Assembly: GCF_004135935.1 (NCBI RefSeq)
Contig: NZ_CP025086.1
Span: 2,418,001 to 2,482,000 of the forward strand
DNA length: 64,000 nt
Direction of reading: 5' to 3'
DNA from: Methylovirgula ligni
GTDB taxonomy: Bacteria; Pseudomonadota; Alphaproteobacteria; Rhizobiales; Beijerinckiaceae
Part shown: piece by piece, positions 1-64,000 of the stretch
How positions within the stretch are numbered: the stretch's first letter is position 1
Layout: the number at the start of each line of letters is the position of its first letter
Position numbers and translations under genes: made by a program
The notes under the pieces: generated by a model
What the model was told of the DNA's origin: nothing
The model's input: the letters and a program-made list of their open reading frames with translations, nothing else
Database searches by the model: none

Positions 1-317
1 CCTATGCGCGTCAGCGGCAGAAGCACGTGGTGACGAAGCTGCAATTGCGGCAGCGTTTCACCTGGTCGCTGATCGAGGCGCGCGCGGCGCTCGAAAAGCT
101 TGCCGGTCAGGCGCTCGACTGGACGGTGCTCGATTCGTATTTGATGACCTATTTCACGACGCCGGAAGCGCGCCGCGCCGTCAAAGCCTCGTCATTGGCC
201 GCGGCGCTGGAAATGGTCCGTCAAGGCGTCATCAGCCTGCGTCAGGATCGGGCTTTCGCGCCGCTCTGGATCAAGAAACGGGACGAGGCCGCGAGCGCCA
301 CGCCGTCGCTGCAATAA
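1..317 (+). CDS. scpA: Segregation and condensation protein A (ScpA), C-terminal part
   Basis: The reading frame is open from the first base of the window and ends with TAA at 317, so only about the last 105 residues are seen. The tail, which includes the motif RQDRAFAPLWIKKR, matches the C-terminal winged-helix end of ScpA, the kleisin that bridges Smc heads in chromosome condensation. An ATG inside the frame at 27 is unlikely to be the true start, because the frame continues upstream. The next gene is scpB, a few bases downstream, which is the usual scpA-scpB order and supports the call. Confidence 0.85.
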   Translation, partial: YARQRQKHVVTKLQLRQRFTWSLIEARAALEKLAGQALDWTVLDSYLMTYFTTPEARRAVKASSLAAALEMVRQGVISLRQDRAFAPLWIKKRDEAASATPSLQ

Positions 318-328
318 GGGAGTTGAAC

Positions 329-1180
329 TTGGCCGAAGTCGCACGTCTGTATGTGGAGGCGATGGCCATTGAAGCCGAGAGTGAGCCCGTGTCTGCCGAA
401 GAGGCCCTGACCGGCGAGGCGATGCGGATTGCGGAAGCCATGCTGTTCGCTGCCGCCGAGCCGCTGGAGGAGGGCGAGATTGCCCGCCGCATGCCGGAAG
501 GGATCGCTGTCGGTGAGGTGCTGGCGCGGCTGAAGCAGGATTATGCCTCGCGCGGCGTCAATCTCGTCCGCGTCGGCAAGAAATGGCTGTTCCGCACGGC
601 GGCGGATCTCGGCTGGCTGCTGTCCGTTGATTCCGTCGAACCGAAGAAGCTCTCCAAGGCCGCGCTCGAAACGCTTGCCATCATTGCCTATCACCAGCCG
701 GTCACGCGCGCCGAGATCGAGGATATTCGCGGCGTTGCCATCTCCAAGGGCACGCTCGACGTGCTGCTTGAAACCGGCTGGGTCCGATTGCGCGGCCGCC
801 GCCGCACGCCTGGCCGGCCGCTGACCTATGGGACCAGTGAAGCCTTCCTGCTGCACTTCGGCCTCGAAGTGATTGGCGATCTTCCGGGCCTCGAGGAACT
901 GAAGGGCGCGGGTCTGTTCGAGGGGGCGCTGCCGCAGGGCTTCGCGGTGCCGCTGCCGCGCGACGATGCGGCGCTGATGGAGGATGAGGACCCGCTCGAA
1001 AGCGACGCGCGGGAGGAATTCCCGGACCTCTCAGAAGAGGTGCAAGCGGATGCGGATGCCGAGACCGAAACTGCCGAAGACGGCGAGGAAGTATTACTCG
1101 TCGAGGAGGAGTTTATCGTGGCGGCGTCCATCGAAGACGAGCCGCTTGAAGACGAGACCGATCGCGAGGAAGAGGACTGA
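329..1180 (+). CDS. scpB: Segregation and condensation protein B (ScpB) with long acidic tail
   Basis: ScpB partners ScpA and Smc in chromosome condensation and segregation. Two winged-helix domains are visible in the first ~190 residues, including the conserved stretches ETLAIIAYHQPVTRAEIE and YGTSEAFLLHFGL. I chose the TTG at 329 because AAGGGAG lies six bases before it; TTG 323 and ATG 362 are alternatives. The last ~70 residues are dominated by Asp and Glu, a low-complexity acidic tail beyond the conserved fold. The gene follows scpA closely and is probably cotranscribed. Its stop abuts the stop of the convergent gene at 1181. Confidence 0.9.
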   Translation: MAEVARLYVEAMAIEAESEPVSAEEALTGEAMRIAEAMLFAAAEPLEEGEIARRMPEGIAVGEVLARLKQDYASRGVNLVRVGKKWLFRTAADLGWLLSVDSVEPKKLSKAALETLAIIAYHQPVTRAEIEDIRGVAISKGTLDVLLETGWVRLRGRRRTPGRPLTYGTSEAFLLHFGLEVIGDLPGLEELKGAGLFEGALPQGFAVPLPRDDAALMEDEDPLESDAREEFPDLSEEVQADADAETETAEDGEEVLLVEEEFIVAASIEDEPLEDETDREEED

Positions 1181-2836
1181 TTATTCCGCCGCGGCGATCT
1201 GCGGCGCGGCCTCTTCGCCCTGACTCCGCTGTGTATGCGCATAATGCGACGCATTGGTGCGGCCGGCGCAGGCGTCGCGTGCAAACATCACGAGATGGTG
1301 GACACAGATAGACGTCGCGATGACGAACTCGATTTGGCCCGGCCTGAACCACCGCAAAGTGTATTTCCAGAAGGTGCGGCGATAATCGGCGCGCACGCCC
1401 AGCGTCCAGAAAATTTTCGTTAGCATGACGAGGCCGCGCAGGACGTTCTTCGGCGCGAAGCGGGCTCTGCTGTTCGGACGTTTCAGCCGGTTCGGCCAGG
1501 TGTTCTCGATCTGATATTGATAACGGCTGTAGAGCGTCTCCGGCTGATAGGCTTCCTTCATGCAATGCTTCCACATCCGCACGACATCGTCGTAGGGCAG
1601 GAGGAATCGCACATTCGACTCGCGGCCCTCGTCTTCGATAAGCCTGTCCGCCTTCGTCAGCCGGTCCCAGAGCGGCGTCTGCGGCAGCGCCTGCAGCAGA
1701 TTGATCGTCAGCATGGGGATTTGCGACTGGGCGATGAAGTCGATCAGTCGCTGGCCCGTGTTGGGCGTATCGCTGTCGAGGCCGAGAATGATGCCGGAGA
1801 CGACCTGCATCCCGTGTTGGTTGATCGCCCGCACCGAGTCGAGGATCGGCATGGTGAGATTTTGCTTCTTGTCGATCTCCTTCAGCGCGTCGGCCTCCGG
1901 CGTCTCGATGCCGCAGAAGATCGTCTCGAAGCCGGCCTCGCGCATCATCGCGAGGATGTCCGGCGTGCGGGCGATATTGAGCGTCGCCTCGCAGGAGAGG
2001 CCGATCGGGTAGCCGCGCTTCTTCTGCCAGGCAATGAGGTGCGGCAGCAGTTCCGCGACTGCCTTGCGGTTGGCGATGAAATTGTCATCGACAAAGTAGA
2101 CCGAGCCCGCAACGCCCGCATCGACCAGCTTGTCGAGCTCGGCGATGACCTGCTCGGGCGTCTTCAGCCGCGGCACCCGGCCATAAAGGCCGGGAATGTC
2201 GCAGAACTCGCATTTATAGGGGCAGCCGCTTGAAAACTGGATCGAACCGAGCAGGTAGCGATCGACTTTCGCCAGCTCATAGGCGGGCGCCGGCAGGTCG
2301 GAAAGCTCGCGCCGCACTTTCGTCCTGAGCACGACCTGTTGCGCCGGCCGCGCGACGTCGTGCGTGAGGATCGCGATCAGATCGTCGGTCGCATCGCCGG
2401 CCTCGCCGACATGCAGATAATCGAAGCTCGGATAATAGTCGGGGCAGGAGGAAACTGAGGGGCCGCCGAGTACCGTGACCTTGCCGAAGCGATGTGCGCG
2501 GCGGCAGATATCGTCGATCTGATGCCGCTGAATGTGCATGCCGCTGACGAAAACAGCATCCGCCCAGGCGAAATCGCGATCCGTCGCCGGCTCCATATTC
2601 TCGTCGATGAAGCGCACCTGCCAATGTTTCGGCAAGGCGGCGGCGATCAGCAGAATGCCCTGCGGCGGCATGAACGCGCGGGTTCCCATGGTCAGCCCAT
2701 AGGAATATTCGAAGGTTCCGAATGAAGGCGAATAGCGCGGAAAGACGCAGAGAATTCGGCGAAGGTCCGGTTGCTGCGGCGTGATGGCGCGCGGGGCGGC
2801 ATTCAACGCAAAGACATTTTGCAAACGGGCCTTCAT
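1181..2836 (-). CDS. hpnP: B12-binding radical SAM protein, probable hopanoid C-2 methylase HpnP
   Basis: A 551-residue protein with an N-terminal cobalamin-binding-like domain (residues ~25-170, with VFVSGMHIQRHQIDDICRRA and GGPSVSSCPDYYPSFDYLHV), a radical SAM core with the CxxxCxxC cluster site in SGCPYKCEFCDIPGLYGR (~205-222), and a DUF4070-type C-terminal region. In this family HpnP adds the C-2 methyl group to hopanoids and HpnR the C-3 group. The spacing and wording of the conserved blocks fit my recollection of alphaproteobacterial HpnP better than HpnR, but that choice is from memory. No squalene-hopene cyclase gene is nearby, so the gene stands alone, convergent with scpB. The ATG at 2836 has only a weak ribosome-binding site. 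Confidence 0.75.
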   Translation of the reverse strand: MKARLQNVFALNAAPRAITPQQPDLRRILCVFPRYSPSFGTFEYSYGLTMGTRAFMPPQGILLIAAALPKHWQVRFIDENMEPATDRDFAWADAVFVSGMHIQRHQIDDICRRAHRFGKVTVLGGPSVSSCPDYYPSFDYLHVGEAGDATDDLIAILTHDVARPAQQVVLRTKVRRELSDLPAPAYELAKVDRYLLGSIQFSSGCPYKCEFCDIPGLYGRVPRLKTPEQVIAELDKLVDAGVAGSVYFVDDNFIANRKAVAELLPHLIAWQKKRGYPIGLSCEATLNIARTPDILAMMREAGFETIFCGIETPEADALKEIDKKQNLTMPILDSVRAINQHGMQVVSGIILGLDSDTPNTGQRLIDFIAQSQIPMLTINLLQALPQTPLWDRLTKADRLIEDEGRESNVRFLLPYDDVVRMWKHCMKEAYQPETLYSRYQYQIENTWPNRLKRPNSRARFAPKNVLRGLVMLTKIFWTLGVRADYRRTFWKYTLRWFRPGQIEFVIATSICVHHLVMFARDACAGRTNASHYAHTQRSQGEEAAPQIAAAE

Positions 2837-3237
2837 CTGCAGCCTATTCTTTCAGTTTTCTGTGGCGGGCCATAAAATCCGATAAATGGCTGTCTGCATA
2901 GATGCTTACTGATTTCGCGGGTTTTCTTTACAAGTCAAAAGCTTGCAGAGCGTGCGCGGCGGCACTACATAATTTTGGCCCATTTATCAGGCTAATCCCA
3001 AGCCGGTTTTGGGCTAGGCCGAGCGGTCGGACCCGTTGGGGGACGAGACAGACCGCTGGAGCTTCTTAAGGTTTCCGCTCTAAGGCGGGTCACGCTGGCC
3101 GGGGCCCCGCATGCGGATCATCCTCGAAGCATGGATTTTGCTTGAGTGTCGGTATTCCGTCTGCGTTCTGGTGTTGGGTTCTGGTCATTACCGGCGGCCT
3201 CGAGTCGCATCGTTGATTTTGCGCTGAAAGCTATTGG
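2837..3237. promoter_or_regulatory. Divergent intergenic region with switch-like hairpins upstream of the RND gene
   Basis: This 401-base stretch holds no gene and must contain the promoters of hpnP and the RND pump. On the plus strand, 3051-3062 can pair with 3077-3091 to form a long stem (GACCGC, TGGAGC against GCTCTA, GCGGGTC). Bases 3022-3028 (AGCGGTC) are also perfectly complementary to 3051-3057, so the two pairings exclude each other. A smaller CCCAA/TTGGG hairpin lies near 2997-3013. This resembles an attenuator or riboswitch layout, but I match it to no known RNA family. Confidence 0.35.
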
Positions 3238-6200
3238 ATGAACCGTTTCAAGCTCATGGCAAACCGTGGCGTCTCGCTCAATGTCTCGGCGCTCGCGATC
3301 CGCAACCCCATACCGGTGATCCTGCTCGCGCTCATCGCGCTTGCGGCGGGCATCGTCAGCTTCCGGCAATTGCCGATCACGCTGCTGCCGAGCATCGAGC
3401 CGCCAATCGTCTCGGTCGTTGTCACTGATTTCGGAGCGACGCCGACCGAGCTTGAAGACCAGGTCACCCGCAAGGTCGAGGCGGCGGTCTCCGGCATCGC
3501 CGGGGTGCATCATGTGACGTCGTCGATCAGCGATGGCATTTCGGCGACGGCCATCAGCTTCAACCTCAGCGTCGATACCGACAAGGCGACCCGCGCGGTC
3601 AAAGCCGCCGTCGCCCAGATCACGCCGGACTTGCCGCGTGGCATCGACGCGCCGATCGTCAAGCGCATCAATGCGGTCGGCCTCAACATCGTCACTTATG
3701 CCGCCGAATCGTCAAATCTCACGCCGGAGAAACTATCCGCCCTGATCGATGATGATGTCATCGGCGGTCTGAAGGCGCTCCCGGGCGTCGGCAGCGTCGA
3801 GCGTATCGGCGGCGTGACACGCGAGATCTCCGTCAAGCTCGATCCCGTTGCGCTGGCGATGCATGGTCTTACCGCCGCGGAGGCGGACGCGCAGCTGAAG
3901 GCGGCGCAGAAAGACGCTGGCGCCCCACAGACTTTGTCCGAGCTTGCGGCGACGCCTATCCATCTGCCGCGCGGCGGCAGCCTGCGGCTCGATGCTCTCG
4001 CGCATGTCACGGACACGACCGAAACGCCCCGCACCTTCGCCCGGCTCAACGGCCAGCCGATCGTCGCCTTCGGCGTTTTGCGCGCGAAAGGCGCGAGCGA
4101 CGTCACCGTCGCCGACGAGGTCGAGAAATTCGTGCATAAGGCCGGCGCGGCGCATCCGGAGGTCGCCTTCAGGCTGATCGACACATCGGTGCGCTATACG
4201 CAGGGCAATTACGACGCGGCGCTGCACACGCTGTTCGAGGGCGCGGGTCTGGCGATCCTCGTTGTGTTCCTGTTCCTGCGCGATTTCCGCGCGACGATCA
4301 TCGCCGCCATTGCGCTGCCGCTGTCGATCGTCCCGGCGTTCTTCGTGATGAAGACGCTCGGCTTTTCGCTCAACCTCATCAGCCTGTTGGCGATCACGCT
4401 GGCGACGGGCATTCTCGTCGACGATGCGATCGTCGAGATCGAGAACATCGTGCGCCATATGAATATGGGCAAAACGGCGATGCAGGCGGCGATCGATGCC
4501 GCCGACGAGATCGGCCTCGCCGTCATCGCGATCAGCCTGACGATCGTCGCGGTCTTCGCGCCGGTGAGCTTTATCGGCTCCGTCGCCGGGCAATATTTTG
4601 AGCAATTCGGCCTGACAATCTCCGCCGAGGTTATTTTCTCGCTGCTCGCGGCGCGTTTCGTGACACCGACGCTCGCGGCGTATTTCCTGAAGCCACGCAC
4701 TGAAAAGCGTGAGGAGAAAACACCCGCCTGGGCGCAGCATTACGGCAAGGTCGTCACCTGGTCCGTCGAGCACCGGTTCACGACTCTGGTGATCGGGCTT
4801 GTTTTCTTCGGCCTTTCGATCCTCAGCATCACCAGCAATCTCGTCTCGCGTGACTTCCAGCCCGTGCAGGATTCCGGCCGGTCGCATCTGGCGATCGCGC
4901 TCGCGCCCAGCGCCGCGCTGAAGGATACGCAGGCGATGGCGGACACGATCTCCGCGCGGCTGCGCAAGCGCCCCGAAGTCACAAGCGTCTTCATCGACGG
5001 CGGTCGGATATCGCCCGGCACGCCGGAAGTGCGCAAGGCGCAGCTCATCGTCAATTACGTGCCGAAGACCGAGCGCAAGCTCTCCGTCGCGCAATTGGAG
5101 GGATCGATTACCGCCGATCTCGCGGCGATTCCTGGCCTGCGCGCCTGGTTCGTGGACGATTACGGCGCGCGGCCGGTGGCCCGCATCTTCACCGGACCGG
5201 ATGGTTCGACGCTGGCTAAATTCGCTGCCGAACTCGCCCGCGAGATGAAGGGCATCAAGCTCGTATCGAACATTCTCATCTCGTCAGAGGCCGATCGCAA
5301 GGAATTCCACATCGCGCCGAAGGATGCGGACGCGGACAAGCTCGGCGTCTCGCAGGATGCTTTGACGCGCACGATCACGCTGGCGACCATTGGCGACAGC
5401 CTCTCGCATGTGACCGCGCCGGATGGCCGCTCGCTGCCGGTGCGCGTGACGCTCGGCGGGGGTAGCGGGGCGACTGGTACGGAGGCGCTGGCGCAATTGC
5501 AACTGCCGGGGAAGAACAACGCCGTGCCGTTCGGCGCCGTGGCGAGCCTCGAATCTCTGAAGGGCCCGGCGACGCTGACCCGGTTCGACGGCGCGCGCTC
5601 CGTGTCGGTCGAGGCCGATCTGGCCAATGGCGCGGCGCTCGGCGATGTCGAAAAAGCCATCGACGCCCTGCCGTTGATGAAGCACATGCCGCCCGGCGTC
5701 GAATCGCGCAAATCCGCGATGGCGGAATCGATGGAAGAACTGAGCAGCGGCTTTGCCGAGGCGATGCGCAACGGGCTCATCCTTGTCTATATCGTCCTCG
5801 TCCTGCTGTTCGCGCGGGTGCTGCAGCCGATCACTATTCTCTTCTCGCTGCCGCTGTCGATCGGCGGCGCCATTATCGCGTTGCTCATCACCGGCCGGCC
5901 GCTGTCCTTGCCGGTCATCATCGGCATCCTGATGCTCATGGGCATCGTCACCAAAAACGCCATCATGCTCGTCGATTTCGCCAACCGCGCGATTGCGCGC
6001 GGTGTGCCGCGCACGGCGGCAATTGCCGAGGCGGGGACGAAGCGGGCGCGGCCGATCGTCATGACGACGATCGCTATGGTCGCGGGCATGGTGCCGAGCG
6101 CGCTCGGCCTCGGCGCTGGCGGCGAATTCCGCTCGCCCATGGCGATCGCCGTCATCGGCGGCCTGATCGCTTCGACCTTCCTGTCGCTGCTCTTCGTGCC

Positions 6201-6351
6201 CGCGGTCTTCGCCGTTACGGACGACATGCGCCGCGCCGGCCTGGCGGGTCTCCGGGCGGTGATCGCGTTGCCGCGCAAATTGCCGAAATTGCAAGAATTG
6301 CGATTTGTCTTTACACGCAAGCCCAGCTCGGCCAACGAACCGGCGGAATAA
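3238..6351 (+). CDS. RND-family efflux pump inner-membrane permease (AcrB/MexF-like)
   Basis: A 1037-residue permease with the normal layout of the HAE-RND family: a first membrane helix (IPVILLALIALAAGIV), a large periplasmic porter loop, a bundle of helices near residues 330-480, a second periplasmic loop and a final bundle near 850-1000. The proton-relay signatures are present: GILVDDAIVEIENIVRHM carries the paired aspartates and GIVTKNAIMLVDFANR the lysine. Proteins of this family export drugs, metals or lipophilic compounds with proton influx. No membrane-fusion protein or outer-membrane channel gene is adjacent, so the partners must be encoded elsewhere. Substrate cannot be told from sequence. 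Confidence 0.93.
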   Translation: MNRFKLMANRGVSLNVSALAIRNPIPVILLALIALAAGIVSFRQLPITLLPSIEPPIVSVVVTDFGATPTELEDQVTRKVEAAVSGIAGVHHVTSSISDGISATAISFNLSVDTDKATRAVKAAVAQITPDLPRGIDAPIVKRINAVGLNIVTYAAESSNLTPEKLSALIDDDVIGGLKALPGVGSVERIGGVTREISVKLDPVALAMHGLTAAEADAQLKAAQKDAGAPQTLSELAATPIHLPRGGSLRLDALAHVTDTTETPRTFARLNGQPIVAFGVLRAKGASDVTVADEVEKFVHKAGAAHPEVAFRLIDTSVRYTQGNYDAALHTLFEGAGLAILVVFLFLRDFRATIIAAIALPLSIVPAFFVMKTLGFSLNLISLLAITLATGILVDDAIVEIENIVRHMNMGKTAMQAAIDAADEIGLAVIAISLTIVAVFAPVSFIGSVAGQYFEQFGLTISAEVIFSLLAARFVTPTLAAYFLKPRTEKREEKTPAWAQHYGKVVTWSVEHRFTTLVIGLVFFGLSILSITSNLVSRDFQPVQDSGRSHLAIALAPSAALKDTQAMADTISARLRKRPEVTSVFIDGGRISPGTPEVRKAQLIVNYVPKTERKLSVAQLEGSITADLAAIPGLRAWFVDDYGARPVARIFTGPDGSTLAKFAAELAREMKGIKLVSNILISSEADRKEFHIAPKDADADKLGVSQDALTRTITLATIGDSLSHVTAPDGRSLPVRVTLGGGSGATGTEALAQLQLPGKNNAVPFGAVASLESLKGPATLTRFDGARSVSVEADLANGAALGDVEKAIDALPLMKHMPPGVESRKSAMAESMEELSSGFAEAMRNGLILVYIVLVLLFARVLQPITILFSLPLSIGGAIIALLITGRPLSLPVIIGILMLMGIVTKNAIMLVDFANRAIARGVPRTAAIAEAGTKRARPIVMTTIAMVAGMVPSALGLGAGGEFRSPMAIAVIGGLIASTFLSLLFVPAVFAVTDDMRRAGLAGLRAVIALPRKLPKLQELRFVFTRKPSSANEPAE

Positions 6352-6373
6352 ACCGGGCAGGGTGTGTCTGGGC

Positions 6374-7354
6374 ATGAAGGAAAATTGGCCCCGGCAAGTG
6401 CCGGCCGTCGAACTCGACGCCGCGGGCGTCGCGCGTTTGGTGCTCCCGCTTTTCCCCGGCGATCGTCTGCGCAGCTTCGCCCCGGTCAGCGGCGGCCTCA
6501 CCAATACCAATTACAAAGTTCAGCTCGTGGAGCATAGGGCGCCGCTGCTGCTGCGGCTCTACCAGCGCGGCATCGCGCCGGCCCGCAAGGAAAGGGCGAT
6601 CGACACTCTGATCGCGCGCCGCGTGCCGGTGCTGCATTTCTTCCATCTTGGCGAGGCCAATCCGGTCACCGGCCATCCCTATGCGGTGCTCGACTGGATC
6701 GAGGCCCCCGATCTCCAGCAGAGTCTCGCCTATATGACGCAGGAGCGGCGGCTCGCTTTGGCGCCGAAAATCGGCAGAACGCTTGCCGCGATCCACGGTT
6801 TTCGCTTCGAGGTGTTCGGCTTCTTCGAGGATGACCTCAAGATCAAGGGGCCGATCGATTTCGACCGCGCCGGCCTCCTCGCCTATCTCGACCAGAGCCT
6901 GATCCAGGGCCGGGGCGGTGAACGGCTCGGACCGGAGCTGACCCAGCGGCTTCTTGCCTATGCCGCCGAGCATGGCAACATTCTCAGCGACTGGCTGCAA
7001 CAACCGAGTCTCGTGCATGGCGATTTCAACGCCGCGAACATTCTCATTCGTCCCGAGGCCGGCGACGAAATCGCGGCGATCATCGATTGGGAATATGCGC
7101 TCTCCGCCTCGCCGGCGATCGATTTCGGCAATCTGCTGCGGCCGCCCTTTGACGCCGATACCACCTTCGCGGAGGCGCTCGCGCGTGCCTATGTCGAGGC
7201 GGGTGGTTTTCTGCCGCGCGACTGGCGCCGCATTGCGCGGCTTGCCGATATCTTTTCGTTTGCGGACATTTTGAACCGCCCGCAGGCCGCCGGCGTGGTC
7301 GTCGCCGATGCGCGCCGTATCGTTGCCGGGCTTCTCGAAGCTCCCACTTCCTAG
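6374..7354 (+). CDS. Aminoglycoside phosphotransferase-fold kinase family protein
   Basis: A 326-residue protein of the APH/choline kinase/homoserine kinase type II fold. It shows a nucleotide-binding N-lobe (SGGLTNTNYKV), the catalytic Brenner motif HGDFNAANIL with the catalytic Asp and Asn, and the metal-binding IIDWEYA segment. The ATG at 6374 lies 23 bases after the RND stop and is preferred to an upstream in-frame ATG that overlaps the RND gene. The substrate is unknown; small alcohols, amino alcohols and sugars are usual for the fold. The end overlaps the convergent cyclase gene by four bases. Confidence 0.8.
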   Translation: MKENWPRQVPAVELDAAGVARLVLPLFPGDRLRSFAPVSGGLTNTNYKVQLVEHRAPLLLRLYQRGIAPARKERAIDTLIARRVPVLHFFHLGEANPVTGHPYAVLDWIEAPDLQQSLAYMTQERRLALAPKIGRTLAAIHGFRFEVFGFFEDDLKIKGPIDFDRAGLLAYLDQSLIQGRGGERLGPELTQRLLAYAAEHGNILSDWLQQPSLVHGDFNAANILIRPEAGDEIAAIIDWEYALSASPAIDFGNLLRPPFDADTTFAEALARAYVEAGGFLPRDWRRIARLADIFSFADILNRPQAAGVVVADARRIVAGLLEAPTS

Positions 7355-8499
7355 GCCGAATCGGGCTGCGGTCCGATAATCGCAAAGGCTTCAATCGGGC
7401 GGTTGAAGCCCTTCAACGTGAGCGGCGGCAAGCGCTCGGCTTTGAAAAACCGCTCGGCGATGAGGAAGGCGTTGCGGTCGATGAGGATTTGGCCGGATTT
7501 CGCTTCGTCGCACAAACGCGACGCGAGATTGGTGACGCTGCCGATGGCGGCATAATCGAAACGGCGGTCGAAGCCGATTTTGCCCAATGTCGCTGTGCCG
7601 CGCGCGATGCCGATGCCGAAGCCGAGATCGTGGCCTCGCTCGCGCCAGGCTTGCGACAGGGTCTCGAGCCCCGTGCGCATATCGATCGCGAGCCTAACCG
7701 CGCGCTCGGTATGGTCGGCACAGGGGATGGGGTCGTTAAACAGCGTCAACAGGCCGTCGCCCGCGAAACGCTCCAGCGTCCCCTCGTAGCGATGGATGAG
7801 ATCGCCGAGCGCGGCGTGGAATTCGCTCAGCACTTTCATCACCTGTACGGGCTCGGCCGCCTCGGTGAAGGCGGTGAACCCGCGCAGGTCGCAGAAAAGC
7901 ACCGTGACTTCCGCGCTATGGCTTGCAAGCATCGCATCCGTATCGCCGGAGAGCGCGATCACATCCACGACCTGTGGCGCCAGAAAGCGCTTGAGCCGGC
8001 TGATGCGTTCGATCTGCGTGACCTGCTCGGCGACACGCGCTTCGAGCACGCGATTCCATTCGGCGAGCTGCTCGGCCTGCGTCGCGAGCTGCCTTGCCTG
8101 GTCCTGCACCTTGTCGTGCAGCGCCTTGATCCGCAGCATGGAGCGCACCCGCGCGACGAGCGCCGATTGGTCGAGCGGTTTCGTCAGATAATCGTCGGCG
8201 CCCGCTTCGAGCCCGGCGACAACATCGCTGCGGTCGGCCTTGGCGGTGAGAAGCAGGATCGGAATGAAACCGAGGCTCGGGTCGGCCTTCAACTCTTTCA
8301 GCACGGAGATGCCGTCGAGTTTCGGCATCATAATGTCGAGAAGGATGAGATCGGGCTTGTGGGTGCGGGCCTGTTCGAGCGCCTCGATGCCGTCGGTCGC
8401 GGTGATGACGTTGTAGCCGCTGGCTTCAAGCCGCAGGCAGACGATTTCGAGATTCTCGAACACATCGTCGACGGCGAGGATTGAGGGGCGTTCGCGCAA
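7351..8499 (-). CDS. Response regulator with class III adenylate/guanylate cyclase domain
   Basis: A 382-residue protein. An N-terminal receiver domain (residues ~5-120) carries the phospho-acceptor in LILLDIMMPKLDG. A linker with coiled-coil character (~125-170) follows, then a class III nucleotide cyclase catalytic domain (~185-370) with VTVLFCDLRGFTAFTE and FAGDGLLTLFND, the latter holding metal-binding aspartates. The product is expected to be cAMP (or cGMP) made in response to phosphorylation. The gene is last in a minus-strand set behind a sensor kinase and a receiver protein, 102 bases downstream of the latter, which suggests one phosphorelay. Confidence 0.88.
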   Translation of the reverse strand: MRERPSILAVDDVFENLEIVCLRLEASGYNVITATDGIEALEQARTHKPDLILLDIMMPKLDGISVLKELKADPSLGFIPILLLTAKADRSDVVAGLEAGADDYLTKPLDQSALVARVRSMLRIKALHDKVQDQARQLATQAEQLAEWNRVLEARVAEQVTQIERISRLKRFLAPQVVDVIALSGDTDAMLASHSAEVTVLFCDLRGFTAFTEAAEPVQVMKVLSEFHAALGDLIHRYEGTLERFAGDGLLTLFNDPIPCADHTERAVRLAIDMRTGLETLSQAWRERGHDLGFGIGIARGTATLGKIGFDRRFDYAAIGSVTNLASRLCDEAKSGQILIDRNAFLIAERFFKAERLPPLTLKGFNRPIEAFAIIGPQPDSA

Positions 8500-8601
8500 G
8501 AATAGCTCTCTTGAGAATTGCCTGAGGCTTCATCGAGATGCGCTTTCGGCGCTTCTCGGAGAATACCACAATCTCTTTCAATATCGCTCTTTCAATGCCC
8601 G

Positions 8602-8967
8602 CTAGGGCAGGAACTCGCGAATCTTGGCGAGCAGAGCGCGCGGGCTGAAAGGTTTGGCCACATAGCCGCTGCAGCCGACGGCGAGCGCCTTCTTCTCGTC
8701 TTGCGACAAGGCATAAGACGTCACCGCGATGACGGGGATATGGCGCAGGGCAGGGTCGGCCTTGATCCGCCGCGTTGCCTCATAGCCATCGACGACCGGA
8801 AGCTGAATATCCATCAGAACGAGATCGGGAAGAAACTCCGCGGCCATGCGCACGCCTTCTTCGCCGTCGCCCGCCTCGATGAGATCGAAGCCGGCGTCGT
8901 TCAGCACGTCGCGCAAAATCTGCCGGTTGTCCTCGGTATCTTCGACAACGAGGATGCGCTTGGTCAT
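8602..8967 (-). CDS. Single-domain response regulator (DivK-like receiver)
   Basis: A 121-residue stand-alone receiver domain with the acidic pair at residues 9-10 (VVEDTEDN), the phospho-acceptor Asp53 in LVLMDIQLP, a conserved Thr/Ser in VIAVTSYAL and the lysine in GYVAKPFSP. It has no output domain, so it acts by protein contact or by passing phosphate on, as DivK and CheY do. Its start overlaps the stop of the sensor kinase gene by four bases, so the two are almost certainly translated together and it is the likely first phosphate acceptor. Confidence 0.9.
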   Translation of the reverse strand: MTKRILVVEDTEDNRQILRDVLNDAGFDLIEAGDGEEGVRMAAEFLPDLVLMDIQLPVVDGYEATRRIKADPALRHIPVIAVTSYALSQDEKKALAVGCSGYVAKPFSPRALLAKIREFLP

Positions 8968-11324
8968 GCCGCCTCCATCTGCCGGTCGACGCGCACCGGA
9001 ATTTGTACCCGGAAGGTCGAACCCTCGCCCAAGGCCGAGGTCAAGCTGATCGTGCCGCCGTGCATTTCGACGAAGCGCTTGCTGATCGAAAGTCCGAGGC
9101 CGGTGCCGCCCTTTTGCTTCGTGATGGTGCTGTCGACCTGGTGGAAAGCCTCGAAGATCCGTGCCTGATCCTCCGGCGCGATTCCGGGCCCCGTATCTTC
9201 GACAGCCATTTTGAAATCACCGCCCGAGGCCCTGGCACGGATCATCACGCCCCCCTTGTCGGTGAATTTGATGGCGTTGCTGATGATGTTCAAGAGCACT
9301 TGCGTCAGCCGGCGCTCGTCGCCGTGGCCGACGGGCAGGTCCGGCGTGATATCGGTCGAGATGCGCAGGCCCTTGGCCTGTGCCAATGAGCCCGTGGCAT
9401 TCACAACCGTCTCGATGACGGCGCGCAGCGAATAATCGCCGAGCGACAGGGAAAGTTCACCCGCCTCGATTTTGGAAATATCGAGCACGTCGTTGATGAG
9501 GCTGAGGAGATGTGCGCCGTTGGTCTGGACGCGCGCGAGCACCTGCTTGGCACGCTCCGGAATGTCGCCATAAATGCCATCCTGCATAAGCTCGGTATAG
9601 CCGAGCACGGCATTGAGTGGCGTGCGCAATTCGTGGCTCATATTGGCGAAGAAGAGCGACTTGTGCTCGTTGGCGATGGCGAGCTGCTTGTTCTTCTCCT
9701 GCACCTGCTCGAAGAGCTTGGCGTTGCTCATGGCGAGCACGGACTGGTTCGCCAGCGTCTTGATCAGCGCGACCGTGTTGTCGGGGAAATAGCCGGCTTC
9801 CCGCCGCTCGATGACGAGGACGCCGAGGAGCTCCGCCGAGCCGATCAGCGGCGCGATCAGCGCCGATTGGAAGCCGGCGGCCAAAGTCGCGCCGCGCAGC
9901 GGAAAGTCGCGCGCCGCCGCGATATGCGGAATCTGGATCGGAATCTTGCGTTCCGCGACCTCGCTCAGCAACCCGTGCGAGCGCCGGATCCTGACTTCGC
10001 GGATCGCGGCGACGAAATCCGGGTCGAGGCCATAGGCTTCGGCGAGATTGAAAGCGCGCCGCTCGGGATCGAAGCTGTAGATCGCGCCGCCATGCGCGCC
10101 GGTCACTTCGACGGAACGCACGACGATCGTCGCCAGCACCTCGTTGAGATTGAGGGAAGCCGCGAGCGCGAGGCCCACTTCCTCGAGCGCGCGCAGCTCG
10201 CTGACGGAGCGTTCGAGATCGCGCGTGCGCTCCTCGACTTTCTGCTCCAGCTTGGCGTAGGAATCCTGGAGCTGGGAGGCCATGAGGTTGAAATCGTCGG
10301 CGAGGTCTTCGATCTCGTCGCCAGTCCGCACTTCGATCTTGTGGCTGAAATTGCCTTCCGCCAGATGCGCCGCGCCGTCTCGAACCGCCTGGATCGGCAC
10401 GGTCATCCAGCGCGCCAGAATGAGCCCGGCGCCGATGCAGAGCACGAGCGCCGCCAGCAGGATGATAAACAGCCGGCCGAGCAGGTCGGTGACCGGGGCA
10501 TAGGCGTCGGCGAGGGGCTGCTCGACGAACAGCCACCATTGCATCGAAGGGATCGGCGCCGAGGCGGCGAGAACGGACTGCCCGTCGAGGCTGCGGCCGA
10601 CGGAAACCGTGCCCTCGGGAGCCTTGGCCAGTGCCGCGACCTGCGGCAGGCGTTGCAAATGCGGCCGATGCACAAGCATCGAGGAATCGGTATGGGCGAT
10701 GAGATTGCCCTCGGCGTCGACGATATAGGCATACATGCCGGCGCCGGCCTGAATGCCGTTCAATATATCGGCCAGAAATTTCAGCTCGACCGTGGCAACG
10801 GTCACGCCCGCCGGTTTGCCGGCGAGGGCCATGGCGATCTCCATGGTCGGTCCACGATGGGTGAAGGTCACCGGGCCGAACCAGGCCGCCGACGTATTGG
10901 CGTGGAGAAAGGCGGCCGAAGTCGAAAAGTCCTCTTGCGGGTCCGCGGTGAGGCCGGCACGGCCCATCCGCAGGATTTCGCGGCCCTTGGGGTCAAGCTC
11001 GGAAATCTGCGCGAGAGCCGGCGTGTGCTGGAGGATCAGCGCGTAATCGTCGCGGCGCTGCGCCAGCGATATAGAGCTTGCGCGCGTTGTCCAGTTAATC
11101 TGGCGCTCGATCTCGGCCATAAATTGTTCGACACGCTGGGCGGCGTCATCCGCTTTTTCCATCTGCGTGTGCAGCAGCTCGGCCTTGCGGTCGCCATAGG
11201 TGAACCACATCTCGGTGGCGCCGCTGAGCGCCAGGATGGAAATGACCAAAGCGACGAAGGTGACGACATATTTGCCGAAGAGGCTTCTTCGGCCAAACCA
11301 CCCTAGACGAGACGGCAGTTTCAC
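8964..11324 (-). CDS. Membrane sensor histidine kinase (periplasmic sensor, HAMP, GAF, HisKA, HATPase)
   Basis: A 786-residue kinase. A first membrane helix (~17-38) and a second (~290-312) flank a periplasmic sensor of the Cache type. A HAMP domain (~307-360), a coiled coil, a GAF domain (~385-530), a HisKA dimerisation domain with the phospho-His in NMSHELRTPLNAVLGY (~560-625) and a HATPase domain with DTGPGIAPED and GGTGLGLSISK (~670-780) follow. The ligand is unknown. It is the first gene of a three-gene set with the receiver it overlaps by four bases and the receiver-cyclase downstream, so the signal probably ends in cyclic nucleotide synthesis. Confidence 0.92.
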   Translation of the reverse strand: MKLPSRLGWFGRRSLFGKYVVTFVALVISILALSGATEMWFTYGDRKAELLHTQMEKADDAAQRVEQFMAEIERQINWTTRASSISLAQRRDDYALILQHTPALAQISELDPKGREILRMGRAGLTADPQEDFSTSAAFLHANTSAAWFGPVTFTHRGPTMEIAMALAGKPAGVTVATVELKFLADILNGIQAGAGMYAYIVDAEGNLIAHTDSSMLVHRPHLQRLPQVAALAKAPEGTVSVGRSLDGQSVLAASAPIPSMQWWLFVEQPLADAYAPVTDLLGRLFIILLAALVLCIGAGLILARWMTVPIQAVRDGAAHLAEGNFSHKIEVRTGDEIEDLADDFNLMASQLQDSYAKLEQKVEERTRDLERSVSELRALEEVGLALAASLNLNEVLATIVVRSVEVTGAHGGAIYSFDPERRAFNLAEAYGLDPDFVAAIREVRIRRSHGLLSEVAERKIPIQIPHIAAARDFPLRGATLAAGFQSALIAPLIGSAELLGVLVIERREAGYFPDNTVALIKTLANQSVLAMSNAKLFEQVQEKNKQLAIANEHKSLFFANMSHELRTPLNAVLGYTELMQDGIYGDIPERAKQVLARVQTNGAHLLSLINDVLDISKIEAGELSLSLGDYSLRAVIETVVNATGSLAQAKGLRISTDITPDLPVGHGDERRLTQVLLNIISNAIKFTDKGGVMIRARASGGDFKMAVEDTGPGIAPEDQARIFEAFHQVDSTITKQKGGTGLGLSISKRFVEMHGGTISLTSALGEGSTFRVQIPVRVDRQMEAA

Positions 11325-11448
11325 TCTTTCACCCGTTCACCCGGACGCGCGAGAGCTCGTGCGGATGCAACTGTGACATAAAGGATGAGCGGAATGAAGA
11401 CCCGCGGGCGGGGCGGCGGGCTTTCCGGGAGGCCGGTCGATTTTGTGG

Positions 11449-11826
11449 TTACTTGACCCGTGACCAGATCTGGCCGCCACAGATTATGCCACCGATGATG
11501 CAACCCTCGACCTTGAGGCTGGTGGGGCCTTGCAGCGACATGCGGGCGGAATATTGCTCGCCGTCGACGACATTGACGGCCGTGCCGAACCAGGAATGGC
11601 CGTTAGGCTTCATGTCGATAAGAACCTTGCGGCCCATGGTGGTCGAGCTTTCCTTGGCCCAGGAAACGAAACCGCAGAGATTCGTGCCGCAGGGCTGAAT
11701 CTCTACATTGGCCGTCCCGTCAGCAATTTTCCATTCGCCGATCGGACCGGGTGTGGTCGATACCATGGCCAGCGCGGCCGCTGTCGCTAGAACTGTCGTC
11801 GCCCCCGTCAGCAACCAAGTTCTCAT
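11449..11826 (-). CDS. DUF2147-type secreted protein
   Basis: A 125-residue exported protein. The signal peptide spans roughly residues 1-27 (TWLLTGATTVLATAAALAMV). The mature part has the DUF2147 pattern: GEWKIADGTANVEIQPCG, a tryptophan-rich middle and a closing GQIWSRV. Four cysteines may form disulfides. The ATG at 11826 is preferred because AAGGGG lies six bases before it; an ATG at 11841 is the alternative. The biochemical role of the family is not established. The gene stands alone between the sensor kinase and the epimerase. Confidence 0.75.
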   Translation of the reverse strand: MRTWLLTGATTVLATAAALAMVSTTPGPIGEWKIADGTANVEIQPCGTNLCGFVSWAKESSTTMGRKVLIDMKPNGHSWFGTAVNVVDGEQYSARMSLQGPTSLKVEGCIIGGIICGGQIWSRVK

Positions 11827-11999
11827 ACGGAACCCCTTCATGTGACCGAGGAGTTAAAGGGCAGATTACGGCGACTTTGCAATAAAGCTTCCGTAATGCG
11901 ACCTCTTAGCGCCCGCGGAATGCCCTCAATGTGCGCTAACGCACTCGGACAGTTCCCCCATTAATCACGTAACCCGCTGAATTTAACGGATTTACGATA

Positions 12000-12866
12000 A
12001 TGATCGTCATCAGGAGTGGTGCAACGTCGGTCAGCGTCGCGCGACAAGGCGCCGAGATTATGACGTGGGAGGTTGGCGGCCGTCCCTTGCTCTGGGAACC
12101 ACGCCTGGACGTCTGGCCGGAGACGGCGCCGCTGTTGTTTCCGGTTGTCGGCTGGACCCGCAACGGCGAAGTCCGCGTGGAAGGAAAGACCTATCCTCTG
12201 GCCTTGCATGGTTTTGCCCGCCAACGGGAATTTCGCCTCGTCACGCAGCACGCTGACCGCGCGCGCTTCACACTCGCCAGCGATGCGGCGACACGGCGGC
12301 TCTATCCCTTTGATTTTACTTTCACTGTCGAATACGCGGTGGAGGAGGGGGCTGTCTCGACGGTGCTCATGGTGGCGAATACGGGCGACCGGCCGATGCC
12401 CTATGCCTGCGGCCTCCACCCCGGCTTTCGCTGGCCCTTCGCCGGGGGTGCAGCGACGGACTACCGGCTTCATTTTGCTGCGCCGGAAAACCCGGTGGTT
12501 CCGAGAATCGCGCCGGGCGGACTGATCGCGCGCGCTACCCGCAGGCTGCCGCTCGAAGGTGCGGTGCTGCCCCTCGCGCCAAGCCTCTTCGATAATGACG
12601 CGCTCTGTTTCCTGAATGCGGCGAGCCCGGGCCTGCGCTTCGAGGCGCCCGGCGGCGCGGCGATCACGGTCGAAGGTGAGGATTTCGCCCATTGGGGCGT
12701 TTGGTGCCGGCCGGGCAATGGCTACCTCTGCATCGAGCAGTGGACAGGCTTCAGCGACCCGGAGGATTTCGCCGGCGACCTGTTCGGCAAGCCGTCGATG
12801 CGTGTGCTGCCCCCCGGCGCGACGGGCCGCCACGCGGCGCGCTATCGCTATACGGCCGCATCCTGA
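12000..12866 (+). CDS. Aldose 1-epimerase family protein (galactose mutarotase-like)
   Basis: A 288-residue protein of the galactose-mutarotase-like beta-sandwich family. Typical blocks are PLLWEPRLDVWPETAPLLFP near the start, YPLALHGFARQREF with the conserved His, CGLHPGFRWPF and a C-terminal WCRPGNGYLCIEQWTGFSD. Members interconvert alpha and beta anomers of hexoses or hexose phosphates in the cytoplasm. No signal peptide is visible. The protein is closer to the short YeaD/LacX-type relatives than to classic GalM. Substrate is uncertain. Confidence 0.82.
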   Translation: MIVIRSGATSVSVARQGAEIMTWEVGGRPLLWEPRLDVWPETAPLLFPVVGWTRNGEVRVEGKTYPLALHGFARQREFRLVTQHADRARFTLASDAATRRLYPFDFTFTVEYAVEEGAVSTVLMVANTGDRPMPYACGLHPGFRWPFAGGAATDYRLHFAAPENPVVPRIAPGGLIARATRRLPLEGAVLPLAPSLFDNDALCFLNAASPGLRFEAPGGAAITVEGEDFAHWGVWCRPGNGYLCIEQWTGFSDPEDFAGDLFGKPSMRVLPPGATGRHAARYRYTAAS

Positions 12867-13120
12867 GAGCCGCGCGACTCGGCGGTGACGTCGCATTCAA
12901 AACGGCCTTGTCGCGCGCCCGCGCCATCACTCCGGTGCCGGGCGTTGGGCCAATGGCAATTGTTATGCTAATGGCTAATGCCTTGCGAGCGGCGAAGTTG
13001 GCAAGCACCCGGACTCGGCTGCTTATGGGTTGCCCGCGCGTAGACGACGTGTTGCTCAAGGTCGTCGGTCAGTAGAATAATCGCGCCGGGGAATTGTTCC
13101 GGCGTCGGGGGCAAGAAATC

Positions 13121-13810
13121 ATGCAGACCCTTGCGCGTGTTCCTTTTTTCAAGGACGTCACCGACCTTGATTTCAACCTGTTCGACCGTCGCTGTACCTG
13201 GCGCCGGTTCGATGAAGGCGAGGTCGTCATCGATTATGAAGACGAGACCTCCGACGTCTATTTCATCATCGCCGGCGAGGTGCGAATCCTGATTCGCACG
13301 CAGGCCGGCAAGGAAGTGATCCTTGCCGAAATGCGCGCCGGGCAGTTCTTTGGCGAGCTTTCGGCCATCGACAGCACGAAGCGCTCGGCAAATGTCACTG
13401 CGTTGACCAAGGCCGAACTCTGCATCATGCCGGCCAATGTCTTCCGGGAAGTGATCTTCGCCTCGCCGACGGTGGGTGATCGGGTGCTGCATCTGCTGAC
13501 CGCGCGGGTGCGCGAGCTCAACGCGCGCCTCACCGAACATTCCATCTTCGATCTCAAGCACCGGCTTTATTCCGAACTGCTGCGAATGGCCGGCCCGCGG
13601 CCGGGCCGCCCTGGAGAACGCTCGGTCACGCCGCCGCCGTTCCATCATGTGCTTGCGGCGCGGATCGGCTGCCGGCGCGAGCAGGTGACGCGCGAACTTT
13701 CCGCCATGGCGCAGGAGGGTCTGCTGGAAAAGACGCGCGGCGCGCTGGTTCTCTCCAAGCCGCAGGTTCTGGAAGCGCGGCTCGCCGAGGCCCTGCGCGA
13801 CGACCGCTGA
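13121..13810 (+). CDS. Crp/Fnr family transcriptional regulator
   Basis: A 229-residue regulator with an N-terminal cyclic-nucleotide-binding-like domain (~10-125, with GEVRILIRTQAGKEVILAE and GQFFGELSAID) and a C-terminal winged helix (~145-220, recognition segment ARIGCRREQVTRELSAM). The GELS..R pattern of the phosphate-binding cassette is well kept (GELSAIDSTKRSANV), so real cAMP binding is plausible. There are no N-terminal cysteines for an Fnr-type Fe-S cluster. The ATG at 13121 is chosen; an in-frame TTG at 13094 exists. A receiver-cyclase gene in the same window (7351-8499) could supply its ligand. Confidence 0.9.
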   Translation: MQTLARVPFFKDVTDLDFNLFDRRCTWRRFDEGEVVIDYEDETSDVYFIIAGEVRILIRTQAGKEVILAEMRAGQFFGELSAIDSTKRSANVTALTKAELCIMPANVFREVIFASPTVGDRVLHLLTARVRELNARLTEHSIFDLKHRLYSELLRMAGPRPGRPGERSVTPPPFHHVLAARIGCRREQVTRELSAMAQEGLLEKTRGALVLSKPQVLEARLAEALRDDR

Positions 13811-13816
13811 TTTGGC

Positions 13817-15700
13817 TTATTCCTGCGCTGGCGGCGGTGACATCGTTGTCGCGGGCAGGGTGTCCTTTTGCGGCGTGGACTTGGGCAGGACGAGATTGGC
13901 CGGCCCGACAAAGAAGCGTGGCGCCGACCAGGGCCCTTTCAGCTCAAAGCGCGCCGGCGTCGTATGGGTTGTCTTGCCGGCCGATTCGCCGATCTCGGCG
14001 AGCGACAGAATATCGAGCTGACGGCGCCCCATATCGATCGTGCCAGCGAGCCCAAGCTGCAAATTCGGGCCGCTGATCTGGCTGTCCGAGATTGCGGCGA
14101 CCCCCTGCGCGAGCGCCAGGTTGAGCGTCAGATGATCGTAGCTCGTCGCGCCCGGCACCGTGTCGAGCTTCTCGCCAGCCTTGCGGCCATTGGCGTGTGC
14201 GAGGGTCTGGATCAGATCGACGCCATTGAAGGAGCCGTTGCTCGCGGAAAACGCGGCTACGCCGCTCAGTCCCTGCATCAGAGCGTAAACGTCCTGGCCC
14301 GAGCTTTCGAGCCGGATCGAGGCGTCGAGAGAACCCGTCAGCGGGCGCTCGCCCTCGAACACCATCGGCTGAAGGTCGATTCCGCCGCCGCTGCCGCTGA
14401 CGCGCAGATCGAAGACGTGATCCTTTTCGGTCAGAGCGAAGCGGCCTCGAATCGCGCCGTTGTTCGCGGTCGCCTCGGCCAGGGACAGGTCGATCATCCC
14501 TGGCTTGGCCAAAAGCGACAAAGCAGCGTCGTGGACCTCCAGATCATAGAGCCGCAGCCGGGTCGCGGAGACGCGCAGGTCGAGGTTGGCGAGGTCTAGC
14601 TGCGGCAGATCCAGCGGCTTGCGGCTCCACAGGCCGCCGGAGACTGCGGGCTCACGTACGCCGGTCAAAAACGGCGTGACATCGAGAAAATCGCTCGCCA
14701 GCGTGCCCGAAATCTGCGGGCTGTGCGTGACATTCTGGATTTCGAGATTGCCCTGATAGTCGTTGCCGTCGAGGCGCAGGGTCAGATTGGTGAAGGTGGC
14801 GTTGCCGGCGGCGACATCGACATCGCAGGACAGGGCGAGATCGGCGAACGTGCCGTGCTTGGAGAATGAATAGCCGATCGTTTCGGCAAATGTGCGCAGA
14901 GACGGCGCGGTCGCCGAAATCGAGCCGCTGTATTCCACCTTCGGACCGCCGGAGAGATGGCCGGAGGTCCAGAAGGTGAGGAGGTCCGATCGGAGTTGGA
15001 AAACGCTGGCGGAATCGCCGCCGCGCAAAATCTCGAGCGGCTGTTCCAGCCAGCCTTGAAAACGCACGGCCGCATCGCGATAGGTCAGGCGTCCGGCAAA
15101 ATTCGCCGAAGCGCCGAGGCGCGGCCAGCTCGCGCGCATATCGATCGCGTCGATGGCAATGTCCGAGGCGAGCTTCTTTGTTGCGAGCCGGAGCTGGCCG
15201 TCGACAATGTCCATCGTCCCGAGCGGCGCCTGAAGGCGCCGAAAATCATCCGTCGCGGCGTTTGCGGCCTGCTGAATGTCGCCGCCCGGGCCCGCCGGCG
15301 CCCGGTCGAGCCTGGCGTAGAATTTCGGGTGGTAAAGGACCGCCTGGCCGATTTCGAAGCGGCCGACAAGGAGGGGGAGAAGACGCAGATAGCCGATAAC
15401 CTCGGGCGCATCGACCCGTATGGCGCCCGAAGCGTCGGCAACGCGAACATCGCGGATGATCAGACGCGGACGCAGCAGAAAGCGAAATTCTGTCCGCCCC
15501 TCGATTTTGGTCGAAAGCCCGGTAGCGCGCTGAATTTGCGCGGCGACTTCCTGGCTCAAAAGATCGGTCGACAAGAGCCGCTGCGCCGACCAGAGAGCGA
15601 CGAGCGCGAGGATAAGGGCCAGCGCAACGCCAGCGGCGGCTCTCGCCCGGTTCTTGCGGGTCGAGGGCTCCGTCCTTGCGCCGGAGGCAATTTCGATCAT
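13817..15700 (-). CDS. AsmA family protein
   Basis: A 627-residue AsmA-like protein. It has a single N-terminal membrane anchor (~22-45, ALALILALVALWSAQRLL) and a long periplasmic beta-rich body. The C-terminal AsmA_2-type block shows DASIRLESSGQDVYALMQGL and the phrase GVAAFSASNGSFNGVDL. AsmA proteins belong to the bridge-like group thought to move or organise lipids between inner and outer membrane. The gene is convergent with the Crp/Fnr gene and has no obvious operon partner. Confidence 0.88.
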   Translation of the reverse strand: MIEIASGARTEPSTRKNRARAAAGVALALILALVALWSAQRLLSTDLLSQEVAAQIQRATGLSTKIEGRTEFRFLLRPRLIIRDVRVADASGAIRVDAPEVIGYLRLLPLLVGRFEIGQAVLYHPKFYARLDRAPAGPGGDIQQAANAATDDFRRLQAPLGTMDIVDGQLRLATKKLASDIAIDAIDMRASWPRLGASANFAGRLTYRDAAVRFQGWLEQPLEILRGGDSASVFQLRSDLLTFWTSGHLSGGPKVEYSGSISATAPSLRTFAETIGYSFSKHGTFADLALSCDVDVAAGNATFTNLTLRLDGNDYQGNLEIQNVTHSPQISGTLASDFLDVTPFLTGVREPAVSGGLWSRKPLDLPQLDLANLDLRVSATRLRLYDLEVHDAALSLLAKPGMIDLSLAEATANNGAIRGRFALTEKDHVFDLRVSGSGGGIDLQPMVFEGERPLTGSLDASIRLESSGQDVYALMQGLSGVAAFSASNGSFNGVDLIQTLAHANGRKAGEKLDTVPGATSYDHLTLNLALAQGVAAISDSQISGPNLQLGLAGTIDMGRRQLDILSLAEIGESAGKTTHTTPARFELKGPWSAPRFFVGPANLVLPKSTPQKDTLPATTMSPPPAQE

Positions 15701-16070
15701 TGGCGTTCAAAGCCCGTAGGTCGGCGGATCGGCGTCACGCCGCGCTTTGCCATAAACTAGAGCCGGGGACGGGCGGTGCCTAGCCTTGGCCCCCGAAGGA
15801 CCGCGGCATTCAGCTCTAACCCACGAGAATCGATCATCTTTACTTTTTCTGGCGCGGTAGAGTTTGCAATCCCGCAGGGCGGTGCCGCCGGACTGTGTGG
15901 CCACCTTGTGAGGCAAAATCAAGCCCCGCTTTAGCTAAGTCTTTGGCGGATCGTGGATCGCGCATAAGTGCCAATGCGCCACACCCGCGACGAGATTCGA
16001 CTTTCGCGCGAGCGGCCCCTTGCTGGAATTCGATTGATCTCTAGAGTTGCCCCGATTGTACAGACCGCAG
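15701..16070. other. Intergenic stretch, no gene recognised
   Basis: This 370-base stretch separates the divergent AsmA-like gene and the TPR/beta-barrel gene. Small open frames on both strands (for example 15707-15922 minus) have no recognisable protein features or ribosome-binding sites. It must hold the promoters of both genes, but I could not assign clear -35 and -10 boxes. Confidence 0.5.
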
Positions 16071-17447
16071 ATGGACGACGCGGCGGTCCAGCGTGGGGGC
16101 GCTATCGTGCGAAGGTTCCAGCTTTTACTTGCTGGACTGGGGTTTTGCGTTTGCGCGGTTTTCACCGCGCAGGCGGATAATCGCACGGATCGTCAGGCCC
16201 TCGCCGCCACGCAGGCGAGGCTGCTTGCGGAGACTTTGGAGACGCCGAGGAATTTCGATCTCGTCTTCCAATATGTGCAGGTGTCCGAGGCGCTTGGCGA
16301 CTACGAGGCGGCGATTTCGGCGCTCGAACGCGTATTGGCCTTCGCGCCGCGTCTCGCCCGCGCCAATTTCGAACTCGCGACGCTTTATTTTCGCCTCGGC
16401 TCCTATGACAACGCCGTGCATTATTTTAAGGTGGCCGGGGCGGCGCCCGATCTTCCAGTGACCTTGCGGGCGCGGCTGACGGCCTATCTGCCGGAGGCGG
16501 AAAAGCAGCTCCAGCCGATCCGGTGGAGCGGCTTTCTGCAAACCGGCATCGGGTATCAATCGAATGTCGCGGCGCTGCCCGACGCCGGATTTCTCAGCCT
16601 CTTCGCGCATGATGTGCCGCAGGGCTCGAATGTTCCGCAGCAATCCGATGGCGAGGTCTTCGGCCTCGCCAAGATCAGCAACGTTTATGACTTCGAAAAT
16701 CAGCGCGGCGACCGGATCGAGACGAATTTCATTGGCTATGGGACGAGCCAGTTTTCGCTCTCGCAATTCGATCTTGGCTATGTCGAGGCCAATATCGGGC
16801 CGCGGCTTGCGCTCGATCCCGCCAATTGGCCGGGCGTGACGATCAAGCCCTATCTCGTCGGCAATCTCTCCTGGATCGGCGGCGAGTCCTATCTCAATTC
16901 CGGCGGCGCCGGCGTCACGCTCGGCTTCGATACGGCGCGGGATTGGTCCATCGCGCCGGATGTCGAATGGCGGCACATTTCCGTCAACAATCCCGGCCGC
17001 TATCAGATTACCGCCCTCGGCGATGGCGATTATATCTCCGTCTCGGCGGACGGGATTTATCGGTTTACCGAGCTTATGTCGATCGATGTGCGGCCGATCT
17101 ATGCGCGCGCCAGCGCCGTCAACCCGTGGCAGAGCTTCAATCAGGGCGGCTTCCAGGTCTCCTTCCACGACGAATTCGCGCCGCCGTTTCCCTGGATGCC
17201 GTTGCAATGGAGCGTCACGCCCTATTTCAGCGCGCTGTGGGATGCGTTCGACGCGCCGGACGTCGCGGTCAATCCTTACGTTCGTCGGTGCGATTTCGCC
17301 TATTATGGCGGCGTTCTGCTCGATATGCCGATTACTGCGACTCTCGGCCTGTCCGGCATGCTGCAATATGCGCGGACAAACTCGAACTTGCCGAATTTCA
17401 CCAATGATGACGTGACGGTCCTGTTTGGACCGACGGCGCGATTCTGA
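16071..17447 (+). CDS. TPR-containing outer-membrane beta-barrel protein
   Basis: A 458-residue exported protein. A signal peptide covers about residues 1-35 (FQLLLAGLGFCVCAVFTAQA). TPR-like helices follow (~45-140, with ALGDYEAAISALERVLAFAP and YFRLGSYDNAVHYFKVAGA). The rest (~155-458) alternates short polar and aromatic strands and starts with SGFLQTGIGYQSNV, as in an outer-membrane barrel, ending in Phe. The layout is like Slam/DUF560-type surface-assembly proteins, but I cannot prove that link. The FecR-domain gene follows 18 bases after the stop, so the two probably form an operon. ATG 16071 is chosen over TTG 16047. Confidence 0.7.
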   Translation: MDDAAVQRGGAIVRRFQLLLAGLGFCVCAVFTAQADNRTDRQALAATQARLLAETLETPRNFDLVFQYVQVSEALGDYEAAISALERVLAFAPRLARANFELATLYFRLGSYDNAVHYFKVAGAAPDLPVTLRARLTAYLPEAEKQLQPIRWSGFLQTGIGYQSNVAALPDAGFLSLFAHDVPQGSNVPQQSDGEVFGLAKISNVYDFENQRGDRIETNFIGYGTSQFSLSQFDLGYVEANIGPRLALDPANWPGVTIKPYLVGNLSWIGGESYLNSGGAGVTLGFDTARDWSIAPDVEWRHISVNNPGRYQITALGDGDYISVSADGIYRFTELMSIDVRPIYARASAVNPWQSFNQGGFQVSFHDEFAPPFPWMPLQWSVTPYFSALWDAFDAPDVAVNPYVRRCDFAYYGGVLLDMPITATLGLSGMLQYARTNSNLPNFTNDDVTVLFGPTARF

Positions 17448-17465
17448 AGCGGAGGAGAAAAGCCT

Positions 17466-18311
17466 ATGCCGATCAGCCGCGCGGGATCAAGGACGCCAAT
17501 GCTCGCGCTTGCGCTCGCTGCTCTGGCGATGTCGCCAGGACAGGCCGCGGCTCAAGCCGTCGGCAATGTCGGTGCGGTCACGCCGCTTTCGCTCGGCACG
17601 CCGCCCGGCGAAAAGACTCGCCACATGGTGATCGGCGCGCGCGTCATCGCCAATGAGCTCATTCAGACGAGCGGTGAGGGGATGCTGAATGTCGTCTTCC
17701 TCGATCGCACGACTCTGTCCATCGGCCGCAACTCGACATTGGTCATCGACAAATATGTTTACGATCCGGCGACCGGAAAGGGCGTGATGACGGCGACGAT
17801 GGCGCAGGGCGTCATGCGCTTCATCGGCGGCCAGATCAGCCATACGACGGGCGTTAAGGTGCTGACGCCGGTTGCGACCATCGGCGTGCGCGGCGGCATG
17901 ATGACGGTCAGTGTCGGCCCGGACGGCGTGAATGTGATGTCGCACTACGGCCATATCGACGTCGCCAACGATGTGGGCCATCAGCTCATCCTGCGCTCCG
18001 GCTTCACCGTGCATGTGGGCAGCCGTCACGACTCCATAGCAACGCCCGGTCAGACATCCCTGCAAGCGCTTGACGCGGAATACGCGGCTCTATCGGCCGG
18101 AAAAGGCGTCGGCGGTGGCCTGGGGGATGCCGGCACGCGGTTTAGCGTCGCCGGTGCACCGCTGCCGAACGATCCGGATTCCATGCCCGGGCCTGACACG
18201 ATCGGCATGGTCAATCTTGGTCAGACCTTCGTCGGCAACCGCTCGCAGCAGCAGCAGTTCAACGGCGCCAGAATCCCGCCGCCGCGCTGGAATTCATCCG
18301 GCTTGCAATAA
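17466..18311 (+). CDS. FecR-domain exported protein
   Basis: A 281-residue protein with a signal peptide (~1-30, LALALAALAMSPGQAAAQA) and a FecR domain (~60-180), shown by NVVFLDRTTLSIGRNSTLVID, GVMRFIGGQISHTTGVKVLTPVATIGVRGG and the following beta-strands. The C-terminal ~80 residues are Gly/Pro/Gln-rich and probably disordered. Classic FecR is an iron-citrate anti-sigma sensor, but this type of exported FecR protein lacks a membrane anchor and no sigma factor or TonB receptor is nearby. It probably works with the TPR/barrel protein encoded just upstream. Confidence 0.8.
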   Translation: MPISRAGSRTPMLALALAALAMSPGQAAAQAVGNVGAVTPLSLGTPPGEKTRHMVIGARVIANELIQTSGEGMLNVVFLDRTTLSIGRNSTLVIDKYVYDPATGKGVMTATMAQGVMRFIGGQISHTTGVKVLTPVATIGVRGGMMTVSVGPDGVNVMSHYGHIDVANDVGHQLILRSGFTVHVGSRHDSIATPGQTSLQALDAEYAALSAGKGVGGGLGDAGTRFSVAGAPLPNDPDSMPGPDTIGMVNLGQTFVGNRSQQQQFNGARIPPPRWNSSGLQ

Positions 18312-18325
18312 AAGCGAACGGTGCC

Positions 18326-18727
18326 TCAAAGCTCGCCAGATAAATTGAGTTCCTCGCGCAGCGTTGTCTCCAGATTACTGATCTGAAAAGGCTTTTGTAG
18401 TACTGCCCGGCCGGCATGCGAGGCGGGGATTCCGGTCCGCCCGTATCCCGTGGTAAAGATGAAAGGACAGCCGCGCTCGGCGAGAAAATCGGCGATCGGA
18501 TCGATCTTCTCGTTGCCGAGGTTGACGTCGAGCAAGGCGACATCGACATCGCTCTGGGCGAGATATTCGAGCGCCGGTGCGACGTGGGCGAAAGAGGCAG
18601 CAATCGTGAAGCCGAGCTCTTCCAGCATATCGGTGAGCATCATCGCGATGAGCGGCTCGTCTTCCACCACGAGAATGCGCGCCGGGTGCGCGCCTTCACG
18701 AGGGTCATCGGCTCGTTCACTTGCCAC
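18326..18727 (-). CDS. Single-domain response regulator
   Basis: A 133-residue receiver protein. The acidic pair lies in ILVVEDEPLIA, the phospho-acceptor is Asp67 in VALLDVNLG, the conserved Thr is in FIFTTGYG and the lysine in VLQKPFQ. The FTTGYG pattern marks the FATGUY-type receivers common in alphaproteobacteria, often linked to HWE/HisKA_2 kinases and general stress signalling. No kinase gene is adjacent. The stop lies 14 bases from the end of the convergent FecR gene. Confidence 0.85.
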   Translation of the reverse strand: MASERADDPREGAHPARILVVEDEPLIAMMLTDMLEELGFTIAASFAHVAPALEYLAQSDVDVALLDVNLGNEKIDPIADFLAERGCPFIFTTGYGRTGIPASHAGRAVLQKPFQISNLETTLREELNLSGEL

Positions 18728-18763
18728 GCCACCCGCCGCTTCAGAATGTCCACTGGCCGATGC

Positions 18764-20017
18764 TTAGGGACTCTGATGCGAGGCGTCAAATGCGGCGGCG
18801 GGTTGTGGTGTTTCCCCCAGCACGGCCCGGTAGAGTGCGACCAGCGCATCGAGATGGCGTTCGAGCGTGAGCGGCTTCGTCCAATAGAGATCATAGGCAG
18901 CGCGCGACATCTGCCGCGCGGTGTCGTCGTCCGAGAGCCGTTGCAGTGCACCGGCGAGCGAATCCGGGTCGGCGGATTTGAACCAGAGACCGTTGACGCC
19001 ATCCTGCACGGCTTCGCGCCCGGCGCAGACGTCGCTGACGATGACCGGCGTGCCAAGACCAAGCGATTCGAGCACGGTCAGCGGCTGGCCCTCATACCAG
19101 ACCGAAGGAAAGACGAGCGCCCGCGCGGCGCGCATCAATTGCTTGACCTCGGCAGGAGATTTCCAGCCGAGAATCCTCGCCTTTGGATAGAGGGCTTTCA
19201 ATTCATCGGCCGCCGGTCCGTCGCCGACGAAGATCGCCTGTCGGCCGGCGCGCCGCGCGGCCTCGGCGAATATTTTTGCGCCTTTTTCCGCCGAGAGGCG
19301 TCCGACGAAAACGAAATCTCGAAGCGGCGCCTCCGGCTTCTGGCCCATCGGCGCGACATCGATCGGATTGGCAATATCGTGATAGCGCACGCCGGCTGGC
19401 AGATAGGGTTGCAAAATCTCGCGTTGCAGGCGGCTGATGGTGATGACGTCGCTGAGACTGTCCAGCATCCCGGTTTTGAGCAATTCATGGCGGCCGACGC
19501 GCATCAGCTTGCGCGCGTAGTTGCGCGAGTCGCAATTATGCGTGACGCAGGCCAGCGACATGGGCCGGCGCAGGCAGGGCCGCGCGACCGGATAATCGTA
19601 GAAGCCGCCATTGGGGCAGGCGAGATAATATTCGTGCATCGTGAAGACGCGCGGCACTTTCGTGCGTTTCAAAACCGGGCCGATGGAGGGCGAAAGCGCC
19701 TTGGCCCAGGCATGAACGTGTACAATCGTCTGGCGCGGATCGCAGGCATCGAGCACTTCGGCAAGTTTTCGTGCCGCCGCAACATTCCACAACCATTGGA
19801 CGCCGAAGCGTGTGAGCGACCCGGCCGATGTCACGTCGGGCTGGTCGAGCACCACGGTCTTGACATGGGCCGCCGCGAGGCCGGGATCGACCGGACCGAC
19901 AGCGGCGAAATAGACGACGTCATGGCCGAGCAGCGCCAGGCCTTTTGCGCTCTCGATCGAGACTTTCGCTTGCCCGCCGTTAACATGGGCATGGTCGGCA
20001 ACAATGACGATTTTCAA
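18764..20017 (-). CDS. Glycosyltransferase family 4 protein
   Basis: A 417-residue GT-B glycosyltransferase. The N-terminal domain begins MKIVIVADHAHVNGGQAKV. The C-terminal nucleotide-sugar domain has VFVGRLSAEKGAKIFAEA and the GT4 signature FPSVWYEGQPLTVLESLGLG with the conserved Glu pair. Such enzymes add one sugar to a lipid-linked repeat unit at the cytoplasmic face. Donor and acceptor cannot be told. It shares clear similarity in layout with the next gene (20076-21305), which suggests an old duplication. It is the last gene of the minus-strand exopolysaccharide set. Confidence 0.9.
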   Translation of the reverse strand: MKIVIVADHAHVNGGQAKVSIESAKGLALLGHDVVYFAAVGPVDPGLAAAHVKTVVLDQPDVTSAGSLTRFGVQWLWNVAAARKLAEVLDACDPRQTIVHVHAWAKALSPSIGPVLKRTKVPRVFTMHEYYLACPNGGFYDYPVARPCLRRPMSLACVTHNCDSRNYARKLMRVGRHELLKTGMLDSLSDVITISRLQREILQPYLPAGVRYHDIANPIDVAPMGQKPEAPLRDFVFVGRLSAEKGAKIFAEAARRAGRQAIFVGDGPAADELKALYPKARILGWKSPAEVKQLMRAARALVFPSVWYEGQPLTVLESLGLGTPVIVSDVCAGREAVQDGVNGLWFKSADPDSLAGALQRLSDDDTARQMSRAAYDLYWTKPLTLERHLDALVALYRAVLGETPQPAAAFDASHQSP

Positions 20018-20075
20018 CAGCCTGGTTCCAAAACTGCCGTAGGGCGGTTTCTGTCTAACCGAAAAGCTTTGCCAA

Positions 20076-21305
20076 TCAATAACCTTGAGCCTTGCGATCC
20101 GGCGCGCATCTTAGCGCATAGAGCGCGAGAAGCCGCCGGGCATGCGCCGCCGGCGTCGGCGGGTCGGCCCAGTAGGTCTGGTAAGCTGCGCGGCCCATGT
20201 CCTGCGCCAGATTATCGTCCTTGAGACGTATAAAGGCTTCGGCAAGGGCCTCCGTCGCGGGCGCGACCACGAAACCGGTTTGCGCCGTCACGCGCTCGGC
20301 CGCGCCGCAACGATCCGACGCGATGGTTGCGAGGCCGAAAGCCTGCGCCTCGTAGACGGTCATGGGGCCGGTTTCCATCCAAAGGGAAGGCGCGACGACG
20401 GCCCGCACGCGCGTGCGCAGCAGCGTCTCAACCGCCGCCGGAGCGAGCCAGCCGGTGATCTCCGCGTGCGGGCATGCGGCTTTGATATCTGCCGCCGCCG
20501 GGCCATCGCCGACAAACAGGATGGGCGCGCTGGCAGCCGCAGCGGCGCGCGCGGCGACAAGGGCGCCTTTCTCCGGCGTCAACCGGCCGATGAAAGCAAA
20601 GCTTCGTCCGCTCATTGCCGCATCGATCGGTGGTGCCTTGGCGATGGAGATCGGATTGTCGATGCGATCGTGATGCCAATTTTCCGGCAATAAGGGAGTG
20701 AGCGTATCGCGGCCGCGATCGGAGACATGAATCATATTGACGTCGTTTGTGCCGAAGCTTTGCCGCGTCGCCGCCGTGCGCAGTACACGTACCGCCTTAT
20801 GCAGATAGCTTTTCGGATCGCAATTGGCGCTGATGCAGGCCAGCGACATCGGCTGCAATTCGCAGGGCGCAGTGCGATCGAAGCGAAACAGGACGCCGTT
20901 CGGGCAGGCGAGGAAGTAATCGTGCGCCGTGATGAAGAGCGGCAGCTTCGCCTGCATCAAGACCGGAAAAATCGCCGGCGAGAATGCCCGTGTCCATTGA
21001 TGCAGATGGATCACCGTTTCTGGCGCGCCTGCGAAGGGCGCCAAAACCGCGCACAGCTTCCGTGCCGCGGCGGTGTTCCAGATTCCCGCGGCGGCGCCGC
21101 GTGCCGCGCCAAGCGTCCAGACGTCGGGCTGATGCAGGCAGATGGTCTCGATCGCCGGGTGTGTGAGTTGGGAATCGACGGCTTCCGTTGCGTGAATATA
21201 GGTCACACGCGCTCCGGTCTCGGCAAGCGCGCGCGCCGATTCCACTGCGACGCGCTGGGCGCCGCCTGTCAGTTCCGCGAAATCTGCGACGATGATCGCG
21301 TGCAT
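20076..21305 (-). CDS. Glycosyltransferase family 4 protein
   Basis: A 409-residue GT-B enzyme starting MHAIIVADFAELTGGAQRVA, with AFIGRLTPEKGALVAARAA and the donor-site block APSLWMETGPMTVYEAQAFG in the C-terminal half. It resembles the neighbouring transferase at 18764-20017 along much of its length, including a shared CPNG..F..PC..PMSLACI segment, so the two are likely paralogues adding consecutive sugars. The gene lies in the minus-strand exopolysaccharide locus, 58 bases upstream of its paralogue. Sugar specificity is unknown. Confidence 0.9.
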   Translation of the reverse strand: MHAIIVADFAELTGGAQRVAVESARALAETGARVTYIHATEAVDSQLTHPAIETICLHQPDVWTLGAARGAAAGIWNTAAARKLCAVLAPFAGAPETVIHLHQWTRAFSPAIFPVLMQAKLPLFITAHDYFLACPNGVLFRFDRTAPCELQPMSLACISANCDPKSYLHKAVRVLRTAATRQSFGTNDVNMIHVSDRGRDTLTPLLPENWHHDRIDNPISIAKAPPIDAAMSGRSFAFIGRLTPEKGALVAARAAAAASAPILFVGDGPAAADIKAACPHAEITGWLAPAAVETLLRTRVRAVVAPSLWMETGPMTVYEAQAFGLATIASDRCGAAERVTAQTGFVVAPATEALAEAFIRLKDDNLAQDMGRAAYQTYWADPPTPAAHARRLLALYALRCAPDRKAQGY

Positions 21306-21321
21306 AAAGGACGCCGTTCTC

Positions 21322-21702
21322 TCAATCTCGCCTCCGCCAGGCGCCGCCGAAAAGTCCGGCAGCGGCTATCAGCCAGCCGAGGATAGTCAGCGAGCCGCCG
21401 ATTGGCGCGATCATAACAAGCGGACTCTGCGGAAAGATGGCATGGCTCGTCAGTTCGCCGCTGAAGAGCAGCGTGCCGAGAAGGAGGGCGGCGATGCCGA
21501 AATAGAGCAGGCGGCTGGCAGGTATAGCCGTTTGCGCAAAGGCGCTGAGCGCGACGATTCCGACCGCGTTGGCGAGCAGGAATTCGGACGATGTTTTCAG
21601 CAGCGGGCTGGGGAGAGCGTGGGCGGCGGCCGCGGCCTCCGCGACGCCCGCGGCGGCGAGAAGCGCGGCGAAGCCGGCAAAAATCTGTGGGGCTTTGGTC
21701 AT
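21322..21702 (-). CDS. DUF423 family membrane protein (YgdD-like)
   Basis: A 126-residue membrane protein with four predicted helices. It has the DUF423 pattern: an N-terminal helix rich in Ala, then LLKTSSEFLLANAVGIVALSAF, LLYFGIAALLLGTLLFSGEL and a Gly-rich PIGGSLTILGWLIAA. The function of the family is not established. It sits 16 bases upstream of the glycosyltransferase on the same strand and may be cotranscribed with the polysaccharide genes without taking part in synthesis. Confidence 0.82.
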   Translation of the reverse strand: MTKAPQIFAGFAALLAAAGVAEAAAAAHALPSPLLKTSSEFLLANAVGIVALSAFAQTAIPASRLLYFGIAALLLGTLLFSGELTSHAIFPQSPLVMIAPIGGSLTILGWLIAAAGLFGGAWRRRD

Positions 21703-21808
21703 GTCCTCATTCGTCTTGGATGCGCGATGCGAAGCCTCACGGCTGGATGATACATATAACCGAGGCCGCGAACCGAGGTCGATCCGAATTGCCGGAGCCG
21801 CATCGTCG

Positions 21809-23107
21809 TCAGCCGTAGCCTTCCCGGGCCGCTGCCGCCATTGGCGCCGTGTCGGCGGGTGGAGCGGCGGCTTTCGTGCTCCGGAAGCGCCAGCGCTGGC
21901 GCGCGGCCTCCAATCCCCAGATCATGCCGCAGAAGAGATAAAGCTGCCGCCAATGATCGACATCGATCTGGAAGGCCTGCAGGAAAAGCGCGAAGAGGCC
22001 GGGAAAGACGCCCTGAGCAACCCGCCGGAACGGCGAGGTGACGAACATCAGGCGAAAACCGACGAAACAGGTCATCAGAACGATCAGAATCCAGGCCATT
22101 CCGCCAAGCCATCCGTCGTTGGCGAAGCCGCCGATGTAGCTATTGTGCGGCTCAAATTCGAAGATGACGCGAAAACGCAGGGGCCCGAAGCCCCAGGGCC
22201 GCTCGAGAAGCATCGGAATCGAATGAAGCTGATTGCCAAAGCGGCCGGTCGAACCCTCGTCGTATTTGTGCGCCGCGGCGCGTTCTAAGAAGAATTCGCG
22301 AATGTTATCTTGCGACAAGATCACGATCAGAAACAGAATCGCGGCGCCGAGGCCGAACAGCGTCATGATGACGATCCGACGCCGCTTGGCTGCACTATCC
22401 GCTGTCACGAAGGAACTGAAGATCAAAAGCAGCAAGGCAATGATGGCCGTTCCCCACGAGCCGCGCGAATAGGACAGCAGAACGCCAAGGATCAGCATGC
22501 CCGCTGCGGCGAAGGAGATGAGCCGCGAGACGCCGGTGCCGATCAGAAGATCCTGGAACGTGAACACGATCGCGGGAATGAGATAGGAGCCGAAGACGTT
22601 CGGGTCCTTGAATGTACCGGCCGCGCGGCCCCCTTCGAAGACGAACATTTCGGGCTTCGGGATCAGGTGGAAATAGGCGAGAACGCCGACCGAAGCGGAG
22701 ACGAAGGCGCCAAATGTATAAGCCTTCATGCAAAGCTCGGCGCGGTGAATTGTCCGTTCGCCGAAATAGAGCGTGAAGCAGAAGACCGAAAGGACAAGAT
22801 AAAGGCTCTGCAACTGGTAGATGCGGGATTCGGAGCTATCCCAATACGGCATCAGGGCGATGAAGCCGCAGGCCAGAAAAATCGTCCAGAGAATCAGGAT
22901 CAATGCCTGGACGCGATGAATCTTGAAGCCGCCCACGAACCACATCGGGATCGCCACAAGCGCGACGAAGTCGTAGGGCGAAGGCTCGATGACGGACATG
23001 AGCCCGGCGAAGACCCAAACGGCGAACACGATATCGAGCAGAGTCTGATAGGAGATCTGCCGGTTGCGGCCGCCGTGCCGGGCAAGGGGAATCGATGTCA
23101 TCGTCAT
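21809..23107 (-). CDS. O-antigen ligase/polymerase family membrane protein (Wzy/WaaL-like)
   Basis: A 432-residue multi-span membrane protein with about ten to twelve helices. The Wzy_C-type region shows LLSYSRGSWGTAIIALL, and the large periplasmic loop near residues 290-350 has ERPWGFGPLRF and FEPHNSYIGGFANDGW. Members polymerise lipid-linked repeat units or ligate glycans in the periplasm. In this locus, next to a WcaJ-like initiator and Wza/Wzc-like proteins, a polymerase role is more likely than ligation to lipid A. It lies four bases from the upstream secreted protein gene. Confidence 0.85.
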   Translation of the reverse strand: MTMTSIPLARHGGRNRQISYQTLLDIVFAVWVFAGLMSVIEPSPYDFVALVAIPMWFVGGFKIHRVQALILILWTIFLACGFIALMPYWDSSESRIYQLQSLYLVLSVFCFTLYFGERTIHRAELCMKAYTFGAFVSASVGVLAYFHLIPKPEMFVFEGGRAAGTFKDPNVFGSYLIPAIVFTFQDLLIGTGVSRLISFAAAGMLILGVLLSYSRGSWGTAIIALLLLIFSSFVTADSAAKRRRIVIMTLFGLGAAILFLIVILSQDNIREFFLERAAAHKYDEGSTGRFGNQLHSIPMLLERPWGFGPLRFRVIFEFEPHNSYIGGFANDGWLGGMAWILIVLMTCFVGFRLMFVTSPFRRVAQGVFPGLFALFLQAFQIDVDHWRQLYLFCGMIWGLEAARQRWRFRSTKAAAPPADTAPMAAAAREGYG

Positions 23108-23111
23108 GAGC

Positions 23112-24287
23112 TTAACCCGCCTCCGGCGTGATTTTAAGCTTCTGCCGCAGCAATAGACGCGGGCCGGCCTGACAGTCCTTCATGGTAATGGCGATGAAAT
23201 AGAGGAAAGCATCGTCCTCGCCTGCATTATCGAAATTCCGCCCGGTGGAATCCTCGGCCAGGATGGACGGATAGGAAACGGCGACATTCGTCGCGCAGGA
23301 ATCAGACGAGAGGTTCGGGCCGGCGCGCAGAAGCTTGGGCAGGCTCCAATGCAGCGGATCATGACCCGTCGCATAATAGATGCCGTCGACCGGGAAGAGC
23401 GTGTCGTTATGTTGCGCATCGAAGACGGCGAGCCAATCGCCGCTCCGACGCAGACGCACCACCGCCCCGACAGGAAAGGTGAAAGGGCCGATCTGCGCGC
23501 AAGCCTTCACGCCAGGGTCAGGCTGCCGGTAAGGGTCGGTATAGCGGATGCTATAGGCACGTCCATCGTAGGCGCGCCAGGAGGCCGAATCGAGCGGCGT
23601 AGACGAACGAAAAAGGCAGGCGCCGTAAGGTTGCCCGTCCCATCCGGTCGTGGCGGCGAAGAAATATTCATAGTGCCCGTCTGAAAATATATTCGACGGA
23701 TTGAAGAAGCCGCGATGGCGTCCTTGTCCCGCGTCCTGCGTGAAAGGCGCTGCGGCGACGACCAGCGGCGCCGCCTTGATGAAATTCTGGCCCCCGTCGG
23801 CGGAGCGATAGGCGACGACTGTATTGTACCAGCAGCCGAGCGAGTCCTTGACGCTGCATCGGCCGAAATTATCGGCATGATATTCGTGGTGGACCAGCGC
23901 GGCGACATCCTTGCCGTTTGGCGTCCATGTCGCGGTAATGAAATTGCGATCGTTGTAATGGGCCGGGTTTGGATCGTTGCCGCTGTCCAGCACGATATGG
24001 CAATCGAGCTTGAGATGCGACAAGTCGGGGCCGCGCAAGGTGCGATTGATCGAATGCAGGCCGAAAAAGACGATCTTGCCGGAGCTGTCGCGAAAAGCGC
24101 GGGCATTGACGTCGGGCATCACGTCCGGCGGATCGCAATCCTCACGCATCATGTCGAAGACGACTTGCGGATTTCCGGCGAGAGAAACATTGAGCTGTGG
24201 GAGGCTTGCCGCATCGGCCGCAGGCGTCGCGAGAGCGAGCGCAAAGGCCGCGCAAGCGGCGTGGCGGCTCGTGCGCTCAATAGACAT
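23112..24287 (-). CDS. Exported protein of unknown function in the exopolysaccharide locus (possible beta-propeller)
   Basis: I do not recognise a family with certainty. The 391-residue product has a signal peptide (~1-27, AACAAFALALATPAADAAS) and eight or more cysteines. Repeated motifs such as FFGLHSINR, YEYFFAATTGWDGQ and DGIYYATGHDPLHWS, with Asp/Trp-rich turns, resemble five-bladed beta-propellers of glycoside-hydrolase type. Its start overlaps the end of the WcaJ-like gene by 11 bases and its stop lies four bases before the polymerase start, so it is part of the operon. A role in trimming or binding the polysaccharide outside the cell is inference. Confidence 0.6.
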   Translation of the reverse strand: MSIERTSRHAACAAFALALATPAADAASLPQLNVSLAGNPQVVFDMMREDCDPPDVMPDVNARAFRDSSGKIVFFGLHSINRTLRGPDLSHLKLDCHIVLDSGNDPNPAHYNDRNFITATWTPNGKDVAALVHHEYHADNFGRCSVKDSLGCWYNTVVAYRSADGGQNFIKAAPLVVAAAPFTQDAGQGRHRGFFNPSNIFSDGHYEYFFAATTGWDGQPYGACLFRSSTPLDSASWRAYDGRAYSIRYTDPYRQPDPGVKACAQIGPFTFPVGAVVRLRRSGDWLAVFDAQHNDTLFPVDGIYYATGHDPLHWSLPKLLRAGPNLSSDSCATNVAVSYPSILAEDSTGRNFDNAGEDDAFLYFIAITMKDCQAGPRLLLRQKLKITPEAG

Positions 24288-25821
24288 TTCTGTTCTTGAA
24301 AAGCGCCCAGGGCGTCGCGAGCAGGATATAGATGTCGAGTACGATCGACCAGTTCTCGATATAATAAAGGTCGCACTCGACGCGGCCCTGGATTTTCTCC
24401 GGCGTATCCGTCTCGCCGCGCCAGCCGTGGATTTGCGCCCAACCGGTGATGCCCGGGCTCACCCGGTGGCGCGCGAAATAGCCATCGACGACTTCATCAT
24501 ATTGCCGCTCCGCCGCCTTGGCGTGCAGAGCGTGCGGCCGTGGCCCGACGAGCGAAAGGTTGCCCTTGAAGACGACGTTGAACAGCTGCGGCAATTCATC
24601 AAGAGACGTCTTGCGGATGAAACGGCCGACCCGGGTGACGCGGGGATCGTCTTTGGTGACAAGCTTCGTGGCGCCGAAGTCCAGCAGATCGGTCCGCATC
24701 GAGCGGAATTTGAAGACCTCGACGATCTCGTTGTTGAAGCCGTAACGCTTCTGGCGGAAGAGCACAGGTCCTTTCGAGTCGAGCTTCACTGCCAAGGCGA
24801 CGAGCGCCATCACCGGTGCCAGCAAAACAAGACAAAGGCTGCCCACGATCTTGTCGAAGGCATATTTGAGGACGACGTCCCATCCGGCGATCGGCTTGTC
24901 GAAAATATCGATCAGCGGGACGCTGCCGATGTAGGAATAGGAGTGCGGCCGGAAATGCAGCTTGTTCATATGCGCCGCGAGGCGGATGTCGATCGGCAGC
25001 ACCCACAGCTTGCGCAGCATTTGCAGAATGCGCGCCTCGGCGGTAATCGGCAGCGTGAAGATGATCAGATCGATACGTGTGCGGCGGCTGAAGGCGATGA
25101 GATCGTCCACCGTCCCGAGCTTGGGAAAGCCTGCGACGACGGCGGGGGAGCGCGCGTCCGTCCGGTCGTCGAAAATGCCGAGGATTTGAAGATCGGCTAA
25201 CGGTTGCGCCGCCAATTGGTTGAGCAGGATGTCCGCCGCGCCGCCGCCGCCGACGAGAATGGTGCGCCGGGCCAGGCGCCCGGAGCTGATCAGCCGGTCG
25301 ACGATCAGCGCCAGCAGGGCGCGCTCGCCGGTGAGAATCGCGAGGCTGCCGAGATACCAGGCGAGCATGAAAACCCGCGAATAGACCGCATCGAGCTTGA
25401 GAAAGAAGATGAACACCAGCGCGCTGCCGTAGACGATGGTCACGGCGCCGGCGATTTGCAGGCCGTCGGCCGGAAATTTCCGGAAGGCGCTGATCTTGTA
25501 AAGTTCCGAACTCTGAATCGCGAGGACGGACAGGGCGCCGATGAGCGGCATGACGATCAGATATTGCGATCCATAGCCTTCGCTGTGCGCGAGATAGACG
25601 AAGTGAACCGCGAAGCCGACGGCGGTGATCAGCAGAAATTCCGCGAAGCGCACGAGACCTTCGAGAACGACGCGCGAGATCGCCGGCACATTGGCGCCGC
25701 TCTGCATTGCGCGCGCGGCGCTGGCAAGCTTCTCCGCCGTTACCTCGGCGTCAGGCCGTGGCGCGCTCGTCGCATCATCGGGAGCAACCTGTTGCAGATC
25801 GGAGAGCGAGATCTTTTTCAT
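24277..25821 (-). CDS. Undecaprenyl-phosphate sugar phosphotransferase (WcaJ/ExoY-like, polyisoprenyl-phosphate hexose-1-P transferase)
   Basis: A 514-residue initiating transferase. The N-terminal half has four to five membrane helices (~60-175) and a nucleotide-binding-like domain ([19 protein letters not shown]). A further hydrophobic segment near 335 leads into the catalytic bacterial sugar transferase domain (~325-514) with [39 protein letters not shown] and VGPRPHA. It moves a hexose-1-phosphate, usually glucose or galactose, to undecaprenyl phosphate, the first step of repeat-unit synthesis. The next gene upstream ends 12 bases away, consistent with an operon. Confidence 0.93.
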
Positions 25822-25833
25822 CCTGGCTGCAAC

Positions 25834-27030
25834 TCACGAAGAAGGAACGACGGACGAATTGGCGGGGCTGCGGCGGCTACGACGCGCCGCAAGGGCCTCG
25901 GCATAGCCAGCGATAACGGCGTCGGCCATATCGCTGATCTTAAATTTCGTCTTGACGAAATCGGCGAGCGCACGGCTTTCGGCGCGCACCTGATCCGCCG
26001 GCCGCGTCAGCGTCTTCTTCAACGTCGCGGCGAGCAATTGCGGATCGTCGGGAACGATGAGGCGGTCGCGGTAAGGTCCGAAGATTTCATTGATGCCGCC
26101 GACATCCGTCGCGACGAGCGGGACTTCCGCGGCGGCAGCCTCCAGCACGATATAGGGCAATGATTCGGCCCGGCTCGGGACGACGAGAACGCGGCCGAGG
26201 CGGAAAGCCTCGTGAGCCGGCATGACGCCTGCGAAAGTAACCTGTTCCCCGATGCCGCGCTGTACCGCATGCTCGATAAGCTTGGCGTCGTCCGGCCCGC
26301 TGCCCACCAGGACGAGCCGCGGCTTTATCGGCCCTTGTGAGATCAGCGCGATCGCGTCGATGAGCGTGTCGATGCCCTTGGCGGCGCGCAATTCGCCGAC
26401 ATAGAGAAAGTCCGCCGCATCGGCATTCGGCGCGACGGGCACAAATTCGTTCGGGCTCAAGCCGTTATAGACGATCCGCGTGAGTTTCGTTGTCGGCCCG
26501 ACGCGGCGGCGGAACTGCTGCGCGATATAGCCGCTCTCGAACAAATAGACGTCGGTACCGGCGACCAGCAGCCGTTCGATCGCCATATAGGTGCGCTCGA
26601 TCAGCGGCCCGGAGCGATAATTGAAACTGCCGCCATGCGGCGTATAGGCACGAACCGGCTTGTCAGCGCGCGAAAGAACGGCGGGGAGCCGCGCATAGGC
26701 GCCGCCCTTGGAGCCGTGGCCATGAACGACATCGACATTGAGGGCGTTGGCGTGCGCGGCGACCCGCAACGCCGCGGGAATGTCGAGGATATGCGCCGGC
26801 CGCTGCATCGGGATACGCAGAAGGCCGAGTTCGAGGGACGGCGTGAGAGCGTCGAGCGTCTCATCGGCACGGCGACCGCCGGTTCGGGAATCGGTCACAA
26901 GACCGACCGCGTGCCCTCGCTCGATCTGCTCGCGCGTCAGGTCGACGACGTGACGGAACAGGCCGCCCAAAGGCGCGCGCAAGACATGCAAGATTCGCAA
27001 TTTTCGACTCGCGGACGCGGGCTGTGTCAT
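25834..27030 (-). CDS. Glycosyltransferase family 4 protein
   Basis: A 398-residue GT-B enzyme. The N-terminal acceptor domain starts RKLRILHVLRAPLGGLFRHV, and the donor domain has FLYVGELRAAKGIDTLIDAI and VVPSRAESLPYIVLEAAAAE with the conserved acidic residues. The ATG at 27030 is chosen because GGGAC precedes it; the longer open frame to 27198 would overlap the Wza-like gene. The first glycosyltransferase after the WcaJ-like initiator often adds the second sugar, but the substrate is unknown here. It lies 16 bases downstream of the export lipoprotein gene. Confidence 0.9.
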   Translation of the reverse strand: MTQPASASRKLRILHVLRAPLGGLFRHVVDLTREQIERGHAVGLVTDSRTGGRRADETLDALTPSLELGLLRIPMQRPAHILDIPAALRVAAHANALNVDVVHGHGSKGGAYARLPAVLSRADKPVRAYTPHGGSFNYRSGPLIERTYMAIERLLVAGTDVYLFESGYIAQQFRRRVGPTTKLTRIVYNGLSPNEFVPVAPNADAADFLYVGELRAAKGIDTLIDAIALISQGPIKPRLVLVGSGPDDAKLIEHAVQRGIGEQVTFAGVMPAHEAFRLGRVLVVPSRAESLPYIVLEAAAAEVPLVATDVGGINEIFGPYRDRLIVPDDPQLLAATLKKTLTRPADQVRAESRALADFVKTKFKISDMADAVIAGYAEALAARRSRRSPANSSVVPSS

Positions 27031-27046
27031 GAGGGTTTGTCCCTCT

Positions 27047-27607
27047 TTAGAAATAGCGTTCACGCACGACAATCGTGTCGCCGGGCTTGACCTGCTGAAG
27101 GATGGGGACCGCACCCGTGTAGGGGTGCCCGTCGATGGTTCGCGTGAGATCGACGGAGTCCTTGTAGGCTCTCGGCGTAAAGCCGCCAGCGATCGCAACC
27201 GCGGTCTGTGCCGTCATGCCGTTGACATAAGGATATTGGCCCGGCGTCGTCACCTCGCCCAGAATGAAGAAGGGCCGGAAAGCTTCGACCTCGATCGAAA
27301 CACGCGGGTCGCGAATGTAGCCCGCGCGCAGCCGTGCTTCAATTTTTCGCGCAAGTGACGCGGTCGTATCGCCTTCCGCGACGACCGACCCGATCAGGGG
27401 CATCGAGATATGTCCGCTTCCGTCGACGGCATAGGAATTGCTCAAACTATCTTGCCCAAACACGATGATGCGCAGGCGGTCGCCGCTTGCCAGCGTATAG
27501 GGGGCATCCGGATTGGTGTCGAAATAGGCCGAATAAGACGTCGTCGCGCAGGCGCCAAGCGCGAGCGAGAGAATGATCAAGCCTGCCGAAACCAAACCGC
27601 GCAACAT
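27047..27607 (-). CDS. Polysaccharide export outer-membrane lipoprotein (Wza/ExoF-like)
   Basis: A 186-residue lipoprotein. The N-terminal signal ends in the lipobox LALGAC with the lipidated Cys20. The Poly_export domain (YTLASGDRLRIIVFGQDSLS) and a SLBB-type domain (FFILGEVTTPGQYPYVNGMT) follow. It is shorter than E. coli Wza, as is normal for alphaproteobacterial ExoF-type proteins that may lack the outer-membrane helix. It should export polymer through the outer membrane with the Wzc-like protein encoded divergently at 27815. ATG 27607 is chosen; a GTG at 27619 is possible. Confidence 0.9.
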   Translation of the reverse strand: MLRGLVSAGLIILSLALGACATTSYSAYFDTNPDAPYTLASGDRLRIIVFGQDSLSNSYAVDGSGHISMPLIGSVVAEGDTTASLARKIEARLRAGYIRDPRVSIEVEAFRPFFILGEVTTPGQYPYVNGMTAQTAVAIAGGFTPRAYKDSVDLTRTIDGHPYTGAVPILQQVKPGDTIVVRERYF

Positions 27608-27814
27608 GTCGACTGCCACCAGATGAAGATTTCGATGAGAAGCTCAGGTCCGCAGCCGTTTATAGGTTGTCATGGTTAACAAAGCTTAACTCTCGGCAGC
27701 GATGGCGGCGCCGAAATTAACCTCGTTTCAACCATAAAGCGGCTTGATAGCGAGAGGGCGGAAGGCTTTGCGACGGCGAAGCGTGCGCCACGAGTGTGAC
27801 CCTTGGAGCAGCGG

Positions 27815-29947
27815 ATGGGCAGGACGTTCAAGCCGGACATGACGATCGACGAGTCGGCGAACGATGTGGACGTCAAGGCGCTCGGGTCGGCGATCTATGC
27901 CAAGCGAAACTGGGTCATCATTCCCACGCTGCTGGCTTTTCTGCTCGCCGCTCTCTACGTCACGGTGGCGCGGCCGCGCTATACCGCCGATACGCAGATC
28001 CTGCTGGAGAATCAGGAAAGCTACCTGACGCGCGCGCAGCGCAACGAGCAGGGGATCGAGATGCCGCCCACCATCGACGACAATTGGGTCGGCAGCCAGG
28101 TGGCGCTCATCACGTCCCGCGACGTTGCGCGCGAGGTCATCGAAAAGCTCGGCCTTGTCGGCAATCCCGAACTCGATCCGCTGGCGAAAGGGCTTGGCGC
28201 GCTGCAGCGGACGCTTGTGCTCTTCGGCCTTGCGCACAATCCGATGCGTGTTGCGCCGGAGGAGCGCGCAATCGATACGTTCGAAGAGAGACTCACCGTC
28301 TACTCGCCGCCCAAAACGCAAATCGTGATGATCGACTTCTGGGCGCACGATCCAGCTCTCGCAGCGAAAGTCGCGAACGAAGTCGCCGCCGTTTATCTCG
28401 AGCACCAGGCGGGTGCCAAACGCTATATTGCCAAGAGCGCCGGCGATGCGCTCGCCGCCCAGATCACCGATCTCAAGACCAAAGTGCTGAGCGCCGCCGA
28501 TGAGGTCGAGCGCTACCGCGCCGAGTCGGGGCTGCTCGCGGGCAGCAACAATATGACGATCACCGGACAGCAGCTTGCCGATCTCAACACCGATCTGTCC
28601 CATGCGCGAACCGAGGCGGCGGATAGCCAGGCCAAAGCGACCTTGATCCGTCAATTGTTGCGGCAAGGCCGGGTTTCCGAAGTCCCGGATGTCGCCAACA
28701 ATGATTTGATCCGCCGGATTGCCGAACAGCGGGTGACGGCCAACGCCCAGCTTGCGCTCGAATCCGGCACGCTGCTGCCGGGCCATCCGCGTATCCGCGA
28801 ATTGCGTTCGGAGATCATCAATCTCGACGCGCAATTGCGGCTCGCCGCCGACAATATCGCGATCGCCGAGGAGAACAATTCCAAGATCGCCGCCTCAAGA
28901 ATCGCCAATATCGAGACGGCCCTCGATCAGCAGAAGCAGGCGGTGACAACGGCCAACGCCGACGAAGTGCATTTGCGGGAACTTGAGCGAATCGCTCAGG
29001 CCTATCGCGATCAGCTCGACAGCGTCACCTCGAAATATCAGGAGGCGATTGCCCGCCAGTCCGCCGCGACGCCGGCGGATGCGCGTGTGATCGCTGTGGC
29101 GGTTGCGCCCGATCAACCCTCGTTCCCGAAGAAGCCGCTGGTTCTCGGCTTTGCCACGCTCGGCGCCTTTGTCTTTTCCCTCGGCGCTCTTGCCGGCCGC
29201 GAGATCTTGCTGGAGGCCCCGGCGCAGGTTCCCGAGCACGACTCTGTGCCAGTGCAGGTCGTGGCCGGAGGCCGTCGGCCCGCGCCGCTCTCAACCGTCG
29301 AGCGGCTTAGGCGTTTCGCCCGGGCGCGCAGCAGCGAGACGGAGGGGGATGCGGAAACAATCTCCGAAGCCGAGGGCGAGGAAGAGGCGGGCGAGAAGTT
29401 CGCCGCCAAATCCAGCGCCCCGCAGGGCGTCAACATCGTCGCGACGCGGCTCGACAAGAGCGAGGAGGCGAGCGATGCGTTGATTGGATTCGCCCGCACG
29501 CTGGCGCGCGAGGGGCGCCCCGTCATCATCGATCTCGATTCCCGAGACAGCCAGTTCGCCAAGCTCGCCGGGCCGCAAGAGACCGACGAAAAGATGAAGG
29601 GGCTCACCGATCTTCTCGATGGCGATGCGAGCTTCGCCGACGTGATTCATCGCGACGCGGGGTCGCGCCTGCATTTCGTGCCCTTCGGCTCGAAAGAGGA
29701 ATTCAACCCCGACGATCTCGACATGATCCTCGATGCGCTGTCGCGGACCTATGATTTCGTCGTGCTCGCGGCACCGCCGTTCCGCGGCAACCCGATGACC
29801 AAGGCGCTCGCGCCCTTCGCCGATTTCGTCGTGCTCGCGACGCCCGAGGGCGGCGATGCGGCCGACACGCGCGCCGCGCGCGCGGAACTCAGCGCCGCCG
29901 GCGCGGCTGAAGTGCTGCTTGTGGGCGGCACGAAGGAAGCAGCCTGA
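27815..29947 (+). CDS. Wzc/ExoP-like chain-length determinant with degenerate tyrosine kinase domain
   Basis: A 710-residue polysaccharide co-polymerase. A Wzz domain begins after residue ~25 with helix VIIPTLLAFLLAALYVTVA. Long periplasmic coiled coils (~170-420), a second helix near 450 and a cytoplasmic BY-kinase-like domain (~530-710) follow. The kinase part keeps a Walker A'-like VIIDLD and a YDFVVLAAPPF segment, but the normal GxxGxGKS/T loop is replaced by TRLDKSEEASDALIGFA, and there is no C-terminal tyrosine cluster. It is therefore probably not a working kinase. GGAG precedes ATG 27815 by six bases. It is divergent from the Wza-like gene. Confidence 0.87.
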   Translation: MGRTFKPDMTIDESANDVDVKALGSAIYAKRNWVIIPTLLAFLLAALYVTVARPRYTADTQILLENQESYLTRAQRNEQGIEMPPTIDDNWVGSQVALITSRDVAREVIEKLGLVGNPELDPLAKGLGALQRTLVLFGLAHNPMRVAPEERAIDTFEERLTVYSPPKTQIVMIDFWAHDPALAAKVANEVAAVYLEHQAGAKRYIAKSAGDALAAQITDLKTKVLSAADEVERYRAESGLLAGSNNMTITGQQLADLNTDLSHARTEAADSQAKATLIRQLLRQGRVSEVPDVANNDLIRRIAEQRVTANAQLALESGTLLPGHPRIRELRSEIINLDAQLRLAADNIAIAEENNSKIAASRIANIETALDQQKQAVTTANADEVHLRELERIAQAYRDQLDSVTSKYQEAIARQSAATPADARVIAVAVAPDQPSFPKKPLVLGFATLGAFVFSLGALAGREILLEAPAQVPEHDSVPVQVVAGGRRPAPLSTVERLRRFARARSSETEGDAETISEAEGEEEAGEKFAAKSSAPQGVNIVATRLDKSEEASDALIGFARTLAREGRPVIIDLDSRDSQFAKLAGPQETDEKMKGLTDLLDGDASFADVIHRDAGSRLHFVPFGSKEEFNPDDLDMILDALSRTYDFVVLAAPPFRGNPMTKALAPFADFVVLATPEGGDAADTRAARAELSAAGAAEVLLVGGTKEAA

Positions 29948-29986
29948 TCGGGACTCTTGAGCCTGTTCGCACAACGCGAATCCGCC

Positions 29987-30015
29987 TTGACAGGAATAAA
30001 AGGTTCCGGTTTACT
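29987..30015 (+). promoter_or_regulatory. Candidate sigma70-type promoter for the small-protein/APC-transporter operon
   Basis: A perfect TTGACA at 29987-29992 is followed after 17 bases by TTTACT at 30010-30015, which matches four of six positions of TATAAT. The local sequence is clearly AT-richer than the surroundings. Transcription from here would give a leader of about 290 bases before the first membrane-protein gene at 30314. Confidence 0.5.
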
Positions 30016-30019
30016 TTCT

Positions 30020-30313
30020 CATTAAGAAAATAAAGTTCCCGCATATAAAACAACATGGGAACGTATAAATCCAAAGGAGAGGGAAATGCCGATCATGCTT
30101 AGCCGGGTTACGCGATTGTAGCGCCAAGCGCGCCGCTCTCACTGGATCGCTTGATTGCCCGATGGGATTCGCCACGCGATCACCATTGAGACTCGACCCG
30201 AGCGATCCTTTCCACATCGGAATTTCAGCCACGCAAGCCTCTCAAGACAGGCTTGGCGATGACGTGCGCGGATAAGAACCGCGGCGATCGGGCAAATTCG
30301 TCATGGGAGGAAG
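30020..30313 (+). promoter_or_regulatory. Structured 5' leader with several complementary segments
   Basis: Between the candidate promoter and the gene at 30314 there are several complementary segments. GTTCCC/GGGAAC form a hairpin at about 30035-30062, just before a strong ribosome-binding site. CAAGCCT/AGGCTTG form a perfect seven-pair hairpin near 30234-30255. TTGCCCGAT at 30155-30163 is the exact complement of ATCGGGCAA at 30287-30295 and could close a larger structure ending just before the GGGAGG of the first gene. I match this to no known riboswitch family. Confidence 0.4.
30086..30121 (+). CDS. Possible 11-residue leader peptide ORF
   Basis: The sequence AAAGGAGAGGGAA directly before ATG 30086 is the best ribosome-binding site in this part of the window, yet the frame closes with TAG at 30119-30121 after only 11 codons (MPIMLSRVTRL). 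It lies inside the structured leader, 190 bases before the first membrane-protein gene. A regulatory leader peptide is one reading; a start lost to mutation, leaving a fossil ribosome-binding site, is another. The peptide has no run of one amino acid as in classic attenuators. Confidence 0.3.
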   Translation: MPIMLSRVTRL

Positions 30314-30643
30314 ATGAAAATGTCTTTTGAGGCAGCATCAAATCATACGCAGACGGCGGCAGCCGATAATCAGCGGTTGCTGGGCCGGATCGAGTCGACA
30401 TTCTCGCGCGATCGCATAACTGCGATCGGCTTCGTGCTTGCGCTTTGGTTCGTGATTTTCTTCGTTCTGCTCGGCGTCCATTCCTACATCGACAACAGAG
30501 CCGCCGAACTCGTTTGCTGGGTCGCTGCTTTCTTGCTGGTGCTGTTCAACAGCACGTCCATCACAGCGATGATCCGACACTATTCACGCGACAAGTATCA
30601 CATCTATTCGGTCGACATCCGTCATCAGGATGCGGGTCGCTAG
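30314..30643 (+). CDS. Small two-helix membrane protein, unknown function
   Basis: A 109-residue protein with two hydrophobic segments (~37-55, AIGFVLALWFVIFFVLLGV, and ~65-85, ELVCWVAAFLLVLFNSTSI) and charged ends. I recognise no family. GGGAGG lies three bases before ATG 30314 and nine before a second ATG at 30320, so either may be used. It is first in a set of four closely spaced genes leading to an APC permease, with a long structured leader upstream, and may be an accessory subunit of that transporter. Confidence 0.7.
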   Translation: MKMSFEAASNHTQTAAADNQRLLGRIESTFSRDRITAIGFVLALWFVIFFVLLGVHSYIDNRAAELVCWVAAFLLVLFNSTSITAMIRHYSRDKYHIYSVDIRHQDAGR

Positions 30644-30664
30644 CAAATTCTTGGAGGGTGGATC

Positions 30665-31084
30665 ATGGCGAAGAAATACATTCCGCCGAAGCAGGGCGTT
30701 GCAAGCCAATTGTTCGACGTCGCGTCCTTGCTCGCGCTCGTGTTCGGTGCGCTCTTCCTGCCGATCTGGCTGAAGATCGCGGTTCCGTCGCGCGTTGAGG
30801 AGCTGCCGCCGGGCGTGAGTTATCAATTGCAGACGGATGGCTCGAAGAAGTGGAGCGGGCTGACCTGGGAGAAGCTCCGGCAGAATCCGACGATGCAACA
30901 GCAATGGGAGAAGCTGGGCTACTCGAAGGAGCAGGCGGCAGACATCATCACCCAGCCGTTCAAATACGATATCGACGTCCTCGGCGTCGGGATCACCGCG
31001 ATCGTCGTCATTGGCTATTTCGTTTTCATGCTCGTGATGTCGGAAAAAGAATATCGCGAAGTCATCGCCGAAAAGTTCGACTGA
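30665..31084 (+). CDS. Small membrane protein with large central loop, unknown function
   Basis: A 139-residue protein with a helix at ~18-38 (VASLLALVFGALFLPIWL), a hydrophilic loop of about 65 residues that includes GLTWEKLRQNPTMQQQWEKL, and a second helix at ~105-125 (VLGVGITAIVVIGYFVFML), then a short charged tail. I know no family for it. GGAGGGTGG precedes the ATG, a good ribosome-binding site. The loop is probably exposed on one face of the membrane as a unit. It lies 21 bases after the previous gene and belongs to the same operon. Confidence 0.72.
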   Translation: MAKKYIPPKQGVASQLFDVASLLALVFGALFLPIWLKIAVPSRVEELPPGVSYQLQTDGSKKWSGLTWEKLRQNPTMQQQWEKLGYSKEQAADIITQPFKYDIDVLGVGITAIVVIGYFVFMLVMSEKEYREVIAEKFD

Positions 31085-31118
31085 ACACGACATAAGAAAG
31101 AACTGGTGGGAGGACAGA

Positions 31119-31298
31119 ATGCTGGACGCGATAGTATGGGCCGCATGGATAGTGTCCGCAGCGGTGTTCGCATGGATGCTTTGGGATTTCGCGAAGATCA
31201 ATCTGAAATATGGCGAAGACACGCTCATCAGTTCGCGTGAGGGCGTGGACGATCTGTTCGGCGACAGCAATACGACTAACGCCGCCTCGGGGAGCTGA
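31119..31298 (+). CDS. 59-residue single-span membrane protein
   Basis: A short frame with GGGAGGA eight bases upstream of ATG 31119 and TGA at 31296-31298. The product has one membrane helix at ~4-22 (AIVWAAWIVSAAVFAWMLW) followed by a polar tail with acidic residues ending in a Ser/Asn/Ala-rich stretch. Spacing supports it as a real gene: 34 bases after the previous stop and three bases before the ATG of the APC permease, whose ribosome-binding site (GGGAG) lies inside its last codons, so translation is probably coupled. Short length makes it easy to miss. Confidence 0.75.
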   Translation: MLDAIVWAAWIVSAAVFAWMLWDFAKINLKYGEDTLISSREGVDDLFGDSNTTNAASGS

Positions 31299-31301
31299 GC
31301 C

Positions 31302-32696
31302 ATGACCCTACAGATGCAAGCACCGCAACCCAAACAGCTTCAACTTTTAAAAGTGCTGGGGCCCGCGCACATTTGGGCGCTTGGCGTCGGCATCGTTCTT
31401 GTCGGCGAGTTCATGGGGTGGAACTATGCCGTCGGCAAGGGCGGCGCAATCGGCGCCTTGATCGCCTGCTGGGTCATCGGCCTGCTTTATACCTGCGTCG
31501 CGATGATCGATTCGGAAATAACCTCGACGGTCGCTGCGGCGGGCGGCCAATACACCCAAGCCAAACATATGATTGGCCCGCTGATGGCCTTCAATGTGGG
31601 GCTTTATCTCGTTCTTGCCTACACGATGCTGGAGGCGGGCGACGTTCAGGTCGCCGGGCAGTTGATCCAGATCGGCGCCGGAAATCTCGGCTACAATATT
31701 CCCTGGCAACCTTTCACCGTCCTCTCGCTCGTCCTTCTCGCCTACATGAACTATCGTGGCGTTCTGGCGACGCTGACAGTGAACCTCGTGATAACCGCGG
31801 CCGCCTTTGCGTCGATCATCATCCTGGTGATCGGGACGCAGCCGTGGCACCCGGGCGCCGTTCTGCTTCATAAGGAATTGCTGACGGGCCTGCCATATGG
31901 GTGGATCGGCGTTCTTGCCTCGCTTCATTTCGGCATCTGGTATTACCTCGGAATCGAGGGAACCTGCCAAGCCGCCGAGGAGGTCAGATCTCCCGGCCGC
32001 GCGTTGCCGATGGGGACGATGCTGGGCATTATCACATTGCTCATCGCCGCCGCGCTCACCTGGTATGTCTGTTGCGGTCTGCTGCCCTGGGAATATTTGG
32101 GTTGGGATAACGAACTCGCGCCGCTCTACGACGCTGCGCATGTGACCGGCAGCCCGACGCTCACTGTCATACTTTTCGTCGGTACACTGTTCTCGGCGAT
32201 CGCCTCCGCGAACGGCTGCATCAACGACGCAGCCAGAGCGTGGTTTTCGATGGGACGCGACCGCTATTTGCCGATCTGGTTCGGCGCGGTCCATCCGGGC
32301 TACCGCACGCCATTCCGATCGATCATCTTTCTTATGCCGGTGGCGATCATCTTTGCGCTCTTTATTCCGCTGGCGCAGGTCATCACCTTCTCGATTCTGT
32401 CGGGATTGCTGAACTATACGTTCATGCCCATCAACATGGTGAAGTTCCGCCGTATGTGGCCTTTGGGTTCCATCCAGCGTGGGTTCGAACATCCGTTCCA
32501 CCCGTTTCCGTCCATCGTCCTTTTCACGCTGTGCAGCATTACGTTCTTTGCGGTCTACCTGGGATATGGGCGGCAATTGCTGGCGATGATGGCGTTTTAC
32601 ATCGCGGCATCCTGCTGGTTCGCGTTCTATCGCTATCGTTATGTCAAGCGCGGCGATCAGTTCACGATGCCTTGGCCGAGGCCAGCCGGCTACTGA
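31302..32696 (+). CDS. APC-superfamily permease, ethanolamine-permease-like
   Basis: A 464-residue transporter with about twelve helices. The first helix has the substrate-site pattern ALGVGIVLVGEFMGWNYAVG, similar in spirit to the GYVISGEYFGWN of ethanolamine permeases. A further conserved block is IEGTCQAAEEVRSPGRALP, typical of APC members before helix 7. Likely substrates are ethanolamine or another small amine or amino acid; no ethanolamine ammonia-lyase gene is nearby, so this stays open. The gene is coupled to the 59-residue protein three bases upstream and is followed by a strong terminator. Confidence 0.85.
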   Translation: MTLQMQAPQPKQLQLLKVLGPAHIWALGVGIVLVGEFMGWNYAVGKGGAIGALIACWVIGLLYTCVAMIDSEITSTVAAAGGQYTQAKHMIGPLMAFNVGLYLVLAYTMLEAGDVQVAGQLIQIGAGNLGYNIPWQPFTVLSLVLLAYMNYRGVLATLTVNLVITAAAFASIIILVIGTQPWHPGAVLLHKELLTGLPYGWIGVLASLHFGIWYYLGIEGTCQAAEEVRSPGRALPMGTMLGIITLLIAAALTWYVCCGLLPWEYLGWDNELAPLYDAAHVTGSPTLTVILFVGTLFSAIASANGCINDAARAWFSMGRDRYLPIWFGAVHPGYRTPFRSIIFLMPVAIIFALFIPLAQVITFSILSGLLNYTFMPINMVKFRRMWPLGSIQRGFEHPFHPFPSIVLFTLCSITFFAVYLGYGRQLLAMMAFYIAASCWFAFYRYRYVKRGDQFTMPWPRPAGY

Positions 32697-32737
32697 AATT
32701 GGGGGGACGATGGCATAAGGGCGGACCTCCCCACCTG

Positions 32738-32772
32738 GCGCTGGGCACGGTATCCGTGACCAGCGCTTTTTT
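32738..32772 (+). terminator. Strong Rho-independent terminator after the APC permease gene
   Basis: GCGCTGG (32738-32744) pairs with CCAGCGC (32760-32766), and inside it CACGG (32746-32750) pairs with CCGTG (32754-32758) around a TAT loop. Six T residues follow at 32767-32772. It lies only 12 bases before the start codon of the next gene. Confidence 0.88.
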
Positions 32773-32784
32773 CGGAGAGCCATC

Positions 32785-33471
32785 TTGCGTTACGATGTTT
32801 TGATAGTCGTCAGCCTTGCGCTGATTTGTATTGTTGCCGTCTACCGCCGCGATAAAGCTCGGCTGCGGAAAAGCCGCGCCGCGTTCTTCGATGCGTGTCT
32901 TGGCCTGTTTGAAAAGCCGAGCGTGCACGAAAACGGGGCGCATTTCCCGGTTCTGAGCGGGGGCTACGAGGGCTTCGACATAAAAATCGAGCCCATCATC
33001 GACGATATGTCGGTCCGCAAACTGCCTTCGCTTTGGCTCAAGCTGTGGTTGAGTGCGCCGGTTCCCTATTCGGGCGCTCTCGCCGTCCTGATGAGGCCCC
33101 GCGGAACGGAGTTCTACTCCCCGGCATTCGATCTCGTGTCCGACGTCGAAGCGCCGGCGGGATGGCCGAAGGATGTCCTCATCCGTTGCAGCGATCCGGA
33201 AGACGCGCCGCCGCTATCGCTCCTCGATCGCTTTCACGAGCTGCTGCATGACCCGAAATGCAAAGAGCTTTTGATAGGGCCGGGAGGCGTGCGGCTCATC
33301 TACCAAGCGGCGCAGGCCGAGCGGGCGGAATATTCCGTGCTGCGCCATGCCAAATTCGGCGCCTCCACACTCGACGCGGACGGCGCACGTCAGCTTGTCG
33401 ATGAATTGTGCGCCATTTATCGATCCTTGGCGCGAACGCCTCATTCCATTCCCGCGCTGGTCAAAGGATGA
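32785..33471 (+). CDS. N-terminally anchored protein of unknown function
   Basis: A 228-residue protein with one N-terminal membrane helix (~3-19, YDVLIVVSLALICIVAV) followed by a basic stretch and a soluble alpha/beta domain with no motif I recognise. The TTG at 32785 has GGAG at suitable distance. The strong terminator that ends six T residues before this ribosome-binding site leaves no room for a promoter between them, so expression should need read-through or a promoter inside the terminator. The downstream gene starts two bases after its stop. Confidence 0.65.
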   Translation: MRYDVLIVVSLALICIVAVYRRDKARLRKSRAAFFDACLGLFEKPSVHENGAHFPVLSGGYEGFDIKIEPIIDDMSVRKLPSLWLKLWLSAPVPYSGALAVLMRPRGTEFYSPAFDLVSDVEAPAGWPKDVLIRCSDPEDAPPLSLLDRFHELLHDPKCKELLIGPGGVRLIYQAAQAERAEYSVLRHAKFGASTLDADGARQLVDELCAIYRSLARTPHSIPALVKG

Positions 33472-33472
33472 C

Positions 33473-33754
33473 ATGAGCCAAACGTCGCCACGGCCGCCGC
33501 CGCATCCCTATTGGATTTTGCTTGCGGCCATTCTGCTGCCCGGCGCCGGACAGGTTCTGTCGGGGGTGCCGCAGCGGGGCTTGGTCATGCAGCTTTTCAT
33601 GATCGCGCTCGGCTGGATCACCTGGCATCTGACGACGCCGCAGCAGAGCTTCATCGGCAGGCTTGCGGGCGGCCTGTTTATTTACGCGGTTTCAGTGATC
33701 GATGCCTATCGCATCGCGCGCCTGCGCTGGGTGACTTATCACAGCGCGCACTGA
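33473..33754 (+). CDS. Small membrane protein, unknown function
   Basis: A 93-residue protein. After a Pro-rich N-terminus (SPRPPPHPYW) there are helices at ~13-30 (ILLAAILLPGAGQVLSG), ~36-52 (MQLFMIALGWITWHL) and ~62-78 (GRLAGGLFIYAVSVIDAY). The PGAGQVLSG loop resembles the turn seen in TM2/DUF5683-like small membrane proteins. The ATG at 33473 begins two bases after the stop of the previous gene, so the two are coupled. Nothing shows its role. Confidence 0.65.
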   Translation: MSQTSPRPPPHPYWILLAAILLPGAGQVLSGVPQRGLVMQLFMIALGWITWHLTTPQQSFIGRLAGGLFIYAVSVIDAYRIARLRWVTYHSAH

Positions 33755-33790
33755 TGGCGCGCAGACCAACGCCCCACGCACCGCGCACGC

Positions 33791-34984
33791 TCAAGATTGC
33801 GACGCGAGCTTTGCCGGCGGCACCACATTGGCGATGATTTCGCCAAACGGCCCCGCGTTGCGGACGGCCGCGCGTTCGGTGCCGGTCGTCCCGCGCAGGG
33901 GCAGCAAGGGAAACACCTGCTCGGCGAAACGATAACATTCCTCAAGGTGCGGATAGCCTGAGAGAATGAAGCGATCGACACCAACCGCCATATATTCCTT
34001 GAGCCGCTCCGCGACCGTCCGGGGATCGCCGACGAGCGCCGTGCCGGCACCGCCGCGTACCAGGCCGACACCGGCCCAGAGATTGGGGCTGATCTCGAGA
34101 TTGTCGCGCTTGCCGCCATGCAGTTGCGCCATGCGCTGCTGCCCGACCGAGTCGAAGCGCGCGAAGATTTTTTGCGCCGAGGCGATGGTGTCGTCGTCGA
34201 CCTTCTCGATCAATTTGTCCGCCGCCGCCCAGGCCTCGGATTCGGTGTCACGGACGATGACGTGGAGGCGCACGCCGTAAGAAAATACACGCCCTCTGGT
34301 TGCCGCTATGGCACGCACCTCGGCCAGCTTCTTGGCAACCTCGGCGGGCGGCTCGCCCCAGGTCAGATAGGTATCCACATGCTCGGCGGCGATGCGATGC
34401 CCGGCGTCCGACGAACCGCCGAAATAGAGCGGCGGATAGGGGTGCTGCACCGGCGGGTAGAGGAGCTTGCCCCCTTCGATCGTGAGATATTTACCCGTGA
34501 AATCGACGGTCTCGCCGGCCATCAGCCGCCGCCAGATATGCAGGAATTCGTCGGTCAATTCGTAGCGCTCGTCATGACCGAGAAAGAGACCATCGCCATG
34601 CAGTTCCACCGGGTCGCCGCCAGAAACGACATTGACCAGCAGACGGCCGTTGGAAATCCGGTCGAGCGTCGCGGCCATGCGTGCGGCCGCGGCCGGCGCG
34701 ATCAGTCCCGGCCGGACGGCAACGAGGAAGCGGAGCCGTTGAGTTTGCGGCACCAGCGCGGACGCAGCAATCCACGAATCTTCGCAGGACCGGCCGGTCG
34801 GCAGCAGGACGCCAAAATAACCATTGTCGTCCGCGGCCTGTGCGATTTGCCTCATGTAGGAAAGAGAGACCCCACGTGCGCCTTCCTGCGTGCCGAGATA
34901 GCGTCCGTCGCCGTGCGTTGGGACAAACCAAAGGATATCGGCAGCTTCTGCGGGGGGAGGCGGTTGCAGCGTGGTCTCGGTCAT
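33791..34984 (-). CDS. ssuD: FMNH2-dependent alkanesulfonate monooxygenase SsuD
   Basis: A 397-residue flavin-dependent monooxygenase of the bacterial luciferase-like family. It has long near-identical blocks to E. coli SsuD, including [56 protein letters not shown] and [20 protein letters not shown]. The enzyme cleaves the C-S bond of alkanesulfonates to give sulfite and an aldehyde, using FMNH2 and O2. No SsuE-type flavin reductase lies nearby. The start at 34984 is chosen because AGGA lies eight bases before it. It diverges from the FAD/NAD(P)-binding protein and shares an AT-rich promoter region with it. Confidence 0.95.
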
Positions 34985-35051
34985 TCGTATCATCCTGCTG
35001 AGTGACTGGAGCGGAACTCATCATGGCCCCGGCTTGTCAGTCAATATAAAT

Positions 35052-35062
35052 TATAGACTATA
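35052..35062. promoter_or_regulatory. Palindrome in the ssuD / FAD-protein divergent promoter
   Basis: TATAGACTATA is a perfect odd palindrome in a markedly AT-rich patch (about 35041-35066) between the two divergent genes. It is a candidate operator for the Crp-type regulator at 44518-45297 or for another regulator. Short AT palindromes also arise by chance near -10 regions. Confidence 0.3.
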
Positions 35063-35107
35063 TCTCGTCGGTGGTAAGAGCCTTGCGCAGGATCAAGGGC
35101 AGCGGCG

Positions 35108-36499
35108 ATGAGCGATTTTTTTGACATTGCGATTATCGGCGGCGGCTATACCGGCGCTGTTCTCGCCCTGCATCTCGTCCGTAATGCGCCACCCGGCACA
35201 CAGATCGCCATCGTCGAGCCGCGCGCGGAGCTTGGCTCCGGTCTCGCTTACGACACCCTTGCCGATGAGCACCACATCAATGTGCCGGCGGAGAGGATGG
35301 GCGTCGGCGTCGAGGCGCCGGACCGCTTCGATGTCTGGCTGAAAAAGCATCACCCGGAATTGATCGGGGACGGCGACCCGGAGCACACGTATGTCTCGCG
35401 GCGCTGGTTTGGCGTTTTCGTCCGCGACAGGCTCGCGGAGGCGCTGCGCAATTCGCATGTCGGTTTACGCCATATCGAAGCGCGGGCCGTGTCGGCGCGC
35501 GCGATCGCCGGCGGCACCGAAATCCAATTGTCCGGAGGCGAGACGCCGCTGCGCGCGCGGCATGTCGTGATTGCCGTCAGCCACGGCCTGCCGGCTCTGC
35601 CGCATAGCATTCCGCCGACGCTGGCCGGGAAGCGCGGCCTTCTGGAAAACCCTTGGAACATCGACCGTCTGGCGGAGATTCCGTCCGAGGGCACGGTGCT
35701 CATCATCGGCACGGGTTTGACCATGGCCGATATTATCGCCTCGCTTGTCGCGCGCGGCCATCGCGGCCGTATCCTTGCGTTTTCGCGCCACGGCCTGCAA
35801 GCGCGCAAGGCAGGGCCCGGGAATGTGCCGCCCGGGCTCGACCTTGCGGCGTGGCCGGCGGCCTCGCTCGCGCGATATGTGAAGCTGATCCGCGCCGAAA
35901 TCGCCCAGGCCGAGGCACAGGGCCTTCCCTGGCGCGGCGTCTTCACGGCCTTGCGCGTCCAGAGCGAACATCTCTGGTCGCGTCTTACGCCTGCCGACCA
36001 GCGGCGCTTCCTGCGCCATCTCAAGGCGTTCTATGATGTACATCGCTATCGGATGCCGCCGGAAACTTATGAACTCATCGAAGCGGCCGAGGCGCGCGGG
36101 CAGGTCGAGATTTTCGCCGCGCATCTCGTCCGGGCCGAAGCGACGGCCACCGGCTTCGAGGCCATCATCCGCCGCCGCGGCGCGCCAGTCGACGAGCAGC
36201 TCAAGGTCGAGGCGATCGTCAATTGCACCGGGCCGAAGCAAAGGCTCGGCGCCGACCCCGCGACTTTTCTCGGGGCGCTCATCGCCGCCGGCGTTGTGCA
36301 GGTCGATCCGTTTGGCCTCGGTCTCGCCGTCGATCGCAATTTCAGGGCTATCGGCGGTGCGCCGGACGTCTATGCGATCGGCCCGCTGACGCGCGAGCGC
36401 TTCGGCGACACCTATGGCGCGCCGGAAATCCAGCTCCATGCCGAGCGGCTCGCGGGCCAGCTCGCCAGCGCGCTGACCGAGGAAAAGGCCGCGGTTTAG
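35108..36499 (+). CDS. FAD/NAD(P)-binding oxidoreductase of the NAD_binding_9 type
   Basis: A 463-residue flavoprotein. An N-terminal FAD-binding Rossmann fold shows IAIIGGGYTGAVLALHLV, and a second dinucleotide fold in the middle has TVLIIGTGLTMADIIASLVA. The NAD_binding_9 segment (LGSGLAYDTLADEHHINVPAERMGV) is typical of the family. The C-terminal part has the third GxGxxG-like NCTGPKQRLG. Role unknown: these proteins are found near sulfonate genes and near lysine hydroxylase-like enzymes. In this locus it could supply electrons, for example reduced flavin for SsuD, as no SsuE is present; that is inference. Confidence 0.82.
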   Translation: MSDFFDIAIIGGGYTGAVLALHLVRNAPPGTQIAIVEPRAELGSGLAYDTLADEHHINVPAERMGVGVEAPDRFDVWLKKHHPELIGDGDPEHTYVSRRWFGVFVRDRLAEALRNSHVGLRHIEARAVSARAIAGGTEIQLSGGETPLRARHVVIAVSHGLPALPHSIPPTLAGKRGLLENPWNIDRLAEIPSEGTVLIIGTGLTMADIIASLVARGHRGRILAFSRHGLQARKAGPGNVPPGLDLAAWPAASLARYVKLIRAEIAQAEAQGLPWRGVFTALRVQSEHLWSRLTPADQRRFLRHLKAFYDVHRYRMPPETYELIEAAEARGQVEIFAAHLVRAEATATGFEAIIRRRGAPVDEQLKVEAIVNCTGPKQRLGADPATFLGALIAAGVVQVDPFGLGLAVDRNFRAIGGAPDVYAIGPLTRERFGDTYGAPEIQLHAERLAGQLASALTEEKAAV

Positions 36500-36568
36500 G
36501 CAATTTATTGCTCCCGCATCGCGGGCCAACCCGGCAGAGTGGTCGAAATTCCTCGCGCGGACTCCCGA

Positions 36569-38302
36569 ATGAGCGAACCGATCACCCATCAGGTTGAGAC
36601 CGATATTCTCGTCATCGGCGGCGGCACCGGCGGCCCGATGGCCGCCATCAAGGCCAAGGAGAAGAACCCAGATCTGCGCGTCGTGCTGATGGAAAAGGCC
36701 AACGTCAAGCGCAGCGGCGCCATCAGCATGGGCATGGACGGGCTGAACAACGCTGTCATCCCCGGCCACGCGACGCCCGAGCAATATGTAAAGGAAATCA
36801 CGATCGCGAACGATGGCATCATCCATCAGCCCGCGGTAATGGCCTATGCGCAGCGCAGCTTCCCGATGATCCAATATCTCGACAAGCTCGGCGTAAAATT
36901 CGAGAAGGACGGCACCGGCGATTACAATGTCCGCAAGGTGCATCACATGGGCACCTATGTTCTGCCCATGCCGGAGGGGCATAACGTCAAGAAAGCGCTC
37001 TATCGGCAATTGCGGCGGCTGCGCGTCGATATCACCAATCGCTTTATGGCGACGCGGCTGCTGACCGCGCCGGACGGCCGCATCGCGGGAGTGATTGGCG
37101 TCAATACACGGACCGCCGAATTCCTGGTCATCCGCGCCAAGGCCGTCGTGCTCGCGTGTGGCGCGGCCGGCCGGCTCGGTCTGCCGGCCTCGGGATATCT
37201 CTTCGGCACTTATGAAAACCCGGCCAATTGCGGCGATGGTTATGCGATGGCCTTCCATGCCGGGGCCGCGCTGGCCAATCTCGAATGTTTTCAGATCAAT
37301 CCGCTCATCAAGGATTACAACGGCCCGGCCTGCGCCTATGTCACCGGCCCGCTCGGCGGCTATACCGCCAATGCCAAGGGCAACCGCTTCATCGAATGCG
37401 ATTACTGGAGCGGCCAGATGATGCTCGAATTCTATCGCGAGCTCGAAGGCGGTAACGGCCCTGTGTTTCTCAAGCTCGATCACCTTGCCGAAGAAACGAT
37501 CGGCCAGATCGAGCAGATCCTTCACACCAACGAGCGGCCGAGCCGTGGCCGCTTCCACGCGCAGCGCGGGACGAATTATCGCGAGAGCATGGTCGAGATG
37601 CACATCTCCGAGATCGGCCTTTGCTCCGGCCATAGCGCATCCGGCGTGTGGGTCGACGAACATGCGCGCACGACCGTGCCGGGCCTTTACGCCGCTGGCG
37701 ATATGGCGAGCGTGCCGCACAATTACATGCTCGGCGCTTTCGTCAACGGCGCCTATGCGGGTGAGGATGCCGCCGACTTCTGCGCCGAACATGATCTCGG
37801 CGCGATCGATGCCGATTTCATCGCACAGGAACAGGCGCGCGTTCTGGCGCCGACGCAGCGGACCGACGGCCTGACGCCGGAGGAGGTCGAATACAAGACG
37901 CGGCGGATGGTCAATGATTATCTCCAGCCGCCGAAGGTGACGCGCAAGATGGAGATCGGCCTCGCGCGCTTCGGTGAAATCCGCGAGGATCTGTCGTCCC
38001 TCGTCGCCCGCGATCCGCACGAATTGATGCGGGCGATGGAGGTGCATTCGATCCTCGATTGCGCTGAAATGGCGGCGCGCGCCTCGCTGTTCCGCACCGA
38101 GAGCCGCTGGGGTCTCTATCATTATTGTGTCGATCATCCCGCGACCGACAACGAAAACTGGTTCTGCCACACGCTTCTGGAAAAGCAGCCTGACGGCACC
38201 ACGGCGTCGCGCAAACTGCCGGTCGCGCCTTATGTCGTCCCGGTTCCCGAGGCGGAGCGCGGGTCTTACAACAACATCCGGCTGAGACCCGCCGCCGAAT
38301 AG
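36569..38302 (+). CDS. AprA-like flavoprotein (adenylylsulfate reductase alpha / fumarate reductase flavoprotein superfamily)
   Basis: A 577-residue flavoprotein starting with the FAD-binding DILVIGGGTGGPMAAIKA. It follows the adenylylsulfate reductase alpha chain more than fumarate reductase: KRSGAISMGMDGLNN in the capping region, VVLACGAAGRLGLP, TTVPGLYAAGDMASV, and the C-terminal ARDPHELMRAME and RTESRWGLYHY. It is shorter than dissimilatory AprA (about 620-660 residues). The next gene is a tiny ferredoxin, the expected electron partner. No sat, qmo or dsr genes are nearby, so classic sulfate reduction or sulfur oxidation is unlikely. A role in handling sulfite or another product of sulfonate cleavage is inference. 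ATG 36569 is chosen over an in-frame upstream start. Confidence 0.85.
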   Translation: MSEPITHQVETDILVIGGGTGGPMAAIKAKEKNPDLRVVLMEKANVKRSGAISMGMDGLNNAVIPGHATPEQYVKEITIANDGIIHQPAVMAYAQRSFPMIQYLDKLGVKFEKDGTGDYNVRKVHHMGTYVLPMPEGHNVKKALYRQLRRLRVDITNRFMATRLLTAPDGRIAGVIGVNTRTAEFLVIRAKAVVLACGAAGRLGLPASGYLFGTYENPANCGDGYAMAFHAGAALANLECFQINPLIKDYNGPACAYVTGPLGGYTANAKGNRFIECDYWSGQMMLEFYRELEGGNGPVFLKLDHLAEETIGQIEQILHTNERPSRGRFHAQRGTNYRESMVEMHISEIGLCSGHSASGVWVDEHARTTVPGLYAAGDMASVPHNYMLGAFVNGAYAGEDAADFCAEHDLGAIDADFIAQEQARVLAPTQRTDGLTPEEVEYKTRRMVNDYLQPPKVTRKMEIGLARFGEIREDLSSLVARDPHELMRAMEVHSILDCAEMAARASLFRTESRWGLYHYCVDHPATDNENWFCHTLLEKQPDGTTASRKLPVAPYVVPVPEAERGSYNNIRLRPAAE

Positions 38303-38311
38303 GAGTTCCCA

Positions 38312-38545
38312 TTGCCGATTGGCACCCATAGCACCAGCGTTCCCGTCAAGGTCAACGCCGATAAATGCATCGCCGGGAAGGGCTGTACCGTCTGCGTCGA
38401 TGTCTGCCCGCTCGACGTGCTGCGCATCGATGAGGCGAAGAACACGGCCTATATGCGCTACGACGAATGCTGGTATTGCCTGCCGTGCGAGGTGGATTGC
38501 CCGACAGGCGCCATCACGGTCGATATTCCCTATCTTTTGCGGTGA
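38312..38545 (+). CDS. Minimal 4Fe-4S ferredoxin (AprB-like)
   Basis: A 77-residue ferredoxin with two cysteine groups: CIAGKGCTVCVDVCPLDVL and CWYCLPCEVDCPTGAI. These give eight or more cysteines, enough for two 4Fe-4S clusters. The second group, with Trp and Tyr next to the cysteines, is like the beta subunit AprB, but the C-terminal tail that wraps AprA is missing. The start is TTG 38312, with AGGAG overlapping the stop of the flavoprotein gene. It should pass electrons to or from the AprA-like protein. Confidence 0.9.
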   Translation: MPIGTHSTSVPVKVNADKCIAGKGCTVCVDVCPLDVLRIDEAKNTAYMRYDECWYCLPCEVDCPTGAITVDIPYLLR

Positions 38546-38550
38546 GTTTT

Positions 38551-39510
38551 ATGGGTCTGTTCGAGGATCGGATCGGCGATCTTGATGATGTGCTGGATCG
38601 GCTTAGCGCGGGCGATGCCGAAAGCCGCCGCATCGCCCTCGCGGACCTCGCCGACCTCGGCGATGTGACGGCCGTGCCCGCTGTCATCGCGGCGCTGACG
38701 GACCCCGACGCGGGCGTGCGCGCGGCGGCGGTGCGGGCGCTCGATGCCTTCGAGGGCGACGCGGTGGCGCAGGCCCTCGCGGATGCGCTGTCCGATCCGG
38801 ACGAGCCGGTGCGCCATGCTGCTGCGGAAGTGCTGGCCGACAAGAACGATCCGGCGTCCGCGCCTGTGCTGGTCACGCTCATCGTGCATCCGGATGCGAG
38901 CGTCCGCGCGGCGGCGCTGAGGGGCCTGGTTGGACTGCGCGAACCCGCCGCGCTTGCACCGACGCTGGCGGCGCTTGCCGATCCTGCCGCCGAGGTGCGC
39001 AAGAACGCGGCGAGCGTGCTCGGCTGGCTGCGTGCGCAAGAGGCGACGCGCGGCCTCGTGGTTGCTGTACGTGATCCCGATCCCGATGTGCGCCGCGTCG
39101 CGGTCGCGGCGCTCGGTTACGACAATGCCGACGCTGACGCTCACGCCGCTTTGGTCAGCGCACTGGGCGATGCGGATTGGCAGGTGCGTGAGAGCGCCGC
39201 CAACGTGCTTGGCAAATTCGGCGGCGGCCAAGGCGTTGCCGCTTTGATCGATGCGATGGCGGACGAGATCTGGCAGATACGTGTGAAGGCGGCGGCGAGC
39301 CTTGGAAAATTGCGCGATCCGGCGGCGATCCCCGCGCTCGGCGCGGCGCTCGATCATCCGATCAGCAATCTGCGCAAGGAGGCGACAGCGGCGCTGGGCG
39401 AAATCGGCCATGCAGACGCGCTGCCCTATCTTACCGCCCACGCGGACGATCCCGACCCCGACGTGCGCAAACTCAATCGCTGGGCGACGGCGAAGGCAAG
39501 CGGCGCTTAG
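38551..39510 (+). CDS. HEAT-repeat protein
   Basis: A 319-residue all-helical solenoid. About ten HEAT/PBS-lyase-type repeats of ~31 residues are easy to see, with the recurring pattern A-V-x-A-L-x-D-P-D-x-x-V-R-x-A-A-x-x-A-L. There is no catalytic domain, signal peptide or membrane helix. Such proteins serve as scaffolds, and some act on cofactor attachment. The gene follows the ferredoxin by five bases, so a chaperone or scaffold role for the flavoprotein/ferredoxin pair is a fair inference. Its stop overlaps the convergent ABC ATPase stop. ATG 38551 is preferred to the long upstream extension. Confidence 0.85.
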   Translation: MGLFEDRIGDLDDVLDRLSAGDAESRRIALADLADLGDVTAVPAVIAALTDPDAGVRAAAVRALDAFEGDAVAQALADALSDPDEPVRHAAAEVLADKNDPASAPVLVTLIVHPDASVRAAALRGLVGLREPAALAPTLAALADPAAEVRKNAASVLGWLRAQEATRGLVVAVRDPDPDVRRVAVAALGYDNADADAHAALVSALGDADWQVRESAANVLGKFGGGQGVAALIDAMADEIWQIRVKAAASLGKLRDPAAIPALGAALDHPISNLRKEATAALGEIGHADALPYLTAHADDPDPDVRKLNRWATAKASGA

Positions 39511-40364
39511 CTCACGCCCGCGCTTCTGCGCCGATAAGCCTCGATGAAATCGGCTGCCGCCTTGCTGCCGCCGGCAAAAGCCTTCATCGCTTCTTCGTGC
39601 AGCAGCGACAAAGCTTCGAGCTTGATGGCGTTGGCGCGATCGTCGCGGAAAATGCTCGCGTAATCACGCGGACGCGGCAGATCGACCTCGATCACCGTGC
39701 GCACCTTGGTCGGGCGAGCGCTCATGACGATGAGCCGGTCGGCGAGGAAGATCGCCTCGTCGATATCGGTCGTCACAAAGAAATTGGTGCGCTTTTCATC
39801 CTCGCAGAGCTTGGCGAAATATTCGAGCATCAGCTTCTTGGTCATCGCGTCGAGGCCGCGGAACGGCTCGTCGAGGATCATCACGTCCGGATTGTTTATG
39901 AGCGCGCGGGCAAGTTCGGCGCGGCGCTGCATGCCGCCCGACAATTGCGCCGGATAACGATCGCGAAAGGGCCGCAGGCCGACCTTGTCGAGCAGGAAAT
40001 CGGCAAGGATTTTCGTCGCCGCATTGGCCTCGCCGCGCGCCTGCGGCCCGTAGAGCACGTTCTTTGCCGTCGTCATCCAGGGAAAGAGAGCCGTCTCCTG
40101 AAACACCACAAGCCGGTTCTTGTCCGGCCCGGTGACAGGCTTGCCCGAGGCGATGATCTCGCCCCGCGTCGGTTTTTCGAACCCGGCGATGAGGCGGATC
40201 AGCGTGCTCTTGCCGACGCCCGACGGGCCGATCATCACCGTGAACTTGTTCGGCTCGACCGTGAAGGAGCAATCTTCCACGACCGGCGTCGCGAACGGGC
40301 CGTAGCCATAGGCCTTGCTCACATTGCGGACGATGATCTCGCCCCTCGGTTTGGCCTCCGTCAT
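39507..40364 (-). CDS. ABC transporter ATPase, nitrate/sulfonate/taurine type (second)
   Basis: A 285-residue ATPase with Walker A GPSGVGKSTL, signature LSGGMQRR, Walker B VMILDEPF and a switch His replaced by the segment FFVTTDIDEAIFLADR, where Thr-Asp stands in place of the usual Thr-His-Asp. It belongs to the SsuB/TauB/NrtD group. It starts one base after the stop of the permease at 40366-41250, so it pairs with that permease. It is the last gene of the minus-strand operon. The missing switch histidine is odd and may lower ATPase activity. Start ATG 40364 is chosen over an upstream extension. Confidence 0.92.
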   Translation of the reverse strand: MTEAKPRGEIIVRNVSKAYGYGPFATPVVEDCSFTVEPNKFTVMIGPSGVGKSTLIRLIAGFEKPTRGEIIASGKPVTGPDKNRLVVFQETALFPWMTTAKNVLYGPQARGEANAATKILADFLLDKVGLRPFRDRYPAQLSGGMQRRAELARALINNPDVMILDEPFRGLDAMTKKLMLEYFAKLCEDEKRTNFFVTTDIDEAIFLADRLIVMSARPTKVRTVIEVDLPRPRDYASIFRDDRANAIKLEALSLLHEEAMKAFAGGSKAAADFIEAYRRRSAGVS

Positions 40365-40365
40365 T

Positions 40366-41250
40366 CTAGCGCAGCCTCCGCCACGGCGTGATCCGGTCCT
40401 CGATGAGACGCACGGCGGCGCTCGACAGATAGCCGGCAATGCCGATCGAGAACATGCCGACGATAATATCGGGGTAGGAGCCGCCGATATAGGAATTCCA
40501 GATGAAGAAGCCGAGGCCGCCGCCAGCGGAGGAATCTCCGCCGGACGCGCCGCCGCCGCCGGAGATCATCTCGGCCGCGATAACGACTTCCCAGGTGATG
40601 CCGATGCCGACTTCCATGCCCGTGCAGATCGAGGGCAGCACGGCGGGCAGGATGATCCTGCGGAAGATGTTCCCGCGCGACGCGCCCATCGAACGCGCCA
40701 CCTGGATGAGGCGGATGTCGATCGCGCGCGCGCCGCCGACGACATTGAGCACAATCGTGTAAAAGGCGCCGAGGAAAATGACGAAATCGATCGAAAGCTC
40801 TTGTGTCGGCCAGAAGATGACCGAGGCCGGCACCCAGGCGAGCGGCGGGATCGGCCGCAGAAGCTCGAAAACCGGGAAGGCGATGCCGCGAAACGTTTTG
40901 TTGATCGCGAGCAAAAGCCCGAACGGGATGCCGACGACGACCGCGGCGGAGAAGCCGAGCAGCACACGCAGGAAGCTGAGATACCAGCTCTGCCAATAAC
41001 CGGGGTCGCCGATCAGATGCGACCAGGCGACCGCCACGGAGACCGGCGAGGGAACGACGCCGAGGATCGGCAATGGATGGCCGAGCCAGGTGCCACTTGT
41101 GGAACCGATCTCCCAAATGAGGAGCGCGATCGCGATGGAAGTGAGCGCGCGCCGCGTGCCAAGCGCGAGGAAGGGATTGCGCCAGCCGAGCGCCTTCCGG
41201 CCGCGCGTGCGGTCCTTGGGCGGCGCGGTGCTGGCGACATCGGCGCCCAT
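40366..41250 (-). CDS. ABC transporter permease, nitrate/sulfonate/taurine type (second)
   Basis: A 294-residue permease with about six helices of the BPD_transp_1 fold. The coupling EAA-type loop reads QVARSMGASRGNIFRRIILP. A Gly/Ser-rich stretch near residue 240 (SGGGGASGGDSSAGGG) lengthens a loop that is only a few residues in most SsuC/TauC relatives. The ATG overlaps the stop of the upstream ATPase (ATGA), so it is translationally coupled. It forms the second channel component of this operon, together with the ATPase at 39507-40364. Confidence 0.93.
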   Translation of the reverse strand: MGADVASTAPPKDRTRGRKALGWRNPFLALGTRRALTSIAIALLIWEIGSTSGTWLGHPLPILGVVPSPVSVAVAWSHLIGDPGYWQSWYLSFLRVLLGFSAAVVVGIPFGLLLAINKTFRGIAFPVFELLRPIPPLAWVPASVIFWPTQELSIDFVIFLGAFYTIVLNVVGGARAIDIRLIQVARSMGASRGNIFRRIILPAVLPSICTGMEVGIGITWEVVIAAEMISGGGGASGGDSSAGGGLGFFIWNSYIGGSYPDIIVGMFSIGIAGYLSSAAVRLIEDRITPWRRLR

Positions 41251-42095
41251 CAGCCCTCCTTCTCGCCGCGCTCGAAGGACTTCGCTGCTTCCTCGTCGAC
41301 GGCCGCCGAAATGTCGGCGGCAAGCTCGCGGAAGCGGGGGCTGGTTAGGACGGTATAATCGCGCGGGTAGGGGATATCGATCTCGACGATCCGCTTCGGC
41401 CGGCAGGGCCGCGCCGTCATGACGATCACGCGATGGCCGAGGAAGATCGCCTCCTCAAGATCGTGGGTGATGAAGAAGATGGTGATGCCGGTGCGCCGGT
41501 GCGTCTCCAGCAAAGCTTCGTGCATCACCGATTTGGTGAGTGCATCGAGCGCACGGTAGGGTTCGTCGAGCAGCAGCACGGTCGGATCGTTGATGAGCGC
41601 GCGGACGATCTCGACACGGCGGCGCAGGCCGGAGGAAATCTCGCCCGGATATTCATTTTCCACGCCCTCAAGCCCGGCTTCCGCCATCAGATGACGCGCC
41701 TTCTCGAAAGCCTCGGAGCGGCTGAGCTTTTTTTGCACCAGCGGGCCAAAGGCGATGTTTTCGAGATTGGTCTTCCAAGGAAACAAAGCGCCGTTCTGGA
41801 ACACGACGATGCGGTCGGAGCCCACCTCCGCTTTCGGCCGGCCGGGGCCGCAGAGCAATTGGCCGTCGAGATAGATGGCGCCCCCGTCGAGGCCGTGAAA
41901 GCCAGCGATGGCATTGAGCAAGGTGGTCTTGCCGCAGCCGGACGGCCCGACGATCATGCAAATCTCGCCGGGCGCGACATCGAAGCTGCAATGATCGACG
42001 GCGAGCACGCGCGCGCCATCGGGATCGTAGAGCTTGACCGCATTGTCGATCGTGAGCGCGCCACGCGTCGCGACGCTTTCGGCCGCGAGGCTCAT
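41250..42095 (-). CDS. ABC transporter ATPase, nitrate/sulfonate/taurine type (first)
   Basis: A 281-residue ATPase with Walker A GPSGCGKTTL, a Q-loop in VVFQNGALFPWKTN, a signature written ISSGLRRRVEI (degenerate from LSGGQ), Walker B TVLLLDEPY and the switch histidine in FFITHDLEEAIFLGHR. It belongs to the SsuB/TauB/NrtD group. The open frame continues further upstream, but the ATG at 42095 overlaps the stop of the permease gene (ATGA), which decides the start. It energises the cNMP-domain permease. The degenerate signature here and the missing switch His in the other ATPase suggest the two may complement each other as a heterodimer. Confidence 0.92.
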   Translation of the reverse strand: MSLAAESVATRGALTIDNAVKLYDPDGARVLAVDHCSFDVAPGEICMIVGPSGCGKTTLLNAIAGFHGLDGGAIYLDGQLLCGPGRPKAEVGSDRIVVFQNGALFPWKTNLENIAFGPLVQKKLSRSEAFEKARHLMAEAGLEGVENEYPGEISSGLRRRVEIVRALINDPTVLLLDEPYRALDALTKSVMHEALLETHRRTGITIFFITHDLEEAIFLGHRVIVMTARPCRPKRIVEIDIPYPRDYTVLTSPRFRELAADISAAVDEEAAKSFERGEKEG

Positions 42096-43363
42096 GCCTG
42101 GCCCTCCATCGCGAACTGGCGCGCGCGCCATTGCATCGCCCAATCGCCGGCGGCGCGCACCAGCGCGCTCGTCGCGTAGCCGAGGATGCCGAGGGTCAGC
42201 ATGGCGATGACGATCGTCGGATATTGGACGGTCGTGTAGGACGTATTGATGAGGTAGCCGAGTCCGAACTGGCCGGAGACCATCTCCGCCGCGACGAGCG
42301 AGAACCAGGCGACGCCGACCGATATCTGCAAGCCGGTGAAAATATAGGGCAGGGCGCCGGGCACGATCACATGCCGGAAGATCTGCAATTGCGAGGCGCC
42401 GAGGCAACTCGCAGCGAGCACGTAGGTTTTGTCGATCGATTTGACGCCGAGCATCGTGTTGAGCGCCGTGGCGTAAAACGAGGCCAGAAACGTCAGAAAG
42501 ATCACCGGCAGTTCCGAGCCGGGCAGCATGATGATTGCGAGCGGCACCCAGGCGAGGATCGGGATCGGCCGGATGATTTCGAACAGTGGAAAGAGATAAT
42601 CCTTGAAACTGCGCGACCAGCCGAGCAGCAGGCCGAAGGGGACGCCGAGCGTCGTCGCCAGCGCGAAAGCGATGGCAATGCGCTGCAAGCTGACGAAAAT
42701 GTGCTGGTAGTAGACCGGCGTATAGATCGAGACGCCATAGGTCGGATTGCGGCTCAGCCATTCATGCAGAACCTGCGTGAGGCCCGGCATTTCGGCGAAG
42801 CGCGGCAGTTTCAGCACCTCGACCGACAGATACCAGAAGCCGAGCAGCAAAGCGTAGCCGATCAGGCCGAGGTAGGGCGTCGGCGAGCGCAGCCAATAGG
42901 CAAAGCGATAAAACGAAAGTTCGAGCGTCCGCGAGACCGCGCTGTGCCCGGCCGGGGCATGGATGTCCTCAAGTGCGTCTTCGACATGTTGGCGCAGTTC
43001 CGTGCCATCGCTCGAACTGCTTGCGACAAGATCGAGAACGCGGTCGCCGGGAATCCGCAGAAGGCTCACGGGGCTGGCGGCAACAGCGCGATAGCGCCGC
43101 CCGGCTTTGCCGCCGAGCGCCGTCCAGCCGAAGGCCTCGCCCGCCTGGACCGACTGCGGCGGCAGACCGCCGCTTGTCGGTTCGAGCAGAACGGTGCCCT
43201 CGCGGACGATGTAAAGCGCATTTGCCGGCGCGCCCGAGGCGTAGATGAGATCGCCTTGCAGCGCTTCAACGGTCTGAGCCGCGGCCGCGATCTCTTGGAG
43301 CGCGGCCGGAGACAGAGCTTCGAAGGGCAGGGCTTTGGCGATCAGCGCTTCTACGTCGCTCAT
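42092..43363 (-). CDS. ABC permease with N-terminal cyclic-nucleotide-binding-like domain
   Basis: A 423-residue fusion. Residues ~1-120 are a Crp-type cNMP-binding-like beta-roll (LQGDLIYASGAPANALYIVREGTVLLEP, GEAFGWTALGG, YRAVAASPVSLLRIP), followed by a linker with Ser/Glu residues. A first membrane helix (~160) and a BPD_transp_1 permease (~215-410) with coupling loop AASCLGASQLQIFRHVIVP follow. Family permeases of the SsuC/TauC type normally lack this domain. The phosphate-binding cassette is not canonical, so ligand binding is unproven. It starts 10 bases after the binding-protein stop. A cytoplasmic domain like this could gate transport. ATG 43363 is chosen. Confidence 0.87.
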   Translation of the reverse strand: MSDVEALIAKALPFEALSPAALQEIAAAAQTVEALQGDLIYASGAPANALYIVREGTVLLEPTSGGLPPQSVQAGEAFGWTALGGKAGRRYRAVAASPVSLLRIPGDRVLDLVASSSSDGTELRQHVEDALEDIHAPAGHSAVSRTLELSFYRFAYWLRSPTPYLGLIGYALLLGFWYLSVEVLKLPRFAEMPGLTQVLHEWLSRNPTYGVSIYTPVYYQHIFVSLQRIAIAFALATTLGVPFGLLLGWSRSFKDYLFPLFEIIRPIPILAWVPLAIIMLPGSELPVIFLTFLASFYATALNTMLGVKSIDKTYVLAASCLGASQLQIFRHVIVPGALPYIFTGLQISVGVAWFSLVAAEMVSGQFGLGYLINTSYTTVQYPTIVIAMLTLGILGYATSALVRAAGDWAMQWRARQFAMEGQA

Positions 43364-43373
43364 GCCGCGCTCT

Positions 43374-44495
43374 CTATCGGAAGGCGGTTTCGGGCGCGGC
43401 CTTGATCTCGCCAACCGGAATCGCGAGCCCGCGCGTCTTCAAGATTTCAGTCGTATAGCCGGGAAGCACCGCGTCGTCCGCCAGCTTCTCGGCATCGATG
43501 CTTTTGATCGAGTGGAGGAAGGCGGTATCCTTGGCGATGAGCGCCAGTGCATTCTGCGAAAACCCGAAGGGCACCGTCAGCCGGACTGGGCCGCCGCCGC
43601 TCGACGCCGGATAAGCGCCGAATTCAGCCTGCCACAATTCCTTCTGGGTGAAGCCGGTGGTCTGCGCCTTCAGCAGTTCGGCGACTTTGACGGCATTGGC
43701 CGGATTGGCGAGGAAGAGCTCTGCATCAAGCTCGGTTTCGAGCCACGCCTTGATGATGTCGGGCCGCTGTTTGATCAGATCGGCGCGCGCGTCGAGGAAG
43801 GCCCCATCCGGTTCGTCGAAATTATAGCCGCTGGCGACCCGCCGGGCGAGGCCCTCCGCGACAAGCCGTGAGGCTGTCGGCTCCCACAGTACGGCGCCGT
43901 CGATCTTGCCGACGCGGAAGCCGCTGGTGATGACCTCGATGCTCTGGTTGAGATAGGCGCTGGGCGCCGTTTTGGTCTTCTGGAAGACGGCTTGCGCGAA
44001 ACGATCGGCGCAGCTCCCCTTCGGACTCGCGACGGTCTTGCCGTTGAGCCATGTCACGGCCGCCTTCGCATCGGTGAACTGCGGCGCGTCCTTACGGACG
44101 AAGAAGACGTTGCACTGGTCATGGCCAAGGCCGATGTTCGCGATGATGCGCAGGTCGGCGACGCTCCGCTTCGTCGTCGCGACGATCGCCGGCATGTCGC
44201 CGAGATAGCCGAGGCTTGCTTTGCCGGCGAGCATGGAATTGACGACGATCGAGCCTTGCAAGCCGACGTGGAATTCGACGGTCGAGCCGGCGGGCAGATA
44301 TTTCTTCCACAATTGCAGGCCGTTGATGACGGCGCCCGACCAGGCTTCGCTGTAGTAGGGCTGATAGCCCACGACGAGATGGATCGGATCGCCCGGCTTG
44401 CCATAGTCGAGGTCTGCCGCCTGCACATTATTGGCGCTCGCCAGGCCAAGACCGGCAAGAGCCCAAATAGCTACGCGCTTTACGAGGTGACGCAC
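43374..44495 (-). CDS. Sulfonate-type ABC transporter substrate-binding protein
   Basis: A 373-residue binding protein of the SsuA/TauA/NrtA type. A signal peptide occupies ~1-26 (LVKRVAIWALAGLGLASANN) with cleavage near VQA/AD. The mature part has PIHLVVGYQPYYSEAW, VNSMLAGKASLGYLGDMPAIV and GSCADRFAQAVFQ. The GTG at 44495 is chosen because AGGAGAT lies six bases before it. It is the only binding protein in the operon, though two permease/ATPase pairs follow. Substrate is probably an organosulfonate given SsuD nearby. Confidence 0.9.
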   Translation of the reverse strand: MRHLVKRVAIWALAGLGLASANNVQAADLDYGKPGDPIHLVVGYQPYYSEAWSGAVINGLQLWKKYLPAGSTVEFHVGLQGSIVVNSMLAGKASLGYLGDMPAIVATTKRSVADLRIIANIGLGHDQCNVFFVRKDAPQFTDAKAAVTWLNGKTVASPKGSCADRFAQAVFQKTKTAPSAYLNQSIEVITSGFRVGKIDGAVLWEPTASRLVAEGLARRVASGYNFDEPDGAFLDARADLIKQRPDIIKAWLETELDAELFLANPANAVKVAELLKAQTTGFTQKELWQAEFGAYPASSGGGPVRLTVPFGFSQNALALIAKDTAFLHSIKSIDAEKLADDAVLPGYTTEILKTRGLAIPVGEIKAAPETAFR

Positions 44496-44517
44496 AATTA
44501 TCTCCTGTTGTGAAAAG

Positions 44518-45297
44518 TCAGCAGCCATCGGCGATGGCGCGCAGCGCCTCGCGACGGAGAACGACGAGGCGCCGGCCATTGATGTCGACGAGGCCGCGCT
44601 TGCGAAATTTTTCGATGGTCATCGAAATCCATTGCCGCGTCGCGCCGACCATCGCGGCAAGCTCTTCATGCGAGGGCATTTCGGCGATGACGATCGTGCC
44701 TTCGGACTCGACGCCCTTGAGGTCGATGAGATTGAGCAGAAGGTGCGCCAGCCGCTCGACGACCGAACGGGTGCCGAGCATCTGCAGCAGCGAGGAATAG
44801 CATTTGCCTTTGTAGGCAAGACCCTGCACGAGGCCGAGTGCGAAGTTGGGAATATCCGACATCAGCCGGCGCACGGCCGGGCCGGGCAGGCGGATCGCAT
44901 GGCCCGCCTTTATGCCGATGCCTGACCAGACATGCGGCGCTTCGCTGAAAATATCCGGGCCGCCGACGAAATTGCCGGGCGTCCAATTCGCGAGCGTGAT
45001 CTCGCGCCCGTTCGGCGCGACATAGAAGCTGCGGACGATGCCTTCGCGCAGGATAAAGATGCCGCTGTGCGCGTCACCTTGGCGGAAGAGGTGATCGCCC
45101 GCGTCGAAGTCGATGCGCTCGCCAGCGGCGGCGACCCGCGCAGATTCGCGCGCCGTCAATGTCGCGAAGACATCCGGGACGCCCGCCAGATTTGGCAGGG
45201 TCTCAAACAGCAGCAACGAGCCGTCCTGTTGCGGCCGGGCATCCCGGCCCGCGACGGGGTCGCTGGAAATTTCTCTTGAAATTGAATGCAATAGCAT
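44518..45297 (-). CDS. Crp/Fnr family regulator at the head of the sulfonate transport operon
   Basis: A 259-residue regulator with a cNMP-like beta-roll (~45-150, GDHLFRQGDAHSGIFILREG, GNFVGGPDIFSEA) and a winged helix (~180-250, PSHEELAAMVGATRQWISMT and IEKFRKRGLVDINGRRLVVL). The GELA of cAMP-binding proteins is replaced by GGPDIF, so the ligand is probably not cAMP. It is the first gene of the minus operon; the binding-protein gene starts 22 bases downstream. It is likely to control the transport genes and perhaps the divergent ssuD/AprA-like genes, in place of the CysB/Cbl pair of enterobacteria. Confidence 0.9.
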   Translation of the reverse strand: MLLHSISREISSDPVAGRDARPQQDGSLLLFETLPNLAGVPDVFATLTARESARVAAAGERIDFDAGDHLFRQGDAHSGIFILREGIVRSFYVAPNGREITLANWTPGNFVGGPDIFSEAPHVWSGIGIKAGHAIRLPGPAVRRLMSDIPNFALGLVQGLAYKGKCYSSLLQMLGTRSVVERLAHLLLNLIDLKGVESEGTIVIAEMPSHEELAAMVGATRQWISMTIEKFRKRGLVDINGRRLVVLRREALRAIADGC

Positions 45298-45340
45298 TCT
45301 GTGCCTTGGCGCCACTCAAGTCGCTTTGGGCGAAAAAAAC

Positions 45341-45351
45341 ATTCTAAGAAT
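45341..45351. promoter_or_regulatory. Palindrome upstream of the Crp-type regulator
   Basis: ATTCTAAGAAT is a perfect odd palindrome 43 bases upstream of the start codon at 45297, in an AT-rich patch (about 45332-45385). It is a candidate operator for autoregulation. It differs from the palindrome at 35052-35062, so the two need not bind the same protein. Confidence 0.3.
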
Positions 45352-45478
45352 ATAAAGTCAATCGAAATTATAGAAATATAGGATAGCGAATGGCGCGGAC
45401 TTCAGCGATGCGGAAGTCGATGCAACGAAAGAAGTGCGCCGGCCAAACGGCGAGGACGCACTTCAGCGTGGCAAAATT

Positions 45479-45745
45479 TTAGTGAGCGAAGACGAGCTGG
45501 CACTCGGGGCTCAGCAACCGCCGGTGATGCTCCAGACAGGCGGTGATCCGCTTACGGTTGGGTATGTAGGCCCTGCAGAGACGGAAGACGTCCGGCGTAC
45601 AGGCATGGCGCTGCTCAGCTGTGCCCTGTTGTTGCGCGGAGACCTCGCCCGGAAGCACCAGGACCGCCGTCAGGGCCAACACGGCCAACACGCCATTCTT
45701 GAGACGCAAGTTCCGGAAGGCTTTGGTTTGCTTTGACCGCATCAA
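45479..45745 (-). CDS. Small exported cysteine-rich protein
   Basis: An 88-residue protein with a signal peptide (~1-37, GVLAVLALTAVLVLPGEVSA). The mature part of about 50 residues has four cysteines in the pattern CTPDVFRLCRAYIPNRKRI, then ACLEHHRRLLSPECQLVF, typical of the small Cys-rich-repeat proteins of Hyphomicrobiales. Two disulfides are likely. Function of the group is unknown. The gene stands alone between the sulfonate operon and dinB. Confidence 0.75.
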   Translation of the reverse strand: MMRSKQTKAFRNLRLKNGVLAVLALTAVLVLPGEVSAQQQGTAEQRHACTPDVFRLCRAYIPNRKRITACLEHHRRLLSPECQLVFAH

Positions 45746-45952
45746 ATGATTCCATTCCGTTTGGCTTGAACGATATCTCGCTGCCGTCTGCGCTCTGACG
45801 CACGGATGACAGCGAAATGAAGATGGCCGTAGCTCCTTGCGCTTCAGGCGCTTCAGGCGCTTCGAGCCGGCCGTTCATATTGCTTGAGGTGCAGGGCGAA
45901 CGCAATGAGGCTGCCACCGGCGGGGATCGCATACCAGCCGCCGCGAGCTGCA

Positions 45953-47089
45953 TCAGAGTAGGGTCAACTGGCTTCCGCTCACTTCATCGTCGTCCGCGAG
46001 CAGATTTGACAGCGAAACGCCGAGCAGACGAACGCCTTTCGCCGTTGGCAACAAGGGTCGAAGCAAATCGAGGCTGATTGTTTCCAGCGCACCACGCTCG
46101 CCGACAGCTTCGGCATTGGAGCGGCTGCGCGTGAGAATCTGGAAATCCGCGAATTTCACCTTCAGGGTCACGGTGCGGCCGCGAAGGCCCGAGCTTTCGC
46201 AATGACGCCAGAGCTTGTCGAGGATGGGTTGGAGCGCCGCCCGCATCGCCTCAAACTCGGTGAGATCATCGAAGAATGTATTCTCCGCGCCGATCGACTT
46301 GCGTGCGCGATTGGCGCGCACCGGGCGCTCGTCGACGCCGCGCGCGATCCAGTAATAATAGGAACCCGCTTTGCCGAAATGCCGCTGCAGGAACGGCAGC
46401 GGCTGGGCCTTCAGATCGACGCCTGTTTCAATGCCGAGGCTTTTCATCTTCGCCGTCGTCGCCGGGCCGACGCCGTGAAATCTTGCGACAGGCAGCGTCT
46501 CGACGAAAGCCGGCCCCATTTTCGGGGTGATGACGAAGAGCCCGTCGGGCTTGCGATGGTCCGAGGCGAGCTTGGCCAGGAACTTGTTGTAGGAGACGCC
46601 GGCGGACGCCGTGAGACCCGTCTCGGCTCTGATCCTGGCGCGGATTTCCTCGGCGATCTGTGTCGCTAGCGGAATGGCCATCTTGTTTTCGGTCACATCA
46701 AGGTAGGCTTCATCAAGCGACAGCGGCTCGATCTCCTCGGTGTAAAGCGCGAAAATGGCCCGGATTTGCAGCGAGACAGCGCGATAGACGTCGAAGCGCG
46801 GCTTGACGAAAACAAGCTCCGGGCATTTGCGCAGGGCAGTCACGGATGGCATCGCCGAGCGGACGCCGAATTTCCGCGCTTCGTAGCTTGCGGCCGCGAC
46901 GACGCCACGCCGGCTTGCGCCGCCTACGGCGACCGGCTTGCCGCGCAGATCGGAATTATCGCGCTGCTCGACCGACGCATAGAACGCATCCATGTCGATA
47001 TGGATGATCTTGCGTGGCTCGGCGGCGGGCCCGCCTTGCGTAGACGGTTCCGAAGCCGGATGGTGTGTCTTTGAATCGGCGACGTGCAT
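45953..47089 (-). CDS. dinB: DNA polymerase IV (translesion, Y family)
   Basis: A 378-residue Y-family polymerase. The palm/fingers motifs KIIHIDMDAFYASVEQRDN and the catalytic SLDEAYLDVT (with Asp-Glu) are present, followed by helix-hairpin-helix thumb KFLAKLASDHRKPDG and FHGVGPATTAKMKSLGI, and the little-finger domain. It copies across damaged DNA with low fidelity. ATG 47089 is chosen; the open frame extends to 47317 but that part has no conserved sequence. The extreme C-terminal beta-clamp motif is not obvious. Whether LexA controls it cannot be seen here. Confidence 0.93.
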   Translation of the reverse strand: MHVADSKTHHPASEPSTQGGPAAEPRKIIHIDMDAFYASVEQRDNSDLRGKPVAVGGASRRGVVAAASYEARKFGVRSAMPSVTALRKCPELVFVKPRFDVYRAVSLQIRAIFALYTEEIEPLSLDEAYLDVTENKMAIPLATQIAEEIRARIRAETGLTASAGVSYNKFLAKLASDHRKPDGLFVITPKMGPAFVETLPVARFHGVGPATTAKMKSLGIETGVDLKAQPLPFLQRHFGKAGSYYYWIARGVDERPVRANRARKSIGAENTFFDDLTEFEAMRAALQPILDKLWRHCESSGLRGRTVTLKVKFADFQILTRSRSNAEAVGERGALETISLDLLRPLLPTAKGVRLLGVSLSNLLADDDEVSGSQLTLL

Positions 47090-47243
47090 GGCGCCGTGCT
47101 GTCCCCGGATCAATGCGTCCGCGATTATAGCGGCGCCGGGGCAAGCCGCCAATTCTTCGCTTCCCAAGGAGCCGGACCAATTCCGGGCTTGCCCGAAATT
47201 GGCATCTGGATGTTCAAATCGCGCGAAGGGCGAGGGATGCTTG

Positions 47244-47549
47244 TCAGCCTTCGGTCGAATCCAGATAAAGGATCGTCGGCGTCTCGGCATAATAATTCGG
47301 AATGTCGGCGACGACATCTTGCCCCGCCGGCGAAGCCAAAGCCTCGTTGATCGCTTTCAGGCTGTCGAACGTACCGATGAACGTCCAGAAAAACGCGCCT
47401 TCGCCGCCATCGAGCGTGCTCGCGGGGCCGAAGGAAAATCCGCGAAGACCCGGCAGTTTCTGCACGAGCGGCACATGAACCGCGCGGAAATGCTTGTCGA
47501 ACTGCGCCGGGTCGGCAGGCTTTTTGTAAAGGACGATGAGTTTGCTCAC
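47244..47549 (-). CDS. EthD-like ferredoxin-fold (dimeric alpha/beta barrel) protein
   Basis: A 101-residue protein with the EthD pattern: KLIVLYKKPADPAQFDKHF at the start, VPLVQKLPGLRGFSFGPAS, and a C-terminal FDSLKAINEALASPAGQDV. Members form dimeric alpha/beta barrels and are found with ether-degrading and related oxidative pathways, but most have no proven reaction. It lies about 155 bases from the putative dinB start on the same strand and stands alone. Confidence 0.8.
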   Translation of the reverse strand: MSKLIVLYKKPADPAQFDKHFRAVHVPLVQKLPGLRGFSFGPASTLDGGEGAFFWTFIGTFDSLKAINEALASPAGQDVVADIPNYYAETPTILYLDSTEG

Positions 47550-47682
47550 GCTGTTGACTCCCTCGAAACGGCGCCCCGCCTGTGCGGGCGCGCCGTGGAC
47601 AGGCTCCTTCTACACATCATGCCGCCGCATATCGAGGCCCATCGCGAGGCTTTGTATCAATGTCGGTTGAAGGCAGGGCCTT

Positions 47683-49380
47683 TCATCTCCTGACGATGCT
47701 CAGAACGAGAAGAATAATCAAAACGGCGCAAAGGACTTGCCAGAAGAGCAGGGGATTTCGTTCGATGAGTGGCCCACGATGAAGCGGCGCCGGGCGAAGA
47801 TTTCCGTGTTCCAGCGCGAAGATAAATTCATCGAGATCGCCAAAACGATCGTCCCGGCGCAGCGAGATGGTGCGCAGGATCACGGCGTTGAGCCAGGCTG
47901 GTATGTCGTCGCGATAGGCTGATAGCGGCGGCACCGGGCCGAACAGCGGACGCTCGCCGGGAGGAGTCTCGCCGAAGGGATATTTGCCCGAGAGCATGCG
48001 ATAGAGCGTGACGCCCAACGCATATTGGTCCGACAAGGCATCGCCTCTGTTCTCGCGAAACAGCTCCGGCGCCATATAGTCGAGCGTGCCGGGTGTCTCG
48101 ACTTCATCGACATCCTCCAGCCGGGGGAGGTGCGCGACGCCAAGATCGATGAGCTTCACGTCGCCGTTTTCCAGCAGCATGATATTTCCGGGCTTGATGT
48201 CGCGATGCGTCACGCTGGCCTTGTGGAGCGCGGCAAGGCCGCGCGCCGCCTTAATGGCAATCGCGACGGCCTCATCGACCTTCATCGGGCCGTCGCGTCG
48301 CAGCCGGTCTTCCAAAGTCTCGCCCTTGTAATAGGGCATGGCGACATAAAGCCGGCTCTGGCGGCCTTCGGGCAACAAGAGCGAGGCGCCGACGTTTGGA
48401 TGCGCGATCCGTTGGCCAAGAAAAACTTCACGCATGAATCGCGTGCGCTCGATTGGAGTCGTCGTCGCGGGATCGGGGAGTTTCAGCACCGCCCATTCGT
48501 CATCCCTCTTTGCCAGAAAGAGGCGCCCAGTCTTGCTCTCGGCGAGGATGCGGACGAGCTTGAAGCCATCGATCGTCTCGCCGAGGGCCGGGATTGGCCG
48601 GATCGGCAGGGCCTCCATGCCCGCGACGACTGAACTGTAGGCGGGCGATGGCACGGTGATGATGTCGATCACGAGCGCCGTTGTGTCGTCATCGCTGCCA
48701 GCCGCGATTGCGGCGTCGACAATCGCATCGGCATCGGTCTGCGCGACTTCTTCGCGCCGGGCGAGGAGTTGCAGAAGATTATTCGCGGAAAGAAACTCGT
48801 GAACGCCGCGCGTCGTCAGTAAAAGGCGGTCCTGCGCTTCGAGGCTTTGCGTCTTGATGTCCAGCCGAAGCGCGGGTTCAAGCCCGGCGGCGCGCAGGAG
48901 CGCCCGCCCGCCATGCGCCTGCGGCGCGGAATGATCGTCGGTCAGCAGGGTGAGATTGCCGGCGCGCAGATGCCACGCACGGCTGTCGCCGACGTGGAGG
49001 ATGGTGGCGATCCGGCCGAGAAGCACCGCCGCGGTGAACGTCGTCGAGGCGCCGCGCAGCACCGGGTCGGATCGCGACTGGCCATGAAGCCAAAGATTAT
49101 AGGCATCGAGCGATTTCATCGCGGCGGCGCCGACGCCGACGGGCTCTCTTTGCGAGCGATAGCCGTCTATGAAGGCCCTGACGGCAAGTTCGGATGCGAC
49201 GCGGCCGCCCTGGGCATTGCCGAACCCATCAGCGACGGCGGCGACAATGCCTTGCACGGCCCGCTGAGACGCCGTGCCGATATCGACAGTGCCAAAGTCC
49301 TGATTGTTCGTGCGCTTGCCGGCGCGGGTGGCAAATCCCGCTGCGATCTCAAGCTGGCCCCGCGCGCTCACGCCGCACAT
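47683..49380 (-). CDS. Fused PP2C protein phosphatase and Ser/Thr protein kinase
   Basis: A 565-residue two-enzyme fusion. Residues ~8-240 form a PP2C-type phosphatase (GKRTNNQDFGTV, VAAVADGFGNAQGG, HVGDSRAWHL, AGSDDDTTALVI). Residues ~265-530 form a eukaryotic-type kinase with VLKLPD (ATP-binding Lys), THRDIKPGNIMLL (catalytic loop) and IDLGVAHL in place of DFG. A C-terminal membrane helix (~545-562, FWQVLCAVLIILLVLSIV) anchors it. Such fusions occur next to nitrate-assimilation genes in some proteobacteria, but none lie here. One protein that both adds and removes phosphate suggests a bidirectional switch; its target is unknown. Confidence 0.92.
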   Translation of the reverse strand: MCGVSARGQLEIAAGFATRAGKRTNNQDFGTVDIGTASQRAVQGIVAAVADGFGNAQGGRVASELAVRAFIDGYRSQREPVGVGAAAMKSLDAYNLWLHGQSRSDPVLRGASTTFTAAVLLGRIATILHVGDSRAWHLRAGNLTLLTDDHSAPQAHGGRALLRAAGLEPALRLDIKTQSLEAQDRLLLTTRGVHEFLSANNLLQLLARREEVAQTDADAIVDAAIAAGSDDDTTALVIDIITVPSPAYSSVVAGMEALPIRPIPALGETIDGFKLVRILAESKTGRLFLAKRDDEWAVLKLPDPATTTPIERTRFMREVFLGQRIAHPNVGASLLLPEGRQSRLYVAMPYYKGETLEDRLRRDGPMKVDEAVAIAIKAARGLAALHKASVTHRDIKPGNIMLLENGDVKLIDLGVAHLPRLEDVDEVETPGTLDYMAPELFRENRGDALSDQYALGVTLYRMLSGKYPFGETPPGERPLFGPVPPLSAYRDDIPAWLNAVILRTISLRRDDRFGDLDEFIFALEHGNLRPAPLHRGPLIERNPLLFWQVLCAVLIILLVLSIVRR

Positions 49381-49538
49381 TCAAGCATGGGTCGGAAGCG
49401 GCAGCAAGGCAGTGAAGCCGAGGGTAAGCCAACGCCCCGAAAAACCCGTGACAAACGCTCTCACTTATTATTCAACCTGACGGGTAAATAACGATCCGGC
49501 TTCTTTGAGGGCCGGCGAAAAAAGGGAGTGACGACCTG

Positions 49539-50594
49539 ATGAGTCTGGATTCTTCGATTCCGAGCCATCTTAGATGCCCACGCACGCGCACCCGCCGGGT
49601 GAGCGACACATGGAAACCGGCCGTCCCGGCCTATTCCGCGCTGGGTCCGCAGTCGATCAAGCAGTTGGTGATGGCTTACTTCGGCGTGCAGATAAAGAGC
49701 GATGAAACGAAAGGGCAGGCTTGCGCCGCCTTCCGCACTATCTTGCAGAGCTTCAACGTGGACGATGGCCCGGCGCGGCACGATCTGGTGCAATTCGTCG
49801 ATGGCCAGGGTCATCTCAACTTGATCGCCGTCGCCTATTGGGAAGAGCCCGAGAAATATCACAAGTGGAACGATAAACCGGCGGTCAAGAGCTGGTGGTC
49901 TTCCGATGACCGGCTCAACGACGGTGTCGGCTATTTCCGCGAGATTTTCTCGCCACGCATGGAACAGTTCGAGACGATCTTCACGGCGCCGGGGCCGCTC
50001 GAAGGCGTCAGCATCCTGCTCGGGGGCCTGACTGAACCGATTATCGAGCACGGCTACTGGGGATCGATGCGGGACCGCCTTCCGCTCTCGCAAACCGACA
50101 CGATGGATCCATCGGGTGAACTGGCGCTGAAGCAGGGAACACCGGCCAAGGGCGGCCGCGTGATCGTGGCCGGCCATCAGAATCTGACGCTCATCCGCTC
50201 CGGCGAGGATTGGAGCCGGACGGACGGCGAAGAGCGCCGCACCTGGTTCGAGGACATTCAACCCGTGCTTCTGGATGGAATGAACTATTTGCGCGACGAC
50301 GGCCTTGAGGTCGGCTGCTATTGCAACCGCTATTGCTACCACATGGACAAAGACGGCAAGGTTGAGGAAAAGGGATTTGGCGTCAGCCTGTGGCGGTCGT
50401 TGTCCAATCTCGAATCCTGGGCGGAATCGCACCCCACGCATCTGCAGATTTTCGTGACGTTCAACCGACTTGCCAAGAAGTTCAAGGAACTCGTGCTCTA
50501 TCACGAGGTGTCGGTGTTCGATGCGTCGGCGCAATATTTCGAATACATCAACTGTCATCCGAAGACCGGGGTGATGCGCGCCTTTGCTGCGTAG
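49539..50594 (+). CDS. Aldoxime dehydratase (heme enzyme)
   Basis: A 351-residue protein of the phenylacetaldoxime dehydratase/OxdA family. Conserved parts include FTAPGPLEGVSILLGGL, GHQNLTLIRSGEDWS, GCYCNRYCYHMD and the C-terminal LYHEVSVFDASAQYFEYINC. His301 and His322 have the 21-residue spacing of the proximal heme ligand and catalytic His (299 and 320) of OxdA, so the enzyme is probably active. It removes water from R-CH=N-OH to give a nitrile. No nitrilase or nitrile hydratase gene is seen nearby, unlike classic aldoxime pathways. Confidence 0.9.
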   Translation: MSLDSSIPSHLRCPRTRTRRVSDTWKPAVPAYSALGPQSIKQLVMAYFGVQIKSDETKGQACAAFRTILQSFNVDDGPARHDLVQFVDGQGHLNLIAVAYWEEPEKYHKWNDKPAVKSWWSSDDRLNDGVGYFREIFSPRMEQFETIFTAPGPLEGVSILLGGLTEPIIEHGYWGSMRDRLPLSQTDTMDPSGELALKQGTPAKGGRVIVAGHQNLTLIRSGEDWSRTDGEERRTWFEDIQPVLLDGMNYLRDDGLEVGCYCNRYCYHMDKDGKVEEKGFGVSLWRSLSNLESWAESHPTHLQIFVTFNRLAKKFKELVLYHEVSVFDASAQYFEYINCHPKTGVMRAFAA

Positions 50595-50631
50595 CCGATC
50601 TTGTCACTGATTTGCATAGACCTGAATATTT

Positions 50632-50661
50632 CGGGCGCGTTCCCGGAACGCGCCCGTTCTT
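50632..50661. terminator. Long perfect hairpin between convergent genes
   Basis: Bases 50632-50642 pair perfectly with 50646-50656 (11 pairs, loop CCG), followed by GTTCTT rather than a full T run. It lies between the stops of the aldoxime dehydratase gene and the convergent scfR-like gene, so it probably ends plus-strand transcription, perhaps weakly in both directions. Confidence 0.6.
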
Positions 50662-50711
50662 AGCGGTGCTGTCGGCGCAACGAGCGCAGACCAGGCCAAG
50701 ACGAAAAACCG

Positions 50712-52151
50712 TCAATCCGCGGAGAATCCAAACGGGACGCTTGAGGTCCTGAAGTCGTCGGGAAGAATCTCGCGCCCGATCGGAGGCGCCGACCGCGCCG
50801 CGCATTTAGGACGGTGACAGACACGGCATGCGACGCCGATCGGTGTGGGCTCATCGGCACGCAGCCCTTGCCCAGAGCCGGTATAGATCAACTGTCCTGC
50901 GTGCTCGGCCGCGCAACCGATCGCAATGGCCCGCTCTACGCGAGTCGCGCCGAACGAACCGCCGCCCGCGGTCACAGTGCGCGCGATCGAAAAGAATCGC
51001 TGGCCATCGGGCATTTCCAGCCATTGCGTGACGATCTGGCGCGGCGTCTTGAAGATTCCATAAACCGACCACAGCGGGCAGGCGCCTCCGTGTTTGGCAA
51101 ACGGGAAGCCGGCGCCGTCGAGCAGCTTGGAAATGTTGCCGGCCGGATCGACACGGATCAGAAAGAACGGGACCTTCTCCAGACCCGGCCTCTGCAAGGT
51201 CGTGACGCGATGGGCGGTCTGCTCGAAGCTGGTGCCGAATTGACGCGCGAGCGCTTCGAGATCGTAACGGCGCGTGTCGACGGCCTTCGCAAAGGCGGAA
51301 TATGGCATGATGATCGCGGCGGCGGCGTAAGCTGCGAGGGCGCGGCGGGCCAGCAACTCGGCGCTCTTGCTCGCGAACTTGCCGGCTTCCAGCGCCGCAT
51401 CGATCTCATCTTCCATTTCAAGATAGGCGAGCTGCTTGGCCAGCTCGAAGTTGAGGCTTGCGGTATCGAGCGAGTCCTCGAGCAGGAGCTGTTTGTGATG
51501 CAGGTCCAGACGCCTCACGGACCCGAGCATGACGCTGGGCGGCAGATAACGGACCTGAAGGTTGTGGCGAAGGCGAAGCCGTTCGATGAACCCCGCCGGC
51601 CCGGACGGGACCTGGACAAGACGCTCAGCCGCATCGTCGAGATTGGCAAAGTTGTTGCGGCGTGCTGCAAGAAATCGTCTGACGTCGGCGACGGGGTCGT
51701 TTGCGTCAGGCTTGCCCCGACCCCAGGCTGGCACGACGCCCTTCACCGCCGGCGCTCTTTGCTCCGCCAGCGCAAGCTGTTCTTCGCGATAGGCCGTGTA
51801 GAGCCGAAGGAAGGCCTCGGTCATTCCCGGATAGCTGACGGCGAGGTCGCTGATTTCGAGCGCCGGGATATCGATGTCGGAAAACATCGGATCCTTCAGG
51901 ATGGACTGCATCCGCGCCGTGTGATCGGCGCCGCCATCGCCGGCGAGGTCGGTAAGGTCGATCTTGTAAGTGCGGGCCAGACGAAGCAGCATGTCCGCCG
52001 TCACCGGCCGCTGGTTGCGCTCCAAAAGCGCGACGTAGGGGGCGGAAATCTCGAGATCGGCCGCCATGTCCGCCTGGGTCAGCCCCAGCTCGCGCCGAAG
52101 CCGTCGCAGTCGCGGTCCCATGAAGATCGAGCGGGCGCTGGAGGTTGTCAT
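50712..52151 (-). CDS. ScfR/RamB-type short-chain fatty acyl transcriptional regulator
   Basis: A 479-residue regulator with an N-terminal HTH_3 domain (~12-70, RLRRELGLTQADMAADLEIS, YVALLERNQRPVTADML), a central IrrE/ImmA-like domain (~180-300) and a C-terminal DUF2083 region with five or more cysteines (GVACRVCHRPKCAAR). In other bacteria RamB/ScfR controls isocitrate lyase and propionate or acetate genes. It is divergent from the isocitrate lyase gene here, which strengthens the call. ATG 52151 is used; ATG 52121 is possible. Confidence 0.9.
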   Translation of the reverse strand: MTTSSARSIFMGPRLRRLRRELGLTQADMAADLEISAPYVALLERNQRPVTADMLLRLARTYKIDLTDLAGDGGADHTARMQSILKDPMFSDIDIPALEISDLAVSYPGMTEAFLRLYTAYREEQLALAEQRAPAVKGVVPAWGRGKPDANDPVADVRRFLAARRNNFANLDDAAERLVQVPSGPAGFIERLRLRHNLQVRYLPPSVMLGSVRRLDLHHKQLLLEDSLDTASLNFELAKQLAYLEMEDEIDAALEAGKFASKSAELLARRALAAYAAAAIIMPYSAFAKAVDTRRYDLEALARQFGTSFEQTAHRVTTLQRPGLEKVPFFLIRVDPAGNISKLLDGAGFPFAKHGGACPLWSVYGIFKTPRQIVTQWLEMPDGQRFFSIARTVTAGGGSFGATRVERAIAIGCAAEHAGQLIYTGSGQGLRADEPTPIGVACRVCHRPKCAARSAPPIGREILPDDFRTSSVPFGFSAD

Positions 52152-52166
52152 GTCCAGTCCTTGCGT

Positions 52167-52216
52167 TGTGTAATGTTCTTACACATATACACGATATTCT
52201 TGTAAAGTGTGACAAG
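52167..52216. promoter_or_regulatory. Inverted repeats in the scfR/aceA divergent promoter
   Basis: TGTGTAA (52167-52173) and TTACACA (52179-52185) form a perfect inverted repeat with a five-base spacer. A second, weaker pair, CTTGT (52199-52203) and ACAAG (52212-52216), follows. They lie in the 137-base region between the divergent starts and are candidate operators for the ScfR-like regulator. Confidence 0.5.
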
Positions 52217-52288
52217 TTTTCTGCTAAATGGCTTGTGACTGCCGCTATTTCGCGTACAAACGCCGCAGAATTTTTCACTAAAGGGATC

Positions 52289-53932
52289 ATGGGCATGAAC
52301 TTCCAACCCCACGGGATCAGCGACCGGGCTATTGAGGGACCGGCGTCCTATAAGAGCGAGGTTGAGGCGGCTGAGGCGCTCCTCAAGACCAAGGAGACCT
52401 GGAACGGCGTGAGCGCCGAAGCTGTGGCCCGCATGCGCTTGCAGAACCGCTTCAAGACCGGCCTGGATATCGCCCGCTACACCGCGGCGCTGATGCGGGC
52501 GGACATGGCCGCCTATGACGCGGACAGCTCGAAGTATACCCAGTCGCTCGGCGTCTGGCATGGCTTCATCGCCCAGCAGAAGATGATTTCGATCAAGAAG
52601 CATTTCGGCTCGACCGAGCGCCGCTATCTGTACCTCTCCGGCTGGATGATCGCCGCGCTCCGCTCCGAGTTCGGACCGCTGCCCGATCAGTCGATGCACG
52701 AGAAGACCTCGGTGCCGGCCTTGATCGCGGAACTCTACACCTTCCTGCGTCAGGCGGACTCCCGCGAACTGAATGATATCTTCCGCAGCCTCGACGCCGC
52801 CCGCAAGGACGGCGACAAGGCGAAGGAAAAGGCGCTGATCGAGAAGATCGACAATTTCCAGACGCATGTCGTGCCGATCATCGCCGATATCGATGCCGGC
52901 TTCGGCAATGCCGAGGCGACATATCTTCTTGCCAAGAAGATGATCGAGGCAGGCGCGTGCGCCCTGCAGATCGAAAACCAGGTTTCCGATGAAAAGCAGT
53001 GCGGCCACCAGGACGGGAAGGTGACTGTGCCGCACGAGGTCTTCCTGGCGAAGATCCGTGCCTGCCGTCACGCCTTCCTCGAACTCGGCGTCGAAGACGG
53101 CATCATCGTGACCCGCACCGATTCGCTCGGCGCTGGCCTCACGCAGCAGATTGCCGTGAGCCACACGCCTGGCGACCTCGGGGATCAGTACAACAGCTTC
53201 CTGGATTGCGAGGAAGTGTCGGCCGCCGATGCCCGCAACGGCGACGTCATCATCAACCGCAACGGCAAGCTGCTGCGTCCGAAGCGGCTGGCCAGCAACC
53301 TCTACCAGTTCCGTCCCGGCACCGGTGTGGATCGCTGCGTGCTCGACTGCATCACCTCGCTGCAGAACGGCGCCGACCTGCTGTGGATCGAGACCGAGAA
53401 GCCGCATATCGAGCAGATCGCCGAGATGGTCGATCGCATCCGCGAAGTGGTCCCGAACGCGAAGCTGACCTACAACAACTCGCCGTCCTTCAACTGGACG
53501 CTGAACTTCCGTTGGCAAGTCTACGACGCGATGAAGAAGGCCGGCAAGGATGTGAGCCAGTACAACCGCGCCGAGCTGATGAAGGCGGAATACGACAACA
53601 CGCCGCTGGCGATCGAGGCCGACGAGCGTATCCGGACCTTCCAGGCCGATTCAGCCAAGCGCGCCGGCATCTTCCACCATCTGATCACGCTGCCGACCTA
53701 TCACACGGCGGCTCTGTCGACCGATAATCTCGCGAAGGAATATTTTGGCGAGCAGGGCATGCTTGGATATGTGAAGAACGTTCAGCGTGCGGAGATTCGT
53801 CAGGGTATCGCCTGCGTCAGGCATCAGAACATGGCCGGGTCCGACATCGGCGACGATCACAAGGAATACTTCGCCGGCGAGGCGGCCCTGAAGGCCGGTG
53901 GCGCCCACAACACGATGAACCAGTTCGGCTAA
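52289..53932 (+). CDS. aceA: Isocitrate lyase
   Basis: A 547-residue isocitrate lyase of the longer subfamily known from Pseudomonas. The catalytic Cys238 lies in the KQCGH motif (residues 236-240), and VPIIADIDAGFGNAEATYLLA and IVTRTDSLGAGLT are conserved. It splits isocitrate to succinate and glyoxylate, the first step of the glyoxylate shunt for growth on C2 compounds and fatty acids. Malate synthase is not in this window. AAGGG precedes ATG 52289. A longer open frame starts at 52145 but has no conserved sequence. A clear terminator follows the stop. Confidence 0.96.
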   Translation: MGMNFQPHGISDRAIEGPASYKSEVEAAEALLKTKETWNGVSAEAVARMRLQNRFKTGLDIARYTAALMRADMAAYDADSSKYTQSLGVWHGFIAQQKMISIKKHFGSTERRYLYLSGWMIAALRSEFGPLPDQSMHEKTSVPALIAELYTFLRQADSRELNDIFRSLDAARKDGDKAKEKALIEKIDNFQTHVVPIIADIDAGFGNAEATYLLAKKMIEAGACALQIENQVSDEKQCGHQDGKVTVPHEVFLAKIRACRHAFLELGVEDGIIVTRTDSLGAGLTQQIAVSHTPGDLGDQYNSFLDCEEVSAADARNGDVIINRNGKLLRPKRLASNLYQFRPGTGVDRCVLDCITSLQNGADLLWIETEKPHIEQIAEMVDRIREVVPNAKLTYNNSPSFNWTLNFRWQVYDAMKKAGKDVSQYNRAELMKAEYDNTPLAIEADERIRTFQADSAKRAGIFHHLITLPTYHTAALSTDNLAKEYFGEQGMLGYVKNVQRAEIRQGIACVRHQNMAGSDIGDDHKEYFAGEAALKAGGAHNTMNQFG

Positions 53933-53964
53933 GGGCCGGTTCACCGCGAAATCGCTAAAACAGG

Positions 53965-54000
53965 AAGCGCCCCGAAACCAAATGTTTCGGGGCGCTTTTC
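53965..54000 (+). terminator. Rho-independent terminator after isocitrate lyase gene
   Basis: Bases 53965-53978 pair perfectly with 53984-53997 (14 pairs, with loop CAAAT), and T residues run from 53996 to 53999. It lies 32 bases after the isocitrate lyase stop. Confidence 0.93.
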
Positions 54001-54176
54001 TTCATATGATGTTGCCTGGAAGATTCGCGCCCTCGATGCGCCAATCATCTCCGTTCTCACGATACGCGTTAGCAAAACGCGATACTTCTCTCGATTTGTA
54101 AATACCATTACGCGCCGTGCGAGGACAGAATACAGCTATCGGCCGGAAGTTGCAGAAAGTGCCGCGGCAGATATAG

Positions 54177-54935
54177 CTAAAAGATTGGACCGTCACCGTC
54201 CGGAAATTCGCCGTTAACCCCCATGCACGGTCCTTGGCATTCGTAACGGTCGCCGACGAAAACAAGCGTCTTTGCGAAGCATTTCGGACAGACAAGTGGC
54301 TCTAGCTTTGAGGTGCTTGGCGGCCGGCCAACATTTCTAAGCTCATCGGCGAGCGAACGGAAAGCGGCTGCAATTTTTGGGCGGCTTCGTCGCTTTGACT
54401 CGCGCTCCCAACGAACATCGGCGGCTTCGCCACTGAGGAGATAACGCGAAAGATCGTCTGCGCATTCTACACAGGCCGCCATCGCATCTGTAACGAGGTA
54501 GATTGATGCGAAAAAGTTGGCCTGCCGTTCGACGGAGACAAAGGAGTCCACCATTCGCCGGACGTTCTGTTGACGCGCGCGCGCGAGGGGTGCGCTGTTT
54601 CGATGTAAGACACCATGCCCGAGTTCGTGCGCCGCAGTGAAGCGGGCGCGGCGATCAAGTTGTTCAATACGGTTGTTCGTCGTGCGAGAGAAGCGCAGTC
54701 GAACGCACGACTCCGTTATAAGCGTGTGAGCCTCGTCGCCACCGAGTTCTTCATCCGGAACTACAACTCGCTCAAGCCTTTTTGTGCCGAAACGAGTGAG
54801 AAGAGTGTCGCATTCAAGGATTGCCATTAAGTTAGGTATATCAAGGTCGTTTAGCCCTTGCGATCGACGTAACTCGATTGCGTAACGCGCAATCTCGTCG
54901 TTTGATAGCGGATCACCCGAAAAGTTGGTGCTCAT
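54177..54935 (-). CDS. ImmA/IrrE family metallo-endopeptidase with C-terminal zinc-ribbon-like motif
   Basis: A 252-residue protein. The HEXXH zinc site is HELGH in ARFTAAHELGHGVLHRN (~residue 110), typical of ImmA/IrrE proteases that cleave Xre-type repressors. The C-terminal part has CPKC and C..PC groups (LVCPKCFAKTLVFVGDRYEC) that look like a small zinc ribbon. No partner Xre gene is seen nearby. The stretch 54002-54935 has lower G+C by eye than its neighbours, which hints at transfer. ATG 54935 is chosen; 54956 is possible. Confidence 0.8.
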   Translation of the reverse strand: MSTNFSGDPLSNDEIARYAIELRRSQGLNDLDIPNLMAILECDTLLTRFGTKRLERVVVPDEELGGDEAHTLITESCVRLRFSRTTNNRIEQLDRRARFTAAHELGHGVLHRNSAPLARARQQNVRRMVDSFVSVERQANFFASIYLVTDAMAACVECADDLSRYLLSGEAADVRWERESKRRSRPKIAAAFRSLADELRNVGRPPSTSKLEPLVCPKCFAKTLVFVGDRYECQGPCMGVNGEFPDGDGPIF

Positions 54936-55007
54936 AGACTGGCCTGATGCGGCCACCGGCGCCCCAGGCCGATGGCGTTCTCCTCGAGGAATTTAAAGAC
55001 TCGAAAC

Positions 55008-58000
55008 TCACGAGCACCCCGTCGTCGCGCCGCAGGTGTCGCACTTCAGGCACGTGCCGTTCCTGACCAAAGTGAAGTTATTGCACTCGGGGCAGGCTTC
55101 GCCGGTATAGCCCTTCATCCGCGCTTCGTTGCGGCGATCCGCGACGGTGGTCTGCTCGGAAGATACCGACCAGTCGAGCGCGCCGAGTTCGGCCTCGATC
55201 TCGTTTTCGAGATTCTTCTTCAGCGCCGTCGTCTGGCCGCCCGCCGCGCTCTGCACCAGCATCAGCTTGTCGGCCTTGTTGCGCACAAAACCTTTCGAGA
55301 CGAAATTCGACGTCGCGGACGCGCCTTGCGGTGCGCGGCTCTGTGCCTCGCCGCCGCCCAGCACGTCATGGCCGATGTCGCTCGGGTCGATATGGGCGAG
55401 ATCGGTGCGGCCGAGGTAGGAGATCGCGAGTTCGCGGAACACATAGTCGATGATCGAGGTCGCGTTCTTGATCGCGTCATTGCCTTGCACGAGGCCCGCC
55501 GGTTCGAACCGGGTGAAGGTGAAGGCATCGACATATTCGTCGAGCGGCACGCCATATTGCAGGCCGACCGAGATGGCGATGGCGAAATTGTTCATCAGCG
55601 AGCGGAAGGCGGCGCCCTCCTTGTGCATGTCGATGAAGATTTCGCCGAGCCGCCCGTCCTGATATTCGCCGGTGCGCAGATAGACCTTGTGGCCGCCGAC
55701 GACAGCCTTCTGCGTATAGCCCTTGCGCCGGTCGGGCAGACGCTCGCGCTCGCGGTCATGCACGATCTTCTCGACGATGCGCTCGACGATCTTTTCGGCA
55801 ACGACCGTCGCCCGCGCCGGAGCATTGGCGGCGACGAGAGCCTCGACATTATCGTCTTCCTCGTCCTCATCCTCGATCAACTGGCTGTTGAGCGGTTGCG
55901 AAAGCTTGGAGCCGTCGCGATAGAGGGCGTTGGCCTTCAGCGCGAGGCGCCAGGAGAGCGTGTAAGCCTCCTTGCAATCCTCCACCGTCGCATCGTTCGG
56001 CATGTTGATCGTCTTCGAGATCGCGCCGGAGATGAAGGGCTGCGCCGCCGCCATCATGCGGATGTGGCTTTCGACCGAGAGATAGCGCTTGCCGATCCGC
56101 CCGCAGGGATTGGCGCAATCGAAGACGGCATAATGCTCGGGCTTCAGATGCGGCGCGCCTTCTACTGTCATCGCGCCGCAGACATGAATATTCGCGGCTT
56201 CGACATCGGCCTTGGAGAAGCCGAGGAAGGCGAGCAGGTCGAACGCCGGATCGTCGAGCTTGTCTTCCGGCACCTTGAGGGTGTTGACGAGAAAGTCGGC
56301 ACCGAGCGTCCATTTGTTGAAGACGAACTTGATGTCGAAGGCCGAGGCCAGCGTCTTCTCAAGCTCATCGATCTTGGCGTCGGTGAAGCCCTTGGCCTTG
56401 AGGCTGGGCGGGTTGATCGCCGGCGCCTGGCGCAGCGAGGCGTGGCCGACCGCATAGACCTCGATTTCGGCGATCTCGGATTCGCGATACCCGAGCGCGC
56501 GCAGGCCCTCCGGCACGGCGCGGTTGATGATCTTGAAATAGCCGCCGCCGGCGAGCTTCTTGAACTTCACCAGCGCGAAATCGGGCTCGATGCCGGTGGT
56601 GTCGCAATCCATCACGAGGCCGATCGTGCCGGTCGGCGCGACGACCGAGACCTGCGCATTGCGATAGCCCGATTGCTCGCCCAGCGTCACCGCCTTGTTC
56701 CAGGCGGCGACGGCATGTTCGCCCAGCGCGGGCTGCGGCAAAGCTGCGTGATCGAGCGGAACCGGCGCGGTCGCGAGCTTCTCATAGCCGGCAGCCTCGC
56801 CTAGCGCGGCGCGGCGATGGTTGCGCATGACGCGCAGCATGGCGTCCTTGTTCTCCGCATAATTGGCGAAAGGCCCCCGTTCCCGCGCGATCTCGGCCGA
56901 GGTCGCATAGGCGACGCCGGTCATGATCGCGGAGAGCGCGGCGCCGATGGCGCGGCCTTCGTCCGAATCATAGGCGAGGCCCGAGGACATCAGCAGGCCG
57001 CCGATGTTGGCGTAGCCGAGGCCCAGCGTGCGGTATTCATAAGAGAGGCGGGCGATCTCCTTCGACGGGAATTGCGCCATCAGCACCGAGATTTCGAGCA
57101 CGATGGTCCACAGCCGCACCGCATGCTCGTAGGATTCGATGTCGAACTGCTTGGTCTGCGGATCGCGGAACGGCAACAGGTTCAGCGAGGCGAGATTGCA
57201 GGCCGTATCGTCGAGGAACATATATTCGGAGCAGGGATTCGACGCGACGATCGGGCCCGCGGCCGGGCAAGTGTGCCAGTCGTTGATCGTCGTGTGATAT
57301 TGCAGGCCGGGATCGGCGGAGGCCCAGGCGGCATAGCCGATCTTCTCCCACAGATCGCGCGCCTTCAGCGTCTTGTGAACCTTGCCGTCGGTGCGGCGGA
57401 TCAGCGTCCAGTCGCCGCCAGCCTCGACCGAGCGCAGGAAGTCATCGGTGACGCGCACCGAATTGTTCGAGTTCTGGCCGGAGACGGTGAGATAGGCTTC
57501 CGAATCCCAATCGGTCGTATAGGTGTCGAAGGCGATGTCCTTATAACCCTGGCGGGCGAACTGGATGATCTTCTTGATCATGCTGTCCGGCACGGACGCC
57601 TTGCGCGCGAGCTTGATCTCGCGCTTCAGCGCCGGGTTCTTCTCCGGCTCGAAGCAATCGCCGTTCGGGCCTTCGCAATTGACGCAGGCGCGCAGGATCG
57701 CCTTCAGCGCCTTCTTGACGATCTTGGAGCCGGCGACGAGCGCGGCGACCTTCTCTTCTTCCTTCACTTTCCAGTCGATATAGGCCTCGATATCGGGGTG
57801 ATCGACATCGACGACCACCATCTTGGCGGCGCGGCGCGTCGTGCCGCCCGACTTGATCGCGCCGGCGGCGCGGTCGCCGATCTTGAGGAAGGACATGAGG
57901 CCGGAGGATTTGCCGCCGCCCGAAAGCTTCTCGCTCTCGCCGCGCAGCTTGGAGAAATTCGAGCCGGTGCCGGAGCCGTATTTGAACAGCCGCGCCTCGC

Positions 58001-58658
58001 GCACCCATAGATCCATGATGCCGCCCTCGTTGACGAGATCATCGGCGACGGACTGGATGAAGCAGGCATGCGGCTGCGGATGCTCGTAAGCCGACTTCGA
58101 CTTCACGAGCTTGGCGGTTTCGAAATCGACGTAATAATGGCCCTGGCTCGGGCCGTTGATGCCATAGGCCCAATGCAGGCCGGTGTTGAACCATTGCGGC
58201 GAATTGGGCGCGGCGATCTGCTTGGCCAGCATGAAGCGCAATTCGTCATAGAAGGCGCGGGCATCGGCTTCGGTGTCGAAATATTTGCCCTTCCAGCCCC
58301 AATAGGTCCAGGCGCCGGCGAGCCGGTCGAAGACCTGGCGGGCGGAGATTTCGGAACCGAATCGCTCGGCCTTTGGCAGCTCTTCCAGCGCCTCCTCGTC
58401 GGCGGCATGGCGCCAGAGGAATTCGGGAATGTTGGGTTCTTCGACCGGCTTCAGCTTCGCCGGGACGCCGGCCTTGCGGAAATATTTCTGCGCCAGCACA
58501 TCGGCCGCAACCTGGCTCCAGGCCGCCGGCACGTCGATGCCGTCGAGGGCGAAGACGGTCGAGCCGTCCGGATTGCGGATCTCGCTGCGGGTCGTGCGAA
58601 ATTCGATCGCTGCGTAGGGCGATTGGTTCTCAGTCGTATAACGACGCTCGATTCGCAT
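55008..58658 (-). CDS. nrdJ: Vitamin B12-dependent ribonucleoside-diphosphate reductase (class II)
   Basis: A 1216-residue class II reductase, which makes deoxyribonucleotides with adenosylcobalamin and needs no oxygen. Signatures include [40 protein letters not shown] with the catalytic cysteine, and [20 protein letters not shown]. The C-terminus has redox cysteines and a zinc-ribbon-like [19 protein letters not shown], ending TTGCS. The open frame runs on to 59420, but the N-terminus [15 protein letters not shown] at 58658 fits the family. No B12 riboswitch or clear NrdR box was found upstream. Confidence 0.95.
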
Positions 58659-59084
58659 GTTTTCTGGCCCCGAATGATGAAGATAGTGCCCCACGCAGGA
58701 GGTTTCCCGTCCCGCGCCCTTTAGATCGTAACGCGGGAGCCGTCCGACTCGCGCGCTTCTGAATAAGCCTAAGCCTAGTAGGCGGGCGAAGCCTAGATAC
58801 AAAATGTTGTGCAAAGCGTTAAAATTCAAGACCGCGACGGCAGGCTGATCTTGACCCCGAGAGGGGTGCGCCGCAACCGTCAGCGGCGCTTTTCCGCCGC
58901 CCATCCGCGCTATCCCCACCATCAACAGGCGGGGGCCGGACTCATCCACAGACTCGGGCCTCGAAATACGAGAATCAGCCGCCAAACGTGGGCGAAGCTT
59001 GCGCGTATTAGAATTGCTTGCGTGTGGACAATTGCTGCGCGATCGGCATATTTGCGGCGCAGCACGGCTTATGGGACCGACCTC
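58659..59084. other. Divergent region between nrdJ and the complex I gene, with a terminator-like hairpin
   Basis: This 426-base region holds the promoters of nrdJ and the NDUFA12-like gene; I recognise no protein gene in it. A GCGCCGC/GCGGCGC hairpin (58868-58874 with 58883-58889) followed by TTTT looks like a plus-strand terminator although no plus-strand gene precedes it. Three AAGCCTA copies lie near 58766-58797. The stretch ACAAAATGTTGT near 58800 only weakly resembles an NrdR site. Confidence 0.4.
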
Positions 59085-59486
59085 ATGGTGTGGCTCACGC
59101 GTATCTTCACCTGGTGGCAAGGCGCCACGCTCAACACGCTCTTCTATACCTGGCGCAAGGGTGAGCTGGTCGGCCAGGACGAATTCGGCAACCGCTATTA
59201 TCGGGCGCGGGGCGGGGCGATCGATCCGACGCTGGGCTTCCAGCGCCGCTGGGTGATCTACAACGGCTACGCGGAAGGCTCGGCGACGCCGACGGGCTGG
59301 TATGGCTGGCTGCACCATACGACCGATATCGCGCCGCCCGACGACAATTATAAGCCGCGCGACTGGCAGTTGCCCTACGAGCCGAATCTTACAGGGACGC
59401 CGCAGGCCTGGCGGCCGCAAGGCTCGACGCTGGCAACAGGCGTACGCCCCGCCGCGACGGGCGATTACGAAGCCTGGACGCCATAA
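59085..59486 (+). CDS. NADH:ubiquinone oxidoreductase NDUFA12-like subunit (17.2 kDa)
   Basis: A 133-residue complex I accessory subunit shared by alphaproteobacteria and mitochondria. Conserved parts include [40 protein letters not shown] and the C-terminal [12 protein letters not shown]. It binds the peripheral arm of complex I at the inner face of the membrane. ATG 59085 is chosen; the open frame upstream to 58809 is unconserved. The gene stands alone, as is usual for this subunit. It is a good marker of an alphaproteobacterial host. Confidence 0.93.
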
Positions 59487-59518
59487 CGCCCGGCTATAGA
59501 TGACCGGGGCAGGCTGGC

Positions 59519-60172
59519 TTAACCGATCTTCGGCACCTGCAGCGGCGCGAAATCCTGATGTGAATCGTCGAGCCTTGTCCGGTTGCCGGCGACATGCACG
59601 CGCCCGGTTGCAACGGCGGCCAGCGCGGCCGGATAGATGACATGCTCCTGCGCGAGCACCCGCGCGGCGAGCGTATCCGGTGTATCGTCGTTCAGCACGG
59701 CGACAGCGGCCTGGGCGATGATCGGGCCTTCATCCATTTCCGGCACGACGAAATGCACGGTACAGCCGTGGATTTTCACGCCGTCGGCGAGCGCCCGCTC
59801 ATGGGTATGCAGGCCGCGATAGGCGGGCAGCAGGGCCGGGTGGATGTTGAGCAGCCTGCCGTCCCAGGCGCGGACGAAACCCGGCGTCAGCAGCCGCATG
59901 AAGCCGGCAAGGCAGATCAATTCGATTCGGTGCAGATCGAGCAGAATTTGCACCGACTTTTCGAATTCCATGCGGCCGGCGTAGATCTTGTGGTCGACGG
60001 CGGCAGTCTGAACACCGAGCGCCCGCGCGTAGGCAAGCCCTTCCGCCTCGGGCCGGTTGGAGAGGACAAGGGCGATTTCAGCCGGATAATCCGGCGCCCG
60101 CGCCGCTTCGACCAGGCTGCGCATGTTCGAGCCGCGACCTGAAATAAAGATCGCCGCGCGCCGGCGGCTCAC
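59519..60172 (-). CDS. purN: Phosphoribosylglycinamide formyltransferase
   Basis: A 217-residue GAR transformylase (de novo purine synthesis step 3) using 10-formyltetrahydrofolate. It has [15 protein letters not shown], the catalytic [20 protein letters not shown] (with the His and downstream Asp in [10 protein letters not shown]). The GTG at 60172 overlaps the stop of purM (GTGA), which fixes the start; the open frame further upstream is an artefact of overlap. purM-purN is the normal order. Confidence 0.95.
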
Positions 60173-61254
60173 AGCGCCAGCCGCCCGGTCGTGATGACGC
60201 GCAGACCAGTCGCGGCCGTGACGACTTCGCCGATTCGCACCGGCTCTTCGCCCGCCGCGCGCAAGGCCGCGGCCACGGCGTCCGCCGAATCGGCTGCGGC
60301 AATCACCGCCATGCCGATTCCGCAATTGAAGGTGCGCAACATCTCGGCTTCAGCCACCGGCCCTTCCGCGGCGAGCCAGCGGAAAACCGGCGGCACCGGT
60401 ATGGCCGGCAGATCGAGCCGGATTCCGAGCCCATTCGGCAGTATGCGCGGCAGGTTGTCGGGAAAGCCGCCGCCGGTGATATGCGCCAGCGCCTTGATCG
60501 GCGCGCCGGCACGCAGCGCCTGAAGAATCTGGCGGACATAGATCCGGGTCGGCGTCAGCAGGGCTTCGGCGAGCGAGATCTGCGAGGCGAAAGGGGCGGG
60601 TCCATCAAGCGCCAGCCCGGCGTCGGCCACGATCCGCCGCACCAGTGAAAATCCATTCGAATGCAGGCCGGAGGAACTGAGCCCGAGGACGATGTCGCCG
60701 GCGGCGACGTCCGGCCGCGGCAGCAGCCGCCCGCGCTCGGCGGCGCCGACCGCAAAGCCCGCCAGATCATAATCCCGGCCGGCATAAAGACCCGGCATTT
60801 CCGCGGTCTCGCCGCCGATCAGCGCAGCGCCCGCCTCGCGGCAGCCCTGCGCGATGCCGGCGACGATCTCGGCCCCGACGTCGGCGTCGAGATGGCCGGT
60901 CGCGTAATAATCGAGGAAGAACAGCGGCTCGGCGCCCTGGACGATCAGATCGTTGACGCACATCGCGACGAGATCGATGCCGATCGAATGGTGGATGTTG
61001 CTCTCGACCGCGAGCTTGACCTTCGAGCCGACGCCGTCATTCGCCGCGACGAGGATGGGATCGCTGAAACCCGCTGCCTTGAGATCGAACAGACCGCCGA
61101 AGCCGCCGATTTCGGCGTCGGCGCCGGGACGCCGCGTCCCCCGCACCAGAGGCTTGATTTTTTCGACCATCGCATTGCCGGCATCGATATCGACGCCTGC
61201 ATCGGCATAAGTCAGCGGCCGCCGCCCGATCCAATTGTCCTTTTTCGATGCCAT
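60169..61254 (-). CDS. purM: Phosphoribosylformylglycinamidine cyclo-ligase (AIR synthetase)
   Basis: A 361-residue AIR synthetase, step 5 of purine synthesis. Conserved parts are [13 protein letters not shown] near the start, [53 protein letters not shown] and the C-terminal [10 protein letters not shown]. It converts FGAM and ATP to AIR. The stop overlaps the GTG start of purN by four bases, so the two are translationally coupled. Confidence 0.97.
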
Positions 61255-61453
61255 CTCTGCCCCGTCCTGATGGCAGCCCTAACCTGTCGCCCCGGACATA
61301 TCAAGCACTTGGAAGCAACACATGCCGGGCGAAAGCGTGAGGTGGTTTCCCGCCCGCTCGCCTTGCAAATTGCGTAGATTTTACCGCCTTATCCCGCACC
61401 GGATAATGACATTAAGTTGCGCCAATACGAGTCGCACGCTTTTTCGGAGGATC

Positions 61454-61996
61454 ATGACCACTTACACCAGTCTGCCTAATCTCATCACGCTGGCGCGGCT
61501 TTGTCTCGTGCCCATCGTCATCGCGATGATTTCCGCCGGCCGCTGGACCGAAGCCTGCCTGATTTTCATCGCCGCGGGCATTTCCGACGCCATCGATGGC
61601 TGGCTGGCCAAAACCTTCAACCTGCAGACGGAACTTGGCGCCTATCTCGATCCGCTCGCCGACAAGGCGCTGCTCATTTCCATCTATGTCGCGCTGGCGG
61701 TCTTCGGCGCCGTCCCGTCGTGGCTCACGATTCTCGTCGTCGCGCGCGACGTCATGATCATCGGCGCGTTCATGATTTCGTGGCTGATGAACAAGCCGGT
61801 AGCGATCCACCCGCTTTGGATTTCCAAAGCGAATACGACGGCGCAGATCGGCTTCGCGGCGGCGGTGCTTGGCGCCAAGGCATTCCAGTTTACCTTGGGG
61901 CCGCTGTTTCTGGTCTGCACCCTTGCCGTCGCGGCATTGACGCTGGCCTCTCTGGCAGCCTATCTGGCTGGGTGGGCGAGACACATGAGCCTGTGA
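61454..61996 (+). CDS. CDP-alcohol phosphatidyltransferase family protein
   Basis: A 180-residue membrane enzyme with about five helices. The CDP-alcohol signature reads DAIDGWLAKTFNLQTELGAY followed by LDPLADK, where Lys replaces the usual Arg after Ala. It is likely a phospholipid head-group transferase of the PgsA or related type. The start at 61454 has GGAGG three bases upstream. It precedes the AI-2E-family permease gene by 40 bases; that neighbourhood, with hdaA, is common in Hyphomicrobiales. Confidence 0.88.
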   Translation: MTTYTSLPNLITLARLCLVPIVIAMISAGRWTEACLIFIAAGISDAIDGWLAKTFNLQTELGAYLDPLADKALLISIYVALAVFGAVPSWLTILVVARDVMIIGAFMISWLMNKPVAIHPLWISKANTTAQIGFAAAVLGAKAFQFTLGPLFLVCTLAVAALTLASLAAYLAGWARHMSL

Positions 61997-62036
61997 GGCA
62001 TCGTTACAGGTTTTAAGACGTGGTGAGGTCGTTCTC

Positions 62037-63179
62037 ATGCGGATCGAGTGGCAGATCATTTTCTGGTTCGCGGCTCTGGCTTGCCTCGTCATGCTGCTCT
62101 GGCTGTTCAACGGGGTGATCCTGCCCTTCGCCGCGGCTTTCGTCATCGCCTATCTGCTCGATCCGCTGGCTGTGCATTTGCAACGCCTGGGGCTCAACCG
62201 GCTTGCGGCGACGCTCGTCATTCTTTTCGGCTTCGTTTTCGTCCTGGCGCTCATTCTGGTTCTCATCGTGCCGGCGTTGACGCACCAGTTCGCGGCCTTC
62301 ATCCAGGCGCTGCCCGCGCTGCTCAACAAATTGCAGGGCCTGATCGCTGGCGCCGCTACCAAACTCAACACGGATTTTGCCACGCCGCTGCTGCGCAAGC
62401 TGGGATTGCGCAGCACCAGCATGCCGGACATCAAGACGAGCCTCAACGACATCGCCGGTCAGGCGGCGGGTTGGTTCGGGGGGGCGCTCAACTCGGTCGT
62501 CAGCCACGGAGCGGCGCTCATCAGCCTGGCGTCGCTACTGGTGGTGACGCCGGTCGTCGCTTTCTACATGCTGCTCGACTATCACCGCATGATCGCGGCG
62601 GCCGACAGCCTCATCCCGCCGCGCTATCGCGGCGTCGTGCATCAGCTCGCGCATCAGATCGACACGACCATGTCGGGTTTTCTGCGCGGACAATCGCTGG
62701 TCTGCCTTTTCCTGGGTCTCTGGTATGGTCTTGGCCTGACGATCGTCGGCGTCAATTTCGGCCTGCTGATCGGCATAACCGGCGGCTTCCTGAGTTTCAT
62801 CCCCTATGTCGGCTCGATGACGGCATTGATCGCGGCGGCGATCATCTCGCTCGTGCAGGGCTGGCCGCACTGGACGTTATTCGCTTCGGCGGTGGGCGTG
62901 GTTGTCGTCGGCCAGTTTCTCGAGGGCAATGTGATCTCCCCGAAGCTCGTCGGCGACAAGGTCGGTCTGCATCCCGTCTGGCTGATGTTCGCGCTGCTCG
63001 CCTTCGGCAGTTTGCTCGGCTTCACCGGCCTCATCATCGCGGTGCCGGTCGCCGCGGCGGTGGGCGTGCTTCTGCGTTTCGCGGTTCAGCAATATCGCGC
63101 CAGCGAGCTCTATACGAACTTTCCGGAATCGCACGCGCTGATCCTGCCCAAGGCTATAAAGGCGCCGGACGAGCGGTGA
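62037..63179 (+). CDS. AI-2E/PerM family membrane protein
   Basis: A 380-residue permease of the AI-2E exporter family with about eight helices. The first helices lie at ~5-45, and the conserved C-terminal block has LLIGITGGFLSFIPYVGSMTALI, GQFLEGNVISPKLVGDKVGLHP and LGFTGLIIAVPVAAAVGV. Despite the name, most members have no proven substrate; some are linked to sodium/proton exchange. The gene ends one base before the start of the hdaA gene, so the two are cotranscribed. Confidence 0.9.
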   Translation: MRIEWQIIFWFAALACLVMLLWLFNGVILPFAAAFVIAYLLDPLAVHLQRLGLNRLAATLVILFGFVFVLALILVLIVPALTHQFAAFIQALPALLNKLQGLIAGAATKLNTDFATPLLRKLGLRSTSMPDIKTSLNDIAGQAAGWFGGALNSVVSHGAALISLASLLVVTPVVAFYMLLDYHRMIAAADSLIPPRYRGVVHQLAHQIDTTMSGFLRGQSLVCLFLGLWYGLGLTIVGVNFGLLIGITGGFLSFIPYVGSMTALIAAAIISLVQGWPHWTLFASAVGVVVVGQFLEGNVISPKLVGDKVGLHPVWLMFALLAFGSLLGFTGLIIAVPVAAAVGVLLRFAVQQYRASELYTNFPESHALILPKAIKAPDER

Positions 63180-63180
63180 G

Positions 63181-63891
63181 ATGAAATTCGGACCGCGCGT
63201 TCCGCGCTGGCAGCAACTCGGCCTCGAATTGCCGATCGAGCCGCATTTCTCCCGCGCCGATTTCCTCGTCTCGCAGTCGAACGCCGCGGCATTGCAGATG
63301 ATCGAGGCATGGCCGCATTGGCCGGGCAACATATTGCTGCTTGTCGGGGGGCCGGGGAGCGGCAAGAGCCATCTGGCGGCGATCTGGGCGGCGCGGGCAG
63401 GGGCGGAGATTTTCTCCGGCGCGCGCCTTGCCGAGTCTGATGTGGCGAGCCTTGCGGCCCTGACCGCCAAGCCGGCATTGGTGGTCGATGATGCCGATGC
63501 CCTCGGCGGCGCCGAGGCGGCGCTGTTTCATCTTTTCAATCTCGCCCGGCAGGAAAAGCAAAGCGTGCTGTTGACGGCAAGGCGGCCGCCGGACCTTTGG
63601 GGCTTGGCCATACCCGACCTTGTCTCGCGCCTGCGGCTCGCGCCTGTCGCCGAACTCGGCGCGCCGGATGACGAGTTGCTGCGCGCGGTCCTGCAAAAGC
63701 TGTTTCGCGATCGCCAATTGCTCGTCGATGGGTCGGTCGTCGACTATATCGCTTTGCACATCGAACGCTCGCTCGGTGTCGCCCGGGCCGTTGTGGAGGC
63801 CCTCGACCGGATGGCTTTGGCGCGCGGCGGCGCCGTAACGCGGGCGCTCGCGCGGGAGCTGCTGGCCGACGCCGGCGACGAGGCGGATTAA
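63181..63891 (+). CDS. hdaA: DnaA-related regulatory ATPase HdaA
   Basis: A 236-residue protein of the DnaA AAA+ fold without the DNA-binding domain IV. It has QLGLELPIEPHFSRADFLVS, Walker A GGPGSGKSHLA and Walker B ALVVDDADALG, with arginine-finger-like LVSRLRLA. HdaA with the beta clamp stimulates DnaA-ATP hydrolysis and so prevents repeat initiation. In Caulobacter and relatives hda lies downstream of the AI-2E-like permease gene, as here. Confidence 0.88.
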   Translation: MKFGPRVPRWQQLGLELPIEPHFSRADFLVSQSNAAALQMIEAWPHWPGNILLLVGGPGSGKSHLAAIWAARAGAEIFSGARLAESDVASLAALTAKPALVVDDADALGGAEAALFHLFNLARQEKQSVLLTARRPPDLWGLAIPDLVSRLRLAPVAELGAPDDELLRAVLQKLFRDRQLLVDGSVVDYIALHIERSLGVARAVVEALDRMALARGGAVTRALARELLADAGDEAD

Positions 63892-63985
63892 CTAACCGGG
63901 CGGCATGGCAAATATTCTCGCTGGGTCATGTTGACCCGGCGGGGGGCTGCGCCTAAAGCCATGCCATGAGTTGAGGAGTAGGATC

Positions 63986-64000
63986 GTGCGTCGCTTCGGA
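63986..64000 (+). CDS. Start of a gene cut by the window end
   Basis: GTG 63986 follows GAGGAG at a distance that suits a ribosome-binding site, and the frame continues to the window edge with the codons for VRRFG. Only five codons are seen, so identity cannot be judged. In relatives, polyphosphate kinase often follows hdaA, but that is only a guess from gene order. Confidence 0.3.

Follow-up and report, generated by a model that had tools for sequence, protein, structure and literature searches.

The first permease of a methanesulfonate-type ABC importer, as judged by phylogeny and gene order, carries a Crp-type, cyclic-nucleotide-binding-like (cNMP-like) domain at its N-terminus in the stretch of 64,000 nucleotides of Methylovirgula ligni analysed here (the window). 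The best explanation, although one that could still go either way, is that this domain would be a cytosolic switch adjusting sulfonate uptake to a ligand other than cAMP or cGMP.

The fused permease gene

The gene, which we call permF, and its N-terminal domain are located as follows.

42092..43363, minus strand: permF (423 aa), a cNMP-like domain (residues ~7-135) followed by an MsmF-type ABC permease (residues ~150-423)
42959..43345, minus strand: N-terminal cNMP-like domain of permF (about residues 7-135), whose phosphate-binding cassette, GEAFGWTAL..RRYRA, has Trp in place of Glu

The first-pass annotation had already described a fusion at 42092-43363. The fused open reading frame stands, and its strand is the minus one (43363-42092): the ATG is at 43363, 10 bases past the stop of the upstream gene, the stop codon is at 42094-42092, and the plus-strand frame there is anticoding. 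Pfam profiles match both parts in the same frame, cNMP_binding (PF00027) at residues 35-115 (43.6 bits, E 3e-11; cut-off 27.5 bits) and BPD_transp_1 at residues 240-404 (87.3 bits, E 1.4e-24; cut-off 26.4 bits), which confirms the claim of a Crp-type domain ahead of the permease. When the sequence was searched against the PDB, the C-terminal part matched NrtB/CmpB-type permeases (E 1e-35) and the N-terminal part gave a weak match to the cyclic-nucleotide domain of MloK1 (E 4e-4). A profile of the group of domains that share the tryptophan cassette (see below) matched PDB proteins with CNB domains at 1e-15 or better. From residue 101 to residue 171 there is no in-frame ATG, GTG or TTG. A permease translated by itself would have to start inside the first transmembrane helix, which leaves the fusion as the only plausible product.

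The EAA-type loop of permF (ASCLGASQLQIFRHVIVPGALP, at about residues 318-339) is at the place expected for an importer permease, and this loop is cytosolic in type I importer permeases of this class. The modelled helices and the hydropathy predict four transmembrane helices ahead of it, so the N-terminal domain should be cytosolic, and the predicted topology thus bears out the location initially proposed. The order of helices and strands in the domain is compatible with a beta-roll, but the AlphaFold models, built on few sequences (five and two rows), had a mean pLDDT of only 49 for the domain and 59 for the whole protein. Foldseek gave no significant match with the low-confidence model (best E 0.017), and we do not use these results as evidence.

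The importer operon and its neighbours

The genes around permF are listed below.

44518..45315, minus strand: Crp/Fnr-family regulator (cNMP_binding and HTH_Crp_2), first gene of the operon, its own cassette lacking the canonical Glu
43374..44486, minus strand: MsmE-type substrate-binding protein (NMT1_2; SsuA/TauA-like)
41250..42095, minus strand: MsmG-type ABC ATPase, whose start overlaps the stop of permF
40366..41250, minus strand: MsmH-type second ABC permease, lacking the extra domain
39507..40364, minus strand: second ABC ATPase, corresponding to the additional ATPase beside MsmH in Filomicrobium
38551..39510, plus strand: HEAT-repeat protein, also found beside the orthologous importer in L039
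38312..38545, plus strand: small ferredoxin, two cysteine motifs of 4Fe-4S type (read from sequence), also beside the importer in L039
36539..38302, plus strand: AprA/FrdA-like flavoprotein (NF006131), its gene convergent with the operon
33791..34993, minus strand: FMNH2-dependent alkanesulfonate monooxygenase, MsuD-type

The operon is transcribed in the order Crp-type regulator, substrate-binding protein, permF, ATPase, second permease and second ATPase, with genes whose ends overlap or nearly touch. It was thus rightly described as headed by a Crp-type regulator. This regulator was considered as the source of the permF domain through recent copying, which was ruled out because the two domains are barely alike (about 11 bits). 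On the plus strand, an FAD oxidoreductase, the flavoprotein, the ferredoxin and the HEAT-repeat protein face the operon, and the monooxygenase lies beyond them on the minus strand. The best solved relative of the monooxygenase is MsuD (7jv3), which scores 604 bits against 539 for the SsuD entries. Methanesulfonate is a substrate of MsuD, whereas SsuD is barely active on C1 substrates (PMC8234197). The msmABCD genes are absent from the window, and we found no MsmA orthologue in the window genome, where the best match has only 31% identity and lies well away from the window. From orthology and these neighbours, the importer probably takes up small sulfonates such as methanesulfonate.

Elsewhere in the window, positions 47686-49380 encode, as read from the sequence, a PP2C-like phosphatase joined to a protein kinase domain, with a membrane helix at the C-terminus. 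The product of positions 49539-50591 presumably resembles haem-containing aldoxime dehydratases.

Recurrence of the fusion in other genomes

The first-pass annotation proposed a search for the same fusion elsewhere, and this search was positive in five betaproteobacterial genomes (G650, G835, G849, G955 and G1032; the class is taken from the family of one of them, Methylibium petroleiphilum PM1, and from the centre of the search). A phylum-wide sample gave one such genome, G650, in which the fusion is complete (56% identity across residues 2-422), and the other four were added by searching the sampled genomes of its family and class. The fused homologues are 54-58% identical to permF from residue 2 or 3 on, where the alignment spans both domains. 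We identified G849 as PM1 because 6 kb of its second contig match plasmid NC_008826 at 100%.

Such permeases usually lack this domain, as had been supposed: in a search of 149 genomes from the family of the window, permF is the only fused protein among the listed matches. In the window's order, six orthologues (53-61% identical) all lack the cNMP-like domain. A scan of genome contigs with the whole protein retrieved only distant pieces and an unfused gammaproteobacterial orthologue, L039, which is 67% identical to permF in the multiple alignment and is encoded with a ferredoxin, a HEAT protein and a sulfonate monooxygenase. The best plasmid match by coverage (86%), in Paraburkholderia, was rejected as a fusion since it spans a substrate-binding protein and separate hypothetical proteins. 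This stretch of the Paraburkholderia largidicola plasmid (L163) encodes the substrate-binding protein, two hypothetical proteins, an ABC ATPase, an LLM flavin oxidoreductase and soxC/cytochrome c, and looks like another sulfonate-use cluster.

The fused betaproteobacterial loci encode the alpha and beta subunits of a Rieske oxygenase, a reductase, a ferredoxin that itself bears a cNMP-like domain, a substrate-binding protein, the fused permease, an ATPase, a second permease and a second ATPase. Four of the five also encode a stand-alone cNMP-like protein upstream. The additional domain-bearing proteins are the following.

L117:12188-12913 (PM1), L111:11737-12462, L116:10520-11245, L118:10994-11719 and L129:13888-14628: Rieske ferredoxin with a C-terminal cNMP-like domain, Trp cassette, in the role of MsmC
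L117:6025-6480, L111:983-1438 and L118:4831-5286: stand-alone cNMP-like protein of 152 aa, Trp cassette, encoded immediately behind an NtrC-type response regulator

The MsmA-like subunits of all five loci have a Rieske spacer of 17 residues (X17). A short MsmA spacer has been noted for M. petroleiphilum and Methyloversatilis (PMC4433239), in a text from which the word "cyclic" is absent. The unfused alphaproteobacterial loci L078-L082 are canonical msm loci, with an MsmA spacer of 26 residues (X26), a plain Rieske ferredoxin and a plain permease. In these genomes the extra domain is therefore found on permease and ferredoxin together or on neither, and tracks the split between X17 and X26 (five loci of each kind). 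A third case is the window, in which the importer bears the domain and an MsuD-type enzyme stands in place of MsmA. We found no description of a permease or ferredoxin fused to a cNMP-like domain in the open-access literature.

Phylogeny, origin of the domain and selection

When the permease parts were placed in a tree, one clade (support 100/100) took in every msm-type permease, that of the window and those beside MsmA X26 among them. Within the tree permF pairs with the unfused L039 (97/97), beside four of the fused betaproteobacterial permeases, while G1032 groups with the canonical clade with weak support (81/78). As the nearest orthologue by phylogeny lacks the domain, the importer can dispense with it. 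These relationships fit one old fusion followed by losses in L039 and in the canonical msm loci, or several fusions or transfers.

The origin of the domain was assessed with a profile HMM of the betaproteobacterial permease domains, built without the window and run on the open reading frames of ten cNMP loci of the window genome. It ranked the fused domain first (60.7 bits, the next scoring 38.3), and the HMMs of the ferredoxin domains and of the stand-alone proteins gave this domain lower scores (31.2 and 39.8 bits, respectively). This favours an origin shared with the betaproteobacterial permease domains. The window domain is divergent and gets no resolved place in the domain tree, where a clade of the six permease domains was neither rejected nor demonstrated (p-AU 0.46). 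In the closest pair, PM1 and G955, dN/dS is 0.13 for the N-terminal domain, 0.32 for the linker and 0.04 for the permease, which argues that the domain is constrained by purifying selection; the values calculated for more distant pairs were left aside.

The binding pocket

In domains that bind cAMP or cGMP, a glutamate of the phosphate-binding cassette contacts the 2'-OH of ribose and an arginine contacts the cyclic phosphate. We compared 71 distinct cNMP domains, among which this position is Glu in 47 and Trp in 16. All 15 cNMP-like domains of sulfonate loci have the tryptophan (in G-W-[AT]-A), and only one of the 56 others does. This exception is a fragment of a cNMP-like protein on a Desulfobacterales contig (L041:3-359, with GWSSL), the only Trp cassette found outside sulfonate loci. 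Among the compared domains of the window genome, permF alone has it. The cassette had been called non-canonical, and the replacement of Glu by Trp in the window domain agrees with this; it also makes the suspected difference in ligand probable, i.e., a ligand other than cAMP or cGMP. An arginine lies near the usual place of the cassette (the R90/R91 region in the window) and is aligned in the betaproteobacterial domains, with a gap of one residue there in the window. The residues F, Y, G, V, GW, A, R, G and G are shared by all domains in an alignment of nine.

Alternative explanations

The main rival to a ligand-driven switch is a module for docking or assembly: the permease domain would bind the Rieske-cNMP ferredoxin or the stand-alone cNMP-like protein and so bring the oxygenase to the importer. 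Crp-like domains pair, three proteins of one locus bear a domain of this kind, and the lost ribose contact fits a loss of ligand binding. Yet the domain has been kept in the window genome, which has no MsmA orthologue and no second Trp cassette among its compared cNMP domains, and the C-terminal (pairing) helices are no better conserved between groups than the beta-roll. We consider docking rather unlikely.

In an ordinary cyclic-nucleotide switch, cAMP or cGMP made by class III cyclases would gate transport; the first-pass annotation had suggested gating by a nucleotide or another effector. The match to PF00027 and the possibly retained cassette arginine speak for it, as does the presence of two class III cyclases in the genome, one outside the window and one inside. 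The latter is the receiver-cyclase that had been reported in the window, and it was indeed found at 7354-8499, with a receiver and a class III cyclase domain (PF00211 at genome positions 2425378-2425920). It lies about 34 kb from permF, and the proposed link had no basis other than their sharing the window. Against such gating, the residue that should contact ribose is tryptophan throughout the group, which from the sequences makes this explanation improbable.

The domain could also be a non-functional left-over of gene fusion. This would agree with its absence from the nearest orthologue and with its evolving faster than the permease. However, it is kept in six genomes of two classes, with a dN/dS below that of the linker in the closest pair, and it retains the invariant residues listed above; a left-over is therefore quite improbable. 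Finally, an error of sequencing or assembly joining two genes, which would have undone the initial claim and for which we found no supporting point, can be dismissed because five other assemblies have the same fusion and the junction has neither a stop nor a usable start.

Comparison with known systems

The window resembles the MsmEFGH importer of Methylosulfonomonas and Filomicrobium in the order substrate-binding protein, permease, ATPase and permease, which is followed by a further ATPase. It differs in that canonical MsmF has about 295-300 aa and no N-terminal domain (Filomicrobium MsmF, 14372-13485, has 888 nt; PMC4433239), and in that the window has no msmABCD. The X17 MsmA loci, such as that of PM1, share with the window both the fusion and the importer order, but add MsmA, MsmB, MsmD and the Rieske-cNMP ferredoxin where the window has its monooxygenase. 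The closest solved permeases by sequence, NrtB and CmpB (8w9m, 9u9z), have chains of about 280 aa, which leaves no room for a cNMP-like domain at the N-terminus. MloK1 and similar proteins, like permF, join PF00027 to a membrane protein. In MloK1 the domain is C-terminal, in a channel, and its Glu/Arg cassette, canonical in our comparison, binds cAMP.

Among ABC importers, MetNI and ModBC are trans-inhibited by their substrates and OpuA is acted on by cyclic di-AMP, in all cases through cytosolic ligand-binding domains on the ATPase (C2, C-terminal domain and CBS; PMC10710835). That review mentions cyclic-nucleotide domains on MFS transporters, and we found none described there on the permease of an ABC importer. 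The regulatory domains of well-studied ABC importers are on ATPases, whereas in the window the domain is of Crp type and at the N-terminus of the permease.

Proposed function and implications

If the domain of permF is a switch with a ligand other than cAMP or cGMP, its place would be on the cytosolic side, close to the ATPases and the coupling helices, from where it would act allosterically on sulfonate uptake. Our preferred guess for the ligand is a small anion from this pathway, such as sulfite, the sulfonate or a metabolite related to them, since an arginine is retained in the cassette and the ribose contact is lost. Import might then stop whenever the cell is unable to oxidise the sulfonate or dispose of sulfite, a trans-inhibition as in MetNI and ModBC. 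In the betaproteobacterial loci, the like domain on the Rieske ferredoxin could place uptake and oxidation under one signal. More generally, we tentatively suggest that a single non-nucleotide ligand, or a contact between domains, may act through the Trp-type module on permease and Rieske ferredoxin and switch uptake and oxidation of C1 sulfonates together, post-translationally.

Were this so, Crp-type domains would gain a new class of ligand, and none of them has, as far as we found, been described before on an ABC importer permease. The one change of the pocket common to the domains of permease and ferredoxin provides a testable case of a single signal for import and oxidation, and the system could help to show which ligands Crp-type domains with the Trp cassette bind. 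Methanesulfonate-like compounds, the probable substrates of these importers, are important in the global sulfur cycle.
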